Assembly (NCBI GenBank): GCA_902765735.1
Contig: CACXBB010000002.1
Coordinates: 1-64,000 of the forward strand
Source: an uncultured Eubacteriales bacterium
Lineage (GTDB): Bacteria > Bacillota > Clostridia > Christensenellales > Aristaeellaceae
DNA: 64,000 nucleotides
Reading direction: 5' to 3'
Program-made: the position numbers and the translations under genes
Shown: in pieces, positions 1 to 64,000 of the stretch
Numbering within the stretch: the first letter of the stretch is position 1
How the letters are laid out: the number at the start of each line of letters is the position of its first letter
The notes under the pieces: model-generated
What the model saw: the letters and a program-made list of their open reading frames with translations, nothing else
Told to the model about the DNA's origin: nothing
The model's database searches: none

Positions 1-1
1 G

Positions 2-1834
2 GCGTTCTTCACGCTGTTCGGCCACGGCATCGCCGTGGGCCTGGGCGAGGCGCTGGACACCAACCCCGGCTCGATCAAGGTGATGCAGGGCCGCAACGAG
101 CAGGGCATGTGCCACTGCGCCATCGCCTACGCCAAGCAGTCGGACCGCAAGAAGATCATCCCCTGCGCATCGTCCATCGGCCCCGGCGCGGCGAACATGG
201 TCACCGCCTGCGGCACCGCGACGGTGAACAACCTGCCGCTGTTGGTGTTCCCGTCCGACAGCTTCGCCTCCCGCCAGCCTGACCCGGTCTTACAGCAGAT
301 CGAGCAGCCTTCTTCGCTGGCGACCACCACCAACGACGCCTTCAAGCCCGTGACCAAATACTGGGACCGCATCCAGCGGCCTGAGCAGATCATGTCGGCG
401 CTGATCAACGCCATGCGCGTGCTGACCGACCCCGCGGAGTGCGGCGCGGTGTGCATCTCCCTGCCGCAGGACGTGGAGGGCGAGGCGTTCGACTACCCCG
501 TGTCCTTCTTCAACAAGCGCGTGCACCGCATCACCCGGCCCGTGGCCGTCAAGGAGGAGATTGAGGACGTGGCCGAGGTCATCAAGGCGTCCAAGAAGCC
601 CATCGTGATCGTGGGCGGCGGCGTGCGCTACTCCGAGGCGGGGGAGGCCGTGGAGCGGTTCTGCGAGGCCTTCAACATCCCCTTCGGCGAGACCCAGGGC
701 GGAAAAAGCGCCTGCAAGTCCGGCCATCCGTACTGCCTGGGCGGCATCGGCGTGACGGGCACCTCCGCCTCCAACAAGATCGCCCATGAGGCCGACTGCG
801 TGATCGGCATCGGCACCCGCATGACCGACTTCACCACCGGCTCCAAGTGGCTGTTCCGCAACGAGGAGGTCAAGTACGCCTCCATCAACGTCTCCCGCTT
901 CCACGCCTACAAGTTCGATGCCGTGAAGGCCGTGGGCGACGCCCGCGAGACCGTCAAGGCGCTGACTGAGATCCTCAAAAAGGCCGGCTACCGCGCGTCC
1001 TACGACGGCGAGATCGAGTCGGCGAAAAAGGAGTGGGACGACGAGCTCAAACGGTTGGGCAGCTTGGTCTGCGACGGCGAGGACTTCGAGCCCACCATCA
1101 AGGCCCGCGACCCGCGCACCATCCCCGAGTTCTACAAGATGTACGGCACCAGCCTCACGCAGTCCGCGGTGCTGGCGACGCTTCGCGAGGTCATGGGCCC
1201 CGAGGACATCATCGTCTGCGCCGGCGGCTCCCTGCCCAGCGATTTGCAGCGCGTGTGGAAGACCGACAAGCGCGGCGGCTATCATGTGGAGTACGGCTAC
1301 TCCTGCATGGGCTACGAGATCGGCGCGTCGATGGGCGTGAAGATGGCGGACCCCGGCTGCGAGGAGTACACGGTAGTCGGCGACTCCGGCTTCCAGATGC
1401 TGTCCTCTGAATTGGGCACCATCATGCAGGAGCGCGTCAAGACCAACATACTCGTGTTCGACAACTGCGGCTTCGGCTGCATCAACAACCTGGAAATGAC
1501 CCACGGCATCGGCAGTCTCGCCACCGAGTTCCGCTACACCGACGGCAAGAAGCCCACGGGCGACCTGATCCGCACCAACTACGCGCTGATCGGCGAGGCG
1601 TTCGGCATGAAGAGCTACACCTGCAAGTCGGTCGAAGAATTGCGCGCGGCGCTGGAGGACTCCAAGAAGCAGACCGTGGCGTGCCTGTTCGATTTGAAGG
1701 TGCTTCCGAAGACCATGACCGATGGCTACGGCGCGTGGTGGAACGTGGGCATCGCCGTGACCTCCGAGAAGGAGAGCGTGCGCGAGGCCTGCCGCGAGGT
1801 CATGGAGCACCGCGCCCAAGCAAGGAAATACTGA
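2..1834 (+). CDS. iolD: IolD-like ThDP-dependent acylhydrolase (5' partial)
   Basis: The reading frame is open to the left edge, so the N-terminus lies outside the window. The GTG at 35 is not the true start, because FFTLFGHGIAVG encoded before it matches the FGHG motif near the IolD N-terminus. About 610 residues are visible. The middle domain (VVGGGVRYSEAG) and the C-terminal ThDP-binding region (GDSGFQMLSSELGT, then NCGFGCINNLE) are typical of 3D-(3,5/4)-trihydroxycyclohexane-1,2-dione hydrolase, the ring-opening step of myo-inositol catabolism. No other iol gene is visible, so the true substrate may be a related cyclic or acyloin compound. It is first in a co-directional operon with transketolase, GAPDH, PGK, LarA and FAA-hydrolase genes. 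Family call firm, substrate uncertain. Confidence 0.85.
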   Translation, partial: AFFTLFGHGIAVGLGEALDTNPGSIKVMQGRNEQGMCHCAIAYAKQSDRKKIIPCASSIGPGAANMVTACGTATVNNLPLLVFPSDSFASRQPDPVLQQIEQPSSLATTTNDAFKPVTKYWDRIQRPEQIMSALINAMRVLTDPAECGAVCISLPQDVEGEAFDYPVSFFNKRVHRITRPVAVKEEIEDVAEVIKASKKPIVIVGGGVRYSEAGEAVERFCEAFNIPFGETQGGKSACKSGHPYCLGGIGVTGTSASNKIAHEADCVIGIGTRMTDFTTGSKWLFRNEEVKYASINVSRFHAYKFDAVKAVGDARETVKALTEILKKAGYRASYDGEIESAKKEWDDELKRLGSLVCDGEDFEPTIKARDPRTIPEFYKMYGTSLTQSAVLATLREVMGPEDIIVCAGGSLPSDLQRVWKTDKRGGYHVEYGYSCMGYEIGASMGVKMADPGCEEYTVVGDSGFQMLSSELGTIMQERVKTNILVFDNCGFGCINNLEMTHGIGSLATEFRYTDGKKPTGDLIRTNYALIGEAFGMKSYTCKSVEELRAALEDSKKQTVACLFDLKVLPKTMTDGYGAWWNVGIAVTSEKESVREACREVMEHRAQARKY

Positions 1835-1842
1835 TCCGCCCC

Positions 1843-1898
1843 CAAAAGCCTTCCCCGTGAGGGGAAGGCGGCAGCCCGAAGGGCTGACGGATGAGGTG
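1843..1898. repeat. Intergenic double-hairpin repeat (REP-like)
   Basis: Between iolD and the transketolase gene, the arms CCTTCCCC/GGGGAAGG (1849-1868) and CAGCCC/GGGCTG (1872-1886) make two adjacent hairpins followed by ACGGATGAGG. There is no T-tract, so it is not a standard terminator. The form is that of a dispersed intergenic palindrome; only one copy lies in this window. Confidence 0.5.
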
Positions 1899-1948
1899 AA
1901 CCAGAACCAAGGATTGCTGCAACAACTACACGTTAGGAGGAAAAAACC

Positions 1949-2794
1949 TTGGACAATCTTGAGAAGCTCGAGCTCAGGCGCTTTGCGGCACAGATCCGCC
2001 TCGCGCTGCTCGAAGAGATAAAGGCCCGCGGGTTCGGCCACATCGGCGGCTCGCTGTCCATCTGCGACCTGCTTGCGGTGCTCTACGGCAAGGTGATGCG
2101 CTACAAGCCCGACGACCCCAAGTGGCCGGACCGCGACAAGCTGGTCAGCTCCAAGGGCCACGCGGGCCCGGCGGTGTACGCCACGCTGGCTTTAAAGGGC
2201 TTCTTCCCGATGGAGGAGTTGAAGACCCTCAACCGCCCCGGCACCAACCTGCCCAGCCACTGCGACAAGAACAAGACCCCCGGCATCGACTGCACCACCG
2301 GCTCGCTGGGCCAGGGCACGTCCCAGGCCGTGGGCATGGCGCTGGGCGACAAATTGAAGGGCCGCGACAGCCGCACCTTCCTGATCGTCGGCGACGGCGA
2401 GCTGGACGAGGGCCAGTGCTGGGAGGCGGCGATGTTCACCGCGGGCAAGAAGATCACGAATCTCACCTGGATCGTGGACGACAACAAGCGCCAGCTCGAC
2501 GGCTACACCGACGACATACTGCCGCTTTTCGACCTCCGGGCGAAGTTCGAGGTCTTCGGCTTCGAGGCCGTCCGCGTGAAGGGCAACGACGTGGAGGCGC
2601 TCTATGACGCGCTGACGAAGGTCCCCGGCGACAGGCCCATCGCCATCATCATGGACAACGTGAAGGGCAGCGGCGTCAAGGGCATCGAGGAGACCCCGGC
2701 CAACCACTCCATGACCCTGCCCGCCGAGACCTGGGATACCTACATCGAAGCCGTCAAGGCGGACCTTGCGGTGCTGGAAAAGGAGGTGGGCTGA
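1949..2794 (+). CDS. Transketolase, N-terminal (ThDP pyrophosphate-binding) subunit
   Basis: 281 residues, the usual length of the N-terminal half of a split transketolase. The TTG start is chosen because TTAGGAGG lies 8 bases upstream and no better start exists. GHIGGSLSICDLL near residue 30, SSKGHAGPAVYA near 70, GSLGQG near 118 and the metal/ThDP motif GDGELDEGQ followed by DNNKRQ are all present. It pairs with the next gene to form one active enzyme transferring two-carbon ketol groups between sugar phosphates. The two genes are separated by one base, so translation is probably coupled. In this operon it may feed glyceraldehyde 3-phosphate or an analogous aldehyde phosphate to the GAPDH and PGK encoded downstream. 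Confidence 0.93.
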   Translation: MDNLEKLELRRFAAQIRLALLEEIKARGFGHIGGSLSICDLLAVLYGKVMRYKPDDPKWPDRDKLVSSKGHAGPAVYATLALKGFFPMEELKTLNRPGTNLPSHCDKNKTPGIDCTTGSLGQGTSQAVGMALGDKLKGRDSRTFLIVGDGELDEGQCWEAAMFTAGKKITNLTWIVDDNKRQLDGYTDDILPLFDLRAKFEVFGFEAVRVKGNDVEALYDALTKVPGDRPIAIIMDNVKGSGVKGIEETPANHSMTLPAETWDTYIEAVKADLAVLEKEVG

Positions 2795-2795
2795 C

Positions 2796-3755
2796 ATGAA
2801 GACCATCTATAACGGCGAAGCGGACAGCCGCACCTTCAAGGAAATGCTGGGCACCATGATCCCGAAAATGCTGGATGACGACCCGAACCTCATCTACCTC
2901 GACGCCGACCTGATGAGCTGCATCGGCACGGCGAAGTACGCCAAGGCCCACCCGGACCGCGCCGTCAACTGCGGCATCGCGGAGGGCAACATGGTGGGCA
3001 TCGCCGCGGGCCTGTCGGCGGTGGGCTTCAACCCCATCTGCCACACCTTCGGACCCTTCGCCTCCCGGCGCTGCTACGACCAGGTGTTCCTGTCCGGCGG
3101 CTACGCCCACAACAGCATGACCATGATCGGCACCGACCCCGGCGTGTGCGCGGCCATGAACGGCGGCACCCACATGCCCTTTGAGGACGTGGCGCTGTAT
3201 CGGGCCATCCCCGGCGCGATCGTCGTCGATCCCGCCGACACCGTGCAGTTTGAGAAGGTGTTCCCCAAGCTGGTGGCGATGGAGGGCATCAAGTACCTGC
3301 GCGTCAACCGCAAGGCCAACGACCGCATCTACGATGCCGACGCCGATTTCGATATCGGCAGGGGCGTGGTGCTTCGCGAGGGCACGGACATCACGCTGAT
3401 CACCGCGGGCTTCATGGTGGGCCGCACCTTGAAGGCGGCGGCGGAGCTGGCCGAGAAGGGCATCGAGGCCACGGTGATCGACATGTTCACCCTGAAACCG
3501 CTTGACGAGGCGCTGGTGATCGAGTACGCGAAGAAGACCGGCGCGGTGGTCACCGTCGAGAACCACAACGCCGTGGGCGGCCTGTACAGCGCGGTCGCGG
3601 ACTGCCTGGCCGCCAACTGCCCCGTGCCCATGGGCCGCGTGGCGGTGGAGGAATCCTTCGGCGCGGTGGGCCCCGCGGACTACCTGGCGGAGTTCTTCGG
3701 CTTGACCGTGGCGCACATACTCGCCGAAGCGGAAAAGACGATTGCAAGAAAATAA
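2796..3755 (+). CDS. Transketolase, C-terminal subunit
   Basis: 319 residues from the ATG at 2796, one base after the stop of the N-terminal subunit, with AGGAGG inside the end of that gene. NCGIAEGNMVGIAAGLS carries the conserved glutamate that activates the ThDP aminopyrimidine ring, and GGTHMPFEDVALYRAIPG is the usual pyrimidine-domain segment. The C-terminal fold follows (ITAGFMVGRTLKAAAEL, TVENHNAVGG). It works as an alpha2beta2 partner of the preceding protein. Split transketolases are common in Clostridia and archaea; association with type II GAPDH and archaeal-type PGK is the unusual part. Confidence 0.93.
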   Translation: MKTIYNGEADSRTFKEMLGTMIPKMLDDDPNLIYLDADLMSCIGTAKYAKAHPDRAVNCGIAEGNMVGIAAGLSAVGFNPICHTFGPFASRRCYDQVFLSGGYAHNSMTMIGTDPGVCAAMNGGTHMPFEDVALYRAIPGAIVVDPADTVQFEKVFPKLVAMEGIKYLRVNRKANDRIYDADADFDIGRGVVLREGTDITLITAGFMVGRTLKAAAELAEKGIEATVIDMFTLKPLDEALVIEYAKKTGAVVTVENHNAVGGLYSAVADCLAANCPVPMGRVAVEESFGAVGPADYLAEFFGLTVAHILAEAEKTIARK

Positions 3756-3780
3756 ACACATTGGATTGGAGGAATTTGAT

Positions 3781-4788
3781 ATGAGCAAGAAAATTCGCGT
3801 TGGCGTCGCCGGTTACGGCACCATCGGACAGCGCCTGGCGGACGGCGTGGCGCTGCAGGGCGACATGGAGCTGGTCGGCATCGCCGATCTGGCCCCGACC
3901 CTGTCCATTCGCGCCTTGAAGGAGCGCGACATGATTGGCGCGAACGGCGTCGAGTACAAGCTGTACCTGGTGGACGGCGCGGACAAGACACAGTTCGACG
4001 CGCTTGACATCCCGGTGGCCGGCACCTTCGAGGAGCTTTGCAAGTCCGTGGACATCATGCTGGACTCCGCGCCCGGCGGCGTCGGCGCCAAGAACAAGGC
4101 CAACTACTACGACAAGTACGGCGTGAAGGCCATCTTCCAGGGCGGCGAGAAGAACAGCGTCGCGGACGTGTTCTTCCACGGCTACGCCAACTATGAGAAG
4201 GGCCTCGGCCAGAACTATCTCAAACTTACCTCTTGCAACACCACCGGCCTCATCCGCTCCGTGGACGCGCTGGACCGCGCCATCGGGCTTGAGAAGGTGG
4301 CCATCACCATCATCCGCCGTGTGGCCGACCCGGGCGATTATCACCGCGGCCTGACCAACGCGCTCCAGATGGAGAAGGCCCCGACCCACCAGGCCGTGGA
4401 CCTCATGACCATCATGCCGCACGTGAACGCCACCGGCATACTGGTGCACACCCCCGTGACCCACGGCCACATCATCACCGTGCTGGCGACCGCCAAGGAC
4501 GGCAAGAAGATCACCAAGGAGATGGCCCTCGAGGTGTTCAACAAGCACCCGCGCATCCGCGTGGTGACCATGGAGGACGGCTTCAAGGGCAACGCCAGCT
4601 TCTTCAAGTACGCCCGCGACCTCGGCAACCGCCGTGGCGACATGTACGAGATCGGCCTGTGGGCGGATTCCATCGTGGAGTCGGGCAACGACATCATGTA
4701 CGCCATCAACATCCCGCAGGAGAGCGTGACCATCGAAGGCACCGCCGAGACCAATAAGTACCTCGGCATCGGCAAGTTCAAGAAGTAA
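3781..4788 (+). CDS. Type II (archaeal-type) glyceraldehyde-3-phosphate dehydrogenase
   Basis: 335 residues. The ATG at 3781 follows TGGAGG and starts directly at the Rossmann motif VGVAGYGTIGQR. The catalytic cysteine lies in SCNTTGL (residue 152), followed by RRVADPGDYHRG and the histidine-rich THGHIIT segment; all are hallmarks of archaeal phosphorylating GAPDH. The bacterial class I motif SCTTNCLAP is absent. The enzyme oxidises an aldehyde phosphate with NAD(P) and phosphate to an acyl phosphate. The next gene is a PGK of the matching archaeal type, so the two may have moved together. Archaeal-type GAPDH in an anaerobic bacterium is unusual and may serve a dedicated catabolic route rather than housekeeping glycolysis; that role is inference. 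Confidence 0.92.
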   Translation: MSKKIRVGVAGYGTIGQRLADGVALQGDMELVGIADLAPTLSIRALKERDMIGANGVEYKLYLVDGADKTQFDALDIPVAGTFEELCKSVDIMLDSAPGGVGAKNKANYYDKYGVKAIFQGGEKNSVADVFFHGYANYEKGLGQNYLKLTSCNTTGLIRSVDALDRAIGLEKVAITIIRRVADPGDYHRGLTNALQMEKAPTHQAVDLMTIMPHVNATGILVHTPVTHGHIITVLATAKDGKKITKEMALEVFNKHPRIRVVTMEDGFKGNASFFKYARDLGNRRGDMYEIGLWADSIVESGNDIMYAINIPQESVTIEGTAETNKYLGIGKFKK

Positions 4789-4798
4789 CAGGCGCCTG

Positions 4799-4957
4799 AC
4801 TCCCTCAGTCAGCCTGCGGCTGACACCTCCCTCTGAGAGGGAGCCAAGTCAACGCGGGGGATACTCGGAGGCCCCCTCTGAGAGGGAGCCTGGGCCGAGG
4901 CCTTCCAAAAGGCCCCCTCCCCGAGGGGGCTGTCGCGCGAAGCGTGACTGGGGGAGT
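4799..4957. repeat. Intergenic inverted-repeat element, GAGGGAG/CTCCCTC type
   Basis: The element begins CTCCCTCAGTCAGCCTGCGG and ends with the approximate inverted counterpart GCGTGACTGGGGGAG. Inside are repeats of CCCTCTGAGAGGGAGCC (near 4830 and 4880) and CCCCCTCCCCGAGGGGGC (near 4915). It fills the gap between the GAPDH and PGK genes. It has no ORF and looks like a dispersed palindromic repeat rather than a gene. Confidence 0.6.
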
Positions 4958-4967
4958 ACTATTACGC

Positions 4968-5004
4968 GGGAGGGAAACGATCAAGGGGTTTCCCTCCCAT
5001 TTTT
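4968..5004 (+). terminator. Intrinsic terminator directly before pgk
   Basis: An 11-bp stem (GGGAGGGAAAC/GTTTCCCTCCC, 4968-4978 and 4988-4998) is followed by ATTTTT. The T-tract abuts the pgk ribosome binding site GGAGGT (5005-5010), leaving no room for a promoter between terminator and start codon. It is either the end of the upstream transcript with read-through, or an attenuator for pgk. Confidence 0.75.
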
Positions 5005-5018
5005 GGAGGTAATGTGCC

Positions 5019-6278
5019 ATGAGATTCGGCATTTACACGCTGGATGAATTCGACGTGAAGGGCAAGACCGTGCTGTGCCGGGTGGACATGAACCAGCCGG
5101 TGGACCGCGCGACCGACACCTTAAAGAGCATCCAGCGCATCACGGCCTGCGCGCCCACGGTGAAGGAGCTCTCCGACAAGGGCGCGAAGGTGGTGCTGCT
5201 GGCCCATCAGGGCAGCGACATCGAGTACAAGAACTTCTACTGCACCCGCCCGCACGCCAAGGTGCTGACGGAGATCCTGGGCCGGGAGGTCAAGTGGATC
5301 GAGGACGTCTGCGGCCCCACGGCGCGGGAGGCCATCAAGGCCATGAAGGACGGCGACATCATCCTGCTGGACAACGTGCGCTTCTGCTCCGAGGAACAGA
5401 CGCTGTTTGAAATGAAGCTGCAGCTCACCCACGAGCAGCAGGCGAAGACGCAGGTCGTCACGAAGCTTGCACCGCTGGCGGACCTCTACGTCTGTGACGC
5501 CTTCGCCGCAGCGCACCGCGACCAGCCCACGCTGTGTGGCTTCGAGCAGGTGCTGCCTTCCGCGATGGGGCGTCTGTTCGAGAAGGAATACTGCGTGATC
5601 TCCGAGCTTATGGAGAAGCCCGAGCACCCCTGCGTGTTCGTGCTGGGCGGCGCGAAGATCTCCGACGCCTTCATGATGATGGAGACGGTGCTGGGCTCCG
5701 GCGCGGCGGACACCGTGCTGACCGGCGGTCTGGTGGGGGAGATCCTGCTCGCCAGCCAGGGGCAGGAGATCGGCAGCGGCACCCTCGGCTTCATCGTGAA
5801 GTCCGGCTACGAGGAGTACATCGAGAAGGCCAAGGGCATCTACGCAAAGTACGCGGACAAGATCATACTGCCTGTCGATCTGGCGCAGGTGGTGGACGGC
5901 GTGCGCGAGGAGGCGCTGGCCGGGGCGATTCCCGCCGACTTCAACGCCATCGACATCGGCACCGGCACCGCGAACCTGTACCGCGAGTACATCCTCAAAG
6001 CCAGGACCGTGTTCGCCAACGGCCCGGTGGGCGTGTTTGAGCAGGCTCCCAGCGAGTACGGCACGAAGGTGCTGTTCGAGTCGATGGCCGAGACCGGGGG
6101 CTACACCGTGGTCGGCGGCGGCGACAGCGTGACGGCGGCGAAGAAGTACGGCGTCACCGACAGGCTGGGCTACATCTGCACCGGCGGCGGCGCGCTGATA
6201 CGCTTCCTGACCGGCGAGGAGTTGCCCGTGGTGAAGGCGCTCCGGCACGCCGCGAAGGCGTTCCCGATGGGGGAATGA
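5019..6278 (+). CDS. pgk: Archaeal-type phosphoglycerate kinase
   Basis: 419 residues with GGAGGT 8 bases before the ATG. RVDMNQPVD near residue 22, LLAHQG near 67, DNVRFCSEE near 117 and CDAFAAAHRDQPT near 155 follow the archaeal pattern; the usual bacterial forms are RVDFNVP, LSHLGRP, ENVRF and NDAFGTAHR. The nucleotide-binding end VVGGGDSVTAAKK and TGGGALIRFLTGE is intact. It converts 1,3-bisphosphoglycerate, or a homologous acyl phosphate, plus ADP to the acid and ATP, completing the step begun by the adjacent type II GAPDH. A terminator hairpin touches its ribosome binding site, suggesting regulated read-through. Confidence 0.92.
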   Translation: MRFGIYTLDEFDVKGKTVLCRVDMNQPVDRATDTLKSIQRITACAPTVKELSDKGAKVVLLAHQGSDIEYKNFYCTRPHAKVLTEILGREVKWIEDVCGPTAREAIKAMKDGDIILLDNVRFCSEEQTLFEMKLQLTHEQQAKTQVVTKLAPLADLYVCDAFAAAHRDQPTLCGFEQVLPSAMGRLFEKEYCVISELMEKPEHPCVFVLGGAKISDAFMMMETVLGSGAADTVLTGGLVGEILLASQGQEIGSGTLGFIVKSGYEEYIEKAKGIYAKYADKIILPVDLAQVVDGVREEALAGAIPADFNAIDIGTGTANLYREYILKARTVFANGPVGVFEQAPSEYGTKVLFESMAETGGYTVVGGGDSVTAAKKYGVTDRLGYICTGGGALIRFLTGEELPVVKALRHAAKAFPMGE

Positions 6279-6282
6279 GCCT

Positions 6283-7533
6283 ATGAAGATCGATTTTGGC
6301 TTCGGCACAGGCGTGCAGAGCGTCGAGGTGCCGGATAAGAACCTGCTGGGCATACTGATGGCCAACGACGTGCCCAAGGGGTTGATGAACGAGGAGGAGG
6401 TGCGGCGGGCTCTGGAGAACCCCATCGGCACGCCGAGGCTTAAGGACATCGTAAAGCCCGGCGAGAAGATCGCGATCATCACCTCGGACATCACCCGCCC
6501 CTGCCCGACCTACCGCATCATGCCGCCGCTTTTGGACGAGCTCTACTCGGCGGGCTGCCGGCCGGAGGACATTACCCTCGTGTTTGCGCTGGGCAGCCAC
6601 CGCAGGCACACCCCGGCGGAGATGCTCAAGCTGGCGGGGCAGCGGGCCATCAACGAGATCGAGTGCGTGGACAGCGACCCGGACGACTGCGTGCACATCG
6701 GCGTGACCGACTGCGGCACGCCCGTGGACATCACCCGCGTGGTGGCAGAGGCCGACCGGCGCATCTGCCTGGGCAACATCGAATATCACTACTTCGCGGG
6801 CTATTCCGGCGGGGCGAAGGCCATCATGCCGGGAAGCTCGACCCCCGCGGCCATACAGGCCAACCACTCCATGATGGTCAGGGACGAATGCTGCGCGGGC
6901 AACCTGGACGGCAATCCGCTCAGGCAGGACATCGAGCAGGCCGCGGCCATGACCGGCGTTGACTTCATCGTCAACGTGGTGCTGGACGAGCACAAGCAGA
7001 TCGTCCGCGCCGTGGCGGGCGACCTGGTCAAGGCCCACCGCGAGGGCTGCAAGTTCCTGGACGGCATGTACATGAAGCCCATCGACGCCCGGGCGGACAT
7101 CGTGATCGTGTCACAGGGCGGCGCTCCGAAGGACCTGAACCTCTATCAGACCCAGAAGGCGCTGGACAACGCCAAGCACGCCGTCAAAAAGGGCGGGACA
7201 ATCATCTTAATTGGCTCCTGCAAAGAGGGACTGGGCAGCAAGGTGTTCGAGGAGTGGCTGATGGCCGCGCCCACCGCGCACAGCATGATCGAGCGCATCG
7301 GGCGGGAGTTCCAGCTCGGAGGCCACAAGGCTGCTGCCATCGCCATGGTGCTGGAGAACGCCGAGATCTACCTGGTGAGCGACATGGCGGACGACTTCGT
7401 CGAGAGCATCTTTTTAAAGCCCGCCCATTCGGCGCAGGAGGCGTTCGATAAAGCCATGGCCCGCCTCGGCCCCGACGCCACCGTGCTGTGCATGCCCTAC
7501 GGCGGCTCCACGCTGCCACGGGCGAAGGCATAG
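6283..7533 (+). CDS. larA: LarA-family nickel-pincer racemase/epimerase
   Basis: 416 residues, starting 4 bases after pgk stops. LarA signature residues are present in order: TSDITRPCP (Asp/Arg pair), GSHRRHT (catalytic His), YHYFAGYSGGAKAIMPG (second catalytic His and the Lys that holds the pyridinium cofactor), AIQANHSMM (nickel-binding His) and GAPKDLNLYQ (substrate-binding Lys). LarA enzymes racemise lactate or epimerise other 2-hydroxy acids through the nickel pincer nucleotide. The cofactor genes larB, larC and larE are not in the window. In this operon a 2-hydroxy acid derived from a sugar is more plausible than lactate itself; that is inference. Confidence 0.88.
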   Translation: MKIDFGFGTGVQSVEVPDKNLLGILMANDVPKGLMNEEEVRRALENPIGTPRLKDIVKPGEKIAIITSDITRPCPTYRIMPPLLDELYSAGCRPEDITLVFALGSHRRHTPAEMLKLAGQRAINEIECVDSDPDDCVHIGVTDCGTPVDITRVVAEADRRICLGNIEYHYFAGYSGGAKAIMPGSSTPAAIQANHSMMVRDECCAGNLDGNPLRQDIEQAAAMTGVDFIVNVVLDEHKQIVRAVAGDLVKAHREGCKFLDGMYMKPIDARADIVIVSQGGAPKDLNLYQTQKALDNAKHAVKKGGTIILIGSCKEGLGSKVFEEWLMAAPTAHSMIERIGREFQLGGHKAAAIAMVLENAEIYLVSDMADDFVESIFLKPAHSAQEAFDKAMARLGPDATVLCMPYGGSTLPRAKA

Positions 7534-7558
7534 TGTAATACATTCGGAGGACTGAAAC

Positions 7559-8431
7559 ATGAAGCTGGTGACTTATACCCGCCGCGGCGACACCCGTGAG
7601 GCGGTGGGCGTATGGACGGATAAAGGCATCGTGCCGGTGAAGGCGCTGGGACTGGCGTTCGAGACCATGAACGACCTGATCCTGCGCGCCACCGAGGCGG
7701 ACATGGCCATATTGCGCGAAGCGCAGGGCGAGGCGCTGCCGCTGGATAAGGTGACGCTGCTGGCTCCCATCCCGCGCCCCTTGCAGGATGTGGTGTGCCT
7801 GGGGCTCAACTACACCGAGCACGCGGAGGAGGCGTTCGGCTACTCGAAGCAGGCGTTTTCCGCCGACCGCGCCGTGTCGATCTTCTTCTCCAAGCGGGTG
7901 AGCTGGTGCCAGGGCAGCGGCGAACTGATCCCCGCCCACCGGGAGCTGACCCAGCGGCTGGACTATGAAAACGAGCTGGCGGTGATCCTGGGGAAGGACG
8001 CGCGGGACGTCGCCGAGGCGGACGTGCCCGACTACATCTTCGGCTACACCATCGTCAATGATGTCTCCGCCCGCGACCTTCAGACGTCCCACCGCCAGTG
8101 GTACTTCGGCAAGAGCCTCGACGGCTTTACCCCGATGGGGCCGTGCATCGTCACTGCGGACGACATCCCCTTCCCGCCGGACCTGGCCATCTCCACAAGG
8201 GTCAACGGCGAGCTTCGGCAGAACAGCCGCACGAGCATGCTGATCCACGGCATCGCCGAGATCGTATCGACCCTCAGCCGCGGCATGACGCTGCTGGCCG
8301 GCACCATCATTGCCACCGGCACGCCGAAGGGCGTCGCCATGGGCATGGAGACGCCGAAATTCCTGATTCCCGGGGATGTGGTGACGTGCAGCATCGAGGG
8401 CATCGGGGATCTGGTCAACAGAGTTGAATGA
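7559..8431 (+). CDS. Fumarylacetoacetate hydrolase family protein
   Basis: 290 residues with CGGAGG 8 bases upstream of the ATG. VCLGLNYTEHAEE near residue 80, the metal ligands in DYENELAVILGK (near 139), the lid segment GYTIVNDVSARDLQ and the end ATGTPKGVAMGM are diagnostic. Members hydrolyse or decarboxylate acylpyruvates and 2-oxo acids or act as dehydratase-isomerases on sugar-acid intermediates, using Mg or Mn. As last gene of the operon before a bidirectional terminator it probably handles a 2-oxo acid of the same pathway. Exact reaction unknown. Confidence 0.88.
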   Translation: MKLVTYTRRGDTREAVGVWTDKGIVPVKALGLAFETMNDLILRATEADMAILREAQGEALPLDKVTLLAPIPRPLQDVVCLGLNYTEHAEEAFGYSKQAFSADRAVSIFFSKRVSWCQGSGELIPAHRELTQRLDYENELAVILGKDARDVAEADVPDYIFGYTIVNDVSARDLQTSHRQWYFGKSLDGFTPMGPCIVTADDIPFPPDLAISTRVNGELRQNSRTSMLIHGIAEIVSTLSRGMTLLAGTIIATGTPKGVAMGMETPKFLIPGDVVTCSIEGIGDLVNRVE

Positions 8432-8444
8432 GGTAAATCAAAGC

Positions 8445-8482
8445 AAAACCGGCAGGCCGTCCGAGGAGGGTCTGCCGGTTTT
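8445..8482. terminator. Bidirectional intrinsic terminator
   Basis: An 11-bp perfect stem AAAACCGGCAG/CTGCCGGTTTT, with A-tract and T-tract on opposite sides, lies between the converging FAA hydrolase gene (+) and the chimeric gene (-). It can stop transcription from both directions. Confidence 0.85.
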
Positions 8483-8490
8483 GGCATGGG

Positions 8491-9372
8491 TCAATAGCGG
8501 TTCAGTATGCTCCGCACAGCGCCCAGATACCCGCCGCCGAACAGGTTGAGGTGGTTTAGCAGGTGGTAGAGGTTGTACAGGTCGCGGCGTCGGGCGTATC
8601 CCGGCTGGAGGGGGCGGGCCTCCCGGTAGGCGTCGTAGAAGCGGGGATGGAAGCCGCCGAAGAGCTCCGTCATGGCGAGGGAGGATGCGAAGCCGTGGCC
8701 CGGCAGCGCCAGCGCGTCGCCGATCAATGCCCGCATTTTGACGAGGTAGTCCCGCATCAGCCCGCCGGCGCGGTAGGCCAGCTCGCTGTAGGCGTCCGGG
8801 TCCTCATACATGTCCTCGAAGAGGGCAGTGGTGGGCATCATCTCGCTGATGATGTTCAGCGGGGACTGTATGTCGCAGAAGGACACAGGCAGCTTCCCCT
8901 TCGTCTGATCGAGGAAGTACTCCACGTAGGCGAGCTGATCCTTGCCGATCTCGGTGGTGTGGATCGGGGCGGGGTCGTAGGCCAGGGCCTCTTCAATGCT
9001 CTCAAACTGATCGGAGACCGCCGGGGCCTGGCCGTCGAGCCAGATGTATTTGGACCCGAAGGCCGCCGCGCCGATGCCGATGCCGTACCAGGGCTCCAGG
9101 TAGTTGGCCATGTCGGCGGCATAATCCATGCTCTGCTGGAGCGCGCCGAGCTGGAGCCGCAGGGACAGCTCCCGGTCCCGGCACTCCCAGCCGTAGACCT
9201 CCGCCACGCGGAAGCGCCGGTACACCAGCACGCCGGAGTCCGCCGCCATGAAGCGGCGGACCTTTTCGTCCTGACGGGCAGCGTATTCCGCGTAGCGGTC
9301 GAAGTCGAAGGCCTCCGGGGCGACACCGGTGACCGCCGTGCTCTGGGAATCCCGAAGCGATGTGTCAAACAT
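8491..9372 (-). pseudogene. Chimeric ORF: UroD-family N-terminal part joined to fructosamine-kinase C-terminus
   Basis: 293 codons, open throughout, with GGGAGG 10 bases before the ATG. Residues 1 to about 230 match the first two thirds of UroD-superfamily proteins (YVEYFLDQTKGKLPVSFCDIQ; LALPGHGFASS). From about residue 231 the sequence changes abruptly to the C-terminal signature of fructosamine-3-kinase: LAMTELFGGFHPRFYDAYRE, then RRDLYNLYHLLNH and LFGGGYLG. The UroD part lacks its C-terminal metal/substrate half and the kinase part lacks its whole ATP-binding lobe, so neither activity is expected. The join lies near 8676-8690. It follows dctM with a 6-base gap. Either a real deletion fusion or an assembly join. 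Confidence 0.8.
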
Positions 9373-9378
9373 AGCGCA

Positions 9379-10686
9379 TCAACCTCCCGCCTTCAGGGGC
9401 ATGACGATGTTCGGCAGGGTCATGGTGAACGCCGGCCAGTAGGTGACGATGGCCAGCACCACCAGCATGACGATGAAGAAGGGGATCAGCGTCTTGCCCA
9501 GGCGCTCGATGGGCACCTTGGAGATGGCCGAGCCGATGAACAGCGTCGAGCCCACGGGCGGCGTGACCAGGCCGATGCCCAGGTTCAGTATCATGATGCA
9601 GCCGAACTGCACCGGATCCACGCCGATCTGCTGGGCGATGGGCAGCAGTATGGGCGTCAGCAGCAGTATGTTGCAGCTCATGTCCATCATCGTGCCGAAG
9701 ATCAGCATGATGGCGTTCATCAGAAGCAGTATCAGGAACTTGTTGGTGGTGACGCTGAGTATGGCCGTGGCGATGATCTTCGGCACCTTTAAGTAGGTCA
9801 GGCACCAAGAGAACGCCGCCGAGGTGGAGATCAGTATCAGCACGATGGCCAGGGTGTTCAGCGCGCGCTCCAGCACCTGCCAGAAGTCCTTGAAGGTCAG
9901 CCTGCGGTAGATGAACGCACCGCAGAATATGGCCCACACCACGGCGATGGCGGCGGACTCGGTGGCGGTGAACACGCCGGCCACCACGCCGACCACCACG
10001 ATCAGCACGGTCATCAGGCCCCAGAAGGCGCTGATGAAGGATTTCAGAAAGCGCTTGAGGTTGAAGGCGTCGCCCTTGGGATACTGGCGCTTGACGGAGA
10101 TGTAGTAGCTGTAGATCATCAGCGCGACGCCCAGCAGTATGCCCGGCGCGTAGCCCGCGATGAACAGCCGCCCTATGGACACGCTGCCCGCCACGGTGGC
10201 GTAGATGACCATGTTGTGGCTGGGTGGGATCAGTATGCCCTGCACCGAGGAGGTCATGGTGACGTTGGCGGAGAAGTCGTCGTCGTAGCCCTGCTCCACC
10301 ATCATCGGGATGAGGATGGTGCCCAGGGAGGCGCAGTCCGCCGCGGAGGAGCCGGAGATGCCGCCGAAGAACATCGAGGCCACGATGTTCACCATGGACA
10401 GGCCGCCGCGCATCCAGCCGACGATGGCGTCGGACAGCTCGATCAGCTTGTCCGAGATGCCGCCCGCGCCCATCAGCTCGCCGGCCAGTATGAAGAACGG
10501 CACCGCCATCAGCGAGAAGCTGAACACGCCCTTGACCATGAGCTGCACGACCTGCTGGAGGTTGAGCTTCATGTACATCATGCCGATCACGGCGGCGATG
10601 CCGATGGCGTAGGCGATGGGGAAGCTCAGTATGATAAACACGAAGAACAGTACGATCAGTATGGCGATTGCGATCGTGGTATTCAC
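9379..10686 (-). CDS. dctM: TRAP transporter large permease (DctM)
   Basis: 435 residues, hydrophobic throughout. Family motifs include PFFILAGELM near residue 62, GGISGSSAADCASLGTILIP near 105, IPPSHNMVIYA and the C-terminal LNLGIGLVTPPVGSTLF. It is the cation-coupled translocation subunit of a tripartite transporter for organic acids such as uronates or dicarboxylates. Its ATG overlaps the stop of the dctQ remnant (ATGA), as in intact TRAP operons. The periplasmic-type binding protein DctP is not in the window, and dctQ is truncated, so the transporter is probably not functional from this locus alone. Confidence 0.93.
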   Translation of the reverse strand: MNTTIAIAILIVLFFVFIILSFPIAYAIGIAAVIGMMYMKLNLQQVVQLMVKGVFSFSLMAVPFFILAGELMGAGGISDKLIELSDAIVGWMRGGLSMVNIVASMFFGGISGSSAADCASLGTILIPMMVEQGYDDDFSANVTMTSSVQGILIPPSHNMVIYATVAGSVSIGRLFIAGYAPGILLGVALMIYSYYISVKRQYPKGDAFNLKRFLKSFISAFWGLMTVLIVVVGVVAGVFTATESAAIAVVWAIFCGAFIYRRLTFKDFWQVLERALNTLAIVLILISTSAAFSWCLTYLKVPKIIATAILSVTTNKFLILLLMNAIMLIFGTMMDMSCNILLLTPILLPIAQQIGVDPVQFGCIMILNLGIGLVTPPVGSTLFIGSAISKVPIERLGKTLIPFFIVMLVVLAIVTYWPAFTMTLPNIVMPLKAGG

Positions 10687-10919
10687 GCCTTCTCCACCTC
10701 CTCCGATTCCAGCTTGCCCTCGTCGGGGTTGATCTTATAGTCATAATAACCCACAACCGGCTTATTCGTCAGTTTGAGTATGAACAGTATGAACCGCTCG
10801 CTCTGCATCAGTAGCATGCACACGCCGGCCACCGGCACCGCGGCGTACAGCCAGGATTTGGCGATGGGGATGCCCGACAAGACGCTCTTCGACATCAGCA
10901 CCGTGAAGCCGTAACAAAA
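10683..10919 (-). pseudogene. dctQ: TRAP small permease (DctQ), 5'-truncated
   Basis: Only the C-terminal half of the usual ~160-residue protein is present. In-frame homology begins around 10919 (FCYGFTVLMSKSVLSG) and runs through the last membrane segment WLYAAVPVAGVCMLLMQ to the stop overlapping dctM. Upstream there is no room for the missing two helices, because the ribosome binding site of the opposite-strand UroD gene begins at about 10924. An internal GTG at 10901 could start a 72-residue fragment, but the gene is best read as broken. Confidence 0.75.
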
Positions 10920-10942
10920 CGACGGACGGAGGAAAATAGAAA

Positions 10943-11992
10943 ATGAACAAAATACCCTATGACATCACCTTCCACCCCTCCTGGTGGCACAAAAACGCCG
11001 GCATCGACTTTTCACAGCCGTTCTTTGACGACTACAAATACCGCATGGAGTGCGACGTGCGCATGCGCCGGGCGCTCTACGACCACTTCGGCGCCTACGG
11101 CATCGGCGAGAAGGACCCGCAGCCCCGGCCCCTGATGGGCACGGACCTGCTGGCGGCGGGCTATCTGTACTCGGAGCTGATGGGCTGTAAGATCGTCTAC
11201 CAGCCGGACAACTCCCCCCAGGTGGTCTGCCGGGACCTCGGGGCCGACGACCTGGACGAGGTTCAGGTGCCGGACCTGGATCACGATCCCGTGTGGGCGC
11301 GGACCCAGCGGCAGATCGACGGCCTGCTTCGGGACTACGGCCGGGTGGAGACCTACATCAACCTCCAGGGCATCCAGAACATCGCGCTGGACCTGATGGG
11401 GCAGGAGCTCTACATGGCCTATTACACCGATCCTGACGAGGTCACGGCGCTGCTTGAAAAGATCACCGACATGTCCATCGAGATCGGCCGGCGCTTCTAC
11501 GCGCTGAGCAGCGACATCTCCGGCGGCGTCACGGGCATCGTGCGCCAGGTGATGCCGGAGAACTACCTCACCTCCAACTGCTCCGTGGAGATGGTCTCCA
11601 ACGCCTGCTACGAGGAGTTCCTGCTGCCCCACGACCTGCGGCTGGCGGCGGCATTCCCGTGTTTCGGCATCCACCACTGCGGCAAGAGCATGGAGCACGT
11701 GTGCGAGGGCTACGCGAAGGTGAAGAACCTGGCCTTCCCCGAGGTGGGCGCGGGCTCGAACATCGCCTATGTGCGTGAGCACCTGCCCGAGACCTGGCTG
11801 AACCTGCGCTACAGCGCCGTGAACATCCAGAAGGAGACGCCGGAGCAGATCCACGAAAACGTGGCGCGGATGCTCCGCGAGGGCAAGGCCGATCAGGGGA
11901 AGATCTCCATCTCCTGCGTCGGCATGGACGTCAACACCCCGGAGGAGAGCATACTCGCCTTCCTCGACGCCTGCAAAAGGGCCAACGGGTGA
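10943..11992 (+). CDS. Uroporphyrinogen decarboxylase superfamily protein (methyltransferase-like)
   Basis: 349 residues; ACGGAGG lies about 13 bases before the ATG. It has the UroD TIM-barrel pattern and near residue 232 the segment FGIHHCGKSMEHV, whose His-x-Cys resembles the zinc ligands of corrinoid methyltransferases such as MtaA, not a porphyrin decarboxylase. Such stand-alone members occur widely in anaerobes and mostly lack known substrates. The start region abuts truncated dctQ, so its original promoter may have been lost. A strong terminator follows at 12007. Confidence 0.82.
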   Translation: MNKIPYDITFHPSWWHKNAGIDFSQPFFDDYKYRMECDVRMRRALYDHFGAYGIGEKDPQPRPLMGTDLLAAGYLYSELMGCKIVYQPDNSPQVVCRDLGADDLDEVQVPDLDHDPVWARTQRQIDGLLRDYGRVETYINLQGIQNIALDLMGQELYMAYYTDPDEVTALLEKITDMSIEIGRRFYALSSDISGGVTGIVRQVMPENYLTSNCSVEMVSNACYEEFLLPHDLRLAAAFPCFGIHHCGKSMEHVCEGYAKVKNLAFPEVGAGSNIAYVREHLPETWLNLRYSAVNIQKETPEQIHENVARMLREGKADQGKISISCVGMDVNTPEESILAFLDACKRANG

Positions 11993-12006
11993 GATTCCCG
12001 ATATAT

Positions 12007-12046
12007 AAAAGGCAGATGCGCCATCGAAGCGGCGCATCTGCCTTTT
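12007..12046. terminator. Bidirectional intrinsic terminator
   Basis: The long stem AAAAGGCAGATGCGCC / GGCGCATCTGCCTTTT with a short loop separates the UroD gene (+) from the purine permease (-). A- and T-tracts flank it on both sides. Confidence 0.9.
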
Positions 12047-12055
12047 GTGTTGCGT

Positions 12056-12838
12056 TCAAGCCACGACGCTCAACAGTATCTTGATGATGAACAGCGCGGC
12101 GACCACCAGTATGGCGGGCTGCAGGTCCTTGAAGCGGCGGGTGATGATCTTGGTGAACACGTAGAACAGCACGCCGAACATGATGCCGTCGGAGATGGAG
12201 GAGGCGCACACCATGATGATCATCGTCATGAAGGCGGGGATGCTCTCGGCGTAGTCGTCGTAGTCGATCTCGCGAATGGGGTTGATCATCATGAGCCCCA
12301 CGATCACCAGCGCCGGGGCGGTGGCCGCGCTGGGGATGGATCCGAACAGCGGCTCCAGGAACAGCGCCGCCAGGAACAGCACCGCGGTGGTCACGGCGGT
12401 CAGGCCGGTGCGCCCGCCTTCCGCCACGCCGGAGGCGCTCTCGACGAAGGTGGTGATGGTGGAGGTGCCCAGCATCGCGCCGGCGGTGGTGCCCACGGCG
12501 TCCGCCAGCAGCGCCTGCTTGCAGTTGGGGATGGTGCCGTCCTCCTTGGTGATGCCGGACTTTCCCGCGCAGGCGATCAGCGTACCCACGGTGTCGAACA
12601 TGTCCACGAACAGGAACGTGAACACCACCACGCAGAAGTCGAATATCGACCGGCCGCTGGAGAAGATCTCGCCGAAGGCGAAGTTGCAGAAGTACGGGGA
12701 GGTGGGCAGGTAGGAGCCCCCGGCGTAGTGGGCCACGCCGAAGGGGATGCCCATGAGGGTCGTGAGCACGATGCCGATGAGCAGCGCGCCCCGGACCTTG
12801 AAGATCAACAGCGCGCCGGTGATCAGTATGCCGATCAT
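12056..12838 (-). CDS. NCS2 purine permease, C-terminal part (split gene)
   Basis: 260 residues starting at the ATG at 12838, which overlaps the stop of the N-terminal part as ATGA. VDMFDTVGTLIACAGKSGI, GAMLGTSTITTFVESASG and GLTAVTTAVLF are core motifs of AzgA/PbuG-type hypoxanthine-guanine permeases. Joined to the upstream fragment it gives about 437 residues, the normal family length, so one base has been lost or gained near 12838. Coupled reinitiation at ATGA might still supply both halves. Confidence 0.85.
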   Translation of the reverse strand: MIGILITGALLIFKVRGALLIGIVLTTLMGIPFGVAHYAGGSYLPTSPYFCNFAFGEIFSSGRSIFDFCVVVFTFLFVDMFDTVGTLIACAGKSGITKEDGTIPNCKQALLADAVGTTAGAMLGTSTITTFVESASGVAEGGRTGLTAVTTAVLFLAALFLEPLFGSIPSAATAPALVIVGLMMINPIREIDYDDYAESIPAFMTMIIMVCASSISDGIMFGVLFYVFTKIITRRFKDLQPAILVVAALFIIKILLSVVA

Positions 12839-13368
12839 GGCACGCCCGCGTCGGCCCGGAACCAGTGGGCGCTCAGCGCGGAGATGGTGCCCTCCGGGTC
12901 GGCGATGATGATGCCGGCGTTCTTTAACCCGATGTAGGCGATGAACAGCCCGATGCCCGCGCCGATGGCCTTCTTGAGCCCCACCGGGATGCTGTTCACG
13001 ATGGCCTCCCGGATATTGCAGAAGGTGAGCAGTATGAAGATGATGCCTTCCACGAATATGGCCGACAGCGCCCACTGCCAGGAGTAGCCCATGCTCAGGC
13101 ACACCGTGTAGGCGAAAAAGGCATTGAGCCCCATGCCCGCCGAGAGGCTGAAGGGCAGGTTGGCCACCAGGCCCATGACCAGCGTCGCGATAGCGGAGGC
13201 GATGGCCGTCACGGCGAACACCTTGCCGAACGCCATGCCCGAGGCGGACAGTATGCCGGGGTTGACGGCCAGTATGTAGGCCATCGTGGCGAAGGTGGTC
13301 ACGCCGGCGACCAGCTCGGTCTTGACGTCCGTGCCGCGTTCCCTGAGGTGAAAGAATCTCTCCAACAT
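12835..13368 (-). CDS. NCS2 purine permease, N-terminal part (split gene)
   Basis: 177 residues from the ATG at 13368, chosen because AAAGGAT lies 8 bases upstream. MLERFFHLRERGTDVKTE and AGVTTFATMAYILAVNP followed by SAGMGLNAFFAYTV are the classic AzgA/PbuG N-terminus. Translation runs into a TGA at 12835-12837 just where the next membrane segment (IGILITGALLIF) continues in another frame. It lies 54 bases downstream of the MATE gene on the same strand and may share its transcript. Likely role: proton-coupled uptake of purine bases. Confidence 0.85.
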   Translation of the reverse strand: MLERFFHLRERGTDVKTELVAGVTTFATMAYILAVNPGILSASGMAFGKVFAVTAIASAIATLVMGLVANLPFSLSAGMGLNAFFAYTVCLSMGYSWQWALSAIFVEGIIFILLTFCNIREAIVNSIPVGLKKAIGAGIGLFIAYIGLKNAGIIIADPEGTISALSAHWFRADAGVP

Positions 13369-13422
13369 GGCAAGCCCATCCTTTCTCGTTCGATGCTCCT
13401 GTTGTTTCACAACATTATCCGC

Positions 13423-14781
13423 TTATGCGTTTCCTTCCTTCCACTTGCCGGACAGGTAGAACACCCCGCCGATGATCAACGGCATGAATCCCGCCAGGGC
13501 GTCGCCCATCCAGAAGCCGAAGCAGTCAAGCCGCATCGCAAAGCCCAACAGCGCGTCCAGGCCGATGCGGGCGATGACGCCGTCGATGATGGCCACGGCC
13601 AGGTTGAGGCCCGAGCGCCCGGAGCCGTTGATCAGCGAAAACGCGCCGCTTCGGGTGGCGGCCCCGTAGAAGCCCAGTATGATGGGCACGGTGAGCACCG
13701 AGGCCACGGACAGGAGCGCCTGATCCGGCGTGAAGATGCCGTACACCGCGTCCGGGCACACGATCATGACGATGTGCAGCACGACGCACAGCGCGATGCC
13801 CACCGCCAGTACAGTGCCCAGCGTGTGGTTGACCCTGTCGTACTTGCGCGCGCCGAGGTTCTGGCCCACCATGGTGCTCCCGGCGGTGGTGAAAGACATG
13901 GTGATCACGTTGACCATGATGTTGACCTTGTTGTAGATGCCGGCCAGGGCGGAGTAGGTCACGTCGAACAGGTTGATCCACGCCATCAGTATGATCTTGG
14001 AGAAGCTGACGGCGGCGGACTGTATCGCCATGGGGATGCCCAGGGCCAGCAGGCGTTTGAAGGCGGGGCTGTCGATGCGGAAGCTGGCGGGTTTGAAGTC
14101 GAAGCCGAAGCTGTCGCGGTGGCCGTAGAGGTAGACGATCGAGGCGATGAAGCTCACGCCCTGGCCGATGACGGTGGCCAGCGCCGCGCCGAACACCTCC
14201 ATGCCCAGGTACTTCACGAACAACACGTCCAGCACGGTGTTGAGCACCGCGGCCACGGCGATGAACACGAAGGGCCGCTTGCTGTCGCCCATGCCGCGCA
14301 GTATGGCGCTGACGATGTTGTAGCCGTAGATGAACACCAGCCCACACACGCAGGTCACCATGTAGTCCATGGTGAAGGCCTCCGCCGCGGCGGGGGTGTT
14401 GAGCCAGCGCAGCACCGAGTGGCGCAGGGCGTAGCAGACGGCGGCGATCACCACCGAGATGCCCAGCAGGAAGGTGAACATGGTGCCGATGGTCTTTTTG
14501 ATGTCGTCGTGGCGGTTCGCCCCGACGGCACGGGCGATGATGACCTGCCCGGCGGAGGAGAAGCCCATGGCCACGAAGGTCAGAAGGTGCAGTATGTCGC
14601 CGCCGATGGACACCGCCGACATGCCCGCCGGCCCGATGCAGTTGCCGACCACGATCATGTCCACGAGGTTGTAGATCGCCTGCAGCGCGTTGGAGACGAA
14701 CAGCGGGAAGGCGAAGCGGAACAGCAGGGGGACGACGGGCCCGCGGGTCATGTCGCGGATCATGGTCTTGTTGTCTGCCAT
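13423..14781 (-). CDS. MATE family multidrug/metabolite efflux transporter
   Basis: 452 residues, about twelve hydrophobic segments. LFRFAFPLFVSNALQAIYNLVD near the N-terminus and its counterpart in the second half (LLALGIPMAIQSAAVSFSK), plus GGDILHLLTFVAMGFSSAGQ and TTAGSTMVGQNLGA, identify the NorM/DinF-type MATE fold. It exports cationic compounds by Na+ or H+ antiport. Good promoter at 14818-14846; AAGGGATG precedes the ATG. Substrate unknown. Confidence 0.93.
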   Translation of the reverse strand: MADNKTMIRDMTRGPVVPLLFRFAFPLFVSNALQAIYNLVDMIVVGNCIGPAGMSAVSIGGDILHLLTFVAMGFSSAGQVIIARAVGANRHDDIKKTIGTMFTFLLGISVVIAAVCYALRHSVLRWLNTPAAAEAFTMDYMVTCVCGLVFIYGYNIVSAILRGMGDSKRPFVFIAVAAVLNTVLDVLFVKYLGMEVFGAALATVIGQGVSFIASIVYLYGHRDSFGFDFKPASFRIDSPAFKRLLALGIPMAIQSAAVSFSKIILMAWINLFDVTYSALAGIYNKVNIMVNVITMSFTTAGSTMVGQNLGARKYDRVNHTLGTVLAVGIALCVVLHIVMIVCPDAVYGIFTPDQALLSVASVLTVPIILGFYGAATRSGAFSLINGSGRSGLNLAVAIIDGVIARIGLDALLGFAMRLDCFGFWMGDALAGFMPLIIGGVFYLSGKWKEGNA

Positions 14782-14817
14782 CGGCGCTCATCCCTTTCGC
14801 GGTGCTCTTATGAATCT

Positions 14818-14846
14818 ATTTTACCACATACTGCCGCCGCGGGCAA
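14818..14846 (-). promoter_or_regulatory. Sigma-A promoter of the MATE gene
   Basis: Read on the minus strand: TTGCCC, 17 bases, TAAAAT, about 37 bases before the MATE start codon. The spacing and the -10 box match other promoters in the window. Confidence 0.7.
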
Positions 14847-14885
14847 CCGGGAAATGTATTATTGTAATTGTTTGGTTGTTCCGAG

Positions 14886-15107
14886 AAACGGGAAGTTGTC
14901 GGGCTTCGCCCGAGAGTGGAGAGTGGAGAGTGCAGAGTGGAGATAAAGAATGCCTGAGTACGAAGTGACGTGATTTCCTGTCACAAAAACACCTCTATTC
15001 GCGGGAACATTGGTCGTTATTCCCGCAATGCTATGTGCGCGGCTAACTATATCTCCACTCTCCACTCTTCACTCTCCACTCTCATACAAACTCCAATTTA
15101 CCGCCAG
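14886..15107. repeat. 222-bp dispersed repeat, copy 1
   Basis: Matches 28254-28475 over 222 bases with five substitutions and no gaps. Near the ends are inverted arrays of a 7-base unit (GAGAGTG repeated at 14913-14940; CACTCTC-type on the right at 15049-15083). Between them are hairpins GTGAC/GTCAC and GCGGGAA/TTCCCGC. It fills most of the 339-base gap between the MATE promoter and the stop of the L,D-transpeptidase gene and carries no ORF. Confidence 0.92.
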
Positions 15108-15120
15108 CACCGAACCGCTA

Positions 15121-16944
15121 CTACTGGATCACGATCACCGTCTGGCCCCGCCCGCAGTGCTCATACAGCCACTTGGCATCCGCCACCGACAGGCGGACAC
15201 AGCCGTGGGAGGCGGGGTTTCCGAGGTTGCGCTGGGAGCTCTGGCGCAGGGATTTCTCGTCCTTGCTGCCGTAGATGACGGAGTGGAACATGATGTCGTC
15301 AACGATCTTGTAGGAATACTGGGCCCAGCAGTAGAACTTCTTGAAGTAGTGCCAGCGGTTGACCGGGTGGCCCTCAAGGAAGATGCCGTGGGGCGTGGAG
15401 TCGTGCAGGCCCGTGGAGCACTTGAACGTCTGGACGAGGTCGTAGCGGTTCTCCCCGCGCAGCGCCCAGACCTCCACCACCTGGCGGCTGAGGCTGACCT
15501 CGATCCGGTAGGGATACTGCTTCGGTATGGCCGCCGTGGAGAACAGCGCGGCGGTGGTCGCCTGATCGACTTCATTCGACCGGGGCAGGCCGTTGACCTT
15601 CTGGAATTCGTGGAGCGCGCTCAGGGTGTTGTCGCCGATCTTGCCGTCGATGCCCTCCTTGTCCAGATAGAACAGCGTGTACAGCCGGCTCTGGACGCGG
15701 GCGGCGTCCATGGCGGCGTCGGCGTCGAAGGCGCGGTACTCCAGCAGGCCGTTCTGCAGGGAGGCCACCGTCTCTTTGGTGAGATGGGAGGGGCTGTCCT
15801 CCTCCTTGAGATAGTCGGATATATATGTGAGGGCCTTCTCCAGGGCGTCGCCGTAGACGCCGTCGGGCAGCTCGGTGGTGTAGCCCCCGGCCACCAGCGC
15901 CGCCTCCACGTCCCGGACGGCCAGCCCGCTGTCGCCCTTGGCGATCTCGTGGGCGGCACAGTGATCCGCCCGGGGCGCGGCGTCGGAGAACAGGGCGTCG
16001 ATGGTCCCGCGGTCGGCCGTCCCGGTGGCATCGACGCCCGCCTTCCACTGGAACATGGTCAGCGCCTCGCGGGCGTAGTCGTCGAAGGTGTCGTCCGCGG
16101 CGGCGTCCATGTAGCCCAGATCATGAAGGCGGCGCTCGACGCGCCCGACCTCGCCGTCCGTCATGCCCTCGGACACATCCCGAAGATACGACGAATACGC
16201 ATCGCTGTACAGGCAGTAGAGCGTGACGGGGGAGGCCGTGCCGGTCTTTTCCGCCGGGATGCCCTGGTCGATCAGGTGCTGCTGGAACGCCTGCACGGCG
16301 CTCGTGGTGGTCCTGCCGTACTCGCCGTCGAGGGGCTCGGACATGAAGCCGTAGCGCATGAGGCTCGTCTGGAGCCGTTCGACCTCCTCACCCTTGTCGC
16401 CCGCGGACAGTCCCTCGGGCAGGGCCGCCACCCGGTCGGAGAACAGCCTGAGCACGGTTTCGCCGTTCGCCTTGCCGGTGACGGACAGCCCGTTGAGGCG
16501 CTGAAAGACCTTCACCGCGTTTTCGGATTTCGCGCCCAGCTTGCCGTCGGCCGTCCCGCCGAGATAGCCCAGGTCGATCAGGCGCTGTTGTATGGATTTG
16601 GGGTTGATGTCCTGATCGGCGTACTGCGAAAGCAGTGTGCGGGTGGGCGTGTCCAGGCGACCCGTCATATCGAGCCCGCTCTGCCGCTGAAAGGCCCGCA
16701 GCGCGGCCTCGGTGTGCTTCCCGAGCTTGCCGTCCACGGCGTCGTCGTAGAAGCCCAGGCCGGCAAGGCACCGCTGGGCCTCGCGCACGGCGTCCTCCGA
16801 GGCGGGCGCCTCATCGGCGACGGTTTCTTCGGTGACGATGGGAGAATCCTCTTCCTCGGCGGACGTCGGGATCTCCTCGGCCGTGCCGGGCAATATCGAA
16901 AGCGCGAGCAGCGCAACAAGCATAATGAAAAAGCGTCTGGACAT
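15121..16944 (-). CDS. Secreted L,D-transpeptidase with multiple peptidoglycan-binding repeats
   Basis: 607 residues from the ATG at 16944, preferred over the GTG at 16956 because GGAGG sits 6 bases before it. A signal peptide (RRFFIMLVALLALSIL, cleavage near GTA-EE) is followed by several peptidoglycan-binding type 1 repeats of the form LGFYDDAVDGKLGKHTEAAL, LGYLGGTADGKLG and YGFMSEPLDGEYG. The C-terminal YkuD domain ends with SHGCVRLSVADAKWL, containing the catalytic Cys and His. It would make 3-3 crosslinks or attach proteins to peptidoglycan outside the membrane. Monocistronic, with an extended -10 promoter. Confidence 0.93.
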   Translation of the reverse strand: MSRRFFIMLVALLALSILPGTAEEIPTSAEEEDSPIVTEETVADEAPASEDAVREAQRCLAGLGFYDDAVDGKLGKHTEAALRAFQRQSGLDMTGRLDTPTRTLLSQYADQDINPKSIQQRLIDLGYLGGTADGKLGAKSENAVKVFQRLNGLSVTGKANGETVLRLFSDRVAALPEGLSAGDKGEEVERLQTSLMRYGFMSEPLDGEYGRTTTSAVQAFQQHLIDQGIPAEKTGTASPVTLYCLYSDAYSSYLRDVSEGMTDGEVGRVERRLHDLGYMDAAADDTFDDYAREALTMFQWKAGVDATGTADRGTIDALFSDAAPRADHCAAHEIAKGDSGLAVRDVEAALVAGGYTTELPDGVYGDALEKALTYISDYLKEEDSPSHLTKETVASLQNGLLEYRAFDADAAMDAARVQSRLYTLFYLDKEGIDGKIGDNTLSALHEFQKVNGLPRSNEVDQATTAALFSTAAIPKQYPYRIEVSLSRQVVEVWALRGENRYDLVQTFKCSTGLHDSTPHGIFLEGHPVNRWHYFKKFYCWAQYSYKIVDDIMFHSVIYGSKDEKSLRQSSQRNLGNPASHGCVRLSVADAKWLYEHCGRGQTVIVIQ

Positions 16945-16974
16945 AGCGGCCTCCACGATGGTTTTCTACTGATG

Positions 16975-16983
16975 ATTATACCA
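16975..16983 (-). promoter_or_regulatory. Extended -10 promoter of the L,D-transpeptidase gene
   Basis: On the minus strand TGGTATAAT is a TGn-extended perfect -10, about 30 bases upstream of the start codon. The -35 region (ACATAT) is poor, which suits an extended -10 promoter. Confidence 0.6.
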
Positions 16984-17063
16984 TCTGTACCATGGAAATA
17001 TGTGAAAGGAATATGTTTTAATGGCATAGGGCAAATGAAAAAATAATGACTGATGTCATAAGG

Positions 17064-17092
17064 TTGAAAAGGCAGGCTGATTCTGGTAAAAT
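17064..17092 (+). promoter_or_regulatory. Sigma-A promoter of the hybrid histidine kinase
   Basis: TTGAAA, 17 bases, TAAAAT (also TGG before the -10), 33 bases before the ATG at 17126. Confidence 0.78.
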
Positions 17093-17125
17093 AGATGCAA
17101 CAAATCACTCCCGGAGGCGCAAACC

Positions 17126-19564
<2,439 letters not shown>

Positions 19565-19573
<9 letters not shown>

Positions 19574-19627
19574 GGGCATCGCCCCTACAACCGCGTGGGT
19601 TTCGTAGGGGCGATGCCCTCATCGCCC
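19565..19627. repeat. 24-bp perfect inverted repeat with GTAGGGGCG core
   Basis: Arms 19565-19588 and 19604-19627 are perfect reverse complements with a 15-base loop, ending in GTAGGGGCGATG. The left arm contains the kinase stop codon TGA. It separates the converging kinase and Smr genes and may act as a bidirectional stem-loop. It shares the GTAGGGGCG arm with elements at 23.7, 25.9 and 47.4 kb. Confidence 0.85.
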
Positions 19628-19642
19628 GTCCCGCGTCTCACG

Positions 19643-19891
19643 TCAATACAATTCCCGCAGCACCAGCGACGTCATGCCGGGATTGTCGCCGGGCTCGACG
19701 CGCAGCACCTTTTTGTGGTATCGGTACTCGTCCCATATCATATCCCGCAGGCTGGTTCCGCGGTTGAAGCCGTGCACCAGCCTGATTTGATACACCCCCG
19801 GCCCGGCGGCGGACAGCGCGCGGTTGATGATGCGCATGGCCTCCGTCTGGGTCTTTCCGTGCAGGTCGATGGTGACGAAGGGGTCGTTCAT
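19643..19891 (-). CDS. Small Smr-domain protein
   Basis: 82 residues; the ATG overlaps the stop of the HD gene (ATGA). It is essentially one Smr domain: VTIDLHGKTQTEAMRIIN at the start and RLVHGFNRGTSLRD in the middle correspond to the LDxHG and HGxGxG motifs of Smr nucleases/DNA- or RNA-binding proteins. Here the second motif reads HGFNRG. Last gene of the sugar ABC operon; the link to sugar uptake is unclear. Confidence 0.8.
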   Translation of the reverse strand: MNDPFVTIDLHGKTQTEAMRIINRALSAAGPGVYQIRLVHGFNRGTSLRDMIWDEYRYHKKVLRVEPGDNPGMTSLVLRELY

Positions 19892-20646
19892 ATCTCCCAG
19901 ATCCTCTCTCGCATGTGGGAAAACCACGCTTTCGTATCCGCGTTGTCCGATTGAAAGGCCAACATGCGCTCCACATAGCCCTGCTTCCGGGCGATCTCCC
20001 GGCTGACCGGGTACATCAGCTCGAACACCAGGCACAGGTGGGCGACCACGTAGTCCGCCGGGTGCTGCTTGAGCGACCTCAGCACGGCGGTGCGATTCCG
20101 GAAGCAGTCCTTCACGGTCTCACTGACGGGGGAGGCGCGCAACGCCTCGGTGGTGACGTTGTAGATGTCCTCCATCGGCGTGTCGCAGTTGACCCGGAAG
20201 ATGTCGATCTTGTCCGCGTCCCGGAGGATGTGGCAGTAAGCCTTCTCCCTTTCGTTCAGCCCTTCGTCGATGCGATACATGCTGTGGTTGCGTATGGCGG
20301 ATTCGAGGATGCCCAACGCCTCCGGGGTCATGTCGTCCAGTGCGAAGAGGTCCAGCAGGCCCTCCCTGAACAGCAGGTCCGCGCCGAGGGTGGCGTGGTC
20401 TATGGAGACAGCGTCCACAAAGGTGCCGTAGCGCCTGACCTGCTCGAAGCGGCCGATGTCGTGGAGCATGCCGCACAGCCAGGCCAGTTCGACATCCGCC
20501 GCACCGGTGGCCTTGGCGATGCGCTCGCACAACCCGGCGACCCTAAAGGTGTGGTCGATCTTGAGTTTGATCTTGGGGTCGGCGGCGTTGTAGCCGGAGA
20601 CGTAGCGCTCAAAGGCGGCGGTGACCGCGTTTCTGTTCAGTATCAT
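19888..20646 (-). CDS. HD-domain phosphohydrolase
   Basis: 252 residues. IDHTFRVAGLCERIA supplies the first His, CGMLHDIGRFEQ the HD pair, and SIDHATLGADLLF plus AIRNHSMYRID further metal ligands, followed by ILRDADKIDIFR. This is an HD hydrolase of unknown substrate, probably acting on a nucleotide or phosphorylated metabolite. Start and stop overlap the neighbouring genes by 4 bases, so it is translationally coupled with hexokinase and Smr. Confidence 0.85.
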   Translation of the reverse strand: MILNRNAVTAAFERYVSGYNAADPKIKLKIDHTFRVAGLCERIAKATGAADVELAWLCGMLHDIGRFEQVRRYGTFVDAVSIDHATLGADLLFREGLLDLFALDDMTPEALGILESAIRNHSMYRIDEGLNEREKAYCHILRDADKIDIFRVNCDTPMEDIYNVTTEALRASPVSETVKDCFRNRTAVLRSLKQHPADYVVAHLCLVFELMYPVSREIARKQGYVERMLAFQSDNADTKAWFSHMRERIWEI

Positions 20647-21908
20647 GTTTCCCTCACATAGGCGGCGATGGCCGTGCCCTTCATGACGGCGTCCGGTACG
20701 ATGTGGAATGCGTAGTGCAGGCCGCGGCGCCTGGCCGCGTATTCCGACATGCACGCCTCGAGCCGCTGCCGGAAGCCCGCCTGCTTGAGAAAGGTGGAGC
20801 CCTCCGCGGTGATGAAGGCGGGCGCGACGGCCGATGTGCCGATCTCGGCCCTGAGCAGCGCGGCTGTGACCGTGACGCTGCACAGCAGGGCGCTTCGCCC
20901 GGTCATGGCGTCGCAGATGGCGGCGATGGCGCGCCTGTCCACGTCGGAGGTGCACGCGGCGGCGATGGGACCGCCGTTCATCGGGTCGTTTGAGAAGGCG
21001 CTGATGTCCGGGGAGGCGAGGTCTGTCCCGTTGAGGGCGTCCGACAGGCGCTCATGGAAGTCGGGGGAGATAAGCCCCTCCGCCTCGGCGGTCTCCAGCA
21101 CCAGCGTCATCAGGCCGCCCTGATAGCCGCCGGACACCATCTTCTCGAAGCGGTCGCAGCCGGGGTCGATGTGCCCCCGGTCGTAGCGGTCGTCGATGTC
21201 CCCGGTGGGAAAACCGCAGTACGCGCCGGATTCCACGTTGATGAGCGCGCCGGAAGGCTCCCGGTAGGCGGTGTTCGTGCCGGTGCCGTAGATGAAGCCC
21301 ACGAAGCCGCTGTAGCGGTCCTCCCCGGCGTCCAGCCTGCCGCCCAGGGCGGCGGCCAGGGTGTCGTTGACGACCGTGACGCGCGGAGCGCAGGCGAGCC
21401 CCAGCGCCCCGGCGGCGTCCCGCAGGCCGGCTCCCACGCGGCTGCCCACGAGGCCGGGCACGTCGAGCTGCTTGGCTCCGGCGGTCACCACAGCGTCGCC
21501 GTCCTCAAGCGGCGCGGCGGCCAGCGAAAAGCAGACGCTCACGCGGTCGGCGGCCAGAAGGTCCCCGATGCCCGAGGCGAGGGCGCGGTAGAAATCGTCC
21601 AGCCGCATCCGTCGGCCGATGCCCGGCGTGCGGAACGCGGGCCGACGGTCGATGGAGAGCACCCCGCGCCGATCCAGCGTGACGAGGGCGGCGCGCACGT
21701 TGGTGCCGCCGATGTCGATGGCGGCGACCGTGACGGGCGCATCGGGCAGCGGCCGGGTGCCCAGCGCCATGGGGATCATCTTGAGGGAGCCCGGCCGGCC
21801 GCGGCGGACGGAATCCATCTCCTCAAGGAACCGGGCGAGCTCTTCCTCCCAGTCGTAGGCGTCGGCGCACAGCCTGTGGTTAAGCAGGAATTCGTCGATC
21901 GCGTTCAT
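20643..21908 (-). CDS. Hexokinase-family sugar kinase
   Basis: 421 residues. AAIDIGGTNVRAALV near residue 63 is the phosphate-1 motif; RVTVVNDTLAAALGG and FIYGTGTNTAYRE are substrate/ATP motifs; DRFEKMVSGGYQGGL is diagnostic of the eukaryote-like hexokinase family rather than the ROK kinases common in Bacillota. It would phosphorylate a hexose imported by the ABC transporter encoded just upstream. It overlaps both neighbours by 4 bases. Confidence 0.88.
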   Translation of the reverse strand: MNAIDEFLLNHRLCADAYDWEEELARFLEEMDSVRRGRPGSLKMIPMALGTRPLPDAPVTVAAIDIGGTNVRAALVTLDRRGVLSIDRRPAFRTPGIGRRMRLDDFYRALASGIGDLLAADRVSVCFSLAAAPLEDGDAVVTAGAKQLDVPGLVGSRVGAGLRDAAGALGLACAPRVTVVNDTLAAALGGRLDAGEDRYSGFVGFIYGTGTNTAYREPSGALINVESGAYCGFPTGDIDDRYDRGHIDPGCDRFEKMVSGGYQGGLMTLVLETAEAEGLISPDFHERLSDALNGTDLASPDISAFSNDPMNGGPIAAACTSDVDRRAIAAICDAMTGRSALLCSVTVTAALLRAEIGTSAVAPAFITAEGSTFLKQAGFRQRLEACMSEYAARRRGLHYAFHIVPDAVMKGTAIAAYVRET

Positions 21909-22786
21909 TCCTTGACGCCCCCCGCCGTCATGCCCATGACGATGTACTTCTGGAAGATCACCGTGATCGACACCGGGATCAGCGAGCCCAGTATGCCCGC
22001 CACGCTGATCATGCCGTAGTCGATGGTGAACTTGCCGTTAAACTCCGCGATGGCCACCGGCATGGTCTTGGCGGAGAGGCTGGAGGTGAAGATCAGCGAG
22101 TAGAAGAACTCGTCCCAGCTCATCAGAAAGGCCAGTATGCCCGTGGCGATGGCCCCCGGGCGGGCGATGGGCATGAAGATGTAGAACAGCGTCTGCAGCC
22201 GCGTCGCGCCGTCCACCTGCGCGGCCTCCTCGAAGGATTTGGAGATGGAGCCGAAGAAGTCCTGCATCACCCAGATGATGAAGGGCACGATGAAGGACAG
22301 GTAGAGTATGATCAGCGGGCCCCGCTTGTCCAGCCAGCCGAACTGGTTGTAGATGCGGTAGAGCGGTATGATCAGCGCCGCGGGCGGCAGCATGTAGGTG
22401 AACAGTATCGTCAGCATGAGACCGTTTTTGCCGCGGAAGCGCACATGCGCGAACGAATAGGCGGACAGGCAGCCCACGATCAGGCTCAGAAGCGTCACCG
22501 CGGCGGCGATGATGAAGCTGTTGATCAGCGCGATGCGGAATACATAGGCGGGGTCGCTGCCGTTGTCGCTCAGGAACACCTGCCGGAAGCGCTCGAAGGT
22601 GACGGTCTCCGGGATCAGCTTCAGCGGCTTTGCCGTCAGGTCCACCGAGCGCATGATGCTGGTCATGAACATCCACAGTACCGGCCCGAGCACGCCGATG
22701 GCCAGCAGCAGGCCGAGGCTCATGTAGAGTATCGTACGCCCACGCTTGCCGGGGGAGAAGTCCCAGCGTCTGCCCCTCTGCTTCAT
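21905..22786 (-). CDS. Sugar ABC transporter permease (MalG type)
   Basis: 293 residues, about six membrane helices. The EAA loop reads SFEEAAQVDGATRLQTLFYI followed by MPIARPG, the site for the ATPase. It forms a heterodimer with the preceding permease and overlaps both neighbouring genes by 4 bases. No ATPase is encoded in the operon; carbohydrate-uptake-1 systems in Bacillota often use a shared MsmX-type ATPase encoded elsewhere. Confidence 0.94.
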   Translation of the reverse strand: MKQRGRRWDFSPGKRGRTILYMSLGLLLAIGVLGPVLWMFMTSIMRSVDLTAKPLKLIPETVTFERFRQVFLSDNGSDPAYVFRIALINSFIIAAAVTLLSLIVGCLSAYSFAHVRFRGKNGLMLTILFTYMLPPAALIIPLYRIYNQFGWLDKRGPLIILYLSFIVPFIIWVMQDFFGSISKSFEEAAQVDGATRLQTLFYIFMPIARPGAIATGILAFLMSWDEFFYSLIFTSSLSAKTMPVAIAEFNGKFTIDYGMISVAGILGSLIPVSITVIFQKYIVMGMTAGGVKE

Positions 22787-23661
22787 CGTTCATCCCCCCG
22801 TTTCATCAGCCGGATGTACAGGATGGTCATCAGCACCACCACCAGCACGATCAGGTACGCGAGCGTCGCGGCCTCGGAGTAGTTGAGGTTCGTGAAGGCC
22901 TGGAGGTAGGTGTCGTACATCAGGGTCTTGGTGCTGTTGGCGGGCCCGCCGCGGGTCATGAGGTAGAAGATGTCGAAGGCCTTGAACTTCTCCACCGTGC
23001 GCATCACGATGATGACCATGATCGTCGGCTTTATGGCCGGCAGCGTGATGGCGAAGAAGCTGCGGAAGGCCCCGGCGCCGTCCACCCGGGCGGCCTCGTA
23101 GCGGGTCTGGTCGATGCCCTGGAGCGCCGCGAGGAAGAAGATCACCGCCAGCGGCGTCATCTTCCAGGCGTCCGCGACGATGATGCACAGCATGGCCGTG
23201 GACGGGTTGCCGAGCCAGGACTGGTAGGCGTCGATCAGGTGAAGCCGCATCAGTATGGCGTTGATGACGCCGTACTCGCCGTTGAGCATCAGCTTCCAGA
23301 GGCTGCCGTTGACCACCGTCGGAATCGCCCAGGGGATGATGACGATGGAGCGCAGAAAGCGCACCCCGGGGAACTCCTCGTTCAGCAGCAGCGCGATCAT
23401 CAGCCCGAACGCCGTCTCGATGGCGGTGGAGGCGGCGGTGAAATAGAGCGTGCGGCCCAGGTCCTCCCAGAACGTCCTGGAGGTCAGCGCCTTCTGGTAG
23501 AAGCCGAGGCCCGCGAACTCCCCGTTGTGGGAGGACAGCGGGTCGATGTTGACGAAGCTGTACACCAGCGTGGTGATGATCGGTATGATGATGATCCCGA
23601 ACACCACGATCATGGCCGGCGTGATGAGCGCGTAGCCGTAGCGCTCCTCTTCTCTCTTCAT
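22783..23661 (-). CDS. Sugar ABC transporter permease (MalF type)
   Basis: 292 residues, first membrane segment ITPAMIVVFGIIIIPIITTL, EAA loop YEAARVDGAGAFRSFFAITLP. Pairs with the MalG-type permease. Upstream lies a 128-bp inverted-repeat element that separates it from the binding-protein gene of the same operon. Confidence 0.94.
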   Translation of the reverse strand: MKREEERYGYALITPAMIVVFGIIIIPIITTLVYSFVNIDPLSSHNGEFAGLGFYQKALTSRTFWEDLGRTLYFTAASTAIETAFGLMIALLLNEEFPGVRFLRSIVIIPWAIPTVVNGSLWKLMLNGEYGVINAILMRLHLIDAYQSWLGNPSTAMLCIIVADAWKMTPLAVIFFLAALQGIDQTRYEAARVDGAGAFRSFFAITLPAIKPTIMVIIVMRTVEKFKAFDIFYLMTRGGPANSTKTLMYDTYLQAFTNLNYSEAATLAYLIVLVVVLMTILYIRLMKRGDER

Positions 23662-23699
23662 ACGCTCCGGCCTCCTTCTCTCTGTACGTTACAAACTGC

Positions 23700-23827
23700 G
23701 GGCTGTCTCATAACGAACCAACGCTGACACATTCGCCGTAGGGGCGGCATTCATGCCGCCCGCGGACGCCATAAATGGCGTCCCTACGGGTGGATTGAAT
23801 CGTATGATCGTCGTTTTGAGACAGCCC
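23700..23827. repeat. 128-bp MITE-like element, copy 1
   Basis: Terminal inverted repeats GGGCTGTCTCATAACG and CGTTTTGAGACAGCCC (one mismatch) bound a core with two palindromes: GTAGGGGCGGCATTCATGCC and its GGACGCCATAAATGGCGTCC neighbour. A second 128-bp copy lies at 47381-47508. It lies between the sugar-binding-protein gene and the first permease gene. No coding capacity. Confidence 0.9.
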
Positions 23828-23849
23828 CTGTGTGTTTACTGCCGCGCGT

Positions 23850-25097
23850 TTACCGGTCGGCGAGCTCCAGCGCGACGGCCTGCAGGCCCGTCAGGGCCTC
23901 CTCGGCGGTCTTCTGGCCCAGCAGCACGAGCTGGATCTCGGTCTGCATGGCGGTGGAGAGCTCGTTGTAATACGGCACCATCGGGCGGTTCTGGATGAAG
24001 TCAAACTGGATCTGGGACGCCGCCACGACCTCCGCGCCCGCGGTCTCGATGACCTGGGGATCGGTGTAGAGGCTCTTCCAGATGGGCAGCGCGTTGGCGC
24101 AGTACTTGGCCTGCATCTCCTTGGAGGCGAGGAACAGCATGTACTCCCAGGCCTCGTCGGGGTGCTTGCAGCCCGCGGTGATCATCAGCGGCATGCCGCC
24201 GTTGACCGTGGCGCTCTGGGCCTTATCGGTGCCGGGGATAGGGGTGATGGCGCCCTGGCCGACGACGGAGGACTGGCTCTCGTCGTTCATGGAGGCGTAC
24301 TGATAGGTCCAGTTGATGGCGAACACAGCGTTGCCCGCGGCGAAGGTGGACAGCACGTCGTCCTCGATCATCTCGAGGCTCTTGGGGTTGCACAGGCCGT
24401 CCTTCAGGGTCTGGGCCATGAAGTCCAGCGCCTCGATGTTCTCCGCCTTATCGAGGGTCGGCTGGTTGTTCTCGTCCACGAACGCGCCGCCGAAGGAACC
24501 GGCGATGCAGGTGTAGTCGCAGATCAGGCACTCGGCCTGGGCGTAGCAGCCCACGATCGGGTACTCGCAGATGCCCTTCTCCTTGCAGATCTTGGCGTCC
24601 TCGATGAGCTGATCCCACGTGGCGGGGGCCTCCTCGATGCTGGCCTGCTTCAGAAGCTCCATGTTCACGAACATGTACTTCACGTCGTTGAGCCAGGGCA
24701 TGCCGTAGTACTTGCCCTCGTAGCGGGTGGCGTCCAGCGCGCCCTGGTAGATGTCGTCCAGGTCCAGCGCGCTCACGCGGTCGGTGACGTCCAGCACCAG
24801 GCCGGCCTTGGCGAACTGGGCGGGCCAGATGCAGTCGCCCAGGATCACGTCGTAGCCGCCGCTGGCCGCGGAGGTCAGGATCTTGGGGGCCAGCTCCTCG
24901 TAGGCGACAAAGGTGGGGTTGACCTGTATGCCGGTTGCCTCGGTGAACGCCTGGGTCATGGCGAGCACGTCGTCCTCGCTGTAACCGGCCTGCTTCATGA
25001 AGATGGCGTTGAGCGTGACGTCGTCCGCGAGGGCGCCGAACGCGCACAGCGACGACAGCATGACGAGGGTGAGAATGAGACAAAGCGTCTTTTTCAT
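23850..25097 (-). CDS. Extracellular sugar-binding protein (family 1), ABC transporter
   Basis: 415 residues from the ATG at 25097, 8 bases after GGGAGG. The signal sequence ends ALA-DD and has no proper lipobox (LSSLC lacks the small residue before Cys), so signal peptidase I cleavage is likelier than lipoprotein anchoring. VLAMTQAFTEATGIQVNP, YDVILGDCIWPAQFAKAG and the GMPLMITAGCKHPDEAWEYM segment are typical of family 1 sugar-binding proteins. First gene of the operon with permeases and hexokinase. Substrate not evident. Confidence 0.92.
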   Translation of the reverse strand: MKKTLCLILTLVMLSSLCAFGALADDVTLNAIFMKQAGYSEDDVLAMTQAFTEATGIQVNPTFVAYEELAPKILTSAASGGYDVILGDCIWPAQFAKAGLVLDVTDRVSALDLDDIYQGALDATRYEGKYYGMPWLNDVKYMFVNMELLKQASIEEAPATWDQLIEDAKICKEKGICEYPIVGCYAQAECLICDYTCIAGSFGGAFVDENNQPTLDKAENIEALDFMAQTLKDGLCNPKSLEMIEDDVLSTFAAGNAVFAINWTYQYASMNDESQSSVVGQGAITPIPGTDKAQSATVNGGMPLMITAGCKHPDEAWEYMLFLASKEMQAKYCANALPIWKSLYTDPQVIETAGAEVVAASQIQFDFIQNRPMVPYYNELSTAMQTEIQLVLLGQKTAEEALTGLQAVALELADR

Positions 25098-25140
25098 GAT
25101 AATACCTCCCTGCAATGTAAAGTCGAGAAATACCGCTTAT

Positions 25141-25169
25141 ATTATATTCCTATTAAATGCCGTTCGCAA
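25141..25169 (-). promoter_or_regulatory. Sigma-A promoter of the sugar ABC operon
   Basis: On the minus strand TTGCGA, 17 bases, TATAAT, 44 bases before the binding-protein start. Divergent from the HAD gene promoter. Confidence 0.8.
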
Positions 25170-25210
25170 GCCCTTTTTTAACATTTCGGAAAAAATACTG
25201 TCGAAATCCC

Positions 25211-25240
25211 TTGCCACGACCCGGCCGGGTGTACTATAAT
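25211..25240 (+). promoter_or_regulatory. Sigma-A promoter of the HAD hydrolase gene
   Basis: TTGCCA, 18 bases, TATAAT. The -10 ends at 25240, overlapping the upstream in-frame ATG at 25239, which therefore cannot be the translation start; this favours the ATG at 25278. Confidence 0.75.
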
Positions 25241-25277
25241 GGACAAAAATACTGTGAACTGTGACGGTGAAACGGAT

Positions 25278-25877
25278 ATGAAAAACCTGATCTTCGACAT
25301 GGGCGGCGTGCTGATCACCTACGATCCCGAATACTTCCTGACCCGGGCGGGCATCGTCGATGCCGACGACCGCGCGCGGCTGTTGGCTGCCGTGTTCCGC
25401 TCGCCGGAGTGGGGGATGCTGGACAATGGCACGCTTACCGAGGCCGGGCTTGAGCCTATCGCGCTGTCCAGGCTGCCCGAACGCTTGCATGCCGTGGCTC
25501 GGAGCCTGATCTGGGAATGGTTCAGGCCGCTGGAGCCCATCCCGGGTATGGCGGAGCTGATCGCCGCGTTCAAGGCGCGGGGATGCGGGATCTACCTGCT
25601 CTCCAACGCCAGCACCATGCAGCCAAAATACTGGCCCGACATCCCGGGAAGCGGGCTGTTCGACGGCGCGGTCGTCTCGGCGCTGGAAAAGCGCGTGAAG
25701 CCGGAGCCGGAGATCTTTCACATACTGCTGGACAGGTACGGTTTAAAGGCGGAGGACTGCGTGTTCATCGACGACATGCAGAAGAACGTTGACGCCGCCG
25801 AGGCCGTGGGCATCAAGGGCATACGCTTTGACGGGAGCGCGGAGCGTCTGCGCAATCAGCTCGACGCAATAATGTAG
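25278..25877 (+). CDS. HAD-superfamily hydrolase
   Basis: 199 residues from the ATG at 25278, chosen because the upstream ATG lies in the promoter. LIFDMGGVLITYDP carries the start of the HAD motif DxxGV/T, although the second aspartate is replaced by glycine as in many subfamily I members of this type. IYLLSNAS is motif II, KPEPEIFH motif III and CVFIDDMQKNVDAA motif IV. Likely a phosphatase of small sugar or nucleotide phosphates. The TAG stop is formed by the first bases of a GTAGGGGCG repeat. Divergent from the sugar operon. Confidence 0.87.
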   Translation: MKNLIFDMGGVLITYDPEYFLTRAGIVDADDRARLLAAVFRSPEWGMLDNGTLTEAGLEPIALSRLPERLHAVARSLIWEWFRPLEPIPGMAELIAAFKARGCGIYLLSNASTMQPKYWPDIPGSGLFDGAVVSALEKRVKPEPEIFHILLDRYGLKAEDCVFIDDMQKNVDAAEAVGIKGIRFDGSAERLRNQLDAIM

Positions 25878-25915
25878 GGGCGCTTTCGCGCTTGCGCCTG
25901 CCCTCATCGCCCCCT
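25874..25915. repeat. Degenerate GTAGGGGCG palindromic repeat overlapping a stop codon
   Basis: GTAGGGGCG at the left and CGCCCCCTA at the right flank GC-rich sequence including CCCTCATCGCC, as in the element at 19.6 kb. The stop codon of the HAD gene is contained in the left arm. Confidence 0.55.
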
Positions 25916-25935
25916 ATATTGAACATAGTACGCGC

Positions 25936-26796
25936 TCAACAGTTCCCCGTATAGACGTATTTCAGCCGCTCGCGGGCGACCTCGGCCAGCCGGTACACCT
26001 TTTTCACGTCGGTGGCGGGGCGGTCGGTCATGTGAAAGCGGGGGAAGAAGCGGGAGATGTGCAGCGGGATGTCCGCGCCGATGCGCGCGCCGTCCGCGCC
26101 CCTGAACTCCGCCACCCAGCCGGTCAGCGCGCGCATCTCGTCCTCCGAGTCGTTTAAGCCGGGTACGATCAGCGTGGTCAGCTCCACATGGCAGCGCTGC
26201 GCGGCCCGGGCGATGAACGCCTTGACCATATCAAAGTCCCCGCCCAGCACCTTTGAATAATAGCGCTCCGTAAAGCCCTTTAAATCGATGTTCATGGCGT
26301 CGATGAAGGGCGCGAGGGCCTCCAGCACCGGAAGCGCCGCCGTGCCGTTGGTGACCAGCACGTTTTTGAGCCCCGCGTCCCGGGACAGCCGGGCGGCGTC
26401 CCGCACGAACTCCCAGCCGATCAGCGGCTCGTTGTAGGTGAAGGCCAGACCGATGTTGCCCCGGGGCACGAGCTTCAGCGCCGCCTCGACCAGCGCCTCC
26501 GGGGTGACGGTCTCCGCCTTCTCTGCATAGCGCAGCGCCTCCGCCGACCAGGAGATATCGTGGTTCTGGCAGAAGGGGCAGCGCAGATTGCAGCCGTAGC
26601 TGCCCACCGAAAGTATCAAGCTCCCGGGGTGAAACCGCCGCAGGGGCTTTTTTTCGATGGGGTCCAGCGCCAGCGCCGTGACCCTGCCGTAGTTCTCCGG
26701 GACGACCCTGCCGTCCTCGCACTTTCGCGCACCGCAGAAGCCCCTGCGCCCCTCCGGGATGTCGCAGCGGCGAAAACACACGTCACATCGCGCCAT
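25936..26796 (-). CDS. amrS: AmmeMemoRadiSam-system radical SAM enzyme
   Basis: 286 residues. N-terminal CDVCFRRCDIPEGRRGFCGARK has paired cysteines; GSYGCNLRCPFCQNHDIS is the CxxxCxxC cluster motif; FTYNEPLIGWEF, LVTNGTA and MNIDLKGFTERYY are typical of the PflA-like radical SAM family AmrS. It lies 13 bases after the Memo/AMMECR1-domain gene, the standard arrangement. These three domains co-occur widely in anaerobes and eukaryotes; the chemistry is not settled. Confidence 0.92.
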   Translation of the reverse strand: MARCDVCFRRCDIPEGRRGFCGARKCEDGRVVPENYGRVTALALDPIEKKPLRRFHPGSLILSVGSYGCNLRCPFCQNHDISWSAEALRYAEKAETVTPEALVEAALKLVPRGNIGLAFTYNEPLIGWEFVRDAARLSRDAGLKNVLVTNGTAALPVLEALAPFIDAMNIDLKGFTERYYSKVLGGDFDMVKAFIARAAQRCHVELTTLIVPGLNDSEDEMRALTGWVAEFRGADGARIGADIPLHISRFFPRFHMTDRPATDVKKVYRLAEVARERLKYVYTGNC

Positions 26797-26809
26797 AGCC
26801 TATCCTCCG

Positions 26810-28195
26810 TCAGGTGTGCCTGACCACTTCAAAGCGCTGTAGATCGACCTTCTCCCCGGGCCGGATGCCCGCCTTCTGCCGGGCGATCTCCACCTGCTGA
26901 TGCACGGTGTCCACGCCCTCCAGGTCCGGCAGCAGCAGCCCGCGGCGATGGCCCCGGCTGACGATCACGCCGTAGCGCTTCACGTCCAGCTCTTTTTCGG
27001 AGGCAATGGCCTCCGGCTCTCCCAGCACGTCCACATTGATCTCCAGCCACTTGAGTTCCTCCGGCCGTATGGGGTCGAAGCGGGGGTCGCGGCTGCACGC
27101 ACTGATGGCATTTTGTATGATCTCCTCCGCCAGATTCGTCTGGGTCGGCGATATGGTGCCGATGCAGCCCCGCAGACGCCCCTGCTTGTGGATGGAAACG
27201 AACGCCCCGGCGCGCCTGGCGGTGAGCGCCTCCGGCAGGCCGTCGGGGACCCCGATGCGCCTGCGGTCCGTGACCCAGCGCTCCACCGACTGCCAGGCCA
27301 ATTGAACCCACGGGTCACACTTTTCACGGGCCTCGCCGAACCGGCGCGCCTGCGCGGCCTGCCGGATATCAAGGAATCGGCGGTTTTCATCAACGCCCTG
27401 CGGGCGGAAGGCGCAGATGCCGTAGCCCACGCCGGTCACGTCCTCGTGGGAGAACTGCTCCGCCGCCACCGCTGCGCCGTCCAACGCCCCGGCCATGATG
27501 ACAAAGGACCGGTGCCCGCACTCCGCGGCGCGCTCGCAGAAGGCCTCGTCGAAGTCGAACAGCTCCCCGAAGGCCGCCCGGGCGCACACGTCCATGATGC
27601 GCGCGTCATACTCGGGCCCTTCCGGCGCGTAGCCGTAGGGGCCGTAGCTCTGCAGCTTGTGGGAGAGGTCGCCGCTGGCGACGAACACCACCCGGCGGCC
27701 GGTCTCCTCCGACGCCTCCCGGATCAGCTGCCCCAGCCGGTAGTGATCCTCCAGCGGCAGGCCGGACAGCCCGACGCGCACCAGCCGGAAGTCCTCGCAA
27801 TACTGGCGGATGAAGTACAGCGGGACCATCGTGCCGTGATCCAGCTCGGGGTCGCGCTGGCCCTGCGTGCCGGCGGGCAGATTATCCGCGATGGCCAGGC
27901 GCTCGACGGTCCTGGCCAGCTCGTGGTCGTAGGCCACATCGAAGCGCACCTGGGGGGCGCGGAAACGCGCAAAGCTGCCCTTCGCGCCGCGCCCGGGGGA
28001 GATATAAAAGTAGTCCGCGTACATCGTGGCGTGGGGGCTGGAGATGACGATGGTCTCCGGTTTAAGCGCGGCGATCTCCTTCGCCACCTTCACGTAGGCC
28101 CGCGTGGTCGCTTCGATTTGCGCCTCGCTGCCGCGGCCCACCTCCGGGACGATCATCGGCGGGTGCGGCACCATGTATGCTGCGATAATCGGCAT
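26810..28195 (-). CDS. AmmeMemoRadiSam-system fusion: class III dioxygenase-like (Memo) plus AMMECR1 domain
   Basis: 461 residues. The ATG at 28195 is preferred over the ATG at 28204 because AAAGGA lies 8 bases from the former and overlaps the latter. Residues 1-265 form a LigB/Memo-type domain: MVPHPPMIVPEVG, ISSPHATMYADYF, DHGTMVPLYF, VASGDLSH. Residues 280-455 are AMMECR1: GAFVSIHKQGRLRGCIGTI, AISACSRDPRF, ISRGHRRGLLLPDLEGV. Fusion of both with an adjacent radical SAM enzyme makes a compact AmmeMemoRadiSam locus. A 222-bp repeat lies directly upstream. Confidence 0.9.
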   Translation of the reverse strand: MPIIAAYMVPHPPMIVPEVGRGSEAQIEATTRAYVKVAKEIAALKPETIVISSPHATMYADYFYISPGRGAKGSFARFRAPQVRFDVAYDHELARTVERLAIADNLPAGTQGQRDPELDHGTMVPLYFIRQYCEDFRLVRVGLSGLPLEDHYRLGQLIREASEETGRRVVFVASGDLSHKLQSYGPYGYAPEGPEYDARIMDVCARAAFGELFDFDEAFCERAAECGHRSFVIMAGALDGAAVAAEQFSHEDVTGVGYGICAFRPQGVDENRRFLDIRQAAQARRFGEAREKCDPWVQLAWQSVERWVTDRRRIGVPDGLPEALTARRAGAFVSIHKQGRLRGCIGTISPTQTNLAEEIIQNAISACSRDPRFDPIRPEELKWLEINVDVLGEPEAIASEKELDVKRYGVIVSRGHRRGLLLPDLEGVDTVHQQVEIARQKAGIRPGEKVDLQRFEVVRHT

Positions 28196-28253
28196 GTGAA
28201 CCATCCTTTCATTGCGCCCTGTGACCTGTTTGGTATTGCTCAGTCGCTTTGAT

Positions 28254-28475
28254 AAACGGGAAGTTGTCGGGCTTCGCCCGAGAGTGGAGAGTGGAGAGTG
28301 CAGAGTGGAGATAAAGAATGCCTGAGAACGAAGTGACGTGATTTCCTGTCACAAAAACACCTCTATTCGCGGGAACATTGGTTGTTATTCCCGCAATGCT
28401 TTGTGCGCGGCTAACTATATCTCCACTCTCCACTCTTCACTCTCCACTCTCATACAAATTCCAATTTACCACCAG
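28254..28475. repeat. 222-bp dispersed repeat, copy 2
   Basis: Second copy of the element at 14886-15107: same length, five substitutions, same orientation. It lies between the stop of the amidohydrolase gene and the start of the AMMECR1 gene, as copy 1 lies between a stop and a start of two left-going genes. Inverted heptamer arrays (GAGAGTG type) sit near each end. Confidence 0.92.
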
Positions 28476-28496
28476 AATTGAACAGCTACCCTTGTT

Positions 28497-29792
28497 TCAG
28501 TAAAACACCCTCGCCCGACCCTTGCCGCGGGCGAGCAGCTCCCTCTGGAGCGCCATGGCCTCCCGGGCGACCTCCGCGAAATCCATCTTCAGCCTGCCGT
28601 CGTATTTCAGGAACTCGCCCTCCACCATGGTGTAGCGGACATTGGCGCTGTTCGCGGCGTAGAGTATGGCGGAGACCGGGTGGTAGTACGCCATGGTGTC
28701 CGGCGTCTGAAGGTCCCAGATCGCCAGGTCGGCGGGGGCGTTTTCCTCGATTTTGCCGGTCCCCGCGCCGAACACGGCGTGCCCCGCCATCAGCCGCTGC
28801 CAGACCTCGAGGGCAGGCCGGAGGGTCGCGTCGTCGCGCTCGAACTTCTCCAGCATCGCAAACAGCCGGGCCTGCTCCAGCGCGTTGATGTCGCCCGAGC
28901 TGGCCGCACCGTCCGTGCCGAAGCCGTAGTGAAGCCGGTCGGAATAGTCGAAGAAGCCCCCTCTGCCGGAGACAAGGCGCAGGTAGGTTTTGGGGCAGAA
29001 GGCAAACCAGGTGTCGTCGTTGATCAGCGAAAGGTCATCCTCCGTCACCCACAGCCCGTGAGCCACCAGCACCGGCAGGTCGAAGCCGCCCGCGTCGTGC
29101 AGGCGCTGAAAGGGCGTTCTGCCCGTGCGCTCGAAAGACTGCGCCACCTGGAGCTTCGTCTCCGACAGGTGCAGGTGGATGGGCAGCCGCATGCGCCTGG
29201 CCGCGTCCACGATCTCGTGAAGCGTCTCTCCCGGGCAGGTGTAGTCCGAGTGCGGACCGAAGCGCAGGGCGATCCTCGGGGAATCCGCCTGATGTTCCCG
29301 TATGAATTCGCTGACCTGCGTGAGCCTGTCGCGGTAGTCGGGGGCCATGCCGAACACGGTGGGGGCGATGTCCATGCGGATGCCCGTGTCCTTCGCAGCC
29401 CGGAGCACCTGTTCCTCGCCGAAGTAGTGGTCGGCCACCGCCGTCACGCCGTTGTTGAGCATCTCCGCGATGCCCAGGAGCGTGCCCGTGTAGATGTCCC
29501 GGTCGGTCATGCGGCTCTCGTAGGGCCAGATCATGTCGTTGAACCAGCTTTCGGCACTGACATCCTCGGCGATGCCCTTGAAGATGTTCATGGCGGTGTG
29601 GGCGTGCAGGTTCACGAGCCCCGGGCTCACGAAGTACGACGAGCAGTCGACGGTGTCCGTCGGAACGCTGTCCGGCAGGGGCGCGCCCGATTCGCGGATC
29701 GCGGCGATGCGCCCGCCCTCGATATAGATGTCCCTGTGGGAAACGCATTCCCCGGTGTGCGTGATGACGGTCGCGTTGTGCAGCCTGATCAT
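28497..29792 (-). CDS. Amidohydrolase, nucleoside/heterocycle deaminase type (COG0402)
   Basis: 431 residues from the ATG at 29792, preceded by a G-rich RBS. Metal ligands: VNLHAHTAMN (HxH), LPIHLHLSET, LVAHGLWV and FGTDGAASSGDINAL. This is the pattern of MtaD, DadD, TrzN and guanine deaminase-like enzymes, which deaminate or dechlorinate purine- or triazine-like rings in the cytoplasm. A paralogue is encoded at 44.0 kb beside a nucleoside phosphorylase; this copy stands alone and diverges from the peptide ABC operon. Substrate unknown. Confidence 0.87.
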   Translation of the reverse strand: MIRLHNATVITHTGECVSHRDIYIEGGRIAAIRESGAPLPDSVPTDTVDCSSYFVSPGLVNLHAHTAMNIFKGIAEDVSAESWFNDMIWPYESRMTDRDIYTGTLLGIAEMLNNGVTAVADHYFGEEQVLRAAKDTGIRMDIAPTVFGMAPDYRDRLTQVSEFIREHQADSPRIALRFGPHSDYTCPGETLHEIVDAARRMRLPIHLHLSETKLQVAQSFERTGRTPFQRLHDAGGFDLPVLVAHGLWVTEDDLSLINDDTWFAFCPKTYLRLVSGRGGFFDYSDRLHYGFGTDGAASSGDINALEQARLFAMLEKFERDDATLRPALEVWQRLMAGHAVFGAGTGKIEENAPADLAIWDLQTPDTMAYYHPVSAILYAANSANVRYTMVEGEFLKYDGRLKMDFAEVAREAMALQRELLARGKGRARVFY

Positions 29793-29835
29793 ATGAACCC
29801 CCCCTGTTCTGCGGACTTTTGTCGCCTTTGACCCT

Positions 29836-29864
29836 ATATTACCATATCTCCCGCCGCCGGACAA
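29836..29864 (-). promoter_or_regulatory. Probable promoter of the amidohydrolase gene
   Basis: On the minus strand TTGTCC, 17 bases, TAATAT, 44 bases before the start codon. The -35 matches consensus at four of six positions. It shares the 215-base intergenic space with the divergent ABC operon promoter. Confidence 0.55.
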
Positions 29865-29917
29865 CATAAAAATGCGAGTGTTTACCGTCTGCTTACGGCC
29901 TTTCATCCAAATATGAC

Positions 29918-29946
29918 TTGATTTTTCGTTCAAAATGGTATAGTAT
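29918..29946 (+). promoter_or_regulatory. Promoter of the peptide/nickel-type ABC operon
   Basis: TTGATT, 17 bases, TAGTAT, 61 bases before the GTG start of the first permease. The AT-rich patch stands out against GC-rich surroundings. Confidence 0.6.
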
Positions 29947-30007
29947 AGATAGCATTAATGTACTATGGCAAAGCGATGGGCCGCCGCTTGCCGGATCGGA
30001 GAACACC

Positions 30008-30946
30008 GTGGCAAGGTTTGTAATCAAACGACTTCTTCAGATGGCGCTGATTGTGTTTCTCGCCTCCATACTGATATTCGCCATGGTCCGGGTGACGCCC
30101 TCGGACCCCATCGCCTCGATGACCAAGGGCAAGCGCATCAGCCAGGAGACGCGGGAGGCGCTCGTCAGGCAGTTTCATCTGGATAAATCCGTGCCCGAGC
30201 AGTACGTCATATGGATCACAGGGGCGCTGCGCGGGGACCTGGGCAACAGCTACACCAAGAAGCAGCCGGTCACCGACATCATCGCGGGCCGCCTGCCCAC
30301 CACGATGCAGATCGTGCTGATGAGCGCGGTGCTGGCCATCGCGCTGTCGATCCCAATCGGCATCATCTGCGCCGTGAAGATGAACACATTGATCGATCGG
30401 CTGCTGTCCACGCTGACCCTGATACTGGTGGCGTCGCCGGTGTTCCTGACGGCCATCGTGCTGATGCTGGTGTTCGCGCTGAACCTACGGTGGTTTCCGT
30501 CCTTCGGCGCGGGCAAGAGCTTCGCGGAGAACCTGTACTACCTCTTTCTGCCCTCGCTGGCGCTGAGCCTGAGCATGGTTGCGCTCATCGCCCGCATCAC
30601 CCGCAGCAACATGATCGAGCAGCTCAACGCGCCCTACGCCACCACCACCGTCGCCAAGGGCATCCCGTACCGCAAGGTGGTGCTGAAGCACTGCTTCAAG
30701 AACACCGTCATCCCCGTGGTGACCGTGGCCAGTTTGCAGATCGGCACCATGATCGTCGGCGCGGTGCTGGTGGAGAACGTTTTCGCACTGGGCGGCATCG
30801 GCGACGTGCTGATCTCCGCCATCAAGGCGTCGGACTACCCCGTGGTGCAGGGCATCACGCTGTTGCTGGTAACCGTGTTCGCGCTGATCAACCTGCTGGT
30901 GGACATACTCTACGCGGTGATCGATCCGCGGATACGGCTGGAATAG
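30008..30946 (+). CDS. Peptide/nickel-type ABC transporter permease (DppB/OppB family)
   Basis: 312 residues from the GTG at 30008, with CGGAGA 6 bases upstream; the protein then begins MARFVIKRLLQMALIVF, the standard start of DppB-like proteins. GDLGNSYTKKQPVTDII and the C-terminal VVGAVLVENVF-type segment (IGTMIVGAVLVENVFALGGIGDVL in part) are family motifs. About six membrane helices. First gene of a five-gene operon encoding a complete transporter for oligopeptides, glutathione, opines or similar. Confidence 0.93.
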   Translation: MARFVIKRLLQMALIVFLASILIFAMVRVTPSDPIASMTKGKRISQETREALVRQFHLDKSVPEQYVIWITGALRGDLGNSYTKKQPVTDIIAGRLPTTMQIVLMSAVLAIALSIPIGIICAVKMNTLIDRLLSTLTLILVASPVFLTAIVLMLVFALNLRWFPSFGAGKSFAENLYYLFLPSLALSLSMVALIARITRSNMIEQLNAPYATTTVAKGIPYRKVVLKHCFKNTVIPVVTVASLQIGTMIVGAVLVENVFALGGIGDVLISAIKASDYPVVQGITLLLVTVFALINLLVDILYAVIDPRIRLE

Positions 30947-30979
30947 GGCGCATCACACAAACCATGGAGGCATAAACGC

Positions 30980-31912
30980 TTGAAGGATATGATATTCCGC
31001 CACAGGCCGTTTGTCAGGCTTAAACGCAGGCAGACCGGGCGGCTGTTCACCTGGCCGGTGGCGCTCTCCCTGGGGATACTCGTACTGATCATACTGGCCT
31101 GCGTGTTCGCGCCGCTGATCTCCCCCTACGGGCCGACGGAGCAGAACCTGTCGGACTCGCTGGCGCTGCCCTCGGCGCGCCATCTGCTGGGAGCCGACAA
31201 GGTGGGGCGCGACCTGCTGACTCGCCTGTTCTACGGCGGCCGGACCACGCTTTTGAGCGCCATCGGCGTGGTGGCGTTTTCGGTGCTGTTCGGCGTGCCG
31301 CTGGGCCTGCTCTCCGGGTACTACGGCGGGCTGCCGGACGCGCTGATCGGCCGGGTGTGCGACGTGGTGCTGTCGTTTCCGTCGCTCTTATTGGCGTTCG
31401 TGTTCGTGGCGGGCTTCGGCAGAAACGCCATGAACGCCGTGGTGGCGCTGGGCATCGTGTACGTGCCGATGCTCACGCGGCTGGTGCGCTCGCTGACGCT
31501 GGTGGAGAAGAACAAGACCTACGTGGAGGCGGCGCTGTCGCTGGGGTATTCCGACGGGCGGATACTGTTCTTCCACATACTGCCCAACTGCGTGTCCTCG
31601 GTGATCGTGCAGATCACCCTTGATCTGGCCTACGCCATACTGGACCTGGCGGCGCTGAGCTTTCTGGGGCTGGGCGTGCAGCCGCCCACGGCGGACTGGG
31701 GCGCCATGCTGGACGAGGGGCGCAACTTCCTCTTGCAAAACCCGCTGCTGGCGCTGGCCCCGGGCATCGCCATCATACTGACCGTGGTGACGCTCAACAT
31801 CTTCAGCGACGGCATCAACCAGTATTTCGAGCCCCTGCAGCGCAAGCTGCCCACCTTCGCCGCCGAGGAGCGGCGCAGGGCCCGGGGGAAGGAGGCCACC
31901 CATGGCGCCTGA
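30980..31912 (+). CDS. Peptide/nickel-type ABC transporter permease (DppC/OppC family)
   Basis: 310 residues from the TTG at 30980, 10 bases after TGGAGG; an ATG at 30989 is the alternative. N-terminal helix SLGILVLIILACVFAPLISPYG, then HLLGADKVGRDLLTRLFYGGR and EAALSLGYSDGRILFFHILPN (EAA loop) are typical. The end overlaps the next gene by 11 bases. Confidence 0.93.
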   Translation: MKDMIFRHRPFVRLKRRQTGRLFTWPVALSLGILVLIILACVFAPLISPYGPTEQNLSDSLALPSARHLLGADKVGRDLLTRLFYGGRTTLLSAIGVVAFSVLFGVPLGLLSGYYGGLPDALIGRVCDVVLSFPSLLLAFVFVAGFGRNAMNAVVALGIVYVPMLTRLVRSLTLVEKNKTYVEAALSLGYSDGRILFFHILPNCVSSVIVQITLDLAYAILDLAALSFLGLGVQPPTADWGAMLDEGRNFLLQNPLLALAPGIAIILTVVTLNIFSDGINQYFEPLQRKLPTFAAEERRRARGKEATHGA

Positions 31913-32933
31913 TCGCACGAACACGGCCCCCGCGCTGTTGGAGATACGGGATCTCAAGGTCGATCTGATGACCGTGCGCGGTATCGTCTACGCGCTCGAC
32001 GGCGTGGACCTCACCGTCGGCGCGGGGGAGATCCACGGCGTGGTGGGGGAGAGCGGCTGCGGCAAGAGCATGACCGCGAAGTCCATACTGCGCCTGCACA
32101 ACGAAAGGCGCTGCCGCACCTCGGGCGAGATACTGTTCGAGGGGCGCGATTTAAACCGCCTGTCCCGGCGGGAAATGGAGCAGGTCCGGGGCAAGCGCAT
32201 TTCGATGATCTTCCAGGACCCGATGGTGTCTTTAAACCCGCTTCTGTGCGTGGGCGAGCAGATCGCGGAGACGATACGGCAGCACGAGGGCTGTTCAAAG
32301 GACGCGGCCCGTCGGCGGACGCTTCAGCTTCTTTCCCAGGTGGGAATCACCCCGCCGGAGAAGCGCTACGGGCAGTTCCCGTTTGAGTTGAGCGGCGGGC
32401 TTCAGCAGCGGGTGATGATCGCCATCGCCATCGCATGCAATCCGGCGCTCTTGATCGCCGACGAGCCCACCACCGCGCTGGACGTCACCATACAGGCCCA
32501 GGTGCTGGAATTATTGAAGCGTCTGTCCGGCGAGATGGCCATGAGCATACTGCTGATCACCCACAACTTCGGCATCGTGGCCGAGGTGTGCGACCGGGTG
32601 TCGGTGATGTACGCCGGGCGGGTGGTGGAGACCGCCGACGCCCGGACGATCTTCCGCAATCCCTGCCACCCCTACACCCGGGGGCTCATCGACAGCATCC
32701 CGCGCCCCGGTTCGCGCGGCGAGGCGCTGCACACCATCCCCGGCGCGCCGCCGCAGCTCTACGAGCGCAGCGACGCCTGCCCCTACATGGCGCGGTGCCC
32801 GCACGCAAGCGCGGCCTGCAACGCGCGCCCGGAGGCCGTCGAGGTGGAGCCGGGACACATCGTGTCGTGCCACATTGCGGCGATCCACATTGCGGCGAGC
32901 CACATCGTGAAGGGGGGCGCGGTCCATGGCTGA
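31902..32933 (+). CDS. Peptide ABC transporter ATPase (DppD/OppD family)
   Basis: 343 residues. Walker A GESGCGKSMTAKS, Q-loop MIFQDPMVSLNP, signature LSGGLQQRVMIAIA, Walker B LLIADEPTTALD, H-loop ITHNFG. The C-terminal oligopeptide extension (CPYMARCPHASAACNARP) supplies the cysteines typical of this family. The last 25 residues contain a short His/Ile-rich duplication encoded by two near-identical 15-base units (about 32868-32900). It overlaps dppC by 11 bases and the next ATPase gene by 8. Confidence 0.94.
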   Translation: MAPDRTNTAPALLEIRDLKVDLMTVRGIVYALDGVDLTVGAGEIHGVVGESGCGKSMTAKSILRLHNERRCRTSGEILFEGRDLNRLSRREMEQVRGKRISMIFQDPMVSLNPLLCVGEQIAETIRQHEGCSKDAARRRTLQLLSQVGITPPEKRYGQFPFELSGGLQQRVMIAIAIACNPALLIADEPTTALDVTIQAQVLELLKRLSGEMAMSILLITHNFGIVAEVCDRVSVMYAGRVVETADARTIFRNPCHPYTRGLIDSIPRPGSRGEALHTIPGAPPQLYERSDACPYMARCPHASAACNARPEAVEVEPGHIVSCHIAAIHIAASHIVKGGAVHG

Positions 32934-33903
32934 GAACTTCCGCGAAGGTCCGGTCATACGGGCGGAGCATTTGAAGAAATACTTCCCGATGGACAAGGGC
33001 TTTCTGAAAAAGCCCGGCCGCATGCTCAAAGCGGTGGACGACGTGTCGCTGAGCATCGCGCGGGGCGAGATCATGGGCATCGTCGGGGAGAGCGGCTGCG
33101 GCAAGTCCACCCTCGGGCGGGTGCTGCTGAACCTGACCCCCGCCACGGAGGGAAAGCTGTTCTTCCAGGGCGACGACATCACCGGCCTGAACCCCCGGGG
33201 CATGAAGCCCTACCGCCCGCGGATGCAGATGATCTTCCAGAACCCCTTCGCCTCCTTCAACCCGAAGCAGCGCATCGGCAGCGCGCTTCTGGAGGTGGGC
33301 CGGGTGCACGGCATGTCGGCGGACGCCGCCCGCGCGCGGATCGAAGAACTCATGGACATGGTGCACCTGCCCCCGGAGATGCTGGAGCGCAGCCCGTCGG
33401 AGCTGTCGGGCGGACAGCTTCAACGGTTGGCTATCGCCCGGGCGCTGGTGCTGAACCCGGACTTCATCGTGGCGGACGAGCCGGTGTCGGCGCTGGACGT
33501 GTCAGTGCAGGCGCAGATACTGAACCTCATCATGGAGCTGCGCGCGCGGCTTCAGATGACCATGATGTTCATCTCCCACGAGATGACCGTGGTGGAGCAC
33601 ATCTGCGACCGCGTGGCGGTGATGTACTTAGGAAGGATCGTGGAGACGGGCCCCACGGAGGAACTGTTTTCAAACCTCATGCACCCCTACGCCCAGGCGC
33701 TGATCTCCGCCATCCCCAGGGCGGACCCGGACGAGGTCAAGGAACGCATCGTGCTGGAGGGCGACATCCCCAGCGCCATCGACCTGCCCGCGGGGTGCCG
33801 CTTCTCCTCCCGCTGCCCGAGAAGCACGGAGGAATGCTTGAGATCGGAACCGGAGCTGGTGGATACGGGCCGCGGACATCTTGTGGCCTGTCATCATATA
33901 TGA
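32926..33903 (+). CDS. Peptide ABC transporter ATPase (DppF/OppF family)
   Basis: 325 residues. Walker A GESGCGKSTLGRV, Q-loop MIFQNPFASFNPKQ, signature LSGGQLQRLAIARAL, Walker B IVADEPVSALD, and the C-terminal CRFSSRCPRSTEECL cysteine motif. It forms the heterodimeric motor with the preceding ATPase. Confidence 0.94.
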   Translation: MAENFREGPVIRAEHLKKYFPMDKGFLKKPGRMLKAVDDVSLSIARGEIMGIVGESGCGKSTLGRVLLNLTPATEGKLFFQGDDITGLNPRGMKPYRPRMQMIFQNPFASFNPKQRIGSALLEVGRVHGMSADAARARIEELMDMVHLPPEMLERSPSELSGGQLQRLAIARALVLNPDFIVADEPVSALDVSVQAQILNLIMELRARLQMTMMFISHEMTVVEHICDRVAVMYLGRIVETGPTEELFSNLMHPYAQALISAIPRADPDEVKERIVLEGDIPSAIDLPAGCRFSSRCPRSTEECLRSEPELVDTGRGHLVACHHI

Positions 33904-33942
33904 TCCACAGAAACCCCACGACAATCACAGGAGGATTTCGGA

Positions 33943-35532
33943 ATGAAGAGAATGCTTGTCACCACGCTGATCGCCGTCCTGCTGGCCGCGATGCTCTGCG
34001 TCCCGGCCATGGCCGAGGGCAACACGTTCACCGTCGCGCTGGACAGCGATATCGTCGCGCTGGACCCCATCTACGCCTACGACTTCACCACCAACCCCGT
34101 GGTCAACCAGATCACCGAGGCGCTTTTGCAATTCGACGTGGACAACCACCTCCAGCCGCTGCTGGCGTCCTCCTGGGAGATGAAGGACGACGTGACCTAC
34201 GTCTACCAGATCCGCAGCGACGTCAACTTTTCCGACGGCACACCCATGACCATGGACGACGTGCTGTTCTCCCTCGGCCGCAACATGGACCCGGAGGCGG
34301 GCTCCTACCTGAGCTGGATGTTCGGCAACGTGGAGAGCCTCGAGCAGACCGGCGACTGGGAGCTGACCGTGAAGCTCAAGGAGCCCTCCGCCACCTGGCA
34401 GTACGTGCTGGGCACCACCGCCGGGCACGTGGTCAGCAAGGCCTACTATGAGGCCCACGCCGACGACTTCGGCAGCGCCGAGGGCGGCCTGATGGGCACC
34501 GGCCCCTACGTGTACGAGAGCTGGACCGACGGCCAGGAGGTCGTGCTTAAGAAGAATGAGAACTACTGGGACAAGGACCAGACCGTCACGCTGGACACCC
34601 TGGTCTACAAGATCATTCCCGACGACACCACCCGCGTGATGGCGCTGACCACCGGCGACGTGGACCTCACCCCCGCCACCCCGTCCGACATGCTGGACAC
34701 CCTGACCGCCAACGACAGCCTGGAGGTGCAGGACGTGGCCACCGCGGGCGTGACCTTCCTGGCCTTCAACACCGCCCGCGCGCCCTTTGACGACGTGAAC
34801 GTGCGCAGGGCCGTCACCGCCGCCATCGATCTGAACGCCATCCAGGACAACATCGTGCGCCAGGCGGGCCAGGTCGGCACCTGCCTGCCCAACAGCTCCG
34901 TGCTGTTCGCCGCGGACGTGGAGGGCTGGGAGGCCTACATGGCCGCCGCGACCCCGGTGACCTACGACCTCGACAAGGCGAAGGAGTACCTGGCGGCCTC
35001 CGCCTATCCCGACGGCTTTGACTGCAACATGATCATCTCCGAGAACTCCCTGCGCTACTCCATCGCGCTGTATTTACAGGAGGCGCTCAAGGAGATCGGC
35101 ATCAACGTGGAGCTGGTGAAGGTGTCCGCCGACGAGCACACCGCCTATCAGTTCGGCAACATCTACGACGAGGAGGGCTTCCGCGACTACGACATGATCA
35201 TGGCCGGCTGGGAGGCCGACTATCCCGACATGTCCGGCAACATCGAGCCCCTGCTGGCCGGCTACAACACCGGCGACGGCGGCTCCAACGCCGCGGTGTA
35301 CGCCAATGAGGAAGTGGACGACCTGATCGGCCAGTCCTCCCGGACCGCCGACGCCGCCGAGCGCACGAAGCTGCTGGGCCAGGCGATGGACATCGTCAAT
35401 CAGGACTGCCCCTATGTGTTCCTCAACTACCCCAACAAGCAGTGCACCTGCAACAAGGCCTACACCGGCTTTACCATGAATTCCTCCTGGCTCTGGAATA
35501 TGTACTTCAAGGATATCGTGTTCGCGGGCTGA
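33943..35532 (+). CDS. Extracellular solute-binding protein family 5 (peptide/nickel type)
   Basis: 529 residues with AGGAGG before the ATG. Signal peptide RMLVTTLIAVLLAAMLCVPAMA-EG; the cysteine is not in a lipobox, so secretion with signal peptidase I cleavage is predicted. LDPIYAYDFTTNPVVNQITEAL, VYQIRSDVNFSDGTPMTMDDV and GTGPYVYESWTDGQEVVL are family 5 motifs. It is last in the operon, so the binding protein is encoded after its permeases and ATPases. A palindromic element with the GTAGGGACG core follows. Confidence 0.93.
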   Translation: MKRMLVTTLIAVLLAAMLCVPAMAEGNTFTVALDSDIVALDPIYAYDFTTNPVVNQITEALLQFDVDNHLQPLLASSWEMKDDVTYVYQIRSDVNFSDGTPMTMDDVLFSLGRNMDPEAGSYLSWMFGNVESLEQTGDWELTVKLKEPSATWQYVLGTTAGHVVSKAYYEAHADDFGSAEGGLMGTGPYVYESWTDGQEVVLKKNENYWDKDQTVTLDTLVYKIIPDDTTRVMALTTGDVDLTPATPSDMLDTLTANDSLEVQDVATAGVTFLAFNTARAPFDDVNVRRAVTAAIDLNAIQDNIVRQAGQVGTCLPNSSVLFAADVEGWEAYMAAATPVTYDLDKAKEYLAASAYPDGFDCNMIISENSLRYSIALYLQEALKEIGINVELVKVSADEHTAYQFGNIYDEEGFRDYDMIMAGWEADYPDMSGNIEPLLAGYNTGDGGSNAAVYANEEVDDLIGQSSRTADAAERTKLLGQAMDIVNQDCPYVFLNYPNKQCTCNKAYTGFTMNSSWLWNMYFKDIVFAG

Positions 35533-35560
35533 TGTGATCGCCCGCCAGCAGTAACCATCG

Positions 35561-35590
35561 GCGCGGTTTTGAGGATTCTCAGGACCGCGC
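35561..35590 (+). terminator. Stem-loop after the binding-protein gene
   Basis: GCGCGGTTTTGA pairs with TCAGGACCGCGC (two G-T wobbles) around a 6-base loop, 28 bases after the stop codon. No T-tract follows, so it is a weak or Rho-assisted terminator, or an mRNA 3'-end stabiliser. Confidence 0.5.
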
Positions 35591-35603
35591 TGAGCATTGA
35601 GGG

Positions 35604-35771
35604 AAATTAGGAATTAGGAGTTTGGAATTAGGAATTGAGTTACCTGCTGCCGCGCGGTAAATCCGTAGGGACGCCATTCATGGCGTCCGCGTAACCCGTG
35701 TCATCACAAACGGACGCCATGAATGGCGTCCCTACGATGGTATCCAACAATTCCTCATTCCTAATTCCTAA
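35604..35771. repeat. Repeat element with inverted ATTAGGA heptamer arrays and internal GTAGGGACG palindromes
   Basis: The left end (35604-35638) holds units of ATTAGGA and variants; the right end (35748-35771) holds the inverted ATTCCTA units. Inside, two copies of a GTAGGGACGCCATTCATGG palindrome (35665-35689 and 35711-35735) face each other. The outline equals that of the 222-bp repeat with a different heptamer, and the core equals half of the 128-bp elements. It fills most of the 268-base gap between the ABC operon and the next gene. Confidence 0.85.
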
Positions 35772-35800
35772 TAATCAAACCAAAGGAATGATATACCAAC

Positions 35801-37414
35801 ATGGCCGACATGATACTCTACAACGGCAGCATCTACACCATGGAGGCCCCGGGCGCGCGGGCGGAGGCCATCGCCATCGAGGGCAACCGGATCAGGGCGG
35901 TGGGCAGCCTTCGGGAGGTGCTCCCGCTGGCGGGCGCGAACACGCGGATGATCGACCTTTCGGGAAAGTGCGCGCTGCCGGGGTTCAACGATTCCCACTG
36001 TCACGTGGTGCTGACCGGCATGGAGTCGGTCAAGGTCTGCCTGCGGGGGGTGCGCTCCATTGAGGAGTTGATCGAGCGTATGCGGCGGTTCATCGAGGCG
36101 CGGCATATCCCGGAGGGGGAATGGGTCGTGGGCAGCGGCTACGACCATCTGCTGTTCGATCAACCCCGCCAGCCCAGCCGCGCCGACCTGGACAGGGTGT
36201 CCACGCGCCATCCCATCATGGTGGATCGCATCTGCGGCCACATCGGGGCGGCGAACTCGCTGGCGCTTGTGCGGGTGGGCTTCGACGAGCACACGGTCAT
36301 CGAGGGCGAGGGCGGCATCATGGAAAAGGACGCCTCCGGGCGTTTAAGCGGCGTGCTGGTGGAGACGGCCCGGGACGTCATGGCCAACCGCATGCCCAAG
36401 CGCACCGCCGCCGCGCTCGCGCCGCTGATTCGGGGGGTGTTCGAGGAGGCGTCGAGCTACGGAGTCACGTCCATGCAGACCGACGACCTGGAGGCCGCGC
36501 CCATCGGGGAGATCATGGCGGCCTACCGGTGGTTAAAGGACGAGGGCGCCGCTACGGTGCGCATCTGGGAGGAGGTGCAGTGTCCCCGCCCGAAGGCGCT
36601 TCGGCAGTTCCTCGCGCTGGGCATGCGCACGGGCGACGGCGACGGCTTCTTCAAGATCGGCAACATCAAGATCATCACTGACGGCTCCCTGGGCGCGCGC
36701 ACGGCCTGCATGCAGGCCGACTATGCCGACGCGCCGGGGGAGCGCGGGGTGTGGGTGTATACGCAGGATGACCTGGACGCGCTGATCCTGGAGGCCCACC
36801 TGGCCGGCATGCAGGTGGCGTGCCACGCCATCGGCGACGGGGCCGCGGACCAGTGCGTACATGCGATGGCGGCCGCCCGGGCGGCGGACGGCGTGGACAT
36901 GCGCAACCGCATCGTGCACTGCCAGTTCGCGGACGACGCGCTCCTTGACCGCATGGCGTCAGAGGGCATCTGCGTGGACATACAGCCCGCCTTCGTGCCG
37001 TCCGACTACCTGATGGCGGAGGCACGCATGGGCGCGCGGTGCGATATCGGCTACCGCTGGCGGAGCATGGCGCGGCGCGGCATACACATGGGCGGCGGCT
37101 CCGACAGCCCGGTGGAGACCTTCAACCCCATCTGGGGCATCGACTGCGCCGTCAACCGGACAGACCGCGCGGGCCTGCCCGAAGGGGGCTGGCATCCCGG
37201 GGAAAGGCTGAGCGTCTGGGAGGCGGTCAGGCTGTACACCGCGGAGGGCGCCTATCTCACTTTCGAGGAGAGGGAGAAGGGCATGCTGAAGCCGGGGATG
37301 CTGGCGGACATCGCCGTGCTCGACCGGGACATTTTCGCCGTGCCGCCCGAGACCATCCGGGAGATCCGCAACGTGATGACGGTCATGGACGGGAAGATCG
37401 TCTACACCGCATGA
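35801..37414 (+). CDS. YtcJ-like amidohydrolase (Amidohydro_3 family)
   Basis: 537 residues. FNDSHCHVVLTGMESV gives the HxH metal pair; VGSGYDHLLFDQP, IKIITDGSLGARTACM, VACHAIGDGAADQCVHA and GGGSDSPVETFNPIWGI follow the order seen in YtcJ and formamide-type amidohydrolases. The metal site appears complete. These enzymes hydrolyse amides or related bonds of unknown small molecules. It may use compounds imported by the peptide-type ABC system just upstream, but a repeat element separates them. Confidence 0.88.
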   Translation: MADMILYNGSIYTMEAPGARAEAIAIEGNRIRAVGSLREVLPLAGANTRMIDLSGKCALPGFNDSHCHVVLTGMESVKVCLRGVRSIEELIERMRRFIEARHIPEGEWVVGSGYDHLLFDQPRQPSRADLDRVSTRHPIMVDRICGHIGAANSLALVRVGFDEHTVIEGEGGIMEKDASGRLSGVLVETARDVMANRMPKRTAAALAPLIRGVFEEASSYGVTSMQTDDLEAAPIGEIMAAYRWLKDEGAATVRIWEEVQCPRPKALRQFLALGMRTGDGDGFFKIGNIKIITDGSLGARTACMQADYADAPGERGVWVYTQDDLDALILEAHLAGMQVACHAIGDGAADQCVHAMAAARAADGVDMRNRIVHCQFADDALLDRMASEGICVDIQPAFVPSDYLMAEARMGARCDIGYRWRSMARRGIHMGGGSDSPVETFNPIWGIDCAVNRTDRAGLPEGGWHPGERLSVWEAVRLYTAEGAYLTFEEREKGMLKPGMLADIAVLDRDIFAVPPETIREIRNVMTVMDGKIVYTA

Positions 37415-37438
37415 GCGCCGCGAGCCGCGATGTCGCTA

Positions 37439-37467
37439 TTGAAAATGATATAAAAATCTGGTAAAAT
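37439..37467 (+). promoter_or_regulatory. Sigma-A promoter of the sensor-MscS gene
   Basis: TTGAAA, 17 bases, TAAAAT (preceded by TGG), about 59 bases before the ATG at 37526. Same form as the histidine kinase promoter. Confidence 0.78.
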
Positions 37468-37525
37468 CATGGTGTAAGCGGATGGGAGACGGACACGCAG
37501 AGGGTTTGCCGATGGGAGGTCGCCA

Positions 37526-40516
37526 ATGAAGAAACGGGGTACGCTGCAAAAGAAGACCGCCTGAGCCCTTGCGGTGATGCTGGTGTCGATGCTGATCATC
37601 ACCCTCGCCCTCACCGGGCTGGGCATGCGCTTCACGCGGGGCCGCGAGCAGACCCGCAACCGCCTGAAGCTGAACGCCCTCGCGCAGATGCTGACCAATG
37701 AGAACGCCATCAAGGCGGCGGCGGTGGCGTCCTACGACGCGCACATCACCTCGACCCTGCGGCTGATGACCGATTCCCTCGCAGCGCTCTTCGAAGGGGC
37801 CAACTACAACGGGCCGCGGGTGTTCTCCGATGGGCTCGTCGTGCAGATATCGGGGGAGCGCGCCGTCCTGCCGGAGGACATGCCCTTTGACGGCTTGGCG
37901 CTCGACGCCGCGGATATACGCCAGAGCCTCCGGACGGGCGGGATGCGGGCCATGAACGTCGAGATCGACGGCTCGCCGTGCTTTCTGTCCTTCGCGGAGA
38001 TCTGCAGGGGGCTTGTCTACGTGGACATCACGCCGGAGCAGGAGTATCTGGACTACATCGGGCTCTACACCGCGCAGATCTACGAGGCCCTGGACAAGGC
38101 CGATGACGTGTTTGACGGCGCGACCCTCGTGATCGGGGAGCAGGACGGCCAGAGGGCCCTCTTGCGGACCTACGGGGACGTTGACGAGGATCTGACCCTG
38201 GCCGACCTGGGGCTCTCGTCGGGGGAGATCCCCTCCGGCGAATTTGAGGTCAAGCTGGGGGGAACGACATACACCTGCGCCGTGCTGCGGCCCGAGGCGG
38301 AGTGGCGCGACCGTTCGGACGTGACGGTATTACAGATGCTGCCGCTTCAAGCCCAGAAGCAGGAGAACCTGCGCTCGGCGCTGTTCATCGCCTTCACCGT
38401 GGCGCTGATCTTCGCGACCGTCATCACCTATGTGACGTCGGTGCAGAAGTACGTGATGGAGAACGAGATCACCGGCGATCAGGTGGCGCACTACGCGCCC
38501 CGGAAGATGCGCATCAAGCTGATCTACGCCGGGATCATCGGCGTGGTGGCCATATTCGCCATCACGCTGGTGGTGCAGGAGGTCAAGGAGCTCTACGTGG
38601 TGCTCCGGCACGGGCAGAACACGCTGAGCCTGCTCTCCCGGCAGCTTGAGCACGTGAACGACGACCGGGACGAGGGCATCGTCCGGGACCACGAGGACTG
38701 GTACGTCTACTACGGCCAGCGCATGGCGGAGCTGCTGTCGGAGCACCCCGAGCTGGCCACCCGGGAGACGCTCCAGACCTACTGCGACGACCTTGACATC
38801 GATTACATCGTGATGTTTGACGAAAACGGCAACCAGCAGCTCTGCAGCCGGGACTACTCCGGCCTGACGATGAGCCGAGGCCTCGGGCAGGACGCCTCCG
38901 ATTTCCAGCGGCTGCTGCTGGGCGTGCCGTCCATCGTCCACAAGCCGTCCGTGAACTCCGCCACGGGGCTGGAGCGCCAGAGGATCGGCGTGAAGCTGCC
39001 CACCGCCGACGGCCGTTACGGCGCGCTGATCATGGCGCTGATGCCGGAGAAGACCAGCATCAACGTGGACATCAACAACATCGAAGAGCAGATCAGCCTG
39101 ATCGCCACCGACGGCACCATGTGCTTTACCGCCGACCAGGCCACCGGCGCCATACTCTACGCCAACGACCCGGAGATGGTGGGCAATACCATCGCCGAGC
39201 GGGACCTGGCCCAGGAGAGCCTGCGGGACGGCTACATGGATTTCGCCTCCCTGGGCGGGGCGCGGCACTTCGTGATCACGGACCGGGAGGACGAGCTGAT
39301 CCTCTACTACGCCGTGCGCTACGGCGACATCTTTGAGATGGTGATCCAGTACGGGCTTGTGGCGGCGGGGCTGTTCGCGCTGGCGCTTGCCCTGCTGCTG
39401 GCGGTGCTGTTTCACGGCTACAACGATGTCACCTTCTCCGGATGGGCGGTCATCAACACCCCGGAGAGCCCCGACGGCGATGCCGGGGCGCACAGCGTCA
39501 TGAAGGACGCGACCAAGGCGGAGATCCGCAGGCGCGTCGTGACGGAGGGCCCCGCGACCTCCGTATGGGAAAAGCTCCTCCGGGCGATCCGCTGGCGCGA
39601 AAAGCTGCCGGAGGAGAAGTCCAACGCGGTATACCAGTCCTGCCTGTTTCTGCTGATGCTCTTCTGGGCAAACCGGCTGTTCAGCCGAAACCTGATCCAC
39701 GACAACTACGACTCGCTGGCGATGTTCCTGGTGCGGGGCGACTGGATGCGGGGCGCCAACCTGTTCGCGTTTTGCAGCATCATGCTGGTGGTGGGCTACG
39801 CCATCATGATCAACGTGGCGACACGATTCCTGATGGGGCTGACCTCGGGCTTTCTGATGCGCAAGGGCCAGACCATCTGCCGCCTGGTGGAGAGCTTCAT
39901 ACGCTACATCTCGCTGATCGTGGTATTGTACTTGACCCTCAACTATCTGGGCCTGCCCGTGGGCACGGTGGTGGGGTCGCTGGGCATCGCGTCGCTGGCG
40001 CTGTCCCTCGGCGCCCAGAATCTGGCCGCCGACATACTGGCGGGGCTGTTCATCGTGTTCGAGAGGACGTTCCAGGTGGGGGATGTCGTGGAGATCAACG
40101 GCAAGCACGGCAAGGTGCAGGAGATCGGCGTCCGCTCCACCAAGCTGATGCTGCCGGGCAACAACGTGCTGGTCCTGGGAAACCACTGCATTGAGGAGGT
40201 GCTCAACCTCACCTGCAAGCTCTCCTGGTGCAGCGTGGAGCTGCGGGTGCCCGCGCAGGCGTCGCTTCAGAAGATCGAGGAGGCGCTCAGGCGCGAGCTT
40301 CCGGAAATCTCAAAGCGGTGCGACGAGATCGTCGGGCCGCTGAACTACGTGGGCGTGACCGAGATCGGCGGCGACATCGGCACCTACATGGGCGTGCCCA
40401 CACGGACGCTGACCGTCAGCGCCGAATGCCGCGAGGAGGACAAGTATTCGGTCAGGCTCTTCATCATCAGGGAGATGTGTCTGCTCTTCGAGCGAGAGGG
40501 CATCGAGCTCATGTGA
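37526..40516 (+). pseudogene. Sensor-type MscS mechanosensitive channel protein with in-frame TGA at codon 13
   Basis: A well-placed start (GGGAGG 8 bases before ATG 37526) opens the frame, which reads 12 codons to a TGA at 37562-37564 and then continues in the same frame for about 980 codons. The codons straddling the TGA (KKTA, then ALAVMLVSMLII) read as a normal N-terminus leading into a membrane segment, so a Trp or Arg codon was probably mutated. A GTG/ATG at 37574/37577 could restart but lacks a clear RBS. Two extracellular sensor-like regions flank a helix near residue 275 and another near 325; helices follow near 600 and 700, and the MscS domain ends it (LALSLGAQNLAADILAGLF, FQVGDVVEINGKHGKVQEIG). 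Confidence 0.8.
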
Positions 40517-40553
40517 CCAAACGGAGTATACTGTCGGAAACGGAGGGATCCAC

Positions 40554-41102
40554 ATGCTTTTTCAGGAACTGGGCAAGCTGAAGCGATCGTCCATCATGAC
40601 CTCCATCGTGCTCATGGCGATGGGCATCGTCATGGTCATCTGCCCGGATCGCTACACCGGCGCGGTGGTGTCCGCGCTGGGCTGCGTGATGCTGCTGTGC
40701 GCCATCGTGATGATACTGGATTTCATCGCCAGCCGCAAGGTACTGATCCATTACGTCTACCTGACATTCGCCCTGATCATGGGCATACTGGGCGGGTCGG
40801 TGCTGATATTCATCGACCACATTGTGGGCATCGTGGGCACGATGTTCGGGTGCATGCTGATCGCGGACGGCGTGGTGGGCGTGTTCATGACGCTGATGTA
40901 CGTCCGGCGCTCCCAGCGCAAGGGCTGGTGGATACTGATCGTGCTGGACGCGCTTTTGCTGCTGTTCGGGCTGATCATACTGGTCAACCCCTGGTGGGAT
41001 TCGCCCGCCGCGCTGTTTGACATCATCGGCGGCGTGCTGCTGTTCTCCTCGGTGGTGAGCATGGTGCGCCTGATACTCGTCTGGCCGATCAAGGGCGTTT
41101 AA
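40554..41102 (+). CDS. DUF308/HdeD-family membrane protein
   Basis: 182 residues, about six short membrane helices, GGAGGG before the ATG. Repeated helix pairs with segments such as LGCVMLLCAIVMILDFI and GMFGCML-type turns (VGTMFGCMLIADGVVGVFM) match the HdeD/DUF308 fold. Role unknown; in other bacteria linked to acid or membrane stress. It lies between the MscS-type gene and the UbiB gene, all co-directional, suggesting an envelope-stress operon (inference). Confidence 0.8.
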   Translation: MLFQELGKLKRSSIMTSIVLMAMGIVMVICPDRYTGAVVSALGCVMLLCAIVMILDFIASRKVLIHYVYLTFALIMGILGGSVLIFIDHIVGIVGTMFGCMLIADGVVGVFMTLMYVRRSQRKGWWILIVLDALLLLFGLIILVNPWWDSPAALFDIIGGVLLFSSVVSMVRLILVWPIKGV

Positions 41103-41115
41103 GGAGGATGCGACA

Positions 41116-42930
41116 ATGAAGGACGATCATGAGAAGACATTGAATAATACGCCCGAAGCGCCGAAGAAGCGGGCCAAGGCTGCCCCGAAGCCCGCGCACG
41201 CGGCAAAGCCGTCGCTGCCAGGCAAGGAGGATCTGCAGCGGGAGCTCGAGAACCGCAAAAAGCAGCTGGAGCACACCACCATGGTGATGAGCGAAAAGCT
41301 CAGACAATTGCTGTCGGACGAGATCGAGTCCATGCGCAAGCGGGAGAAGGGGCGCGCCGCGGAGATACTGGGCGTGTTCGCAAAGCACAACTTCTACGCC
41401 AACGGCTTCACCCCCGTAGAGATGCGCACAACGCTGGAGGACCTGGGGCCGACCTACGTCAAGATCGGCCAGATCATGTCAAGCCGCGTCGATCTGCTGC
41501 CGGAAAGCTACTGCAAGGAGCTTGAGAAGCTCCGGCAGAACGTCAAGGAGCTCGACCCGGAGGTTGCCCGCGCCGTGATCGAACAGGAGACGGGCAGGAA
41601 GATCGACGACATCTTCCTCGAATTCAGGGACAAGCCCCTGGGCTCCGCCTCCATCGGACAGGTCCACTACGGCATCCTGAAGGACGGCACGCAGGTCGTC
41701 ACCAAGGTGCAGCGGCCCCTGATCGCCGACATGATGCGCAAGGACTTCGTGCTGCTGAAGAAGCTGGCGCGCCTGGTGAACATCGTCAACGAGGGCAACG
41801 ATGACGAGGACGAGACGGTGGACCTGCTGTCGGTGATCTCCGAGATGGAAAAGGTCACCGAGGAGGAGCTGGACTTCCGCGTGGAGGCGGAGAACACCCG
41901 CTTCTTCAAGGCGCACTGCATCGAGGACGAGAACGTGATCACCTGCCCCACGGTGATCGACGATCTGACCACCGAGCGCATATTCACCATGACCTTCGTG
42001 GACGGCTATTCCATCTCCAAGAAGGACAAGCTGGTGGAGGAGGGCTACGACCCCGTGGCCATCGGCCGCGTGATCGTCGAAAATTACGTCCATCAGGTGC
42101 TGGACGTGGGCACCTTCCATGCCGACCCGCACCAGGGCAACATCATGGTCAGCCACGGCAAGCCGTACTGGATCGACTTCGGCATGATCGGGCGCATCAG
42201 CGAGGCCGACGTGAACACCATACAGTCGCTGATCCTCTCGCTGCTGGGCCGGGACCTGGACGCGATGGTCAACGCCGTGATGTCCATGGGCGCGACCTCG
42301 CCGAAGACCAACCGCAACCGGCTGATGGAGGACGCGGACGTGATGTTCGACCGCTACATGAACGTCACCAGCATCAGCGAAATCGACCTGTCCCGGCTGC
42401 TGGAGGAGGTCACAAACCTGTGCGCCGTCCACCACATCACGCTGCCCGGCAAGTACACCATGCTGGTGCGCTCCATCGCCACCATCGAGGGCGTGATCGA
42501 ACAGCTCTGCCCGGAGCTCAACCTGTTCGAGCTGCTGTCCAACAAGCTGATGGACCGGGCGAGGAAGAGCCTGGACATCCAGCAGGAGCTCGTCAAGATG
42601 GGCAAGGACGTGCTGGAGGTGGGCAGGAAGGCCACGAAGATGCCGGAACTCACCTATGACCTGCTCAACAACATGGTCAAGGGCCGGATGAAGATGAACC
42701 TGGAGCTCACCGGCTACGAGGAGCTGCTGAAGCGTGGGGGCGACATCGTCACGGACGTGGTGCTGGCGCTGTTCGCGTGCATGCTGTTCTTCGGGTCCTG
42801 CATACTCTGCACCGCCGACATCGAGCCCAAGACCCCCAACGGCATGCCCCTGATCGCCGCGACGGGCCTGCTGTTCGCCGTCGGGCTGGCCATCTACACG
42901 GTGCGGAAGCTGTCGAAGAAGAAAAAGTAA
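41116..42930 (+). CDS. UbiB/AarF/ABC1-family atypical kinase
   Basis: 604 residues. A charged N-terminal tail (about 60 residues, Ala/Lys/Pro-rich) precedes the family motif LGPTYVKIGQIMSSR (KxGQ) and the Ala-rich-loop equivalent PLGSASIGQVHYG. The catalytic segments FHADPHQGNIMV and YWIDFGMIGRI are present. Two C-terminal helices (LALFACMLFFGSCIL, PLIAATGLLFAVGLAIY) anchor it to the membrane, as in UbiB and COQ8. Known members have ATPase activity supporting isoprenoid lipid metabolism; ubiquinone synthesis is not expected in an anaerobe like this. GGAGG lies 13 bases from the DUF308 stop. Confidence 0.92.
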   Translation: MKDDHEKTLNNTPEAPKKRAKAAPKPAHAAKPSLPGKEDLQRELENRKKQLEHTTMVMSEKLRQLLSDEIESMRKREKGRAAEILGVFAKHNFYANGFTPVEMRTTLEDLGPTYVKIGQIMSSRVDLLPESYCKELEKLRQNVKELDPEVARAVIEQETGRKIDDIFLEFRDKPLGSASIGQVHYGILKDGTQVVTKVQRPLIADMMRKDFVLLKKLARLVNIVNEGNDDEDETVDLLSVISEMEKVTEEELDFRVEAENTRFFKAHCIEDENVITCPTVIDDLTTERIFTMTFVDGYSISKKDKLVEEGYDPVAIGRVIVENYVHQVLDVGTFHADPHQGNIMVSHGKPYWIDFGMIGRISEADVNTIQSLILSLLGRDLDAMVNAVMSMGATSPKTNRNRLMEDADVMFDRYMNVTSISEIDLSRLLEEVTNLCAVHHITLPGKYTMLVRSIATIEGVIEQLCPELNLFELLSNKLMDRARKSLDIQQELVKMGKDVLEVGRKATKMPELTYDLLNNMVKGRMKMNLELTGYEELLKRGGDIVTDVVLALFACMLFFGSCILCTADIEPKTPNGMPLIAATGLLFAVGLAIYTVRKLSKKKK

Positions 42931-42935
42931 GTGAT

Positions 42936-44006
42936 TTACAGGTTCAAACCGCGCTGGCCGGAATCGCCTTCGCCGTTTTTGAAATAGCGGTGCAGATCGT
43001 AGGGCGCGTAGATGCCGCTGTCGGTCACCACGCCGGAGACGAGGTGGGGCGGGGTGATGTCGAAGCTGGGGTAATACCCCTTGACGCCCCGGGCGGCGGT
43101 GCGCACGCCCATGGCCTGGAGCACGAACTCCGGGTCGCGCATCTCGATGGTCACGGTGTCGATGGTGGGGTGGCCCGGGTCCGGCGCGCCGGTGACGAAG
43201 TAGGGAATGCCCATATATTTGGCGACGATGGCGATCTGGAAGGTGCCCACCTTGTTGACCACGTGGCCGTCGAGGCAGATGGCGTCGGCGGCGGAGGTGA
43301 ACACGTCCACCTGCTCGTTCTGCATGACCGTGGCGGGCATGTTGTCGGTGATCACCGTCACGTCGAAGCCCATGTCATGACACACCGTGGCGGTCAGACG
43401 CGCGCCCTGGAAATAGGGGCGGGTCTCGGGGCAGAACACGCGGATGTTCTTGCCCCTTTCTTTGCACACCTTCAGCATCATGCCGACGATGGTCTCCCCG
43501 AAGCACTGGGTCATGACCGTGCCGCCGTCGGGAAACATGTCCACCAGGTACGCCGCGGTGCGGTACACCTTGCTGTAGCGCAGGTTGTTGGCTTCGATGG
43601 TGTGGTCCATCACGGCCTGCGCCGCGTCACCCCCGGCCTCGATGGCGCGCCGGGCGGCGTCGAGGCAGCCTCCTGTGATGATCTTCATCCGGGAGACGGT
43701 GGTGGGCCGGGCGTGGCTGATGTTGTCGGCGGCGTCCTCGAGCCATTGAAGCTGGTCGGCGGCGCGCCTGTCGCGGCACTCGCGGGCGGCGAGGGCCATG
43801 CCCATGGCCGCGGCGGTGTAGGGCCCGGCGCTCTGGGTGACCATGTCCGCGATGGCCTGTGTGACCTCCTGGTGGGTCCGGCAAGTCACGAATGCCACCT
43901 TCCCGGGGTAGACGCGCCGGTCCAGTATGCGCACGACATCGCCGTCGAACCAGGCGATGTTTTCATATTGCAGCATGAACGCCAGATCTCTGTCCTGTCT
44001 CTCCAT
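42936..44006 (-). CDS. MtnA/eIF2B-like sugar-phosphate isomerase (variant)
   Basis: 356 residues. VMTQCFGETI holds the catalytic Cys, VFCPETRPYFQGARLTA the substrate motif, and FTSAADAICLDGHVVNKVGT the catalytic Asp and the NKxGT motif of methylthioribose-1-phosphate isomerase. The usual VRGAPAIG phosphate loop is replaced by VTQSAGPYTAA, so the substrate may differ from methylthioribose 1-phosphate; 5-deoxyribose or ribose 1-phosphate derivatives are candidates. Third gene of an operon with nucleoside phosphorylase and MtaD-type deaminase, whose products would feed it. GGGAG overlaps the stop of the deaminase gene. Confidence 0.83.
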   Translation of the reverse strand: MERQDRDLAFMLQYENIAWFDGDVVRILDRRVYPGKVAFVTCRTHQEVTQAIADMVTQSAGPYTAAAMGMALAARECRDRRAADQLQWLEDAADNISHARPTTVSRMKIITGGCLDAARRAIEAGGDAAQAVMDHTIEANNLRYSKVYRTAAYLVDMFPDGGTVMTQCFGETIVGMMLKVCKERGKNIRVFCPETRPYFQGARLTATVCHDMGFDVTVITDNMPATVMQNEQVDVFTSAADAICLDGHVVNKVGTFQIAIVAKYMGIPYFVTGAPDPGHPTIDTVTIEMRDPEFVLQAMGVRTAARGVKGYYPSFDITPPHLVSGVVTDSGIYAPYDLHRYFKNGEGDSGQRGLNL

Positions 44007-44011
44007 ACGTT

Positions 44012-45322
44012 TTATCTCCCGTACAGCCGCTTCACGGCCTGCTTCGCGTCGTACATCGCCTTTTCCCGGTCGATGGTCAGGTATTCGCCGTTTTCATACA
44101 GTATCCTGCCGTCCGCCATGGTCATGCAGACGTCGGAGGCCTGGGCGGAATACGTCAGCATCGGCAGCGGCTCAAAGGCCGGGTAGAGGTGCGGCCGGTC
44201 CATGTCCACCGCGACGATGTCGGCCTTCTTGCCCACGGCCAGGCGGCCGGTGTCGTCCCGGCCCTGAAGCCTTGCGCCGTTCACCGTGGCCATGCGCAGT
44301 ATGGTCGAAGGGGGCATCAGCTCGGGGTCCAGCCGGCAGCCGTTCATGATGATGGAAGCGAGGTGCATCTCCTCAAACAGGTTCAAGTTGTTGTTGCTGG
44401 CCGCGCCGTCGGTGCCCAGCGCCACGCAGAGCCCCATCTCCAGCATCTCCGGCACCGGCGCGAAGCCGCTGCCCAGCTTTAAGTTGCTGGTGGGGTTGTG
44501 GATGGGATAGACGCCGTGGGCTTTGAGGATTTTCAGGTCCTCGGGGGTGCACCAGACGCAGTGGGCGGCGGCGGTGGGCAGGTCGAATATGCCCATGGCC
44601 TCGAACCACGCGGCGGGCGTCATGCCGTGGCGACCGATGCACTCCTCGTGCTCCTTGCGGGTCTCCGACAGGTGGATCTGCACCCGCGCGCCCTTGTCGC
44701 GGTAGGGGCGGATCTGATCGGCATAGTAGTGGGTCACGGCGTCGTTGATGGTGTACTCGGCGTGCACGGCGAAGTCCACATGCACGCGCCCATTCTGGCA
44801 GCCGTGGAATTCGTCGAACAGCGCCAGGGATTCCTTGACGCGGACGTTCTTCTCCGGGAGCTCCGAGGGGTCGAAGGCCTGCACCACACGGGTCAGGTTC
44901 ACCTTCATGCCCACCTGCTCGTTGAGCTCGATGAGGGTCTTCGGCTCCATGTACATGTCGCTGAATGACGTCACGCCGCTTGAGAGCATCTCAAGGACGG
45001 CCAGCTCGTTGCCCGCGATGAAGTCATCCGTCTTCATGCGGTCCTCCACGGGGAACACGGCCTCAAACAGCCAGCGGTCCAGCGGCAGGTCGCTGCCGAT
45101 GCCTCGAAGCAGCATCATAGCCGCGTGGCAGTGGCAGTTGATGAGGCCGGGGATCAGCAGCTTGCCCCGCATGTCCTTCACAAGGTCATAGGCGGCCTGC
45201 GGCCTTTCCGCGCCGATGTAGTCGATGGTGTCGCCGTCCACGCCCAGGAAGCCCTCGGGGATGTAGTCGAACCGGTCGTCCTTCCAGGCCAGTATGCCGG
45301 CGTTCTTGAACAGCAGTTTCAC
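44012..45322 (-). CDS. MtaD/DadD-type 5'-modified adenosine deaminase (amidohydrolase)
   Basis: 436 residues. GLINCHCHAAMMLLRGIGSDLP in full family form (HxH then LLRG), VQIHLSETRKE, AAHCVWCTPED, HNPTSNLKLGSG and LGTDGAASNNNLNLFEE are the signature of MTA/SAH/5'-deoxyadenosine deaminases. It converts adenosine-type by-products of SAM chemistry to inosine forms. Its ATG overlaps the stop of the purine nucleoside phosphorylase gene, and an MtnA-like isomerase follows, which supports this role strongly. Confidence 0.9.
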   Translation of the reverse strand: MKLLFKNAGILAWKDDRFDYIPEGFLGVDGDTIDYIGAERPQAAYDLVKDMRGKLLIPGLINCHCHAAMMLLRGIGSDLPLDRWLFEAVFPVEDRMKTDDFIAGNELAVLEMLSSGVTSFSDMYMEPKTLIELNEQVGMKVNLTRVVQAFDPSELPEKNVRVKESLALFDEFHGCQNGRVHVDFAVHAEYTINDAVTHYYADQIRPYRDKGARVQIHLSETRKEHEECIGRHGMTPAAWFEAMGIFDLPTAAAHCVWCTPEDLKILKAHGVYPIHNPTSNLKLGSGFAPVPEMLEMGLCVALGTDGAASNNNLNLFEEMHLASIIMNGCRLDPELMPPSTILRMATVNGARLQGRDDTGRLAVGKKADIVAVDMDRPHLYPAFEPLPMLTYSAQASDVCMTMADGRILYENGEYLTIDREKAMYDAKQAVKRLYGR

Positions 45323-46155
45323 AGTGATACCTCCCTCATGCGGTCGATGATTTTGATGAGATAGCCGCTCAGTTGCGCGGCGATCCTCTGAGCGGTCTCG
45401 AGGACCTCCCCGGTGGTCAGCGGCGTCTCAAGCACGCCGGCGGCCATGTTGGTCATGACGCTCAGGCACAGTAGCGGCATGCCGCAGTGGGCGGCCGTCA
45501 GCGCCTCCGTGACGGTGGACATGCCCACGGCGTCGGCCCCGAGGATGCGGGCGGCGCGGATCTCCGCCGGAGTCTCGTACTGCGGGCCGGTGAAGAACAT
45601 GTACACGCCCTCGTGGACCGTGAGGCCGGTGCCCGCGGCGCAGTCCAGGGCGAGTTTGCGAAGCTCGGGGGTGTACATACGGCTCACGTCGAAGAAGCGG
45701 GGGCCGAAGGCGTCCACGTTTTTGCCGCGCAGCGGGCTTGGACCGTTCAGCTTGATGTGGTCCGTGACGATCATGATGTCGCCCGGGCGGTAACCGGCGT
45801 TCACCGCGCCGGCGGCGTTGGTCAGTATCACGGCCCTGGCACCCAGCAGTTTGAACACCCTTATCGGGATCACCAGCTGCTCGAAGTCGTAGCCCTCATA
45901 GGTGTGGAAGCGCCCGGACATGCACACCACGCGACGGCCAGCAACGGTGCCGAAGATCAGCTTGCCCGCGTGGCCCTGCACCGTGGAGACGAGGAAGTTC
46001 GGAATGTCGGCGTAATCGATGACGATCGCGTCCTCGACGGCGTCCGCGAAGGGCCCCAGGAACGACCCCAGCACGATGGCGATCTCCGGCTCCCAGGGGA
46101 CGAATCGGCGTATGTAATCCACCGATTTTTGGAAGTATTCGAGCGTGTAGTCCAT
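45319..46155 (-). CDS. punA: Purine nucleoside phosphorylase, trimeric (PunA family)
   Basis: 278 residues from the ATG at 46155, 9 bases after AGGAGG. IVLGSFLGPFAD, STVQGHAGKLIFG, MSGRFHTYEGYD, LTNAAGAVNAGYRPGD, FTGPQYETPAE and VGMSTVTEALTAAHCGM are class I PNP motifs. The Asn in SVMTNMAAG corresponds to the residue that selects 6-oxopurines, so inosine- and guanosine-type nucleosides are expected substrates. With the deaminase next to it, this gives deaminate-then-phosphorolyse order. First gene of the operon; divergent from the nucleoside transporter. Confidence 0.92.
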   Translation of the reverse strand: MDYTLEYFQKSVDYIRRFVPWEPEIAIVLGSFLGPFADAVEDAIVIDYADIPNFLVSTVQGHAGKLIFGTVAGRRVVCMSGRFHTYEGYDFEQLVIPIRVFKLLGARAVILTNAAGAVNAGYRPGDIMIVTDHIKLNGPSPLRGKNVDAFGPRFFDVSRMYTPELRKLALDCAAGTGLTVHEGVYMFFTGPQYETPAEIRAARILGADAVGMSTVTEALTAAHCGMPLLCLSVMTNMAAGVLETPLTTGEVLETAQRIAAQLSGYLIKIIDRMREVSL

Positions 46156-46190
46156 GAGCGTCCGCCTCCTGTCGTGATATTGTTGGTACA

Positions 46191-46219
46191 ATTTTATCAT
46201 GACCGGGCGGGTTCGTCAA
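46191..46219 (-). promoter_or_regulatory. Sigma-A promoter of the punA-deaminase-isomerase operon
   Basis: On the minus strand TTGACG, 17 bases, TAAAAT, 36 bases before the punA start. It lies in the 180-base divergent region shared with the nucleoside ABC operon. Confidence 0.8.
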
Positions 46220-46274
46220 CGGCGCGGAACATCCGTGATATCAAAATATAACTGAAAAATGGACGGATTGGGGC

Positions 46275-46303
46275 TCGACATTGTGATCGGAAAGTGATAT
46301 TAT
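46275..46303 (+). promoter_or_regulatory. Sigma-A promoter of the nucleoside ABC operon
   Basis: TCGACA, 17 bases, TATTAT, 33 bases before the binding-protein ATG. The -10 is embedded in an AT-rich palindrome. Confidence 0.62.
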
Positions 46304-46310
46304 TATATCA
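46295..46310. promoter_or_regulatory. Candidate operator palindrome on the -10 region
   Basis: TGATAT-TATT-ATATCA is a 16-base palindrome overlapping the -10 of the nucleoside ABC promoter. Such placement would allow a repressor to block polymerase. No regulator gene is adjacent. Confidence 0.45.
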
Positions 46311-46335
46311 TAAATATTATAAAGGAGTGAGCCCC

Positions 46336-47361
46336 ATGAAGAAAACAGCATCCCTGCTCATCGTGTTCATACTGGTCCTGACGATGATCCCCGCCATGGC
46401 GGAGGGTGAAAAGATCGCCGTCATCTGCGACCCGGTCGGCGTGAACGCCTTTTTGACCCAGGTTGTGGAGAAGGTCGAGGAGCTGGCCGGCACCTACGGC
46501 TACGAGTATCGCATCCTCGAGTGCCCCGACACCGACAAGTGGCAGGCCAGCTATGACGCCGCCGTGGCCGAGGAGTACGACCTGATCCTGGGCGTGGGCT
46601 GGCAGTCCGCCGAGTACGCCGCCGCCAAGGCCGCCGAGGTGGACGACAGCATCCGCTTCGCCGTCATCGACACCGACGCCGGCAGCGACAGCGTGGCCTC
46701 CTATAGCTACAACGAGGAGCAGGCCGCCTATCTGATGGGCGCGATGGCCGGCTACGCCTTCCCGAACGAGACGAAGTTCGGCTACATCGGCTGCTTCGAG
46801 GGCTCCGGCTCCTTCAAGTATCGCTGGGGCTTCATGGAGGGCGTCAAGTCCGTGGTGCCCGACGCCCAGATCACCTTCAACTACACCAACTCCTACAGCG
46901 ATCCCGCTCCGGCCTATGACTTCGCCAAGCAGCAGCAGGCGAAGGGCTGCACCTACATCTTCGGCGGCGCCGCAGCCTGCAACGAGGGCATCTTCAACGC
47001 CGCGCTGGAGCTGGCGGAGGAGGGTAAGTACATCTACTCCATCGGCCAGGATACCGACATGACCCGCGAGGAGAACCCCTACATACTGTCCTCCCAGCTC
47101 AAGAACACCGGCGTCACCGCAGGCATCATCATCGACGCCTTCTTCGCCGGCAACCTTGAGAACGGCCTGCACGTGCTGGAGATGAAGGACGGCGCCATCG
47201 GCGCGACCCACATCACCGCCGAGGGCAATTACCTCAACGCAGACATCATGACCGACGAGGTCATCGAGAAGTGCAAGGCCGTGGCCGACGCCATCGCCTC
47301 CGGCGAGCTGGTGCTCGAGATGCCCGCCTCCGAGGACGACTACACCTTCCCGATCTTCTGA
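46336..47361 (+). CDS. BMP-family nucleoside-binding protein, ABC transporter
   Basis: 341 residues, AAAGGAG 9 bases before the ATG. Signal peptide TASLLIVFILVLTMIPAMA-EG without lipobox. EEYDLILGVGWQSAEYAAAKA, FAVIDTDAG, EEQAAYLMGAMAGYAF and FGYIGCFEGSGSFKYRWGF are PnrA/BMP-family motifs, which bind purine nucleosides in characterised members. First gene of the operon with ATPase and two permeases. A 128-bp repeat follows its stop. Confidence 0.93.
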   Translation: MKKTASLLIVFILVLTMIPAMAEGEKIAVICDPVGVNAFLTQVVEKVEELAGTYGYEYRILECPDTDKWQASYDAAVAEEYDLILGVGWQSAEYAAAKAAEVDDSIRFAVIDTDAGSDSVASYSYNEEQAAYLMGAMAGYAFPNETKFGYIGCFEGSGSFKYRWGFMEGVKSVVPDAQITFNYTNSYSDPAPAYDFAKQQQAKGCTYIFGGAAACNEGIFNAALELAEEGKYIYSIGQDTDMTREENPYILSSQLKNTGVTAGIIIDAFFAGNLENGLHVLEMKDGAIGATHITAEGNYLNADIMTDEVIEKCKAVADAIASGELVLEMPASEDDYTFPIF

Positions 47362-47380
47362 TTGCAGACCGACGTCAACG

Positions 47381-47508
47381 GGGCTGTCTCAAAACGAGCC
47401 AATGTCGGGCAATTCATCGTAGGGGCGGCATTCATGCCGCCCGCGGACGCCATGAATGGCGTCCCTACGAAGTGATTGTATCGTAGGATCATCGTTTTGA
47501 GGCAGCCC
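47381..47508. repeat. 128-bp MITE-like element, copy 2
   Basis: Same length and layout as 23700-23827: terminal repeats GGGCTGTCTCAAAACG and CGTTTTGAGGCAGCCC around two palindromes with GTAGGGGCGGCATTCATGCC and GGACGCCATGAATGGCGTCC. Again it separates a binding-protein gene from the next transporter gene of the same operon. Confidence 0.9.
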
Positions 47509-47544
47509 TGTTTTCGGTGAAGCTGTACCCAAGGAGTGTGCGAT

Positions 47545-49053
47545 ATGGTTTTTGAAATGAAGCATATCACCAAGACCTACGACAGCGTCGTGGCGAACGA
47601 TGATGTCAGCCTGCATCTGAACCGGGGGGAGATCCTCTCCATCGTGGGGGAGAACGGCGCGGGCAAGTCCACGATCATGAAAATACTCTACGGGCTGGAA
47701 AAGCCGGATTCCGGGGAGATCGTCGTGGGCGGAAGGACGCAGCGCTTCAACAACCCCTCCGACGCCATGGCCGTGGGCATCGGCATGGTGCAGCAGCACT
47801 TCATGCTGTTCGAGCAGATGACCGTGGCGGAGAACATCGTGTTCAAGAACGAGCTCAAAAACGGGCCGTTCATGGACATGAACAAAACGGCGGAGACCGT
47901 GCGGCAGATCTCCGAGCGCTATGAACTCAAGATCGACCCGCTTGCGCGCATCGCCGACTGCCCCGTGGGGCTTCGGCAGCGCGTGGAGATATTGAAGATA
48001 CTCTACCAAAACGCCGAGATCATCATATTCGACGAGCCCAGCGCGGTGCTGACCCCGCTGGAGGTGGAGGCGCTGCTGGAGACCATCCGCGGCCTGGCCC
48101 GGGCGGGCAAGAGCATCGTGCTGATCACCCACAAATTGCAGGAGGTCATGGCCGTCTCCGACCGGGTGTACGTGATGCGCCAGGGCCGGGTGGTGGCCGA
48201 GCGCATGGCCGCAGACACCGACATCAGCGAACTTGCGATGCTGATGGTGGGCCACCCGCTGGCCAGCTATGAGATCGACCCGCCGAAACCGGGAGAAACG
48301 CTGCTGGAGACCAGGGGCCTGCGGCTCATGGAGAATGGCCGCGAGGTGCTTAAAGACATCAGCCTGCACGTGAACGCGGGGGAGATCGTGGGCATCGCGG
48401 GGGTCTCCGGCAACGGCCAGAGCGCGCTGATCCGCTGCATCACCGGCCTTGAGAAGTCCACGGGCGGACAGGTGCTGGTGGGCGGGGTGGACGTGACCAA
48501 CCGCTCCGTGCGCGAGATCCGGGACGCGGGGCTTGCGCACATCAGCGAGGACCGCTACGTCTGGGGCAGCGCCCCGGAGGGCACGCTGGAGGAGAACGCG
48601 CTGATGGCCCGGCAGGACGATAAGCCGTTCAGCAGCCGGGGCATCATCCGTCCCAGGGCCATCCGGGATTTCGCCGTGAGGCTCATACGGGACTTCAACG
48701 TGAAGGCGTCGTCACCGACCCAGAAGATGCGCGAGCTCTCCGGCGGCAACGCCCAGAAGCTGATCGTGGCCCGGGAGATGAGCCTGGACACGCCGGTGCT
48801 GATCTGCTGCGAGCCCACGCGGGGCATCGACATCGGCGCCATGGAGGCCATCCACAACCGCATGCTCCGGCGCCGGGAGGACGGCGCGGCCATACTGCTG
48901 GTGTCCTCGGAGCTGACGGAGATCATGAGCCTGTCCGACCGCATCTACGTGATCTTCGAGGGGCGCATCGTCGGGGAATTCGAGCGGGGCAGCATGGACG
49001 ACAGGCACCTGGGCCTTTTGATGGTGGGAGGTTCGATCGGGCATGAACAATGA
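47545..49053 (+). CDS. Nucleoside ABC transporter ATPase, two fused ATPase domains
   Basis: 502 residues from the ATG at 47545, 8 bases after AAGGAG. First domain: Walker [27 protein letters not shown], Walker [12 protein letters not shown]. Second domain: [12 protein letters not shown] (Walker A lacking the usual GKS), signature [16 protein letters not shown], Walker [12 protein letters not shown]. This is the YufO/NupA-type duplicated ATPase of BMP-dependent nucleoside importers. It overlaps the next gene by 11 bases. Confidence 0.94.
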
Positions 49054-50143
49054 GCGCAACTGGAGGCGGATGATGCTGGGGATCGTCGATACCGTCACCC
49101 AGCCGCTGATCGCCGTGCTGATCAGCTTCCTGCTGGGGGCGGTGGTGATCCTCGTGATCGGCAAGAACCCGCTGCTGGCCTACGGCGAGATGATCCGCGG
49201 CGCGTTCGGCAAGCAGGTCTACCTGATGAACACGTTGAAGCGCGCCACGCCCATCATCATGGGCGGCCTGGCGGTGTGCATGGCGTGGCGCAGCGGCTAC
49301 GAGGCCATGGGCGGCGAGGGTCAGATGATCCTGGGCGCGGTGGCGGCGGCGCTGGTGGGCTACTACCTGCCCGTGCCCGGGTGGCTGCGCATTCCCGCGG
49401 CCATGCTGGCCGCCGCGGCGGCGGGCGCGGTGTACTCGATGTTCTCCGGCTGGCTGTTCGATCGGTTTGACGTCACCTTCGTCATCTCCACGCTGATGCT
49501 GAACTACATCGCCAACTACTTCGCGGCGTACCTGTGCAACTATCCGCTGAGGGACCCGGAGGCCAACGTCTACCAGATGCAGAACGCCCAGACCGGCAAG
49601 CTGCCCGAGGACGTCACCCTGCCGCCGATCATGAAGGGGTGGGTGCACTGGGGCTTTGTGATCGCGGTGATCGCGGTGCTCGTCACCTGGTTCCTGTTCA
49701 AGAAGACCAGCTTCGGCTACAAGAGCCGCATGGGCGGCCTGAACCCCCGGTTCGCGCTGTACGGCGGCATCGACGCGCGGAGGATGCTCTACCTGGTGCT
49801 GGCGCTCTCCGGCGTGATGGCGGGGCTGGGCGGCTCCTTTGAGGTGCTGGGCAGCAAGAGCCGGTACGTGGACCAGATGATCTTCTCCACCGGCTACGCC
49901 TGGACCGGCATGGTGGCGGCGCTGCTGGCCAACATGAACCCCATCGGCACGCTGCTGGCCTCGATACTGCTGGCGGGGCTGGCCGTGGGCGGCAGCACCA
50001 TGATGCTCAACATGGACATCCCGCTGGAGGTGTGCAACATCATCGAGGGCATCATTACGCTGTTCATGAGCGCCCGGATGATCCGCATCGCCGCGGGCAA
50101 CGTGCGCAGGCGCAGGCTGGCGAAGGGAGGCGGGGAGACATGA
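49043..50143 (+). CDS. Nucleoside ABC transporter permease 1 (YufP type)
   Basis: 366 residues, about ten hydrophobic segments. PLLAYGEMIRGAFG, AWRSGYEAMGGEGQMILGA and STLMLNYIANYFAAYL are typical of BPD_transp_2 permeases in BMP systems; the insert with VYQMQNAQTGKLPEDVTLPP faces outward. Start overlaps the ATPase gene; stop overlaps the second permease (ATGA). Confidence 0.92.
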   Translation: MNNERNWRRMMLGIVDTVTQPLIAVLISFLLGAVVILVIGKNPLLAYGEMIRGAFGKQVYLMNTLKRATPIIMGGLAVCMAWRSGYEAMGGEGQMILGAVAAALVGYYLPVPGWLRIPAAMLAAAAAGAVYSMFSGWLFDRFDVTFVISTLMLNYIANYFAAYLCNYPLRDPEANVYQMQNAQTGKLPEDVTLPPIMKGWVHWGFVIAVIAVLVTWFLFKKTSFGYKSRMGGLNPRFALYGGIDARRMLYLVLALSGVMAGLGGSFEVLGSKSRYVDQMIFSTGYAWTGMVAALLANMNPIGTLLASILLAGLAVGGSTMMLNMDIPLEVCNIIEGIITLFMSARMIRIAAGNVRRRRLAKGGGET

Positions 50144-51042
50144 CGTATCTTGCGCAGGTGATCAACTCCACCATCCGCGAGATCACCCCGATTTTGCTGG
50201 TGGCGCTGTGCGCGGGCGTGTGCAGCAAGGTGCAGGTGTTCAACATCGCCCTGGAGGGCACGCTGCTGATGAGCTCGTTCTTCGCCTTTTTGACCCACTA
50301 CTTCCTGCACAACATCTTCCTGTCGGTGGCGGTGGCGATGGCCGTCGCCATGGGCATGACGCTGATCATGTCCACCTTCATCGTGCGGTTGAAGGGCCAG
50401 CCGATGATCGTCGGCATGGCGTTAAACACCTTCGCCCGGGGCTTTACGACGTTTCTTCTGTCGGTCATATTCAAGACGAAGGGCGCGGTGAACCCCTCCG
50501 ATCTGAAGGGACTGACCAAGTTCGACCTGCCGGTCATAAGGAGGATACCGTTCCTCTCCACGGTGTTCGGGTCCCTGACGGTCATCGACTACCTGGCCTT
50601 TGTGCTGGCGGTGGTGATGTTTATCATCATGTACCGCACGGTGATCGGCTTCAGGCTTCGGGCGCTGGGCATCAACAAGAGCGCCGCGAGCAGCCTGGGC
50701 ATCAACGTGCCCCGCTACCAGATCCTGGCCACCACGCTGTCCGGCAGCATGATCGGCCTGGCCGGGTGCCTGCTGACCCTGGGCCGCAACGCCATGTTCA
50801 TACAGGATATCTCCGGTGCGCGGGGCTACGTGGCGCTGGCGGCCAACAACCTGTGCAAGGGCCATCCGCTGGGCGCGATGATCTCCAGCGCGCTGTTCGG
50901 CTTCACCACGGCGCTGGCCCGCAGTTTGCAGGGCACCGCCATACGGCAGCAGCTTCTCCAGTGCATTCCCTATATCGCCACCATCGCGGCCATGGCGTTC
51001 TACAACGCCTACGCCCGGGCGAAGGCCAACAGAAAACTGTAA
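50140..51042 (+). CDS. Nucleoside ABC transporter permease 2 (YufQ type)
   Basis: 300 residues from the ATG at 50140, which overlaps the previous stop. NIALEGTLLMSSFFAF is the conserved NIGxEG-type motif; GFRLRALGINKSAASSLGIN and SGARGYVALAANNLCKGHP are typical cytoplasmic loops. It pairs with permease 1. Confidence 0.92.
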   Translation: MTYLAQVINSTIREITPILLVALCAGVCSKVQVFNIALEGTLLMSSFFAFLTHYFLHNIFLSVAVAMAVAMGMTLIMSTFIVRLKGQPMIVGMALNTFARGFTTFLLSVIFKTKGAVNPSDLKGLTKFDLPVIRRIPFLSTVFGSLTVIDYLAFVLAVVMFIIMYRTVIGFRLRALGINKSAASSLGINVPRYQILATTLSGSMIGLAGCLLTLGRNAMFIQDISGARGYVALAANNLCKGHPLGAMISSALFGFTTALARSLQGTAIRQQLLQCIPYIATIAAMAFYNAYARAKANRKL

Positions 51043-51064
51043 ATACGATTTGGAGGAAACAGAT

Positions 51065-52309
51065 ATGAGCATCATCAGAGACATAAGCCTCGCGCCGTCG
51101 GGCGAGGACAAGATCGAGTGGGTACGGCGCAACTGCCCGCTCTTAAGGAGCCTGGAGGAGGACTTTACAAGGGACAAGCCCTTCGCGGGCAGGCGCATCG
51201 CGCTGTCCATCCACCTGGAGGCCAAGACCGCCTACCTGTGCAAGGTGCTGGCCGCCGGCGGGGCGGAGATGTACATCACCGGGTCCAACCCGCTGTCCAC
51301 CCAGGACGACGTGGCCGCGGCGCTGGTCAAGGCGGGCCTGAACGTATTCGCCTGGCACGGCGCGACCGAGGCCGAATACTTCGCCCACATCCGCGAGACC
51401 CTTTCTCACCACGCGAACATCATCATCGACGACGGCGGCGACCTGGTGCACATGCTGCACACGGAGATGACGGACGAGCTGCCCTACGTGATCGGCGGCT
51501 GCGAGGAGACCACCACCGGCATCGTCCGGCTGATCGCCATGAACAAGGCGGGCAAGCTGCGCTTCCCCATGGTGAAGGTCAACAACGCCGATTGCAAACA
51601 CCTGTTCGACAACCGCTACGGCACCGGCCAGTCCGTGTGGGACGGCATCAACCGCACCACGAACCTGATCGTGGCCGGCAAGACCGTGGTGGTCGCGGGC
51701 TACGGCTGGTGCGGCAAGGGCGTCGCCATGCGCGCGAAGGGCCTGGGGGCGAAGGTCGTGGTGACGGAGGTGAACCCCATCAGGGCCATCGAGGCGTACA
51801 TGGACGGCTTCGAGGTCATGCCGATGCGCGAGGCCGCGAAGCTGGGCGACCTGTTCGTGACGGTCACCGGCTGCGCCGGCGTCATCACGGAGCCGGACTT
51901 CATGGAGATGAAGGAGGGCGCGGTGCTCTGCAACGCCGGTCACTTCGACGTGGAGGTGGACATGAAGCGCCTGCGCGAGATCGCCACCGACATCCGGGAG
52001 ATGCGGCACAACATCATGGGCTACACGCTGCCCAACGGACGGCACGTGTATGTGCTGGCGGAGGGCCGGCTGGTGAACCTGGCCGCGGGTGACGGGCACC
52101 CGGCGGAGATCATGGACATGAGCTTCGCGATCCAGGCGCTGAGCGCCAAGTACCTGGTGGAGCACGCGGGCAGGCTGACCGAGATGCTGATCGACGTCCC
52201 CGCGGAGGTGGACATGGAGGTCGCCAACCGCAAGCTCAGGTTCCTCGGAATCAGCATCGACTGCCTGACGCCCGAGCAGGAGGACTATCTGAACAACTCT
52301 GCGATCTGA
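51065..52309 (+). CDS. ahcY: S-adenosylhomocysteinase family enzyme (possibly S-inosylhomocysteine hydrolase)
   Basis: 414 residues, TGGAGG upstream; the length and the C-terminus TPEQEDYLNNSAI fit the archaeal/Thermotoga-type short form. ALSIHLEAKTAYL, IIIDDGGDLVHML, GGCEETTTGIVRL and VKVNNADCKHLFDNRYGTG carry the substrate and catalytic Asp, Glu, Lys, Asp and Asn; VVVAGYGWCGKGVAMRA binds NAD. It is co-directional with the nucleoside importer and near an MtaD/DadD deaminase; in methanogens that pairing goes with use of S-inosylhomocysteine. Whether that holds here is inference. Confidence 0.92.
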   Translation: MSIIRDISLAPSGEDKIEWVRRNCPLLRSLEEDFTRDKPFAGRRIALSIHLEAKTAYLCKVLAAGGAEMYITGSNPLSTQDDVAAALVKAGLNVFAWHGATEAEYFAHIRETLSHHANIIIDDGGDLVHMLHTEMTDELPYVIGGCEETTTGIVRLIAMNKAGKLRFPMVKVNNADCKHLFDNRYGTGQSVWDGINRTTNLIVAGKTVVVAGYGWCGKGVAMRAKGLGAKVVVTEVNPIRAIEAYMDGFEVMPMREAAKLGDLFVTVTGCAGVITEPDFMEMKEGAVLCNAGHFDVEVDMKRLREIATDIREMRHNIMGYTLPNGRHVYVLAEGRLVNLAAGDGHPAEIMDMSFAIQALSAKYLVEHAGRLTEMLIDVPAEVDMEVANRKLRFLGISIDCLTPEQEDYLNNSAI

Positions 52310-52315
52310 TGAAAA

Positions 52316-52354
52316 AACGCCGGTCGGGGCATTATCGTCGCCCCGGCCGGCGTT
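52316..52354. terminator. Terminator hairpin after the SahH gene
   Basis: A 15-bp stem AACGCCGGTCGGGGC / GCCCCGGCCGGCGTT (one wobble), loop of 9. The A-tract lies on the left, so the T-tract is on the minus-strand transcript; on the plus strand only GTTCTGATG follows. Termination of the + operon may be partial. Confidence 0.65.
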
Positions 52355-52372
52355 CTGATGAGGAAGGGAAGC

Positions 52373-53233
52373 ATGCTCAAGGTCACCTATTTCGGAACGA
52401 CGGCGCTGCTGTTTGACGACGGAACCGACCAGGTTCTGTTTGACGCCCACGTGACCCGGCCCTCCCTGGTCAGGTATCTTCTGGGCGTCAAGGTCGGCAC
52501 GGACGCCGCGCTGTGCGACAGGCTGATTGCAGCGCACAAAATCGACAGGCTGCGGGCTATATTCATCTCCCATACGCACCACGACCACGTGATGGACGCG
52601 CCGTACATCGCCAACAGGTGCGGGGCGACCGTGTACGGGAGCGCGTCCGCAAAAAACGTCGCCCTCGGCGGCGGGGTGCCGGAGGCGAGGACGGTGGTGT
52701 TTGAGCACGGGAGCCGGTTTGACGTGGGCGGGTACGGTATCCGAATCCTTAAATCGCTTCACTCAAAGCCCACCGTGCTCAACAACGACCTGGGCGTGCC
52801 GATCACAGCGCCCCTCAAACAGCCCGCGAGGCTTCGGGATTATAGGGAGGGCGGCTCCTACGACTTCTATGTGGAGTGCGGGAGGATGCGGGTGCTGATC
52901 CGCCCCAGCTTCAACTACATCGAGGGACAGCTGGACGGCCTGCCGGCGGACGTGCTGTTCCTGGGCGTGGCGGGGCTTTCGAAGGCCGACGCCGCCACCG
53001 AGGCGCGGTTCTTTGCGGAGACGGTGGAAAGGACCGGCGCGAAGCTGGTCATCCCCATCCACTGGGACAACTTCTTTGCGCCGCTGGAGCAACCGGTCAG
53101 GGGCATGCCGCGGCTGATCGAGAGGACCGATGTGGTTTTTCACAGGCTGGCGCGATACTGCGCGGCGCACGGCGTGAACTGCCTCATACAGCATCCGCTG
53201 ACGAGCATTGAATTGGGAGGAATGAATCTGTGA
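52373..53233 (+). CDS. MBL-fold metallo-hydrolase
   Basis: 286 residues from the ATG at 52373 (AGGAAGGG 4-11 bases upstream), rather than the ATG at 52358. AIFISHTHHDHVMDAPYI is the HxHxDH zinc motif; LKSLHSKPTVLNND supplies a further His and LVIPIHWDNFFAP the last one. These suggest a cytosolic hydrolase of the YtkL/UlaG-like group. The stop overlaps the following GTG start. Role in the adjacent nucleoside pathway unproven. Confidence 0.85.
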   Translation: MLKVTYFGTTALLFDDGTDQVLFDAHVTRPSLVRYLLGVKVGTDAALCDRLIAAHKIDRLRAIFISHTHHDHVMDAPYIANRCGATVYGSASAKNVALGGGVPEARTVVFEHGSRFDVGGYGIRILKSLHSKPTVLNNDLGVPITAPLKQPARLRDYREGGSYDFYVECGRMRVLIRPSFNYIEGQLDGLPADVLFLGVAGLSKADAATEARFFAETVERTGAKLVIPIHWDNFFAPLEQPVRGMPRLIERTDVVFHRLARYCAAHGVNCLIQHPLTSIELGGMNL

Positions 53234-54018
53234 AGAGAGAACTTGGCATCGCCCGGTGCGGCCTGGCCTGCTGCCTCTGCTCGGAGAATGTCGCCTGCAA
53301 GGGCTGCAGGCGGGACGGGTTTCTGGAGCTGTCCTGGTGCAAGGACGCGGAATGGTGCGAGAACCGAAGGTGTGTGATCGACAAGAAGCTGAGGGGCTGC
53401 TACGAATGTGAACCCGCCGAATGCCGCAAGGGGCTCTACGCCGAAAAGATCAAGGCGCGCGCCTTTGCGGAGTTCGCCCACAGGTACGGCGTGGAGGCGC
53501 TGCTCGACTGCCTGGAGCGCAACGAGCAGAAGGGCATCGTGTACCACCGCGAGGGGATCATGGGGGATTACGACGATTTTGACGACCTGGAGGCGCTGAT
53601 CGACTTCATCCGCACGGGTCATCGCGCGACGGGCGTGAAGATCGAACACGTCGCCATGTACGTGAACGACCTGGAGCGCGCCCGGGATTTCTTCGTCAGA
53701 TACCTCGGCGGGGAATCGAACGAGGGCTATCACAACAGGACCACGGTCTTCCGCTCCTACTTCATCCGCTTTGACGGCGGCCCCCGCCTGGAGCTCATGA
53801 CGAAGCCCGGCCTTTCCGACCCGGAAAAGCCGCTGAACCGCACCGGCTACGCCCACATCGCCTTTTCCGTGGGCAGCAGGGCGCGGGTGGACGCGCTCAC
53901 CGAGGCGCTGCGGTCGGCGGGCTATGAGGTCGTCGGCGGCCCGCGCACCACGGGCGACGGGTACTATGAGAGCTGTATCGTGGCCATAGAGGGCAATCAG
54001 ATCGAGATCACGGAATGA
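53230..54018 (+). CDS. DUF3795-like cysteine-rich domain fused to a VOC/glyoxalase domain
   Basis: 262 residues from the GTG at 53230, overlapping the MBL gene stop; GGGAGG lies inside that gene. Residues 1-70 hold many cysteines (ARCGLACCLCSENVACKGC; CENRRCVIDKKLRGCYECEP), as in DUF3795 proteins that probably bind metal. Residues 135-262 form a VOC domain: KIEHVAMYVNDLERARDFF, then YAHIAFSVGSRARVDAL and the end VAIEGNQIEITE. Fusion of the two is uncommon to my knowledge. Function unknown; a metal-dependent lyase or sensor is conceivable. Confidence 0.8.
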   Translation: MKRELGIARCGLACCLCSENVACKGCRRDGFLELSWCKDAEWCENRRCVIDKKLRGCYECEPAECRKGLYAEKIKARAFAEFAHRYGVEALLDCLERNEQKGIVYHREGIMGDYDDFDDLEALIDFIRTGHRATGVKIEHVAMYVNDLERARDFFVRYLGGESNEGYHNRTTVFRSYFIRFDGGPRLELMTKPGLSDPEKPLNRTGYAHIAFSVGSRARVDALTEALRSAGYEVVGGPRTTGDGYYESCIVAIEGNQIEITE

Positions 54019-54019
54019 T

Positions 54020-54787
54020 TTATCCCCACGGGGAGACGTACTCCTGCCCGGCCAGCTTCACGCACAGCTCCAGCATCGGCATAAGCGCCTCCTTGCCCCA
54101 GTTCCGGCGGTCATACGCATCGGGGTCCGCCAGGCTGTCCGTGACATAGAGGAACTGTCCGAACTGCGCGCGGCGAAACTCGGCGCACGCGGCAAGCGCG
54201 GAGCACTGCATGTCCACCACGCCGCAGCCCTCGGAGCGCGCACGGCGGACCTTGTCGATGGTCTCGCGGTAGATCGCGTCCGTGGTCCAGACGTCGGCGT
54301 CGGTGTACGCGATGCCCTCGGCGTCAAAGACGTTCCGGATCATCTGCTGCACGCCGTCGTCCGGATAGCTCCAGCGTCCCGGCGGTATGTAGTGATAGGA
54401 GGTGCCCTCGTCCCTGAGCGCGCGGCTGGGGACCACCAGGGCGTTCTCGGGCAGATCGACCAGCGCGCCGCAGGAGGCGACGGAGATCACCCGCTCCGCG
54501 CCGTATGCAATCAGCCAGTCCATGAGCTGCACGGCCACGGGCGCGCCGATGGGCGCCTGGCACAGGCAGGCGGTGTCGGAGATGCGGTAGACGGGATAGT
54601 CCTTGGTGACGGTCTCGTAGGTGGCGATGACGGGGAGGCCGCGCCCGGCGGCGTAGCTGTCCACCGCGTCGCCCACGAAGGGAAACGCCACGCAGGGCGG
54701 GAAATGGATGCCGAGATCATGCTGATCCGGCTGGAACATCGCCTTGGAGGCGTAATCGTATTCGATGATCGGATAGGAAGAGGGCAT
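54020..54787 (-). CDS. Nucleoside phosphorylase-superfamily protein (PF01048-like)
   Basis: 255 residues from the ATG at 54787, with AAAGGATG upstream; a GTG at 54796 is the alternative. GAPVAVQLMDWLIAYGAERVISVASCGAL and VVPSRALRDEGTSYHY fit uridine/purine phosphorylases of the hexameric class. The ribose-binding signature, normally MExA/MEsa, reads VVDMQCSALAA, with Gln for Glu, so catalysis may be changed. Convergent with the DUF3795-VOC gene (1-base gap). Confidence 0.78.
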   Translation of the reverse strand: MPSSYPIIEYDYASKAMFQPDQHDLGIHFPPCVAFPFVGDAVDSYAAGRGLPVIATYETVTKDYPVYRISDTACLCQAPIGAPVAVQLMDWLIAYGAERVISVASCGALVDLPENALVVPSRALRDEGTSYHYIPPGRWSYPDDGVQQMIRNVFDAEGIAYTDADVWTTDAIYRETIDKVRRARSEGCGVVDMQCSALAACAEFRRAQFGQFLYVTDSLADPDAYDRRNWGKEALMPMLELCVKLAGQEYVSPWG

Positions 54788-54838
54788 CGGCAGCACATCC
54801 TTTCATGCGCGCGCGCCCGGGCGGGGCGTCGGTCGCGC

Positions 54839-56221
54839 CTATTCGTTTTCGCCGACCATGATCTTATAGATCCCGGCGGCCCTCCTGCCGCGCCTGACGG
54901 CCTTTGACTCCCGGTTGGCGGGGATCTCGTACTTCAGGCACACCCAGGAACCGGCGCTTTCGGCGGCCTTCGCGGAGTACAGGGCGTTGGCGTTCTCCTG
55001 CTTCCAGCCGGTGTAGACCTTGTTGTAGTAGCCCAGCAGGTCGTTGAGTATCATCTCATGCTCGGCGGCGACGACCTGCTCTTTGGTGATGGTCGGATTG
55101 CCCGCCCCGGCATACTTGCGGTAATAGGCCATCAACTTCAAGGACTCCTCGCCGGTCCACTGGGCGCAGCCCAGCCCGAACTTGCCGCGCCAGGTCTCCG
55201 TGCTCTCCTGGGGCTCGTTGTACTCCCAGGTGTCCGTCGATTTGTCGTATTCCCAGGCGTCCGGCGTGCCGTATTGCAGCTTCAGGCCGGCCAGCTGCAC
55301 CATGAATTCCTCCAGCGCGTTCAGGTCGATCTCCCATACGCGCCGGCCAGACCAGTTGTCGAGGTAGTAGTTTTCGTCGCCGTAGCGCATGTGCACCCGC
55401 GCGGAGCCGGTGTAGGCGTCCATGTCCTCCGGGGACAGGTACACGTCGGTGACCACGTAGCCGTTCGCGCCGTGGGTGTAGTAGTTGCCGCCGTCCAGAT
55501 AGCAGAAATATCGGGGACGTATGTACTCGAGATCGGGGTGCTCCGGGGTGCTCTCATAGCCGCTTCTCTCGAACAGTCCGTAGCCGCCCTCGGAGTAGAT
55601 GTTCGCGCAGACGCCCGCGGCGAAGGCGGGCTCAAAGCCGCGATCCATCAGAAGCTCCGCGATCTTGCCCAGGGTCCCGGCCTTCGCGCCCAGCGAGGCG
55701 CAGGCGCGGAGGTTGTCCGCCATTTCGGCATTGGACAGGGTCGGCGGAACGTCGCCCGCCGTCTCATCCTGCGCGTCGGGCGCCTCCGGCGCGTCGGGCG
55801 CGGCGGCGTCCCCGGGGTCGGTCACCTCTGCGGCGCCGGCGTCCTCCGCCGGGACGGCTTCATCCTCCAGAACCAGTTCCGCGTCGGACAGGGGATCGGA
55901 GGCCTCGTCCGCATCGTCGTCGAACAGGGCCGGCTGATCGGCCCCGGGCTGGTCCGTTTCGGGCAGGTCCGTTTCGGGCAGGTCCGTTTCGGGCAGGTCC
56001 GTTTCGGGCAGGTCCGTCTCGGACAAGTCCGTCTCGGACAGGTCCGTCCCGTCGCCCAACTCCAGCTCCTCGCATTCGACGGGTTCATCCACGGCTTCCG
56101 CGGTGAAGGTGACCTCGATCTCTTCCGGTTCGATTGCCGCCTCGGCCAGGCCCGACGCCGTCAGCGCCAGCGCCAGCGCGGCCGCAAGGGACAATGCGCG
56201 TTTGATATATCTCTTTCTCAT
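54839..56221 (-). CDS. Exported protein with acidic repeat tract and phage-tail-lysozyme-type domain
   Basis: 460 residues from the ATG at 56221, after AAAGGAG. A signal peptide (ALSLAAALALALTASGLAEA) is followed by an acidic linker with 5-residue repeats DLSET/DLPET (about residues 59-90) and an Asp/Ala-rich stretch to 165. The C-terminal 290 residues resemble phage tail lysozyme domains: LLMDRGFEPAFAAGVCANIY, SEGGYGLFER, FGLGCAQWTGEESLKLM. It probably cleaves peptidoglycan at the cell surface. No phage genes are near. Own promoter at 56262-56290. Confidence 0.82.
   Translation of the reverse strand: MRKRYIKRALSLAAALALALTASGLAEAAIEPEEIEVTFTAEAVDEPVECEELELGDGTDLSETDLSETDLPETDLPETDLPETDLPETDQPGADQPALFDDDADEASDPLSDAELVLEDEAVPAEDAGAAEVTDPGDAAAPDAPEAPDAQDETAGDVPPTLSNAEMADNLRACASLGAKAGTLGKIAELLMDRGFEPAFAAGVCANIYSEGGYGLFERSGYESTPEHPDLEYIRPRYFCYLDGGNYYTHGANGYVVTDVYLSPEDMDAYTGSARVHMRYGDENYYLDNWSGRRVWEIDLNALEEFMVQLAGLKLQYGTPDAWEYDKSTDTWEYNEPQESTETWRGKFGLGCAQWTGEESLKLMAYYRKYAGAGNPTITKEQVVAAEHEMILNDLLGYYNKVYTGWKQENANALYSAKAAESAGSWVCLKYEIPANRESKAVRRGRRAAGIYKIMVGENE
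55951..56045. repeat. 15-bp tandem repeat inside the lysozyme-domain gene
   Basis: About six and a half units of GGTCCGTTTCGGGCA and variants (GGTCCGTCTCGGACA). Four central units are identical, the outer ones diverged. They encode the DLPET/DLSET acidic linker and keep frame, so copy number can vary without breaking the gene. Confidence 0.9.
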
Positions 56222-56261
56222 CGCGGGGTTCTCCTTTGACGCAAACACGTTTATACACCTT

Positions 56262-56290
56262 ATTTTACCACAATATCACAGTTTAATCAA
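56262..56290 (-). promoter_or_regulatory. Sigma-A promoter of the lysozyme-domain gene
   Basis: On the minus strand TTGATT, 17 bases, TAAAAT (TGTGG before the -10), 41 bases upstream of the start codon. Confidence 0.78.
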
Positions 56291-56328
56291 GATGTGGTTT
56301 CCAGGGAATGTATGGAAAGATTGCATGC

Positions 56329-57876
56329 TCACTCTTCGAGGCTGACCAGCAGCCGCTCCAGCAGATGCCAGGTCTTGGGGATCGAGGCGAGGAAGAGCGT
56401 TTCCTCGGGGGAATGGGCGTTTAACACATCGGGGCCGATGCTGACCATATCGAGGCCTTCCGCCAGTTCATAGAACACGCCGCACTCAAGCCCTGCATGG
56501 ATCGCCTCCACCTTGATCGCCTCGCCGTTCTGCGCTTCGTAGATGCGCTGTATGACCGGCACCAGCCGGCTGTCCGCCCTGGCGGGCCAGGGCCTCGAGA
56601 CTTCGGTGATGCTGATCGACAGGCCGTTTTCGGACGCCAGCGCCCGGAACTGATACTCGATTTCTACAAGCCTTTCGGGGGACGAGCTTCGGGGCATCTG
56701 GCGGATCTCGATGCCGTCCGCGTCGGCGCGAATCTGCCCCAGGTTGGACGAGCTCTCCACCAGGCCGTCGATCACCTCGGACATCGTGTACACGCCGTTG
56801 ATCGATGAGGTGACATAGTCCAGTATCCGCCCTGTCTGGTCCGCATCGAACACCTTTTCAGCGGCATCCGCGTCGGTCACGGCGAGGGTCAGCCCGTCCT
56901 CGACGCCCGCATAGGCCTTGCGCAGGGCCGCCTCTTCCTCCGCGACGATCCCCTCCAGCGCCGCCCGGTCGGCCGTGTCGATCATGAGGATCGCCTGCGC
57001 CTTCGCGGGGATGGCGTTGTCGGCGATGCCGCCGGTCAGTGACACCAGCTCATAGGGAAGTTCCCCGCCGAGCCGGTCCAGTATCCCGGCCAGGGCGACG
57101 ATGCCGTTGCACCTTCCTTCTCCGATCATCACGCCGGAGTGGCCGCCCGAGAGCCCCGATATGGCGACGGAAACCGCCGTGCCCATTGTCGCGTCGGTCA
57201 GCGCGGGGTCGCCGGTGAGCACGACGGTGGCGTCCGCGGCCGAGCTGACGGTGACGGTGTCGCTCTGTTCGCTGTCGATGTTGATCAGGTATTGAACGCC
57301 CGCCATGTCCTCCGGGGTGACGGCCAGCACGCCCGACATGTCGATCTCCTCGTCGGTCGTGAATATGATGCGCAGGGGGCCGTGGGCCATGCGGCCCTTC
57401 ACGACGGACATCACGAGGGCGACCCCCGCGCCGTCATCCGCGCCGAGGGTGGTGCCGTCGGCGGTCAGCGTTCCGGCGTCCCGGTCCACGATGAGTTCGA
57501 TCGGGTCGGTCAGCGGATCGAAGGGGTGGTCCTCCGCGGCGACGCAGACCATGTCCAGGTGGGTCTGAAGCGCGATCAGCGGCAGGCCCTCGAAGCCCTC
57601 CGTCGCGGGGATGTCGAAGAAGAGGTCGTTGGCTTCGTTCTGCCTGACCTCGAAGCCCAGCGCCTCCGCCCATGCCTTCAGGCGGTCGCTCACGGCCTTC
57701 TCGTGCTTGGACTGCCTCGGGACGGCCGCCAGTATCCGGAAGTTCTCGATGAAATCGTCGATGATGGCGGAATCCTCCGGCATAGCGGCGTCGGCCGCGG
57801 GCTCGCACAGCGAAGGCAGCGCCAGCGCCATGACCAGCAGGCACGAGAGCGCGGCGATGATCCACTTGGCTTTCAT
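56329..57876 (-). CDS. pepD: Exported aminoacyl-histidine dipeptidase-like peptidase (M20C, PepD)
   Basis: 515 residues. Metal ligands in IALQTHLDMVC, GADDGAGVALVM, FTTDEEIDMSG, NIDSEQ and DVLNAHSPEE follow the M20C beta-alanyl-histidine dipeptidase order, and GLSGGHSGVMIGEGR is the dimerisation-domain motif. Unlike normal cytosolic PepD it begins with a signal sequence (IIAALSCLLVMALALPSLC-EP), so it should act outside the membrane on dipeptides. GAGGAGG precedes the ATG by 10 bases. Confidence 0.9.
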   Translation of the reverse strand: MKAKWIIAALSCLLVMALALPSLCEPAADAAMPEDSAIIDDFIENFRILAAVPRQSKHEKAVSDRLKAWAEALGFEVRQNEANDLFFDIPATEGFEGLPLIALQTHLDMVCVAAEDHPFDPLTDPIELIVDRDAGTLTADGTTLGADDGAGVALVMSVVKGRMAHGPLRIIFTTDEEIDMSGVLAVTPEDMAGVQYLINIDSEQSDTVTVSSAADATVVLTGDPALTDATMGTAVSVAISGLSGGHSGVMIGEGRCNGIVALAGILDRLGGELPYELVSLTGGIADNAIPAKAQAILMIDTADRAALEGIVAEEEAALRKAYAGVEDGLTLAVTDADAAEKVFDADQTGRILDYVTSSINGVYTMSEVIDGLVESSSNLGQIRADADGIEIRQMPRSSSPERLVEIEYQFRALASENGLSISITEVSRPWPARADSRLVPVIQRIYEAQNGEAIKVEAIHAGLECGVFYELAEGLDMVSIGPDVLNAHSPEETLFLASIPKTWHLLERLLVSLEE

Positions 57877-57915
57877 ATCGGTCGGCCTCCTCTTCGTATT
57901 CCTGCGGAATGCGGG

Positions 57916-58404
57916 CTAACGCATCCTCCGGCTGATCCTCCGCCATATGTAGCCGATATCAAACCTCGCCCCGCCGACGAACACGGCCAGGAACACGGTC
58001 AGTAACAGGCTGGCGACGATCCAGATGACGGCGACGCGAATGGCCCCGCCGCCGGGGTTCTCGAACACCGGGTCGCCCTCCAGGTGGAAGTGCGACGGGT
58101 CGCTGACATCGTAGCGCACGTCCACCTCCGTGCCCGGGGGGAACTTATCCTGCGACATGCTGTTTCCGTAGAGCAGCCGGAGCTTCTGGCCGTCCGCCGT
58201 GAATTCGACGACGGGCTTCATGAAGGTAAAGCGGCCCTCCGAGGAGGTCTGGTATTCCACGATGACGCCGGCGGCGCGCGTGTACTCCCGCTCTTTTCTG
58301 TCGGACAGTTCGCGCCGGGTGCGAAGGCCGATGATCAGCAGAATCCACGCCATCCACGAGGCGACGGCGAAGAAGAACAACATCTTGAGGAGCATGATTC
58401 TCAC
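57916..58404 (-). CDS. DUF3592-family membrane protein
   Basis: 162 residues from the GTG at 58404 (AAAGG 5 bases upstream). An N-terminal helix (LFFFAVASWMAWILLIIGL), a beta-rich extracytoplasmic domain (AAGVIVEYQTSSEGRFTFMKPVVEF; EVDVRYDVSDPSHF) and a C-terminal helix (VIWIVASLLLTVFLAVFV) match DUF3592. Function unknown. It lies between exported-protein genes on the same strand. Confidence 0.8.
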   Translation of the reverse strand: MRIMLLKMLFFFAVASWMAWILLIIGLRTRRELSDRKEREYTRAAGVIVEYQTSSEGRFTFMKPVVEFTADGQKLRLLYGNSMSQDKFPPGTEVDVRYDVSDPSHFHLEGDPVFENPGGGAIRVAVIWIVASLLLTVFLAVFVGGARFDIGYIWRRISRRMR

Positions 58405-58431
58405 ACGTGCCTTTCATTGGTCGAAGATGCC

Positions 58432-60279
58432 TTACCGCGCCAGCTCCAGCCGCTCCCAGCCGTAGCCGTCCGGCGCCTGGCCCTCGGGCCCCATGTAGAG
58501 CTGATCGCCGTTCTGGTAGACCGTGTCGTATTTCGTGTCCACCTTGATGTGCCCGCCGTCGGTGGTCACGTATTCGTTCTGCTCCTTGATGACGTCGGAC
58601 CATCCCTCCGCCCACTTGCTGGAATCGTAATCGGAGGAAGACTGGTACTCGCTGAGCCAGCTCCCGGAATCGCCCATGATGTATTCGTAGGACTGCTGCA
58701 TCAGGCCGGCGTGGATGACATCGTCGATCTTCTGGCCGTAGGTGAGCACCACGAACAGGAAATCCATGGTGAAATTGGAATTGCCGCTCACCAGGCCGAA
58801 CAGGGGACGGTACTGGTCATAGGCCTCCTGTGAATCTGTGACGAGCATGTAGGTGAAGGGGATGTTCCAGAACATGGACTCCATTATGACGTGGCCGGTG
58901 TTCGCGCTGCTCCTGGCCATGGTGACCAGCGAGAAGCACTCGAGGTGCGAGTCGCCGCTGACGTAGTGCCGGTCGGCCACCGTGCCCTCGCAGCCGAGGG
59001 GCGTGCTGATCGAGCCGAGCTGGCTTTGCAGCTTCACCTGCGCCGCCTCCTCGGCCATCTGCCGCATGGAATCCGAAACCTCGTATTCCTCCAGAAGCGT
59101 CGCGTCCGAAAGGCCGAGCGCCTGCAAAAGCAGCGACTGATAATCCCCGGCGTTTCGATAGTTCAGGTTGGTGGTGTAGAGGCCCATGTCCACGCCCTCC
59201 GCGACCTGCGAGCCGTTGACGGTGAAGCCGGAGTAGCTCTGGTTGCTGATCATGCGGATCGCGGCGTGGCCGTCGGGGCTGTTGAGCGTCACCTCCGCCA
59301 CGCCGGGCGTCGTGGTGCTGATGAAGTTCCAGTCCACGGATACGGAAGCCGACCAGCCCTCGGGGATGAGCACGTTGGCGACGGGGATATTGGTGTTGTA
59401 GAGCGTCTGGTGGGTGAAGTAGCCCGAGGGACCGGAGGCCGCGACCTCCGTCGCCTCACTTGTGTCGCTGCCGTCCGAGATCCCGGTCAGCGGGATGCCG
59501 TCGACTTCCGGCGCGACATTGCCGTCGGAGGAATCGTTGCCGAACTGCCAGTCCTTGAGCGGCGCGTACTGTATGTACTGTATGCCCTGCTCGCACTCCG
59601 TGAGCGTCTGCTCAAACTGCGCCTCATTGATCGACGGGCCGCGGTTTCCGTTGGCGACGGTATACCAGGCGCCGCCGGTGGACATCACGCCCGAGGTCAG
59701 CTCCGCGGTGCCCTGGCCGTTCAGGGTGTAGATGAAGCAGCTGACGTCGTTGTCCTCGGTGGCGGTTTCGTAGAGCAGCGTGCCGTCCGTGCGGAGGTAG
59801 GCCGCACTGCCGTCACCGGACACGTAGATGCAGGAGAGCTCCCCGTTGATCAGCGTGAAGATCTGGTAGAGCGCTTCGGTGTATTCGTCGTTGTTCATGC
59901 CCATGAAGAGCTCGTCGGTGCCGTCGCCGTTGATGTCCTCGAGATAGTACCCGAAGGCGTCGCACTGCTCGCCGGACAGCTCCAATAGCTCCGTGCTGAC
60001 GCCCATCTGGTAGAGATCCGATTCCGTCAGGGCCTCATACCAGTCCGCGTAGAACACGTTGTAGTAGGTCTCGATCACCTGCTGATACGGCTCCGGGAAG
60101 CTGCTTTCCACGCGAAGCGCGCCCAGCTGGCTGTTCCTGGGCAGGCCGGTTGACGGGATCTGCGCCGCGGGCGATTTGCCGGAGGATGGCTTGCCGGAAG
60201 ACGGCTTGCCGGCCGCCTGGGCGCAGAGGGACGCGAGGAGCACGAGCACGAGCAGCATTGACAATACGGTCTTTTTCAT
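58432..60279 (-). CDS. Large secreted protein of unknown function
   Basis: 615 residues, CGGAGGG before the ATG. Signal peptide TVLSMLLVLVLLASLCAQAAG, then a Ser/Gly/Lys-rich linker with GKPSSGKPSSGKS repeats. EDINGDGTDELFMGM near residue 115 resembles a calcium-binding or FG-GAP-like loop seen in secreted proteins; the region around it (YNVFYADWYEAL; EALYQIFTLINGEL) is typical of VCBS-like proteins of gut Clostridia. The C-terminal half (YMLVTDSQEAYDQY, then the WSDVIKEQNEYVTT end) I do not recognise. Followed downstream on the same strand by the DUF3592 gene, 28 bases away. Confidence 0.65.
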   Translation of the reverse strand: MKKTVLSMLLVLVLLASLCAQAAGKPSSGKPSSGKSPAAQIPSTGLPRNSQLGALRVESSFPEPYQQVIETYYNVFYADWYEALTESDLYQMGVSTELLELSGEQCDAFGYYLEDINGDGTDELFMGMNNDEYTEALYQIFTLINGELSCIYVSGDGSAAYLRTDGTLLYETATEDNDVSCFIYTLNGQGTAELTSGVMSTGGAWYTVANGNRGPSINEAQFEQTLTECEQGIQYIQYAPLKDWQFGNDSSDGNVAPEVDGIPLTGISDGSDTSEATEVAASGPSGYFTHQTLYNTNIPVANVLIPEGWSASVSVDWNFISTTTPGVAEVTLNSPDGHAAIRMISNQSYSGFTVNGSQVAEGVDMGLYTTNLNYRNAGDYQSLLLQALGLSDATLLEEYEVSDSMRQMAEEAAQVKLQSQLGSISTPLGCEGTVADRHYVSGDSHLECFSLVTMARSSANTGHVIMESMFWNIPFTYMLVTDSQEAYDQYRPLFGLVSGNSNFTMDFLFVVLTYGQKIDDVIHAGLMQQSYEYIMGDSGSWLSEYQSSSDYDSSKWAEGWSDVIKEQNEYVTTDGGHIKVDTKYDTVYQNGDQLYMGPEGQAPDGYGWERLELAR

Positions 60280-60327
60280 GATTGATCCCTCCGTTTATAC
60301 TGTATCACCTGAACCGTATCCGGCCTT

Positions 60328-62178
60328 TTATTTTTTGTCCGGCATCACGCAGGAATAGTACTCCACGTCCTTGACGTCCCGGATCTCGCCGTCGTCAAAG
60401 ACGATGCGGGAGATGCCGACCCACACGGTATCGACGGAATACCAGTTGCCCAGGTTGAAGCTGTTGGACCAGCCGGTCTTGCCGGGCTCGACGGTCACCT
60501 TGTTGGACATGGAATACACCACGCCGCTGTCCAGCTTCTTGCCCCAGACGTCGGTCGTATAGCAGTTGAGCTCGAAGCCCTTGACGGTGCGGACCTTGGA
60601 GGTATTGATGACCTGCACCTTGAAGAAGAATGTGTTCACCCGCTTGACGGGGTCGTATTTGCACGTCGAGCCGATGACCAGCGGGATATAGGGCTCGGAA
60701 TAGGCCTTGGCGCTGGAGGAGAACAGCCGCGCCTGCATCTGCGGGGTCGCGTTGCCGCCGTCCGTCGACAGCCCGTTCTGCTCGCAGAAGGTGCGCACGG
60801 CGGCGGTGGTCTTTTTGCCGTAGGAGCCGTCGGCCTTATCGTTCAGATATCCCAGATCGATCAGCCGCTGCTGCAGATCGCGCACGGCCTGGCCCTTGTT
60901 GCCCGGCTTCAGGGTCTTGAAATCGGCGGCGGAGGGCGTGTAGGAGGATTTGGATTTGCCGCCGCCGGAGGAGGTGGCGGGCTTCGGCGTCACGGTCGGG
61001 TCCACGGCCTTAAAGCCCTCGGGCACGTCCCGCTTGCCCTCCAGCGCAGTCAGATCCACGCTGACCTCCTGGGTGTAGACCCGGCTGAAATGCTCGTCCT
61101 TCAATACGATGGTCAGCTTCACCCTCCGGGCGTCGGCGATGGCCTGCATGCCCGAGGCGGTGTCGGAGACGATCAGAGAATGATTCGACCCGAAGTTCCC
61201 GGTGTCGGAGGGGGAGATCGACTTGCCGATGCTGGTGCCGCGAATCTCGTCGTTGCCGTCGACGGTCACTTTGTCCACATCGACCCAGAGCGTCTGGCCG
61301 CTATAATTCTGCACCCGGAAGTACAGGTTCATGGTGACATAGTCCCTGCTGTAAGCGGTGATATTGTACTTCACGGGCTTGAGGGAGAGGCCGTTCCATG
61401 AAAGCACCGCGCCCTCGAGCACGCGCGGGGTCGGCTCGGGCGTGTCGGCGAGGGTCGGGACGGGCGTCGCCGTGGGCTCGGATTTCTGCCCTCCGAAGAG
61501 GTCGGCAAACCGGCCCTCGCTGAACCCGGACTTCTGGCCCGCGTCGGGTTTGGCCGTCTTTTCGGGGACGGGCGTCGCGGTGGGCGCGGGCGTCGCGGTG
61601 GGCGTCGCGGTGGGCACGGGCGTGGCCGTCGGGACCGGCGTGGCGGGGGAGGCGGCCGCCTTCCCGGCGCTCAGTATGAGCGATTGCGCTTTGCCGGCGC
61701 TCTGGAGGGACAGCGTGTAGTTCCCGAGGTTCAGATCGCCTTGCTGGCCGGCCTTCGACAGCCAGGACAACAGCTTGTCGAGGGACACGGATTTGTCCGA
61801 GTCCGCGACGACGCTGAGAAACGCCTGCTTCAGCACCGTGGCGTGCATGGCGTTGACGCTGCCGTCGATGGTGAGCGTCATGCGGCTCGCGGGGGAGGAG
61901 GGGCCTCCGGAGGACCCCCGGGCCTCCAGCACCACGTTGCCGTCGTCGTTCGAAAAGCGCATGCCGTCTGAGAGCATCTCGGGATTGCTCAGTATGTATT
62001 TCGTCACCTCGGCGGCAAAGCCGGCGCCTCCGAGCTTCACGAACATGGTCGGCAGGCGGGTGTTGATCCCCATCATCATCGTGGTGGGCGCAAAGCAGTC
62101 CGGCAGCGCCGCCAGCGCGGGCAGGGCGCATGTCAAAAGAAGGGCAAGCGCTATGATCACGGCCATCGTTTTCTTCAT
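60328..62178 (-). CDS. Secreted protein with Thr/Pro linkers and a peptidoglycan-binding domain
   Basis: 616 residues, G-rich RBS. Signal peptide MAVIIALALLLTCALPALA. Residues 30-175 form an unknown domain with FSNDDGNVVLEARGS and MTLTIDGSVNAMH. ATPVPTATPVPTATPT-type linkers (about 185-260, encoded near 61400-61660) separate it from a beta-rich domain and from a type 1 peptidoglycan-binding domain near 430-490 (VRDLQQRLIDLGYLNDKADGSYG). A final beta domain (YSMSNKVTVEPGKTGWSN) ends it. It is probably attached to the cell wall. Own promoter upstream. Confidence 0.75.
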   Translation of the reverse strand: MKKTMAVIIALALLLTCALPALAALPDCFAPTTMMMGINTRLPTMFVKLGGAGFAAEVTKYILSNPEMLSDGMRFSNDDGNVVLEARGSSGGPSSPASRMTLTIDGSVNAMHATVLKQAFLSVVADSDKSVSLDKLLSWLSKAGQQGDLNLGNYTLSLQSAGKAQSLILSAGKAAASPATPVPTATPVPTATPTATPAPTATPVPEKTAKPDAGQKSGFSEGRFADLFGGQKSEPTATPVPTLADTPEPTPRVLEGAVLSWNGLSLKPVKYNITAYSRDYVTMNLYFRVQNYSGQTLWVDVDKVTVDGNDEIRGTSIGKSISPSDTGNFGSNHSLIVSDTASGMQAIADARRVKLTIVLKDEHFSRVYTQEVSVDLTALEGKRDVPEGFKAVDPTVTPKPATSSGGGKSKSSYTPSAADFKTLKPGNKGQAVRDLQQRLIDLGYLNDKADGSYGKKTTAAVRTFCEQNGLSTDGGNATPQMQARLFSSSAKAYSEPYIPLVIGSTCKYDPVKRVNTFFFKVQVINTSKVRTVKGFELNCYTTDVWGKKLDSGVVYSMSNKVTVEPGKTGWSNSFNLGNWYSVDTVWVGISRIVFDDGEIRDVKDVEYYSCVMPDKK

Positions 62179-62261
62179 GGTATTTGTCCCCCTGTATACG
62201 CATTAACCGTCGTCTGCGACCGCTTTTGCAAGCCGATCGCCCTGTATCCATGAACGATAAT

Positions 62262-62290
62262 AGTTTATCATATATGAGGCAAAATTGCAA
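62262..62290 (-). promoter_or_regulatory. Promoter of the wall-binding secreted protein gene
   Basis: On the minus strand TTGCAA, 17 bases, TAAACT, 84 bases before the start codon. It diverges from the TIR gene promoter; together with the attenuator these account for the 319-base gap 62179-62497. Confidence 0.6.
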
Positions 62291-62369
62291 ATGCCATTTG
62301 ACATTTACGTTAAATAAAGGACGGAAAAGCGATGCCTTTCGCCTGATGCTGCGGATGCCGAAATCGGGG

Positions 62370-62399
62370 TTGACAACGCGAAGGGCGGCGTGTTAAAAT
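62370..62399 (+). promoter_or_regulatory. Strong sigma-A promoter of the TIR gene leader
   Basis: A perfect TTGACA -35, 18 bases, TAAAAT. Transcription would begin near 62406 and give a leader of about 90 bases before the TIR start codon. Confidence 0.8.
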
Positions 62400-62439
62400 G
62401 AGGCTGCGCTGGTTTCATACGCTTTGGCCCGGACACTGG

Positions 62440-62482
62440 AGCCCTGCACCGGATCCTGAGGATGCCGCAGGCAGGGCTTTTT
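62440..62482 (+). terminator. Leader terminator/attenuator before the TIR gene
   Basis: AGCCCTGC and GCAGGGCT (62440-62447, 62471-62478) pair around an inner ATCC/GGAT hairpin and are followed by five T residues, 16 bases before the start codon. Termination here would yield a small RNA of roughly 75 bases; read-through is needed to express TIR. Confidence 0.75.
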
Positions 62483-62497
62483 CAATGGAGCATGGTC

Positions 62498-63166
62498 ATG
62501 AACAGAGTACAGAAATACGACATATTCCTGTCCTACCGCCGCAGCGGCGGGGCAGAGACGGCAAAGCTGATGCGGGATTCGCTGTACAATCACGGGTACA
62601 GCGTGTTTCTGGATGTGGAATCCCTTCGCGCAGGCCCGTTCAATCAGGGGCTGTATAACGTGATCGACGCATGCCGGGATTTCATACTCATACTGCCGCC
62701 CAATGCGCTGGACAGGTGCGTCAACGCGGACGACTGGGTCCGGCTTGAGATCGAATACGCCCAGTCGAAGGGCAAGAACATCGTGCCGATCATGCTCAAC
62801 GGATTCCACTATCCGGAGGTCATGCCGGAGAGCCTGGAGTTCCTGAGGCTCCAAAACGGCATGCGCGCCAACATGGAGCTGTATGATGAGTTCATTGCGC
62901 GGCTTGAAAAGCAGTTTCTGATCTCCCGGCCAAGGCGCCGGATGCTGCCCGTCGTTTGCGCCATCATCGTGGTGATCGTGCTGGCGCTGGCCGTGGGCGT
63001 GGGGCTCTACGCCCGACGGCCGAAGCCGGCGGACCCCGCCGGGACGGAGACGGCCGAGCCCCAGGCGCAGGCGGCCGGGGGCGACGACAGCATGGAGGCC
63101 CTGCTGGAGGGCGTGGAGGTCCAACATCCGATCAAAGGGGACTACAAAAAGGATCTGTCCGATTAA
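62498..63166 (+). CDS. TIR-domain protein with C-terminal membrane anchor
   Basis: 222 residues from the ATG at 62498, with GGAG 7 bases upstream; ATGs at 62485 (out of frame) and 62492 fit less well. KYDIFLSYRRSGGAETAKLM starts the TIR domain; VFLDVESLRAGPFNQGLY and FILILPPNALDRC follow; WVRLEIEYAQSKGKNIVPIML contains the Glu expected for NADase-type TIR activity. A single helix (MLPVVCAIIVVIVLALAVGVGLY) near residue 160 is followed by a 50-residue acidic tail. It could be an NAD+-cleaving defence effector or a signalling adaptor; no partner defence gene is adjacent. Its 3' end overlaps the convergent gene by 4 bases. Confidence 0.88.
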   Translation: MNRVQKYDIFLSYRRSGGAETAKLMRDSLYNHGYSVFLDVESLRAGPFNQGLYNVIDACRDFILILPPNALDRCVNADDWVRLEIEYAQSKGKNIVPIMLNGFHYPEVMPESLEFLRLQNGMRANMELYDEFIARLEKQFLISRPRRRMLPVVCAIIVVIVLALAVGVGLYARRPKPADPAGTETAEPQAQAAGGDDSMEALLEGVEVQHPIKGDYKKDLSD

Positions 63167-63927
63167 GCAGGGGATTGCATGCTGTCTACCACGAGGCGGT
63201 CCATCTCGTCCATGAGTGCGTCGTACTGCGCGTCGCCGTCGATCACGGCGTGGACGTAGAGCTCCCTGTCGGCGACAAAGCTGACCATGGTGACGGTCCC
63301 GTCCGCCTCGCGCATGTCGCCCACGAACCAGGGCCGATCGCCGAAGAACCGCGTCGATACCCTTGTGGCGCCCCGGAAGTATCCGGGGTGTTCTTTCATG
63401 AAGGCGAGCAGCGCGACCACGTCCTCCTGGCTCAGCCTCTCCCGCGTGGCGACGCGCGCGGCCAGCTCGGTGCTCAGGAGATGGACGTAGATGTCCGTCG
63501 CGCTGGAGGGTTCGACGATGTTCAGGCGGATATCATCCTCGATCCAGCGCTTGACGACGGCCTCGGGCCGGGTGCAGTACCGTTCAAACAGCTCCTTTTG
63601 CGCCCTGAGATCCTGCGTGAGCGCGTAGGCGCCCTCCGGGGCGGTGTAGGTCAGGGTGATCCCTTCGGGGGTGACCACCCGGTACTGCCGCAGATCGGGG
63701 TCGATGGTCACCGCGTCGCGGGTGACGAGGGCGGCGGGGTCAATGTCGGTATTCGGGATGAAGTCGTCGTCGTCCAGCAGCTTCTTCGGGACGCTCTTGT
63801 AGAACTGACGGTCGGGCGCCGCAAGCCCGCTCAGGTCGATCGTCCCGGAGACGCCCGCGTCCTCCGCGCACGCGCAGGCGCACAGCGCCGCCAGCAGCAG
63901 CGCGATCAGGCTCAGCAGTCTCTTCAT
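63163..63927 (-). CDS. Small exported protein of unknown function
   Basis: 254 residues, AAGG before the ATG. The N-terminus RLLSLIALLLAALCACACAED is a signal peptide; LCAC is a poor lipobox, so lipoprotein status is uncertain. The rest is mixed alpha/beta, with DPDLRQYRVVTPEGITLTYT and a C-terminal MVSFVADRELYVHAVIDGD segment reminiscent of small lipoproteins that monitor the envelope. I do not recognise the family. Convergent with the TIR gene. From 63928 to the window end I see only upstream sequence without a clear gene. Confidence 0.6.
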   Translation of the reverse strand: MKRLLSLIALLLAALCACACAEDAGVSGTIDLSGLAAPDRQFYKSVPKKLLDDDDFIPNTDIDPAALVTRDAVTIDPDLRQYRVVTPEGITLTYTAPEGAYALTQDLRAQKELFERYCTRPEAVVKRWIEDDIRLNIVEPSSATDIYVHLLSTELAARVATRERLSQEDVVALLAFMKEHPGYFRGATRVSTRFFGDRPWFVGDMREADGTVTMVSFVADRELYVHAVIDGDAQYDALMDEMDRLVVDSMQSPA

Positions 63928-64000
63928 TGTGATTTCACCTTCTCAAAACGATGGCGCCTGACGGCGGACGCCTTGCGCGTTCACGCGGATGATACCGACG

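Follow-up and report, generated by a model that had tools for sequence, protein, structure and literature searches.

A type II GAPDH and phosphoglycerate kinase pair among upper inositol genes, with a predicted transketolase-dependent route from inositol to malate

The upper inositol genes of many gut and rumen bacteria are combined with a split transketolase, a pair of type II glyceraldehyde-3-phosphate dehydrogenase (GAPDH) and phosphoglycerate kinase (PGK) relatives and a malate-racemase homologue in place of the usual kinase and aldolase, and inositol is predicted to be converted to malate. The pair in the window (the whole stretch of DNA analyzed, 64,000 nucleotides) is located in an inositol operon that lacks IolC and IolJ, and its sequence and surroundings lead us to predict, with a probability of roughly 0.7, that it oxidizes D-malate semialdehyde to D-malate with formation of ATP. 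The preliminary description of this DNA reported an archaeal-type GAPDH and an archaeal-type PGK side by side; this observation was confirmed, and the interpretation attached to it was partly supported.

At its start, the window is bounded by a contig end that lies within iolD (3D-trihydroxycyclohexane-1,2-dione acylhydrolase; 2..1834; TIGR04377, 839.4 bits, cut-off 715), which is therefore truncated at its 5' end; elsewhere in the genome, contig C60 carries the start of an iolD together with an ABC importer, iolE, iolB, iolG and malic enzyme, and one end of C60 looks chimeric. Downstream of iolD, and like it on the forward strand, are the N-terminal (ThDP-binding) transketolase subunit (1949..2794; PF00456, 144.8 bits), the C-terminal transketolase subunit (2766..3755; PF02779 and PF02780), the type II GAPDH homologue, a predicted phosphorylating D-malate-semialdehyde dehydrogenase (3781..4788), the PGK homologue, a predicted D-malyl-phosphate kinase (5019..6278), a LarA homologue of the LarAH6 malate racemase family (6283..7533; NF052593, 581.1 bits, cut-off 500) and an FAA hydrolase (7559..8431; PF01557, 223.9 bits). 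These profile matches bore out all of the neighbors named earlier (IolD, split transketolase, LarA and FAA hydrolase). The GAPDH and PGK genes are separated by an inverted-repeat element (4800..4956; ends CTCCCTCAGTCA / TGACTGGGGGAG; DNA fold z -3.78), which was not found when the corresponding spacer of a related locus, L005, was read. The pair has the upper myo-inositol genes iolG, iolE, iolB and iolD as neighbors across the two contigs: the IolE and IolG proteins of related loci scored over the curated cut-offs, the copies on C60 were identified by similarity, and IolB of this genome fell below the curated threshold (82.9 bits, cut-off 205). No IolC kinase over the cut-off was found in this genome (best 63.3 bits, cut-off 300).

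With the activities of IolG, IolE, IolD and IolB presumed to be those of their families, these enzymes would convert myo-inositol along the established route to 2-deoxy-5-keto-D-gluconate (DKG). Derivation by hand showed that DKG shares the D-threo ketose arrangement with fructose and xylulose, so that its two-carbon end would be transferred by the split transketolase to an aldose phosphate, e.g. glyceraldehyde 3-phosphate; the products would be xylulose 5-phosphate and (R)-3-hydroxy-4-oxobutanoate, which is D-malate semialdehyde. This aldehyde would have the D-glyceraldehyde configuration with -CH2-COO- replacing -CH2-O-PO3. The GAPDH relative would convert it with phosphate to D-malyl-1-phosphate, the PGK relative would transfer the phosphate to ADP to give D-malate and ATP, the LarAH6-type racemase would convert D-malate to L-malate, and malic enzyme would form pyruvate and CO2 from malate. 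Stereochemistry alone predicted the D configuration of the malate, and the operon does contain a malate-racemase homologue. Relative to the IolC/IolJ route, no ATP would be spent on DKG and one would be gained. The earlier suggestion that the pair acts on another aldehyde phosphate is modified here: the surroundings point to D-malate semialdehyde, and the probable substrate is an aldehyde that bears a carboxylate.

Related loci were taken as the best 80 of 459 by GAPDH similarity, and their genes were counted by tblastn at self-chosen bit thresholds, since a simple gene caller took antisense frames in some G+C-rich loci. PGK was found in 71 of these 80, LarA in 60, iolB in 46, genes for both halves of the transketolase in 45, iolE in 44, iolG and iolD in 39 each and malic enzyme in 32; IolC was found in 0/80 and IolJ in 0/80, the latter also giving no tblastn match of at least 150 bits in the first 20 kb of the window or in locus L093. 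Further genomes behind the loci, tested for 46 of the 80, likewise gave no IolC over the cut-off in any of the 46. Among 391 genomes of the class, 28 were IolD-positive, with type II GAPDH in 13, IolC in 11 and both in none (Fisher P 6.7e-5, n=28, uncorrected for relatedness), and five of the IolD-positive genomes carried a transaldolase gene instead. Inositol catabolism may be built with interchangeable C-C cleaving modules (kinase/aldolase, transaldolase, or transketolase with archaeal-type GAPDH and PGK as D-malate-semialdehyde dehydrogenase and malyl-phosphate kinase), the last of which would be a path from inositol to malate that yields ATP and is widespread among gut and rumen bacteria; this broader prediction is favored with slightly less assurance than the role of the pair.

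A stricter scheme of three mutually exclusive operon types was weakened by second iolD loci, which were found in genomes G145, G314 and G233. That of G233 was again of the IolC type. The second iol locus of G314 carried a split transketolase and no GAPDH, PGK or LarA, with an IolC operon elsewhere in the genome, and the second locus of G145 had none of the modules in the 17 kb fetched, so that the extra loci of G314 and G145 fit none of the three types. Transketolase was visible at 27 of the 39 iolD loci among the best 80 of 459, and 12 were without it.

In the PDB, the C-terminal transketolase subunit matched best to 6yaj, the corresponding chain of the split enzyme from Carboxydothermus hydrogenoformans, and the ThDP motif was present in 44/44 members of the N-terminal subunit cluster. 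LarA had as its best PDB match the malate racemase Mar2 (6d6z, 416.7 bits), and the motif that we take to hold its catalytic His residues and pincer Lys was found in 65 of 68 cluster members, the window included, and was missing in the Spirochaete loci L022, L024 and L027. At L025, where no LarA was found, the PGK is followed by a gene of the tartrate/D-malate-dehydrogenase family (503.8 bits, cut-off 470.4).

The archaeal-type GAPDH was confirmed by scores of 345.7 bits to NF003251 (cut-off 185) and 257.4 bits to TIGR01546, GAPDH-II_archae (cut-off 232.9), by the motif SCNTTGL and by a best PDB match to 2czc of Pyrococcus horikoshii (217.7 bits). Cys152, within SCNTTGL, and His228 are common to the archaeal sequences and correspond to what we take to be the active-site residues, Cys140 and His219 in M. 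fervidus numbering. The window enzymes share their families, and the GAPDH its active-site Cys and His, with archaeal glycolytic type II GAPDH and PGK (2czc, 1cf2, 1b7g and 2yyy; 2cun), and they differ in that GAPDH identity is 33-42% and six residues are switched. In the alignment of 84 clade members, the Cys and His were kept while six positions invariant in archaea carried a different fixed residue in 84/84 (Lys33 to Asp, Pro179 to Leu, His194 to Gln, Pro214 to His, Thr216 to Pro and Met218 to Thr, M. fervidus numbering); these positions presumably lie within or close to the regions for substrate and cofactor. The fixed changes argue for a substrate other than glyceraldehyde 3-phosphate. 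The pair had also been proposed to be a transferred one, and a recent archaeal transfer was not supported: identity was 33-42% to 120 archaeal GAPDHs among the matches listed as against 68-99% to 83 bacterial relatives, and a long stem (0.98) separated the 84 clade members from the 120 archaeal sequences. The tree was built from these two sets alone and was rooted on one archaeal tip. It placed the 84 members in one group, for which no support is claimed, the node value being 0.039 after this rooting.

Near its C-terminus, the GAPDH of the window lacks 18 residues (54 bases, in frame), a gap found in 0/83 of the other aligned members, and with the repeat element before the PGK this means that the window copy may be damaged or misassembled. 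The module may even be decaying and no longer working in this genome, whatever its role elsewhere. This is an unlikely reading, to which the gap, unique among 84, the repeat element separating the two genes and the lack of accessory genes lend something: LarE was not found in the draft genome (best 31.7 bits, cut-off 150) and LarC gave no match in it, LarC being present in 45/70 genomes overall, in 9/12 other GAPDH-positive genomes of the class and in 28/46 genomes behind the loci. Against decay, the reading frames are open and the close relative L005 (genome G391) has a full-length GAPDH and also LarC. Since the draft assembly consists of 73 contigs and is 96.7% complete, and since one end of C60 looks chimeric, gaps and missing genes may be artefacts.

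The PGK was also confirmed, with LAHQG, DNVRF and DAFAAAHR all present and 372.7 bits to the Pfam PGK profile PF00162 (cut-off 27). Its best PDB match was 2cun (293 bits), which we take to be the PGK of Pyrococcus horikoshii, and the window protein shares 34.7-40.1% identity with four PGKs of solved structure and 36.8% with the second PGK of the same genome. In a tree containing one archaeal PGK, the clade and the P. horikoshii PGK fell together with a support of 0.99. Of the 71 loci that carry this PGK among the best 80 of 459, 68 have it at a distance of under 400 bp after the GAPDH, so the pairing is not due to chance. Yeast Arg21, Arg38, His62, Arg121 and Arg168, presumably the basic patch that binds 3-phosphoglycerate, were kept in 75, 75, 75, 75 and 74 of 75 members, the last with one gap. 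Position 65 was Ser in 63/75 and Asp in 12/75 (yeast Gln, bacterial Arg, P. horikoshii Lys), which may be a weak hint of a signature for a carboxylate substrate.

The kept basic patch and the names of the two families would suit a second, lower-glycolytic copy that is expressed together with the inositol genes and handles triose phosphate from the pathway, as would the next glycolytic enzyme, a permuted phosphoglycerate-mutase paralogue present in 24/80 loci (best 80 of 459); an ordinary phosphoglycerate mutase was also over the cut-off in 16/18 tested genomes with the permuted paralogue. We regard such a copy as improbable, a little more so than decay. A search for further copies in the window's genome returned a second PGK on C46 (557.1 bits, compared with 372.6 for the operon copy) and a class I-type GAPDH on C33 (125.5 bits to Gp_dh_N), so the operon pair is not the only one in the genome; this supports the earlier proposal of a dedicated pair outside glycolysis, and plain housekeeping glycolysis was rejected for this genome. 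Most tested genomes likewise hold another PGK: of 59 with the GAPDH, 53 had at least two PGK matches, 5 the operon type alone and 1 the other type alone, draft gaps being a possible cause of these 5 + 1 single-PGK genomes. A glycolytic copy also leaves the adjoining malate racemase, malic enzyme and D-malate-type dehydrogenase unexplained, and the pair occurs where the triose-phosphate makers IolC and IolJ do not.

Equally doubtful is that the pair acts on some other transketolase or aldolase aldehyde (e.g. erythrose 4-phosphate, malonate semialdehyde or tartronate semialdehyde) with the inositol genes as frequent company. In eight of the 42 loci that are at least 15 kb long (among the best 80 of 459), the GAPDH is present and iolD, iolE and iolB are all missing, so that the module has another role as well. 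Oscillibacter valericigenes An411 (L058), the one record of a cultured strain noticed among these 80, carries GAPDH and PGK, with neither iol genes nor LarA in the 21 kb fetched. L049, L050 and L052 have no PGK and carry a pyruvate/acetoin-dehydrogenase-like gene (named by eye) adjoining the GAPDH; however, LarA or the D-malate-type dehydrogenase in 39 of the same 42 points to malate across contexts, and malonate semialdehyde has no hydroxyl for a downstream racemase.

The observations that run against a malate route are the 18-residue GAPDH gap, the missing LarC and LarE and the sub-threshold IolB in the window's genome, and elsewhere the transketolase-less iolD loci, the G314 locus, the GAPDH loci without iol genes, the kept PGK patch and the phosphoglycerate-mutase paralogue in 24/80 loci (best 80 of 459).

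In canonical myo-inositol catabolism, as described for B. subtilis and Anaerostipes rhamnosivorans (PMC8355322), IolG, IolE, IolD and IolB are followed by the kinase IolC and the aldolase IolJ. The present operons resemble it in their upper genes (iolG, iolE and iolD over the cut-offs, iolB below) and likely in the intermediate DKG, and differ in having transketolase, GAPDH, PGK, LarA and malic enzyme in place of IolC/IolJ (best 80 of 459 loci), with malate/pyruvate as predicted end product and one ATP gained. A closer parallel in mechanism would be the sulfoglycolytic transketolase (sulfo-TK) pathway, named in PMC8873060, where transketolase removes two-carbon units from an unphosphorylated ketose with an acid group, as is predicted here for the transketolase genes beside the inositol genes; sulfoglycolysis, too, has kinase/aldolase and transaldolase forms. 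Here a carboxylate takes the place of the sulfonate, and the GAPDH-PGK pair is predicted to oxidize the leftover aldehyde. The inositol module is outside the sulfo-TK pathway, the likeness being a mechanistic analogy alone and the operon genes being inositol genes. LarAH6/Mar2, the best PDB match of the window LarA, which is over the NF052593 cut-off, is a measured malate racemase of Thermoanaerobacterium thermosaccharolyticum, and the group had been tied to malic enzyme by gene context already; a term search of the main text of that paper returned no link to inositol, transketolase or PGK (PMC7583248). A literature search, with preprints and most subscription journals outside its scope, did not turn up any account of inositol catabolism branching through a transketolase or transaldolase.

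Plant diets are rich in inositol and phytate. If the malate route holds, predicted products would shift from malonate semialdehyde to malate/pyruvate, the energy yield would change too, and the GAPDH-PGK pair would gain a chemistry beyond phosphorylated sugars. A large genome survey counted a cluster when three of iolB, iolC, iolD and iolE were present (PMC9430895); operons of the window's kind may therefore be counted and then mistaken for the IolC route. According to a 2026 pig-gut study, there were 40 growers on inositol and the known cluster was found in only 19, an unidentified pathway being suspected (PMC12838507); the taxa named there are other ones, so the inositol-malate module need not be the answer.

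The FAA hydrolase was rejected as a core member of the pathway: it was found in 1/80 related loci (best 80 of 459) and is probably outside the core, despite lying on the same strand.

The window's genome is a draft of 2.9 Mb in 73 contigs (96.7% complete), and on the + strand its contig C2 opens within iolD, followed by two transketolase halves, the type II (archaeal-type) GAPDH (3781–4788), the PGK (5019–6278), a LarA homologue and an FAA hydrolase. In profile searches the GAPDH scored above cut-off with each of the two type II models, as did the PGK with the Pfam PGK model; archaeal structures were the best PDB matches of both, and the motifs named for the two proteins in the preliminary description were located in the window sequence. 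The split transketolase, GAPDH, PGK, LarA and malic enzyme are read here as a predicted route from inositol to malate that would replace IolC and IolJ. Further along, a protein on the - strand (8491–9372) matched the fructosamine kinase model, its best stretch limited to residues 231–292, and adjoins a TRAP transporter large permease gene (9379–10686).

On another contig of this draft, C60 (8.3 kb, locus L093), the iolD start, iolB, iolE and a sugar-type ABC importer share one strand, and iolG and malic enzyme diverge from them; importer and malic enzyme were identified by eye and by similarity. The relative locus L005, whose GAPDH is 99.4% identical to that of the window over aligned residues (94% for the best tblastn segment), has the uninterrupted order importer, iolE, iolB, iolD, transketolase N, transketolase C, GAPDH, PGK, LarA, FAA hydrolase. 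We infer that C60 and C2 are neighbours in the genome. At the outer end of C60 (about 1–540 of L093) the iolD start passes into a sequence which we take to be clpX-like, and this junction is probably an assembly chimera.

A GTDB genome scan with the GAPDH gave 459 relatives, of which the best 80 loci were kept (79–94% identity). In these best 80 of 459, tblastn found PGK in 71, LarA in 60, iolB in 46, transketolase in 45, iolE in 44, iolG and iolD in 39 each and malic enzyme in 32, and found IolC and IolJ in none (0/80 each). When only loci of 15 kb or longer were counted (n=42), the figures were PGK 41, LarA 38, iolB 34, iolE 32, iolD 30, transketolase 28, iolG 23 and malic enzyme 21. The median GAPDH–PGK spacing was 36 bp. 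The loci came from Clostridia, from Spirochaetes (L022, L024, L026, L027) and in one case from a Synergistaceae genome; rumen or gut was the source of many. Three results weigh against the proposed route: tblastn found no transketolase in 12 of the 39 iolD loci, the GAPDH stands without iolD, iolE or iolB in 8 of the 42 longer loci, and the LarA motif sought is missing from the LarA-like protein of three Spirochaete loci. In four loci without iolD/E/B (by tblastn for L010, L025 and L037, by eye for L029), the neighbours of the GAPDH–PGK module are sugar importers or further catabolic genes, so that it may have a role with other sugar acids too. At L053, also without iol genes, GAPDH, PGK and a LarA homologue were seen with a transaldolase-family gene and, by eye, acetoin/pyruvate-dehydrogenase-like genes.

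Within the window's class, IolD was over cut-off in 28 of 391 genomes; 13 of the 28 had GAPDH-II over cut-off, 11 had IolC and none had both (Fisher P 6.7e-5, n=28, uncorrected for relatedness; families f24 and f42 each contain both states). IolC was over cut-off in none of 46 further genomes examined out of 80 behind the loci. The iolD loci of all 28 genomes and second loci of three were fetched (31 loci, two contig pieces of G091 counted once). Twelve genomes were of the GAPDH type, with GAPDH and PGK inside the iolD locus in 10 and on another contig in G318 and G301; transketolase was present in 11 (not G301), LarA in 11 (not G358) and malic enzyme in 7. The IolC type comprised 12 loci from 11 genomes. 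In five inositol operons (L125, L137, L138, L139, L150; genomes G124, G076, G061, G033, G086) a transaldolase-family gene stands where IolC and IolJ are expected. The L125 gene, the one of the five scanned with profiles, scored best with NF002881 (112.7 bits, below the cut-off of 367), and the other four resemble it by tblastn. Such a transaldolase could act on 2-deoxy-5-keto-D-gluconate (DKG) to yield malonate semialdehyde without phosphorylation; an IolA-like dehydrogenase is present in three of the five operons (L138, L139, L150). G124 also has a GAPDH–PGK pair, at a separate site without iol genes. Two second iolD loci lie outside all three operon types: that of G314 (L153, contig C4) has a split transketolase, GAPDH, PGK and LarA not being found there, and the genome's other iol operon contains IolC; that of G145 showed none of the modules.

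Worked out by hand, DKG reads CH2OH-CO-CHOH-CHOH-CH2-COOH from its CH2OH end and shares its D-threo arrangement with fructose and xylulose; this is the arrangement used by transketolases. Removal of the C2 unit by transketolase would leave an aldehyde of D-glyceraldehyde configuration, (R)-3-hydroxy-4-oxobutanoate, oxidation of which would give (R)-malate, that is, D-malate. The predicted substrate of the GAPDH–PGK pair is D-malate semialdehyde, and because the predicted product is D-malate, a malate racemase would be required ahead of an L-malate-specific malic enzyme; homologues of both enzymes are in the operon set. At L025, a locus in which neither LarA nor any iol gene was found, PGK is followed by a gene of the tartrate/D-malate dehydrogenase family (TIGR02089), a family with D-malate activity. 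Malate racemase activity has been measured for LarAH6/Mar2 (excerpts of PMC7583248; named also in those of PMC11770544).

Thirty-eight GAPDH columns with one residue in at least 95% of 120 archaeal sequences differ or vary in the bacterial clade (n=84). Among these columns, in M. fervidus numbering, Lys33 is replaced by Asp, Pro179 by Leu, His194 by Gln, Pro214 by His, Thr216 by Pro and Met218 by Thr in 84/84 members; Cys140, Arg167, Arg168, His193, His219 and His221 are kept. Judged from the alignment, these changes would fit an altered substrate and a switch from NADP to NAD. PGK retains its basic patch and differs chiefly at positions 65–66.

The rival reading, that the pair serves glycolysis, accounts more simply than the malate route for a phosphoglycerate-mutase paralogue that accompanies GAPDH in 24 of the 80 loci. 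This paralogue is apparently circularly permuted: in L034:6634–8199, residues 13–304 match model positions 214–504, and the other stretch is located after them. An ordinary phosphoglycerate mutase was also present in 16 of 18 examined genomes with the permuted one. The preliminary description had set the pair apart from housekeeping glycolysis, and the further copies looked for in the window's genome were found: C46 carries a second PGK, scoring 557.1 bits (window copy 372.6), and C33 has a class I-type GAPDH. The window's pair is therefore not the sole such pair in its genome; at least two PGK matches occurred in 53 of 59 GAPDH-carrying genomes (13 sampled from the class and 46 to which fetched loci belong). 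C34 carries a full-length transketolase and C36 another N-terminal half.

Also counting against the malate route, the window GAPDH is without 18 residues present in all 83 other aligned members. An inverted-repeat, MITE-like element (4800–4956) separates it from PGK; the element's end motif has two matches in 64 kb, both its own ends (0.24 expected; 2/100 shuffles reach 2). LarE and LarC were not found by search in this draft genome.

The published inositol route runs via IolC and IolJ (excerpts of PMC8355322), relative to which the transketolase/GAPDH/PGK form, with its predicted substrate, appears to be new. A genome survey defined an inositol cluster as three of iolB, iolC, iolD and iolE (PMC9430895, in part), and a pig-gut culture study suspected an unknown inositol route in other taxa (PMC12838507, in part). 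A term search of a 2025 review (PMC12482443) gave no match to transketolase, transaldolase or malate, and literature searches, with preprints and most subscription journals outside their scope, gave no description of a transketolase or transaldolase branch of inositol catabolism. The nearest mechanistic parallel to the operon types, in its alternative cleavage forms, is sulfoglycolysis, with kinase/aldolase, transaldolase and transketolase versions (excerpts of PMC8873060).

Neighbours of the permuted phosphoglycerate mutase, identified by eye, are HAD-family genes, a LacI-like regulator and a PHP-like gene; together with them it perhaps forms an inositol-phosphate-processing set.
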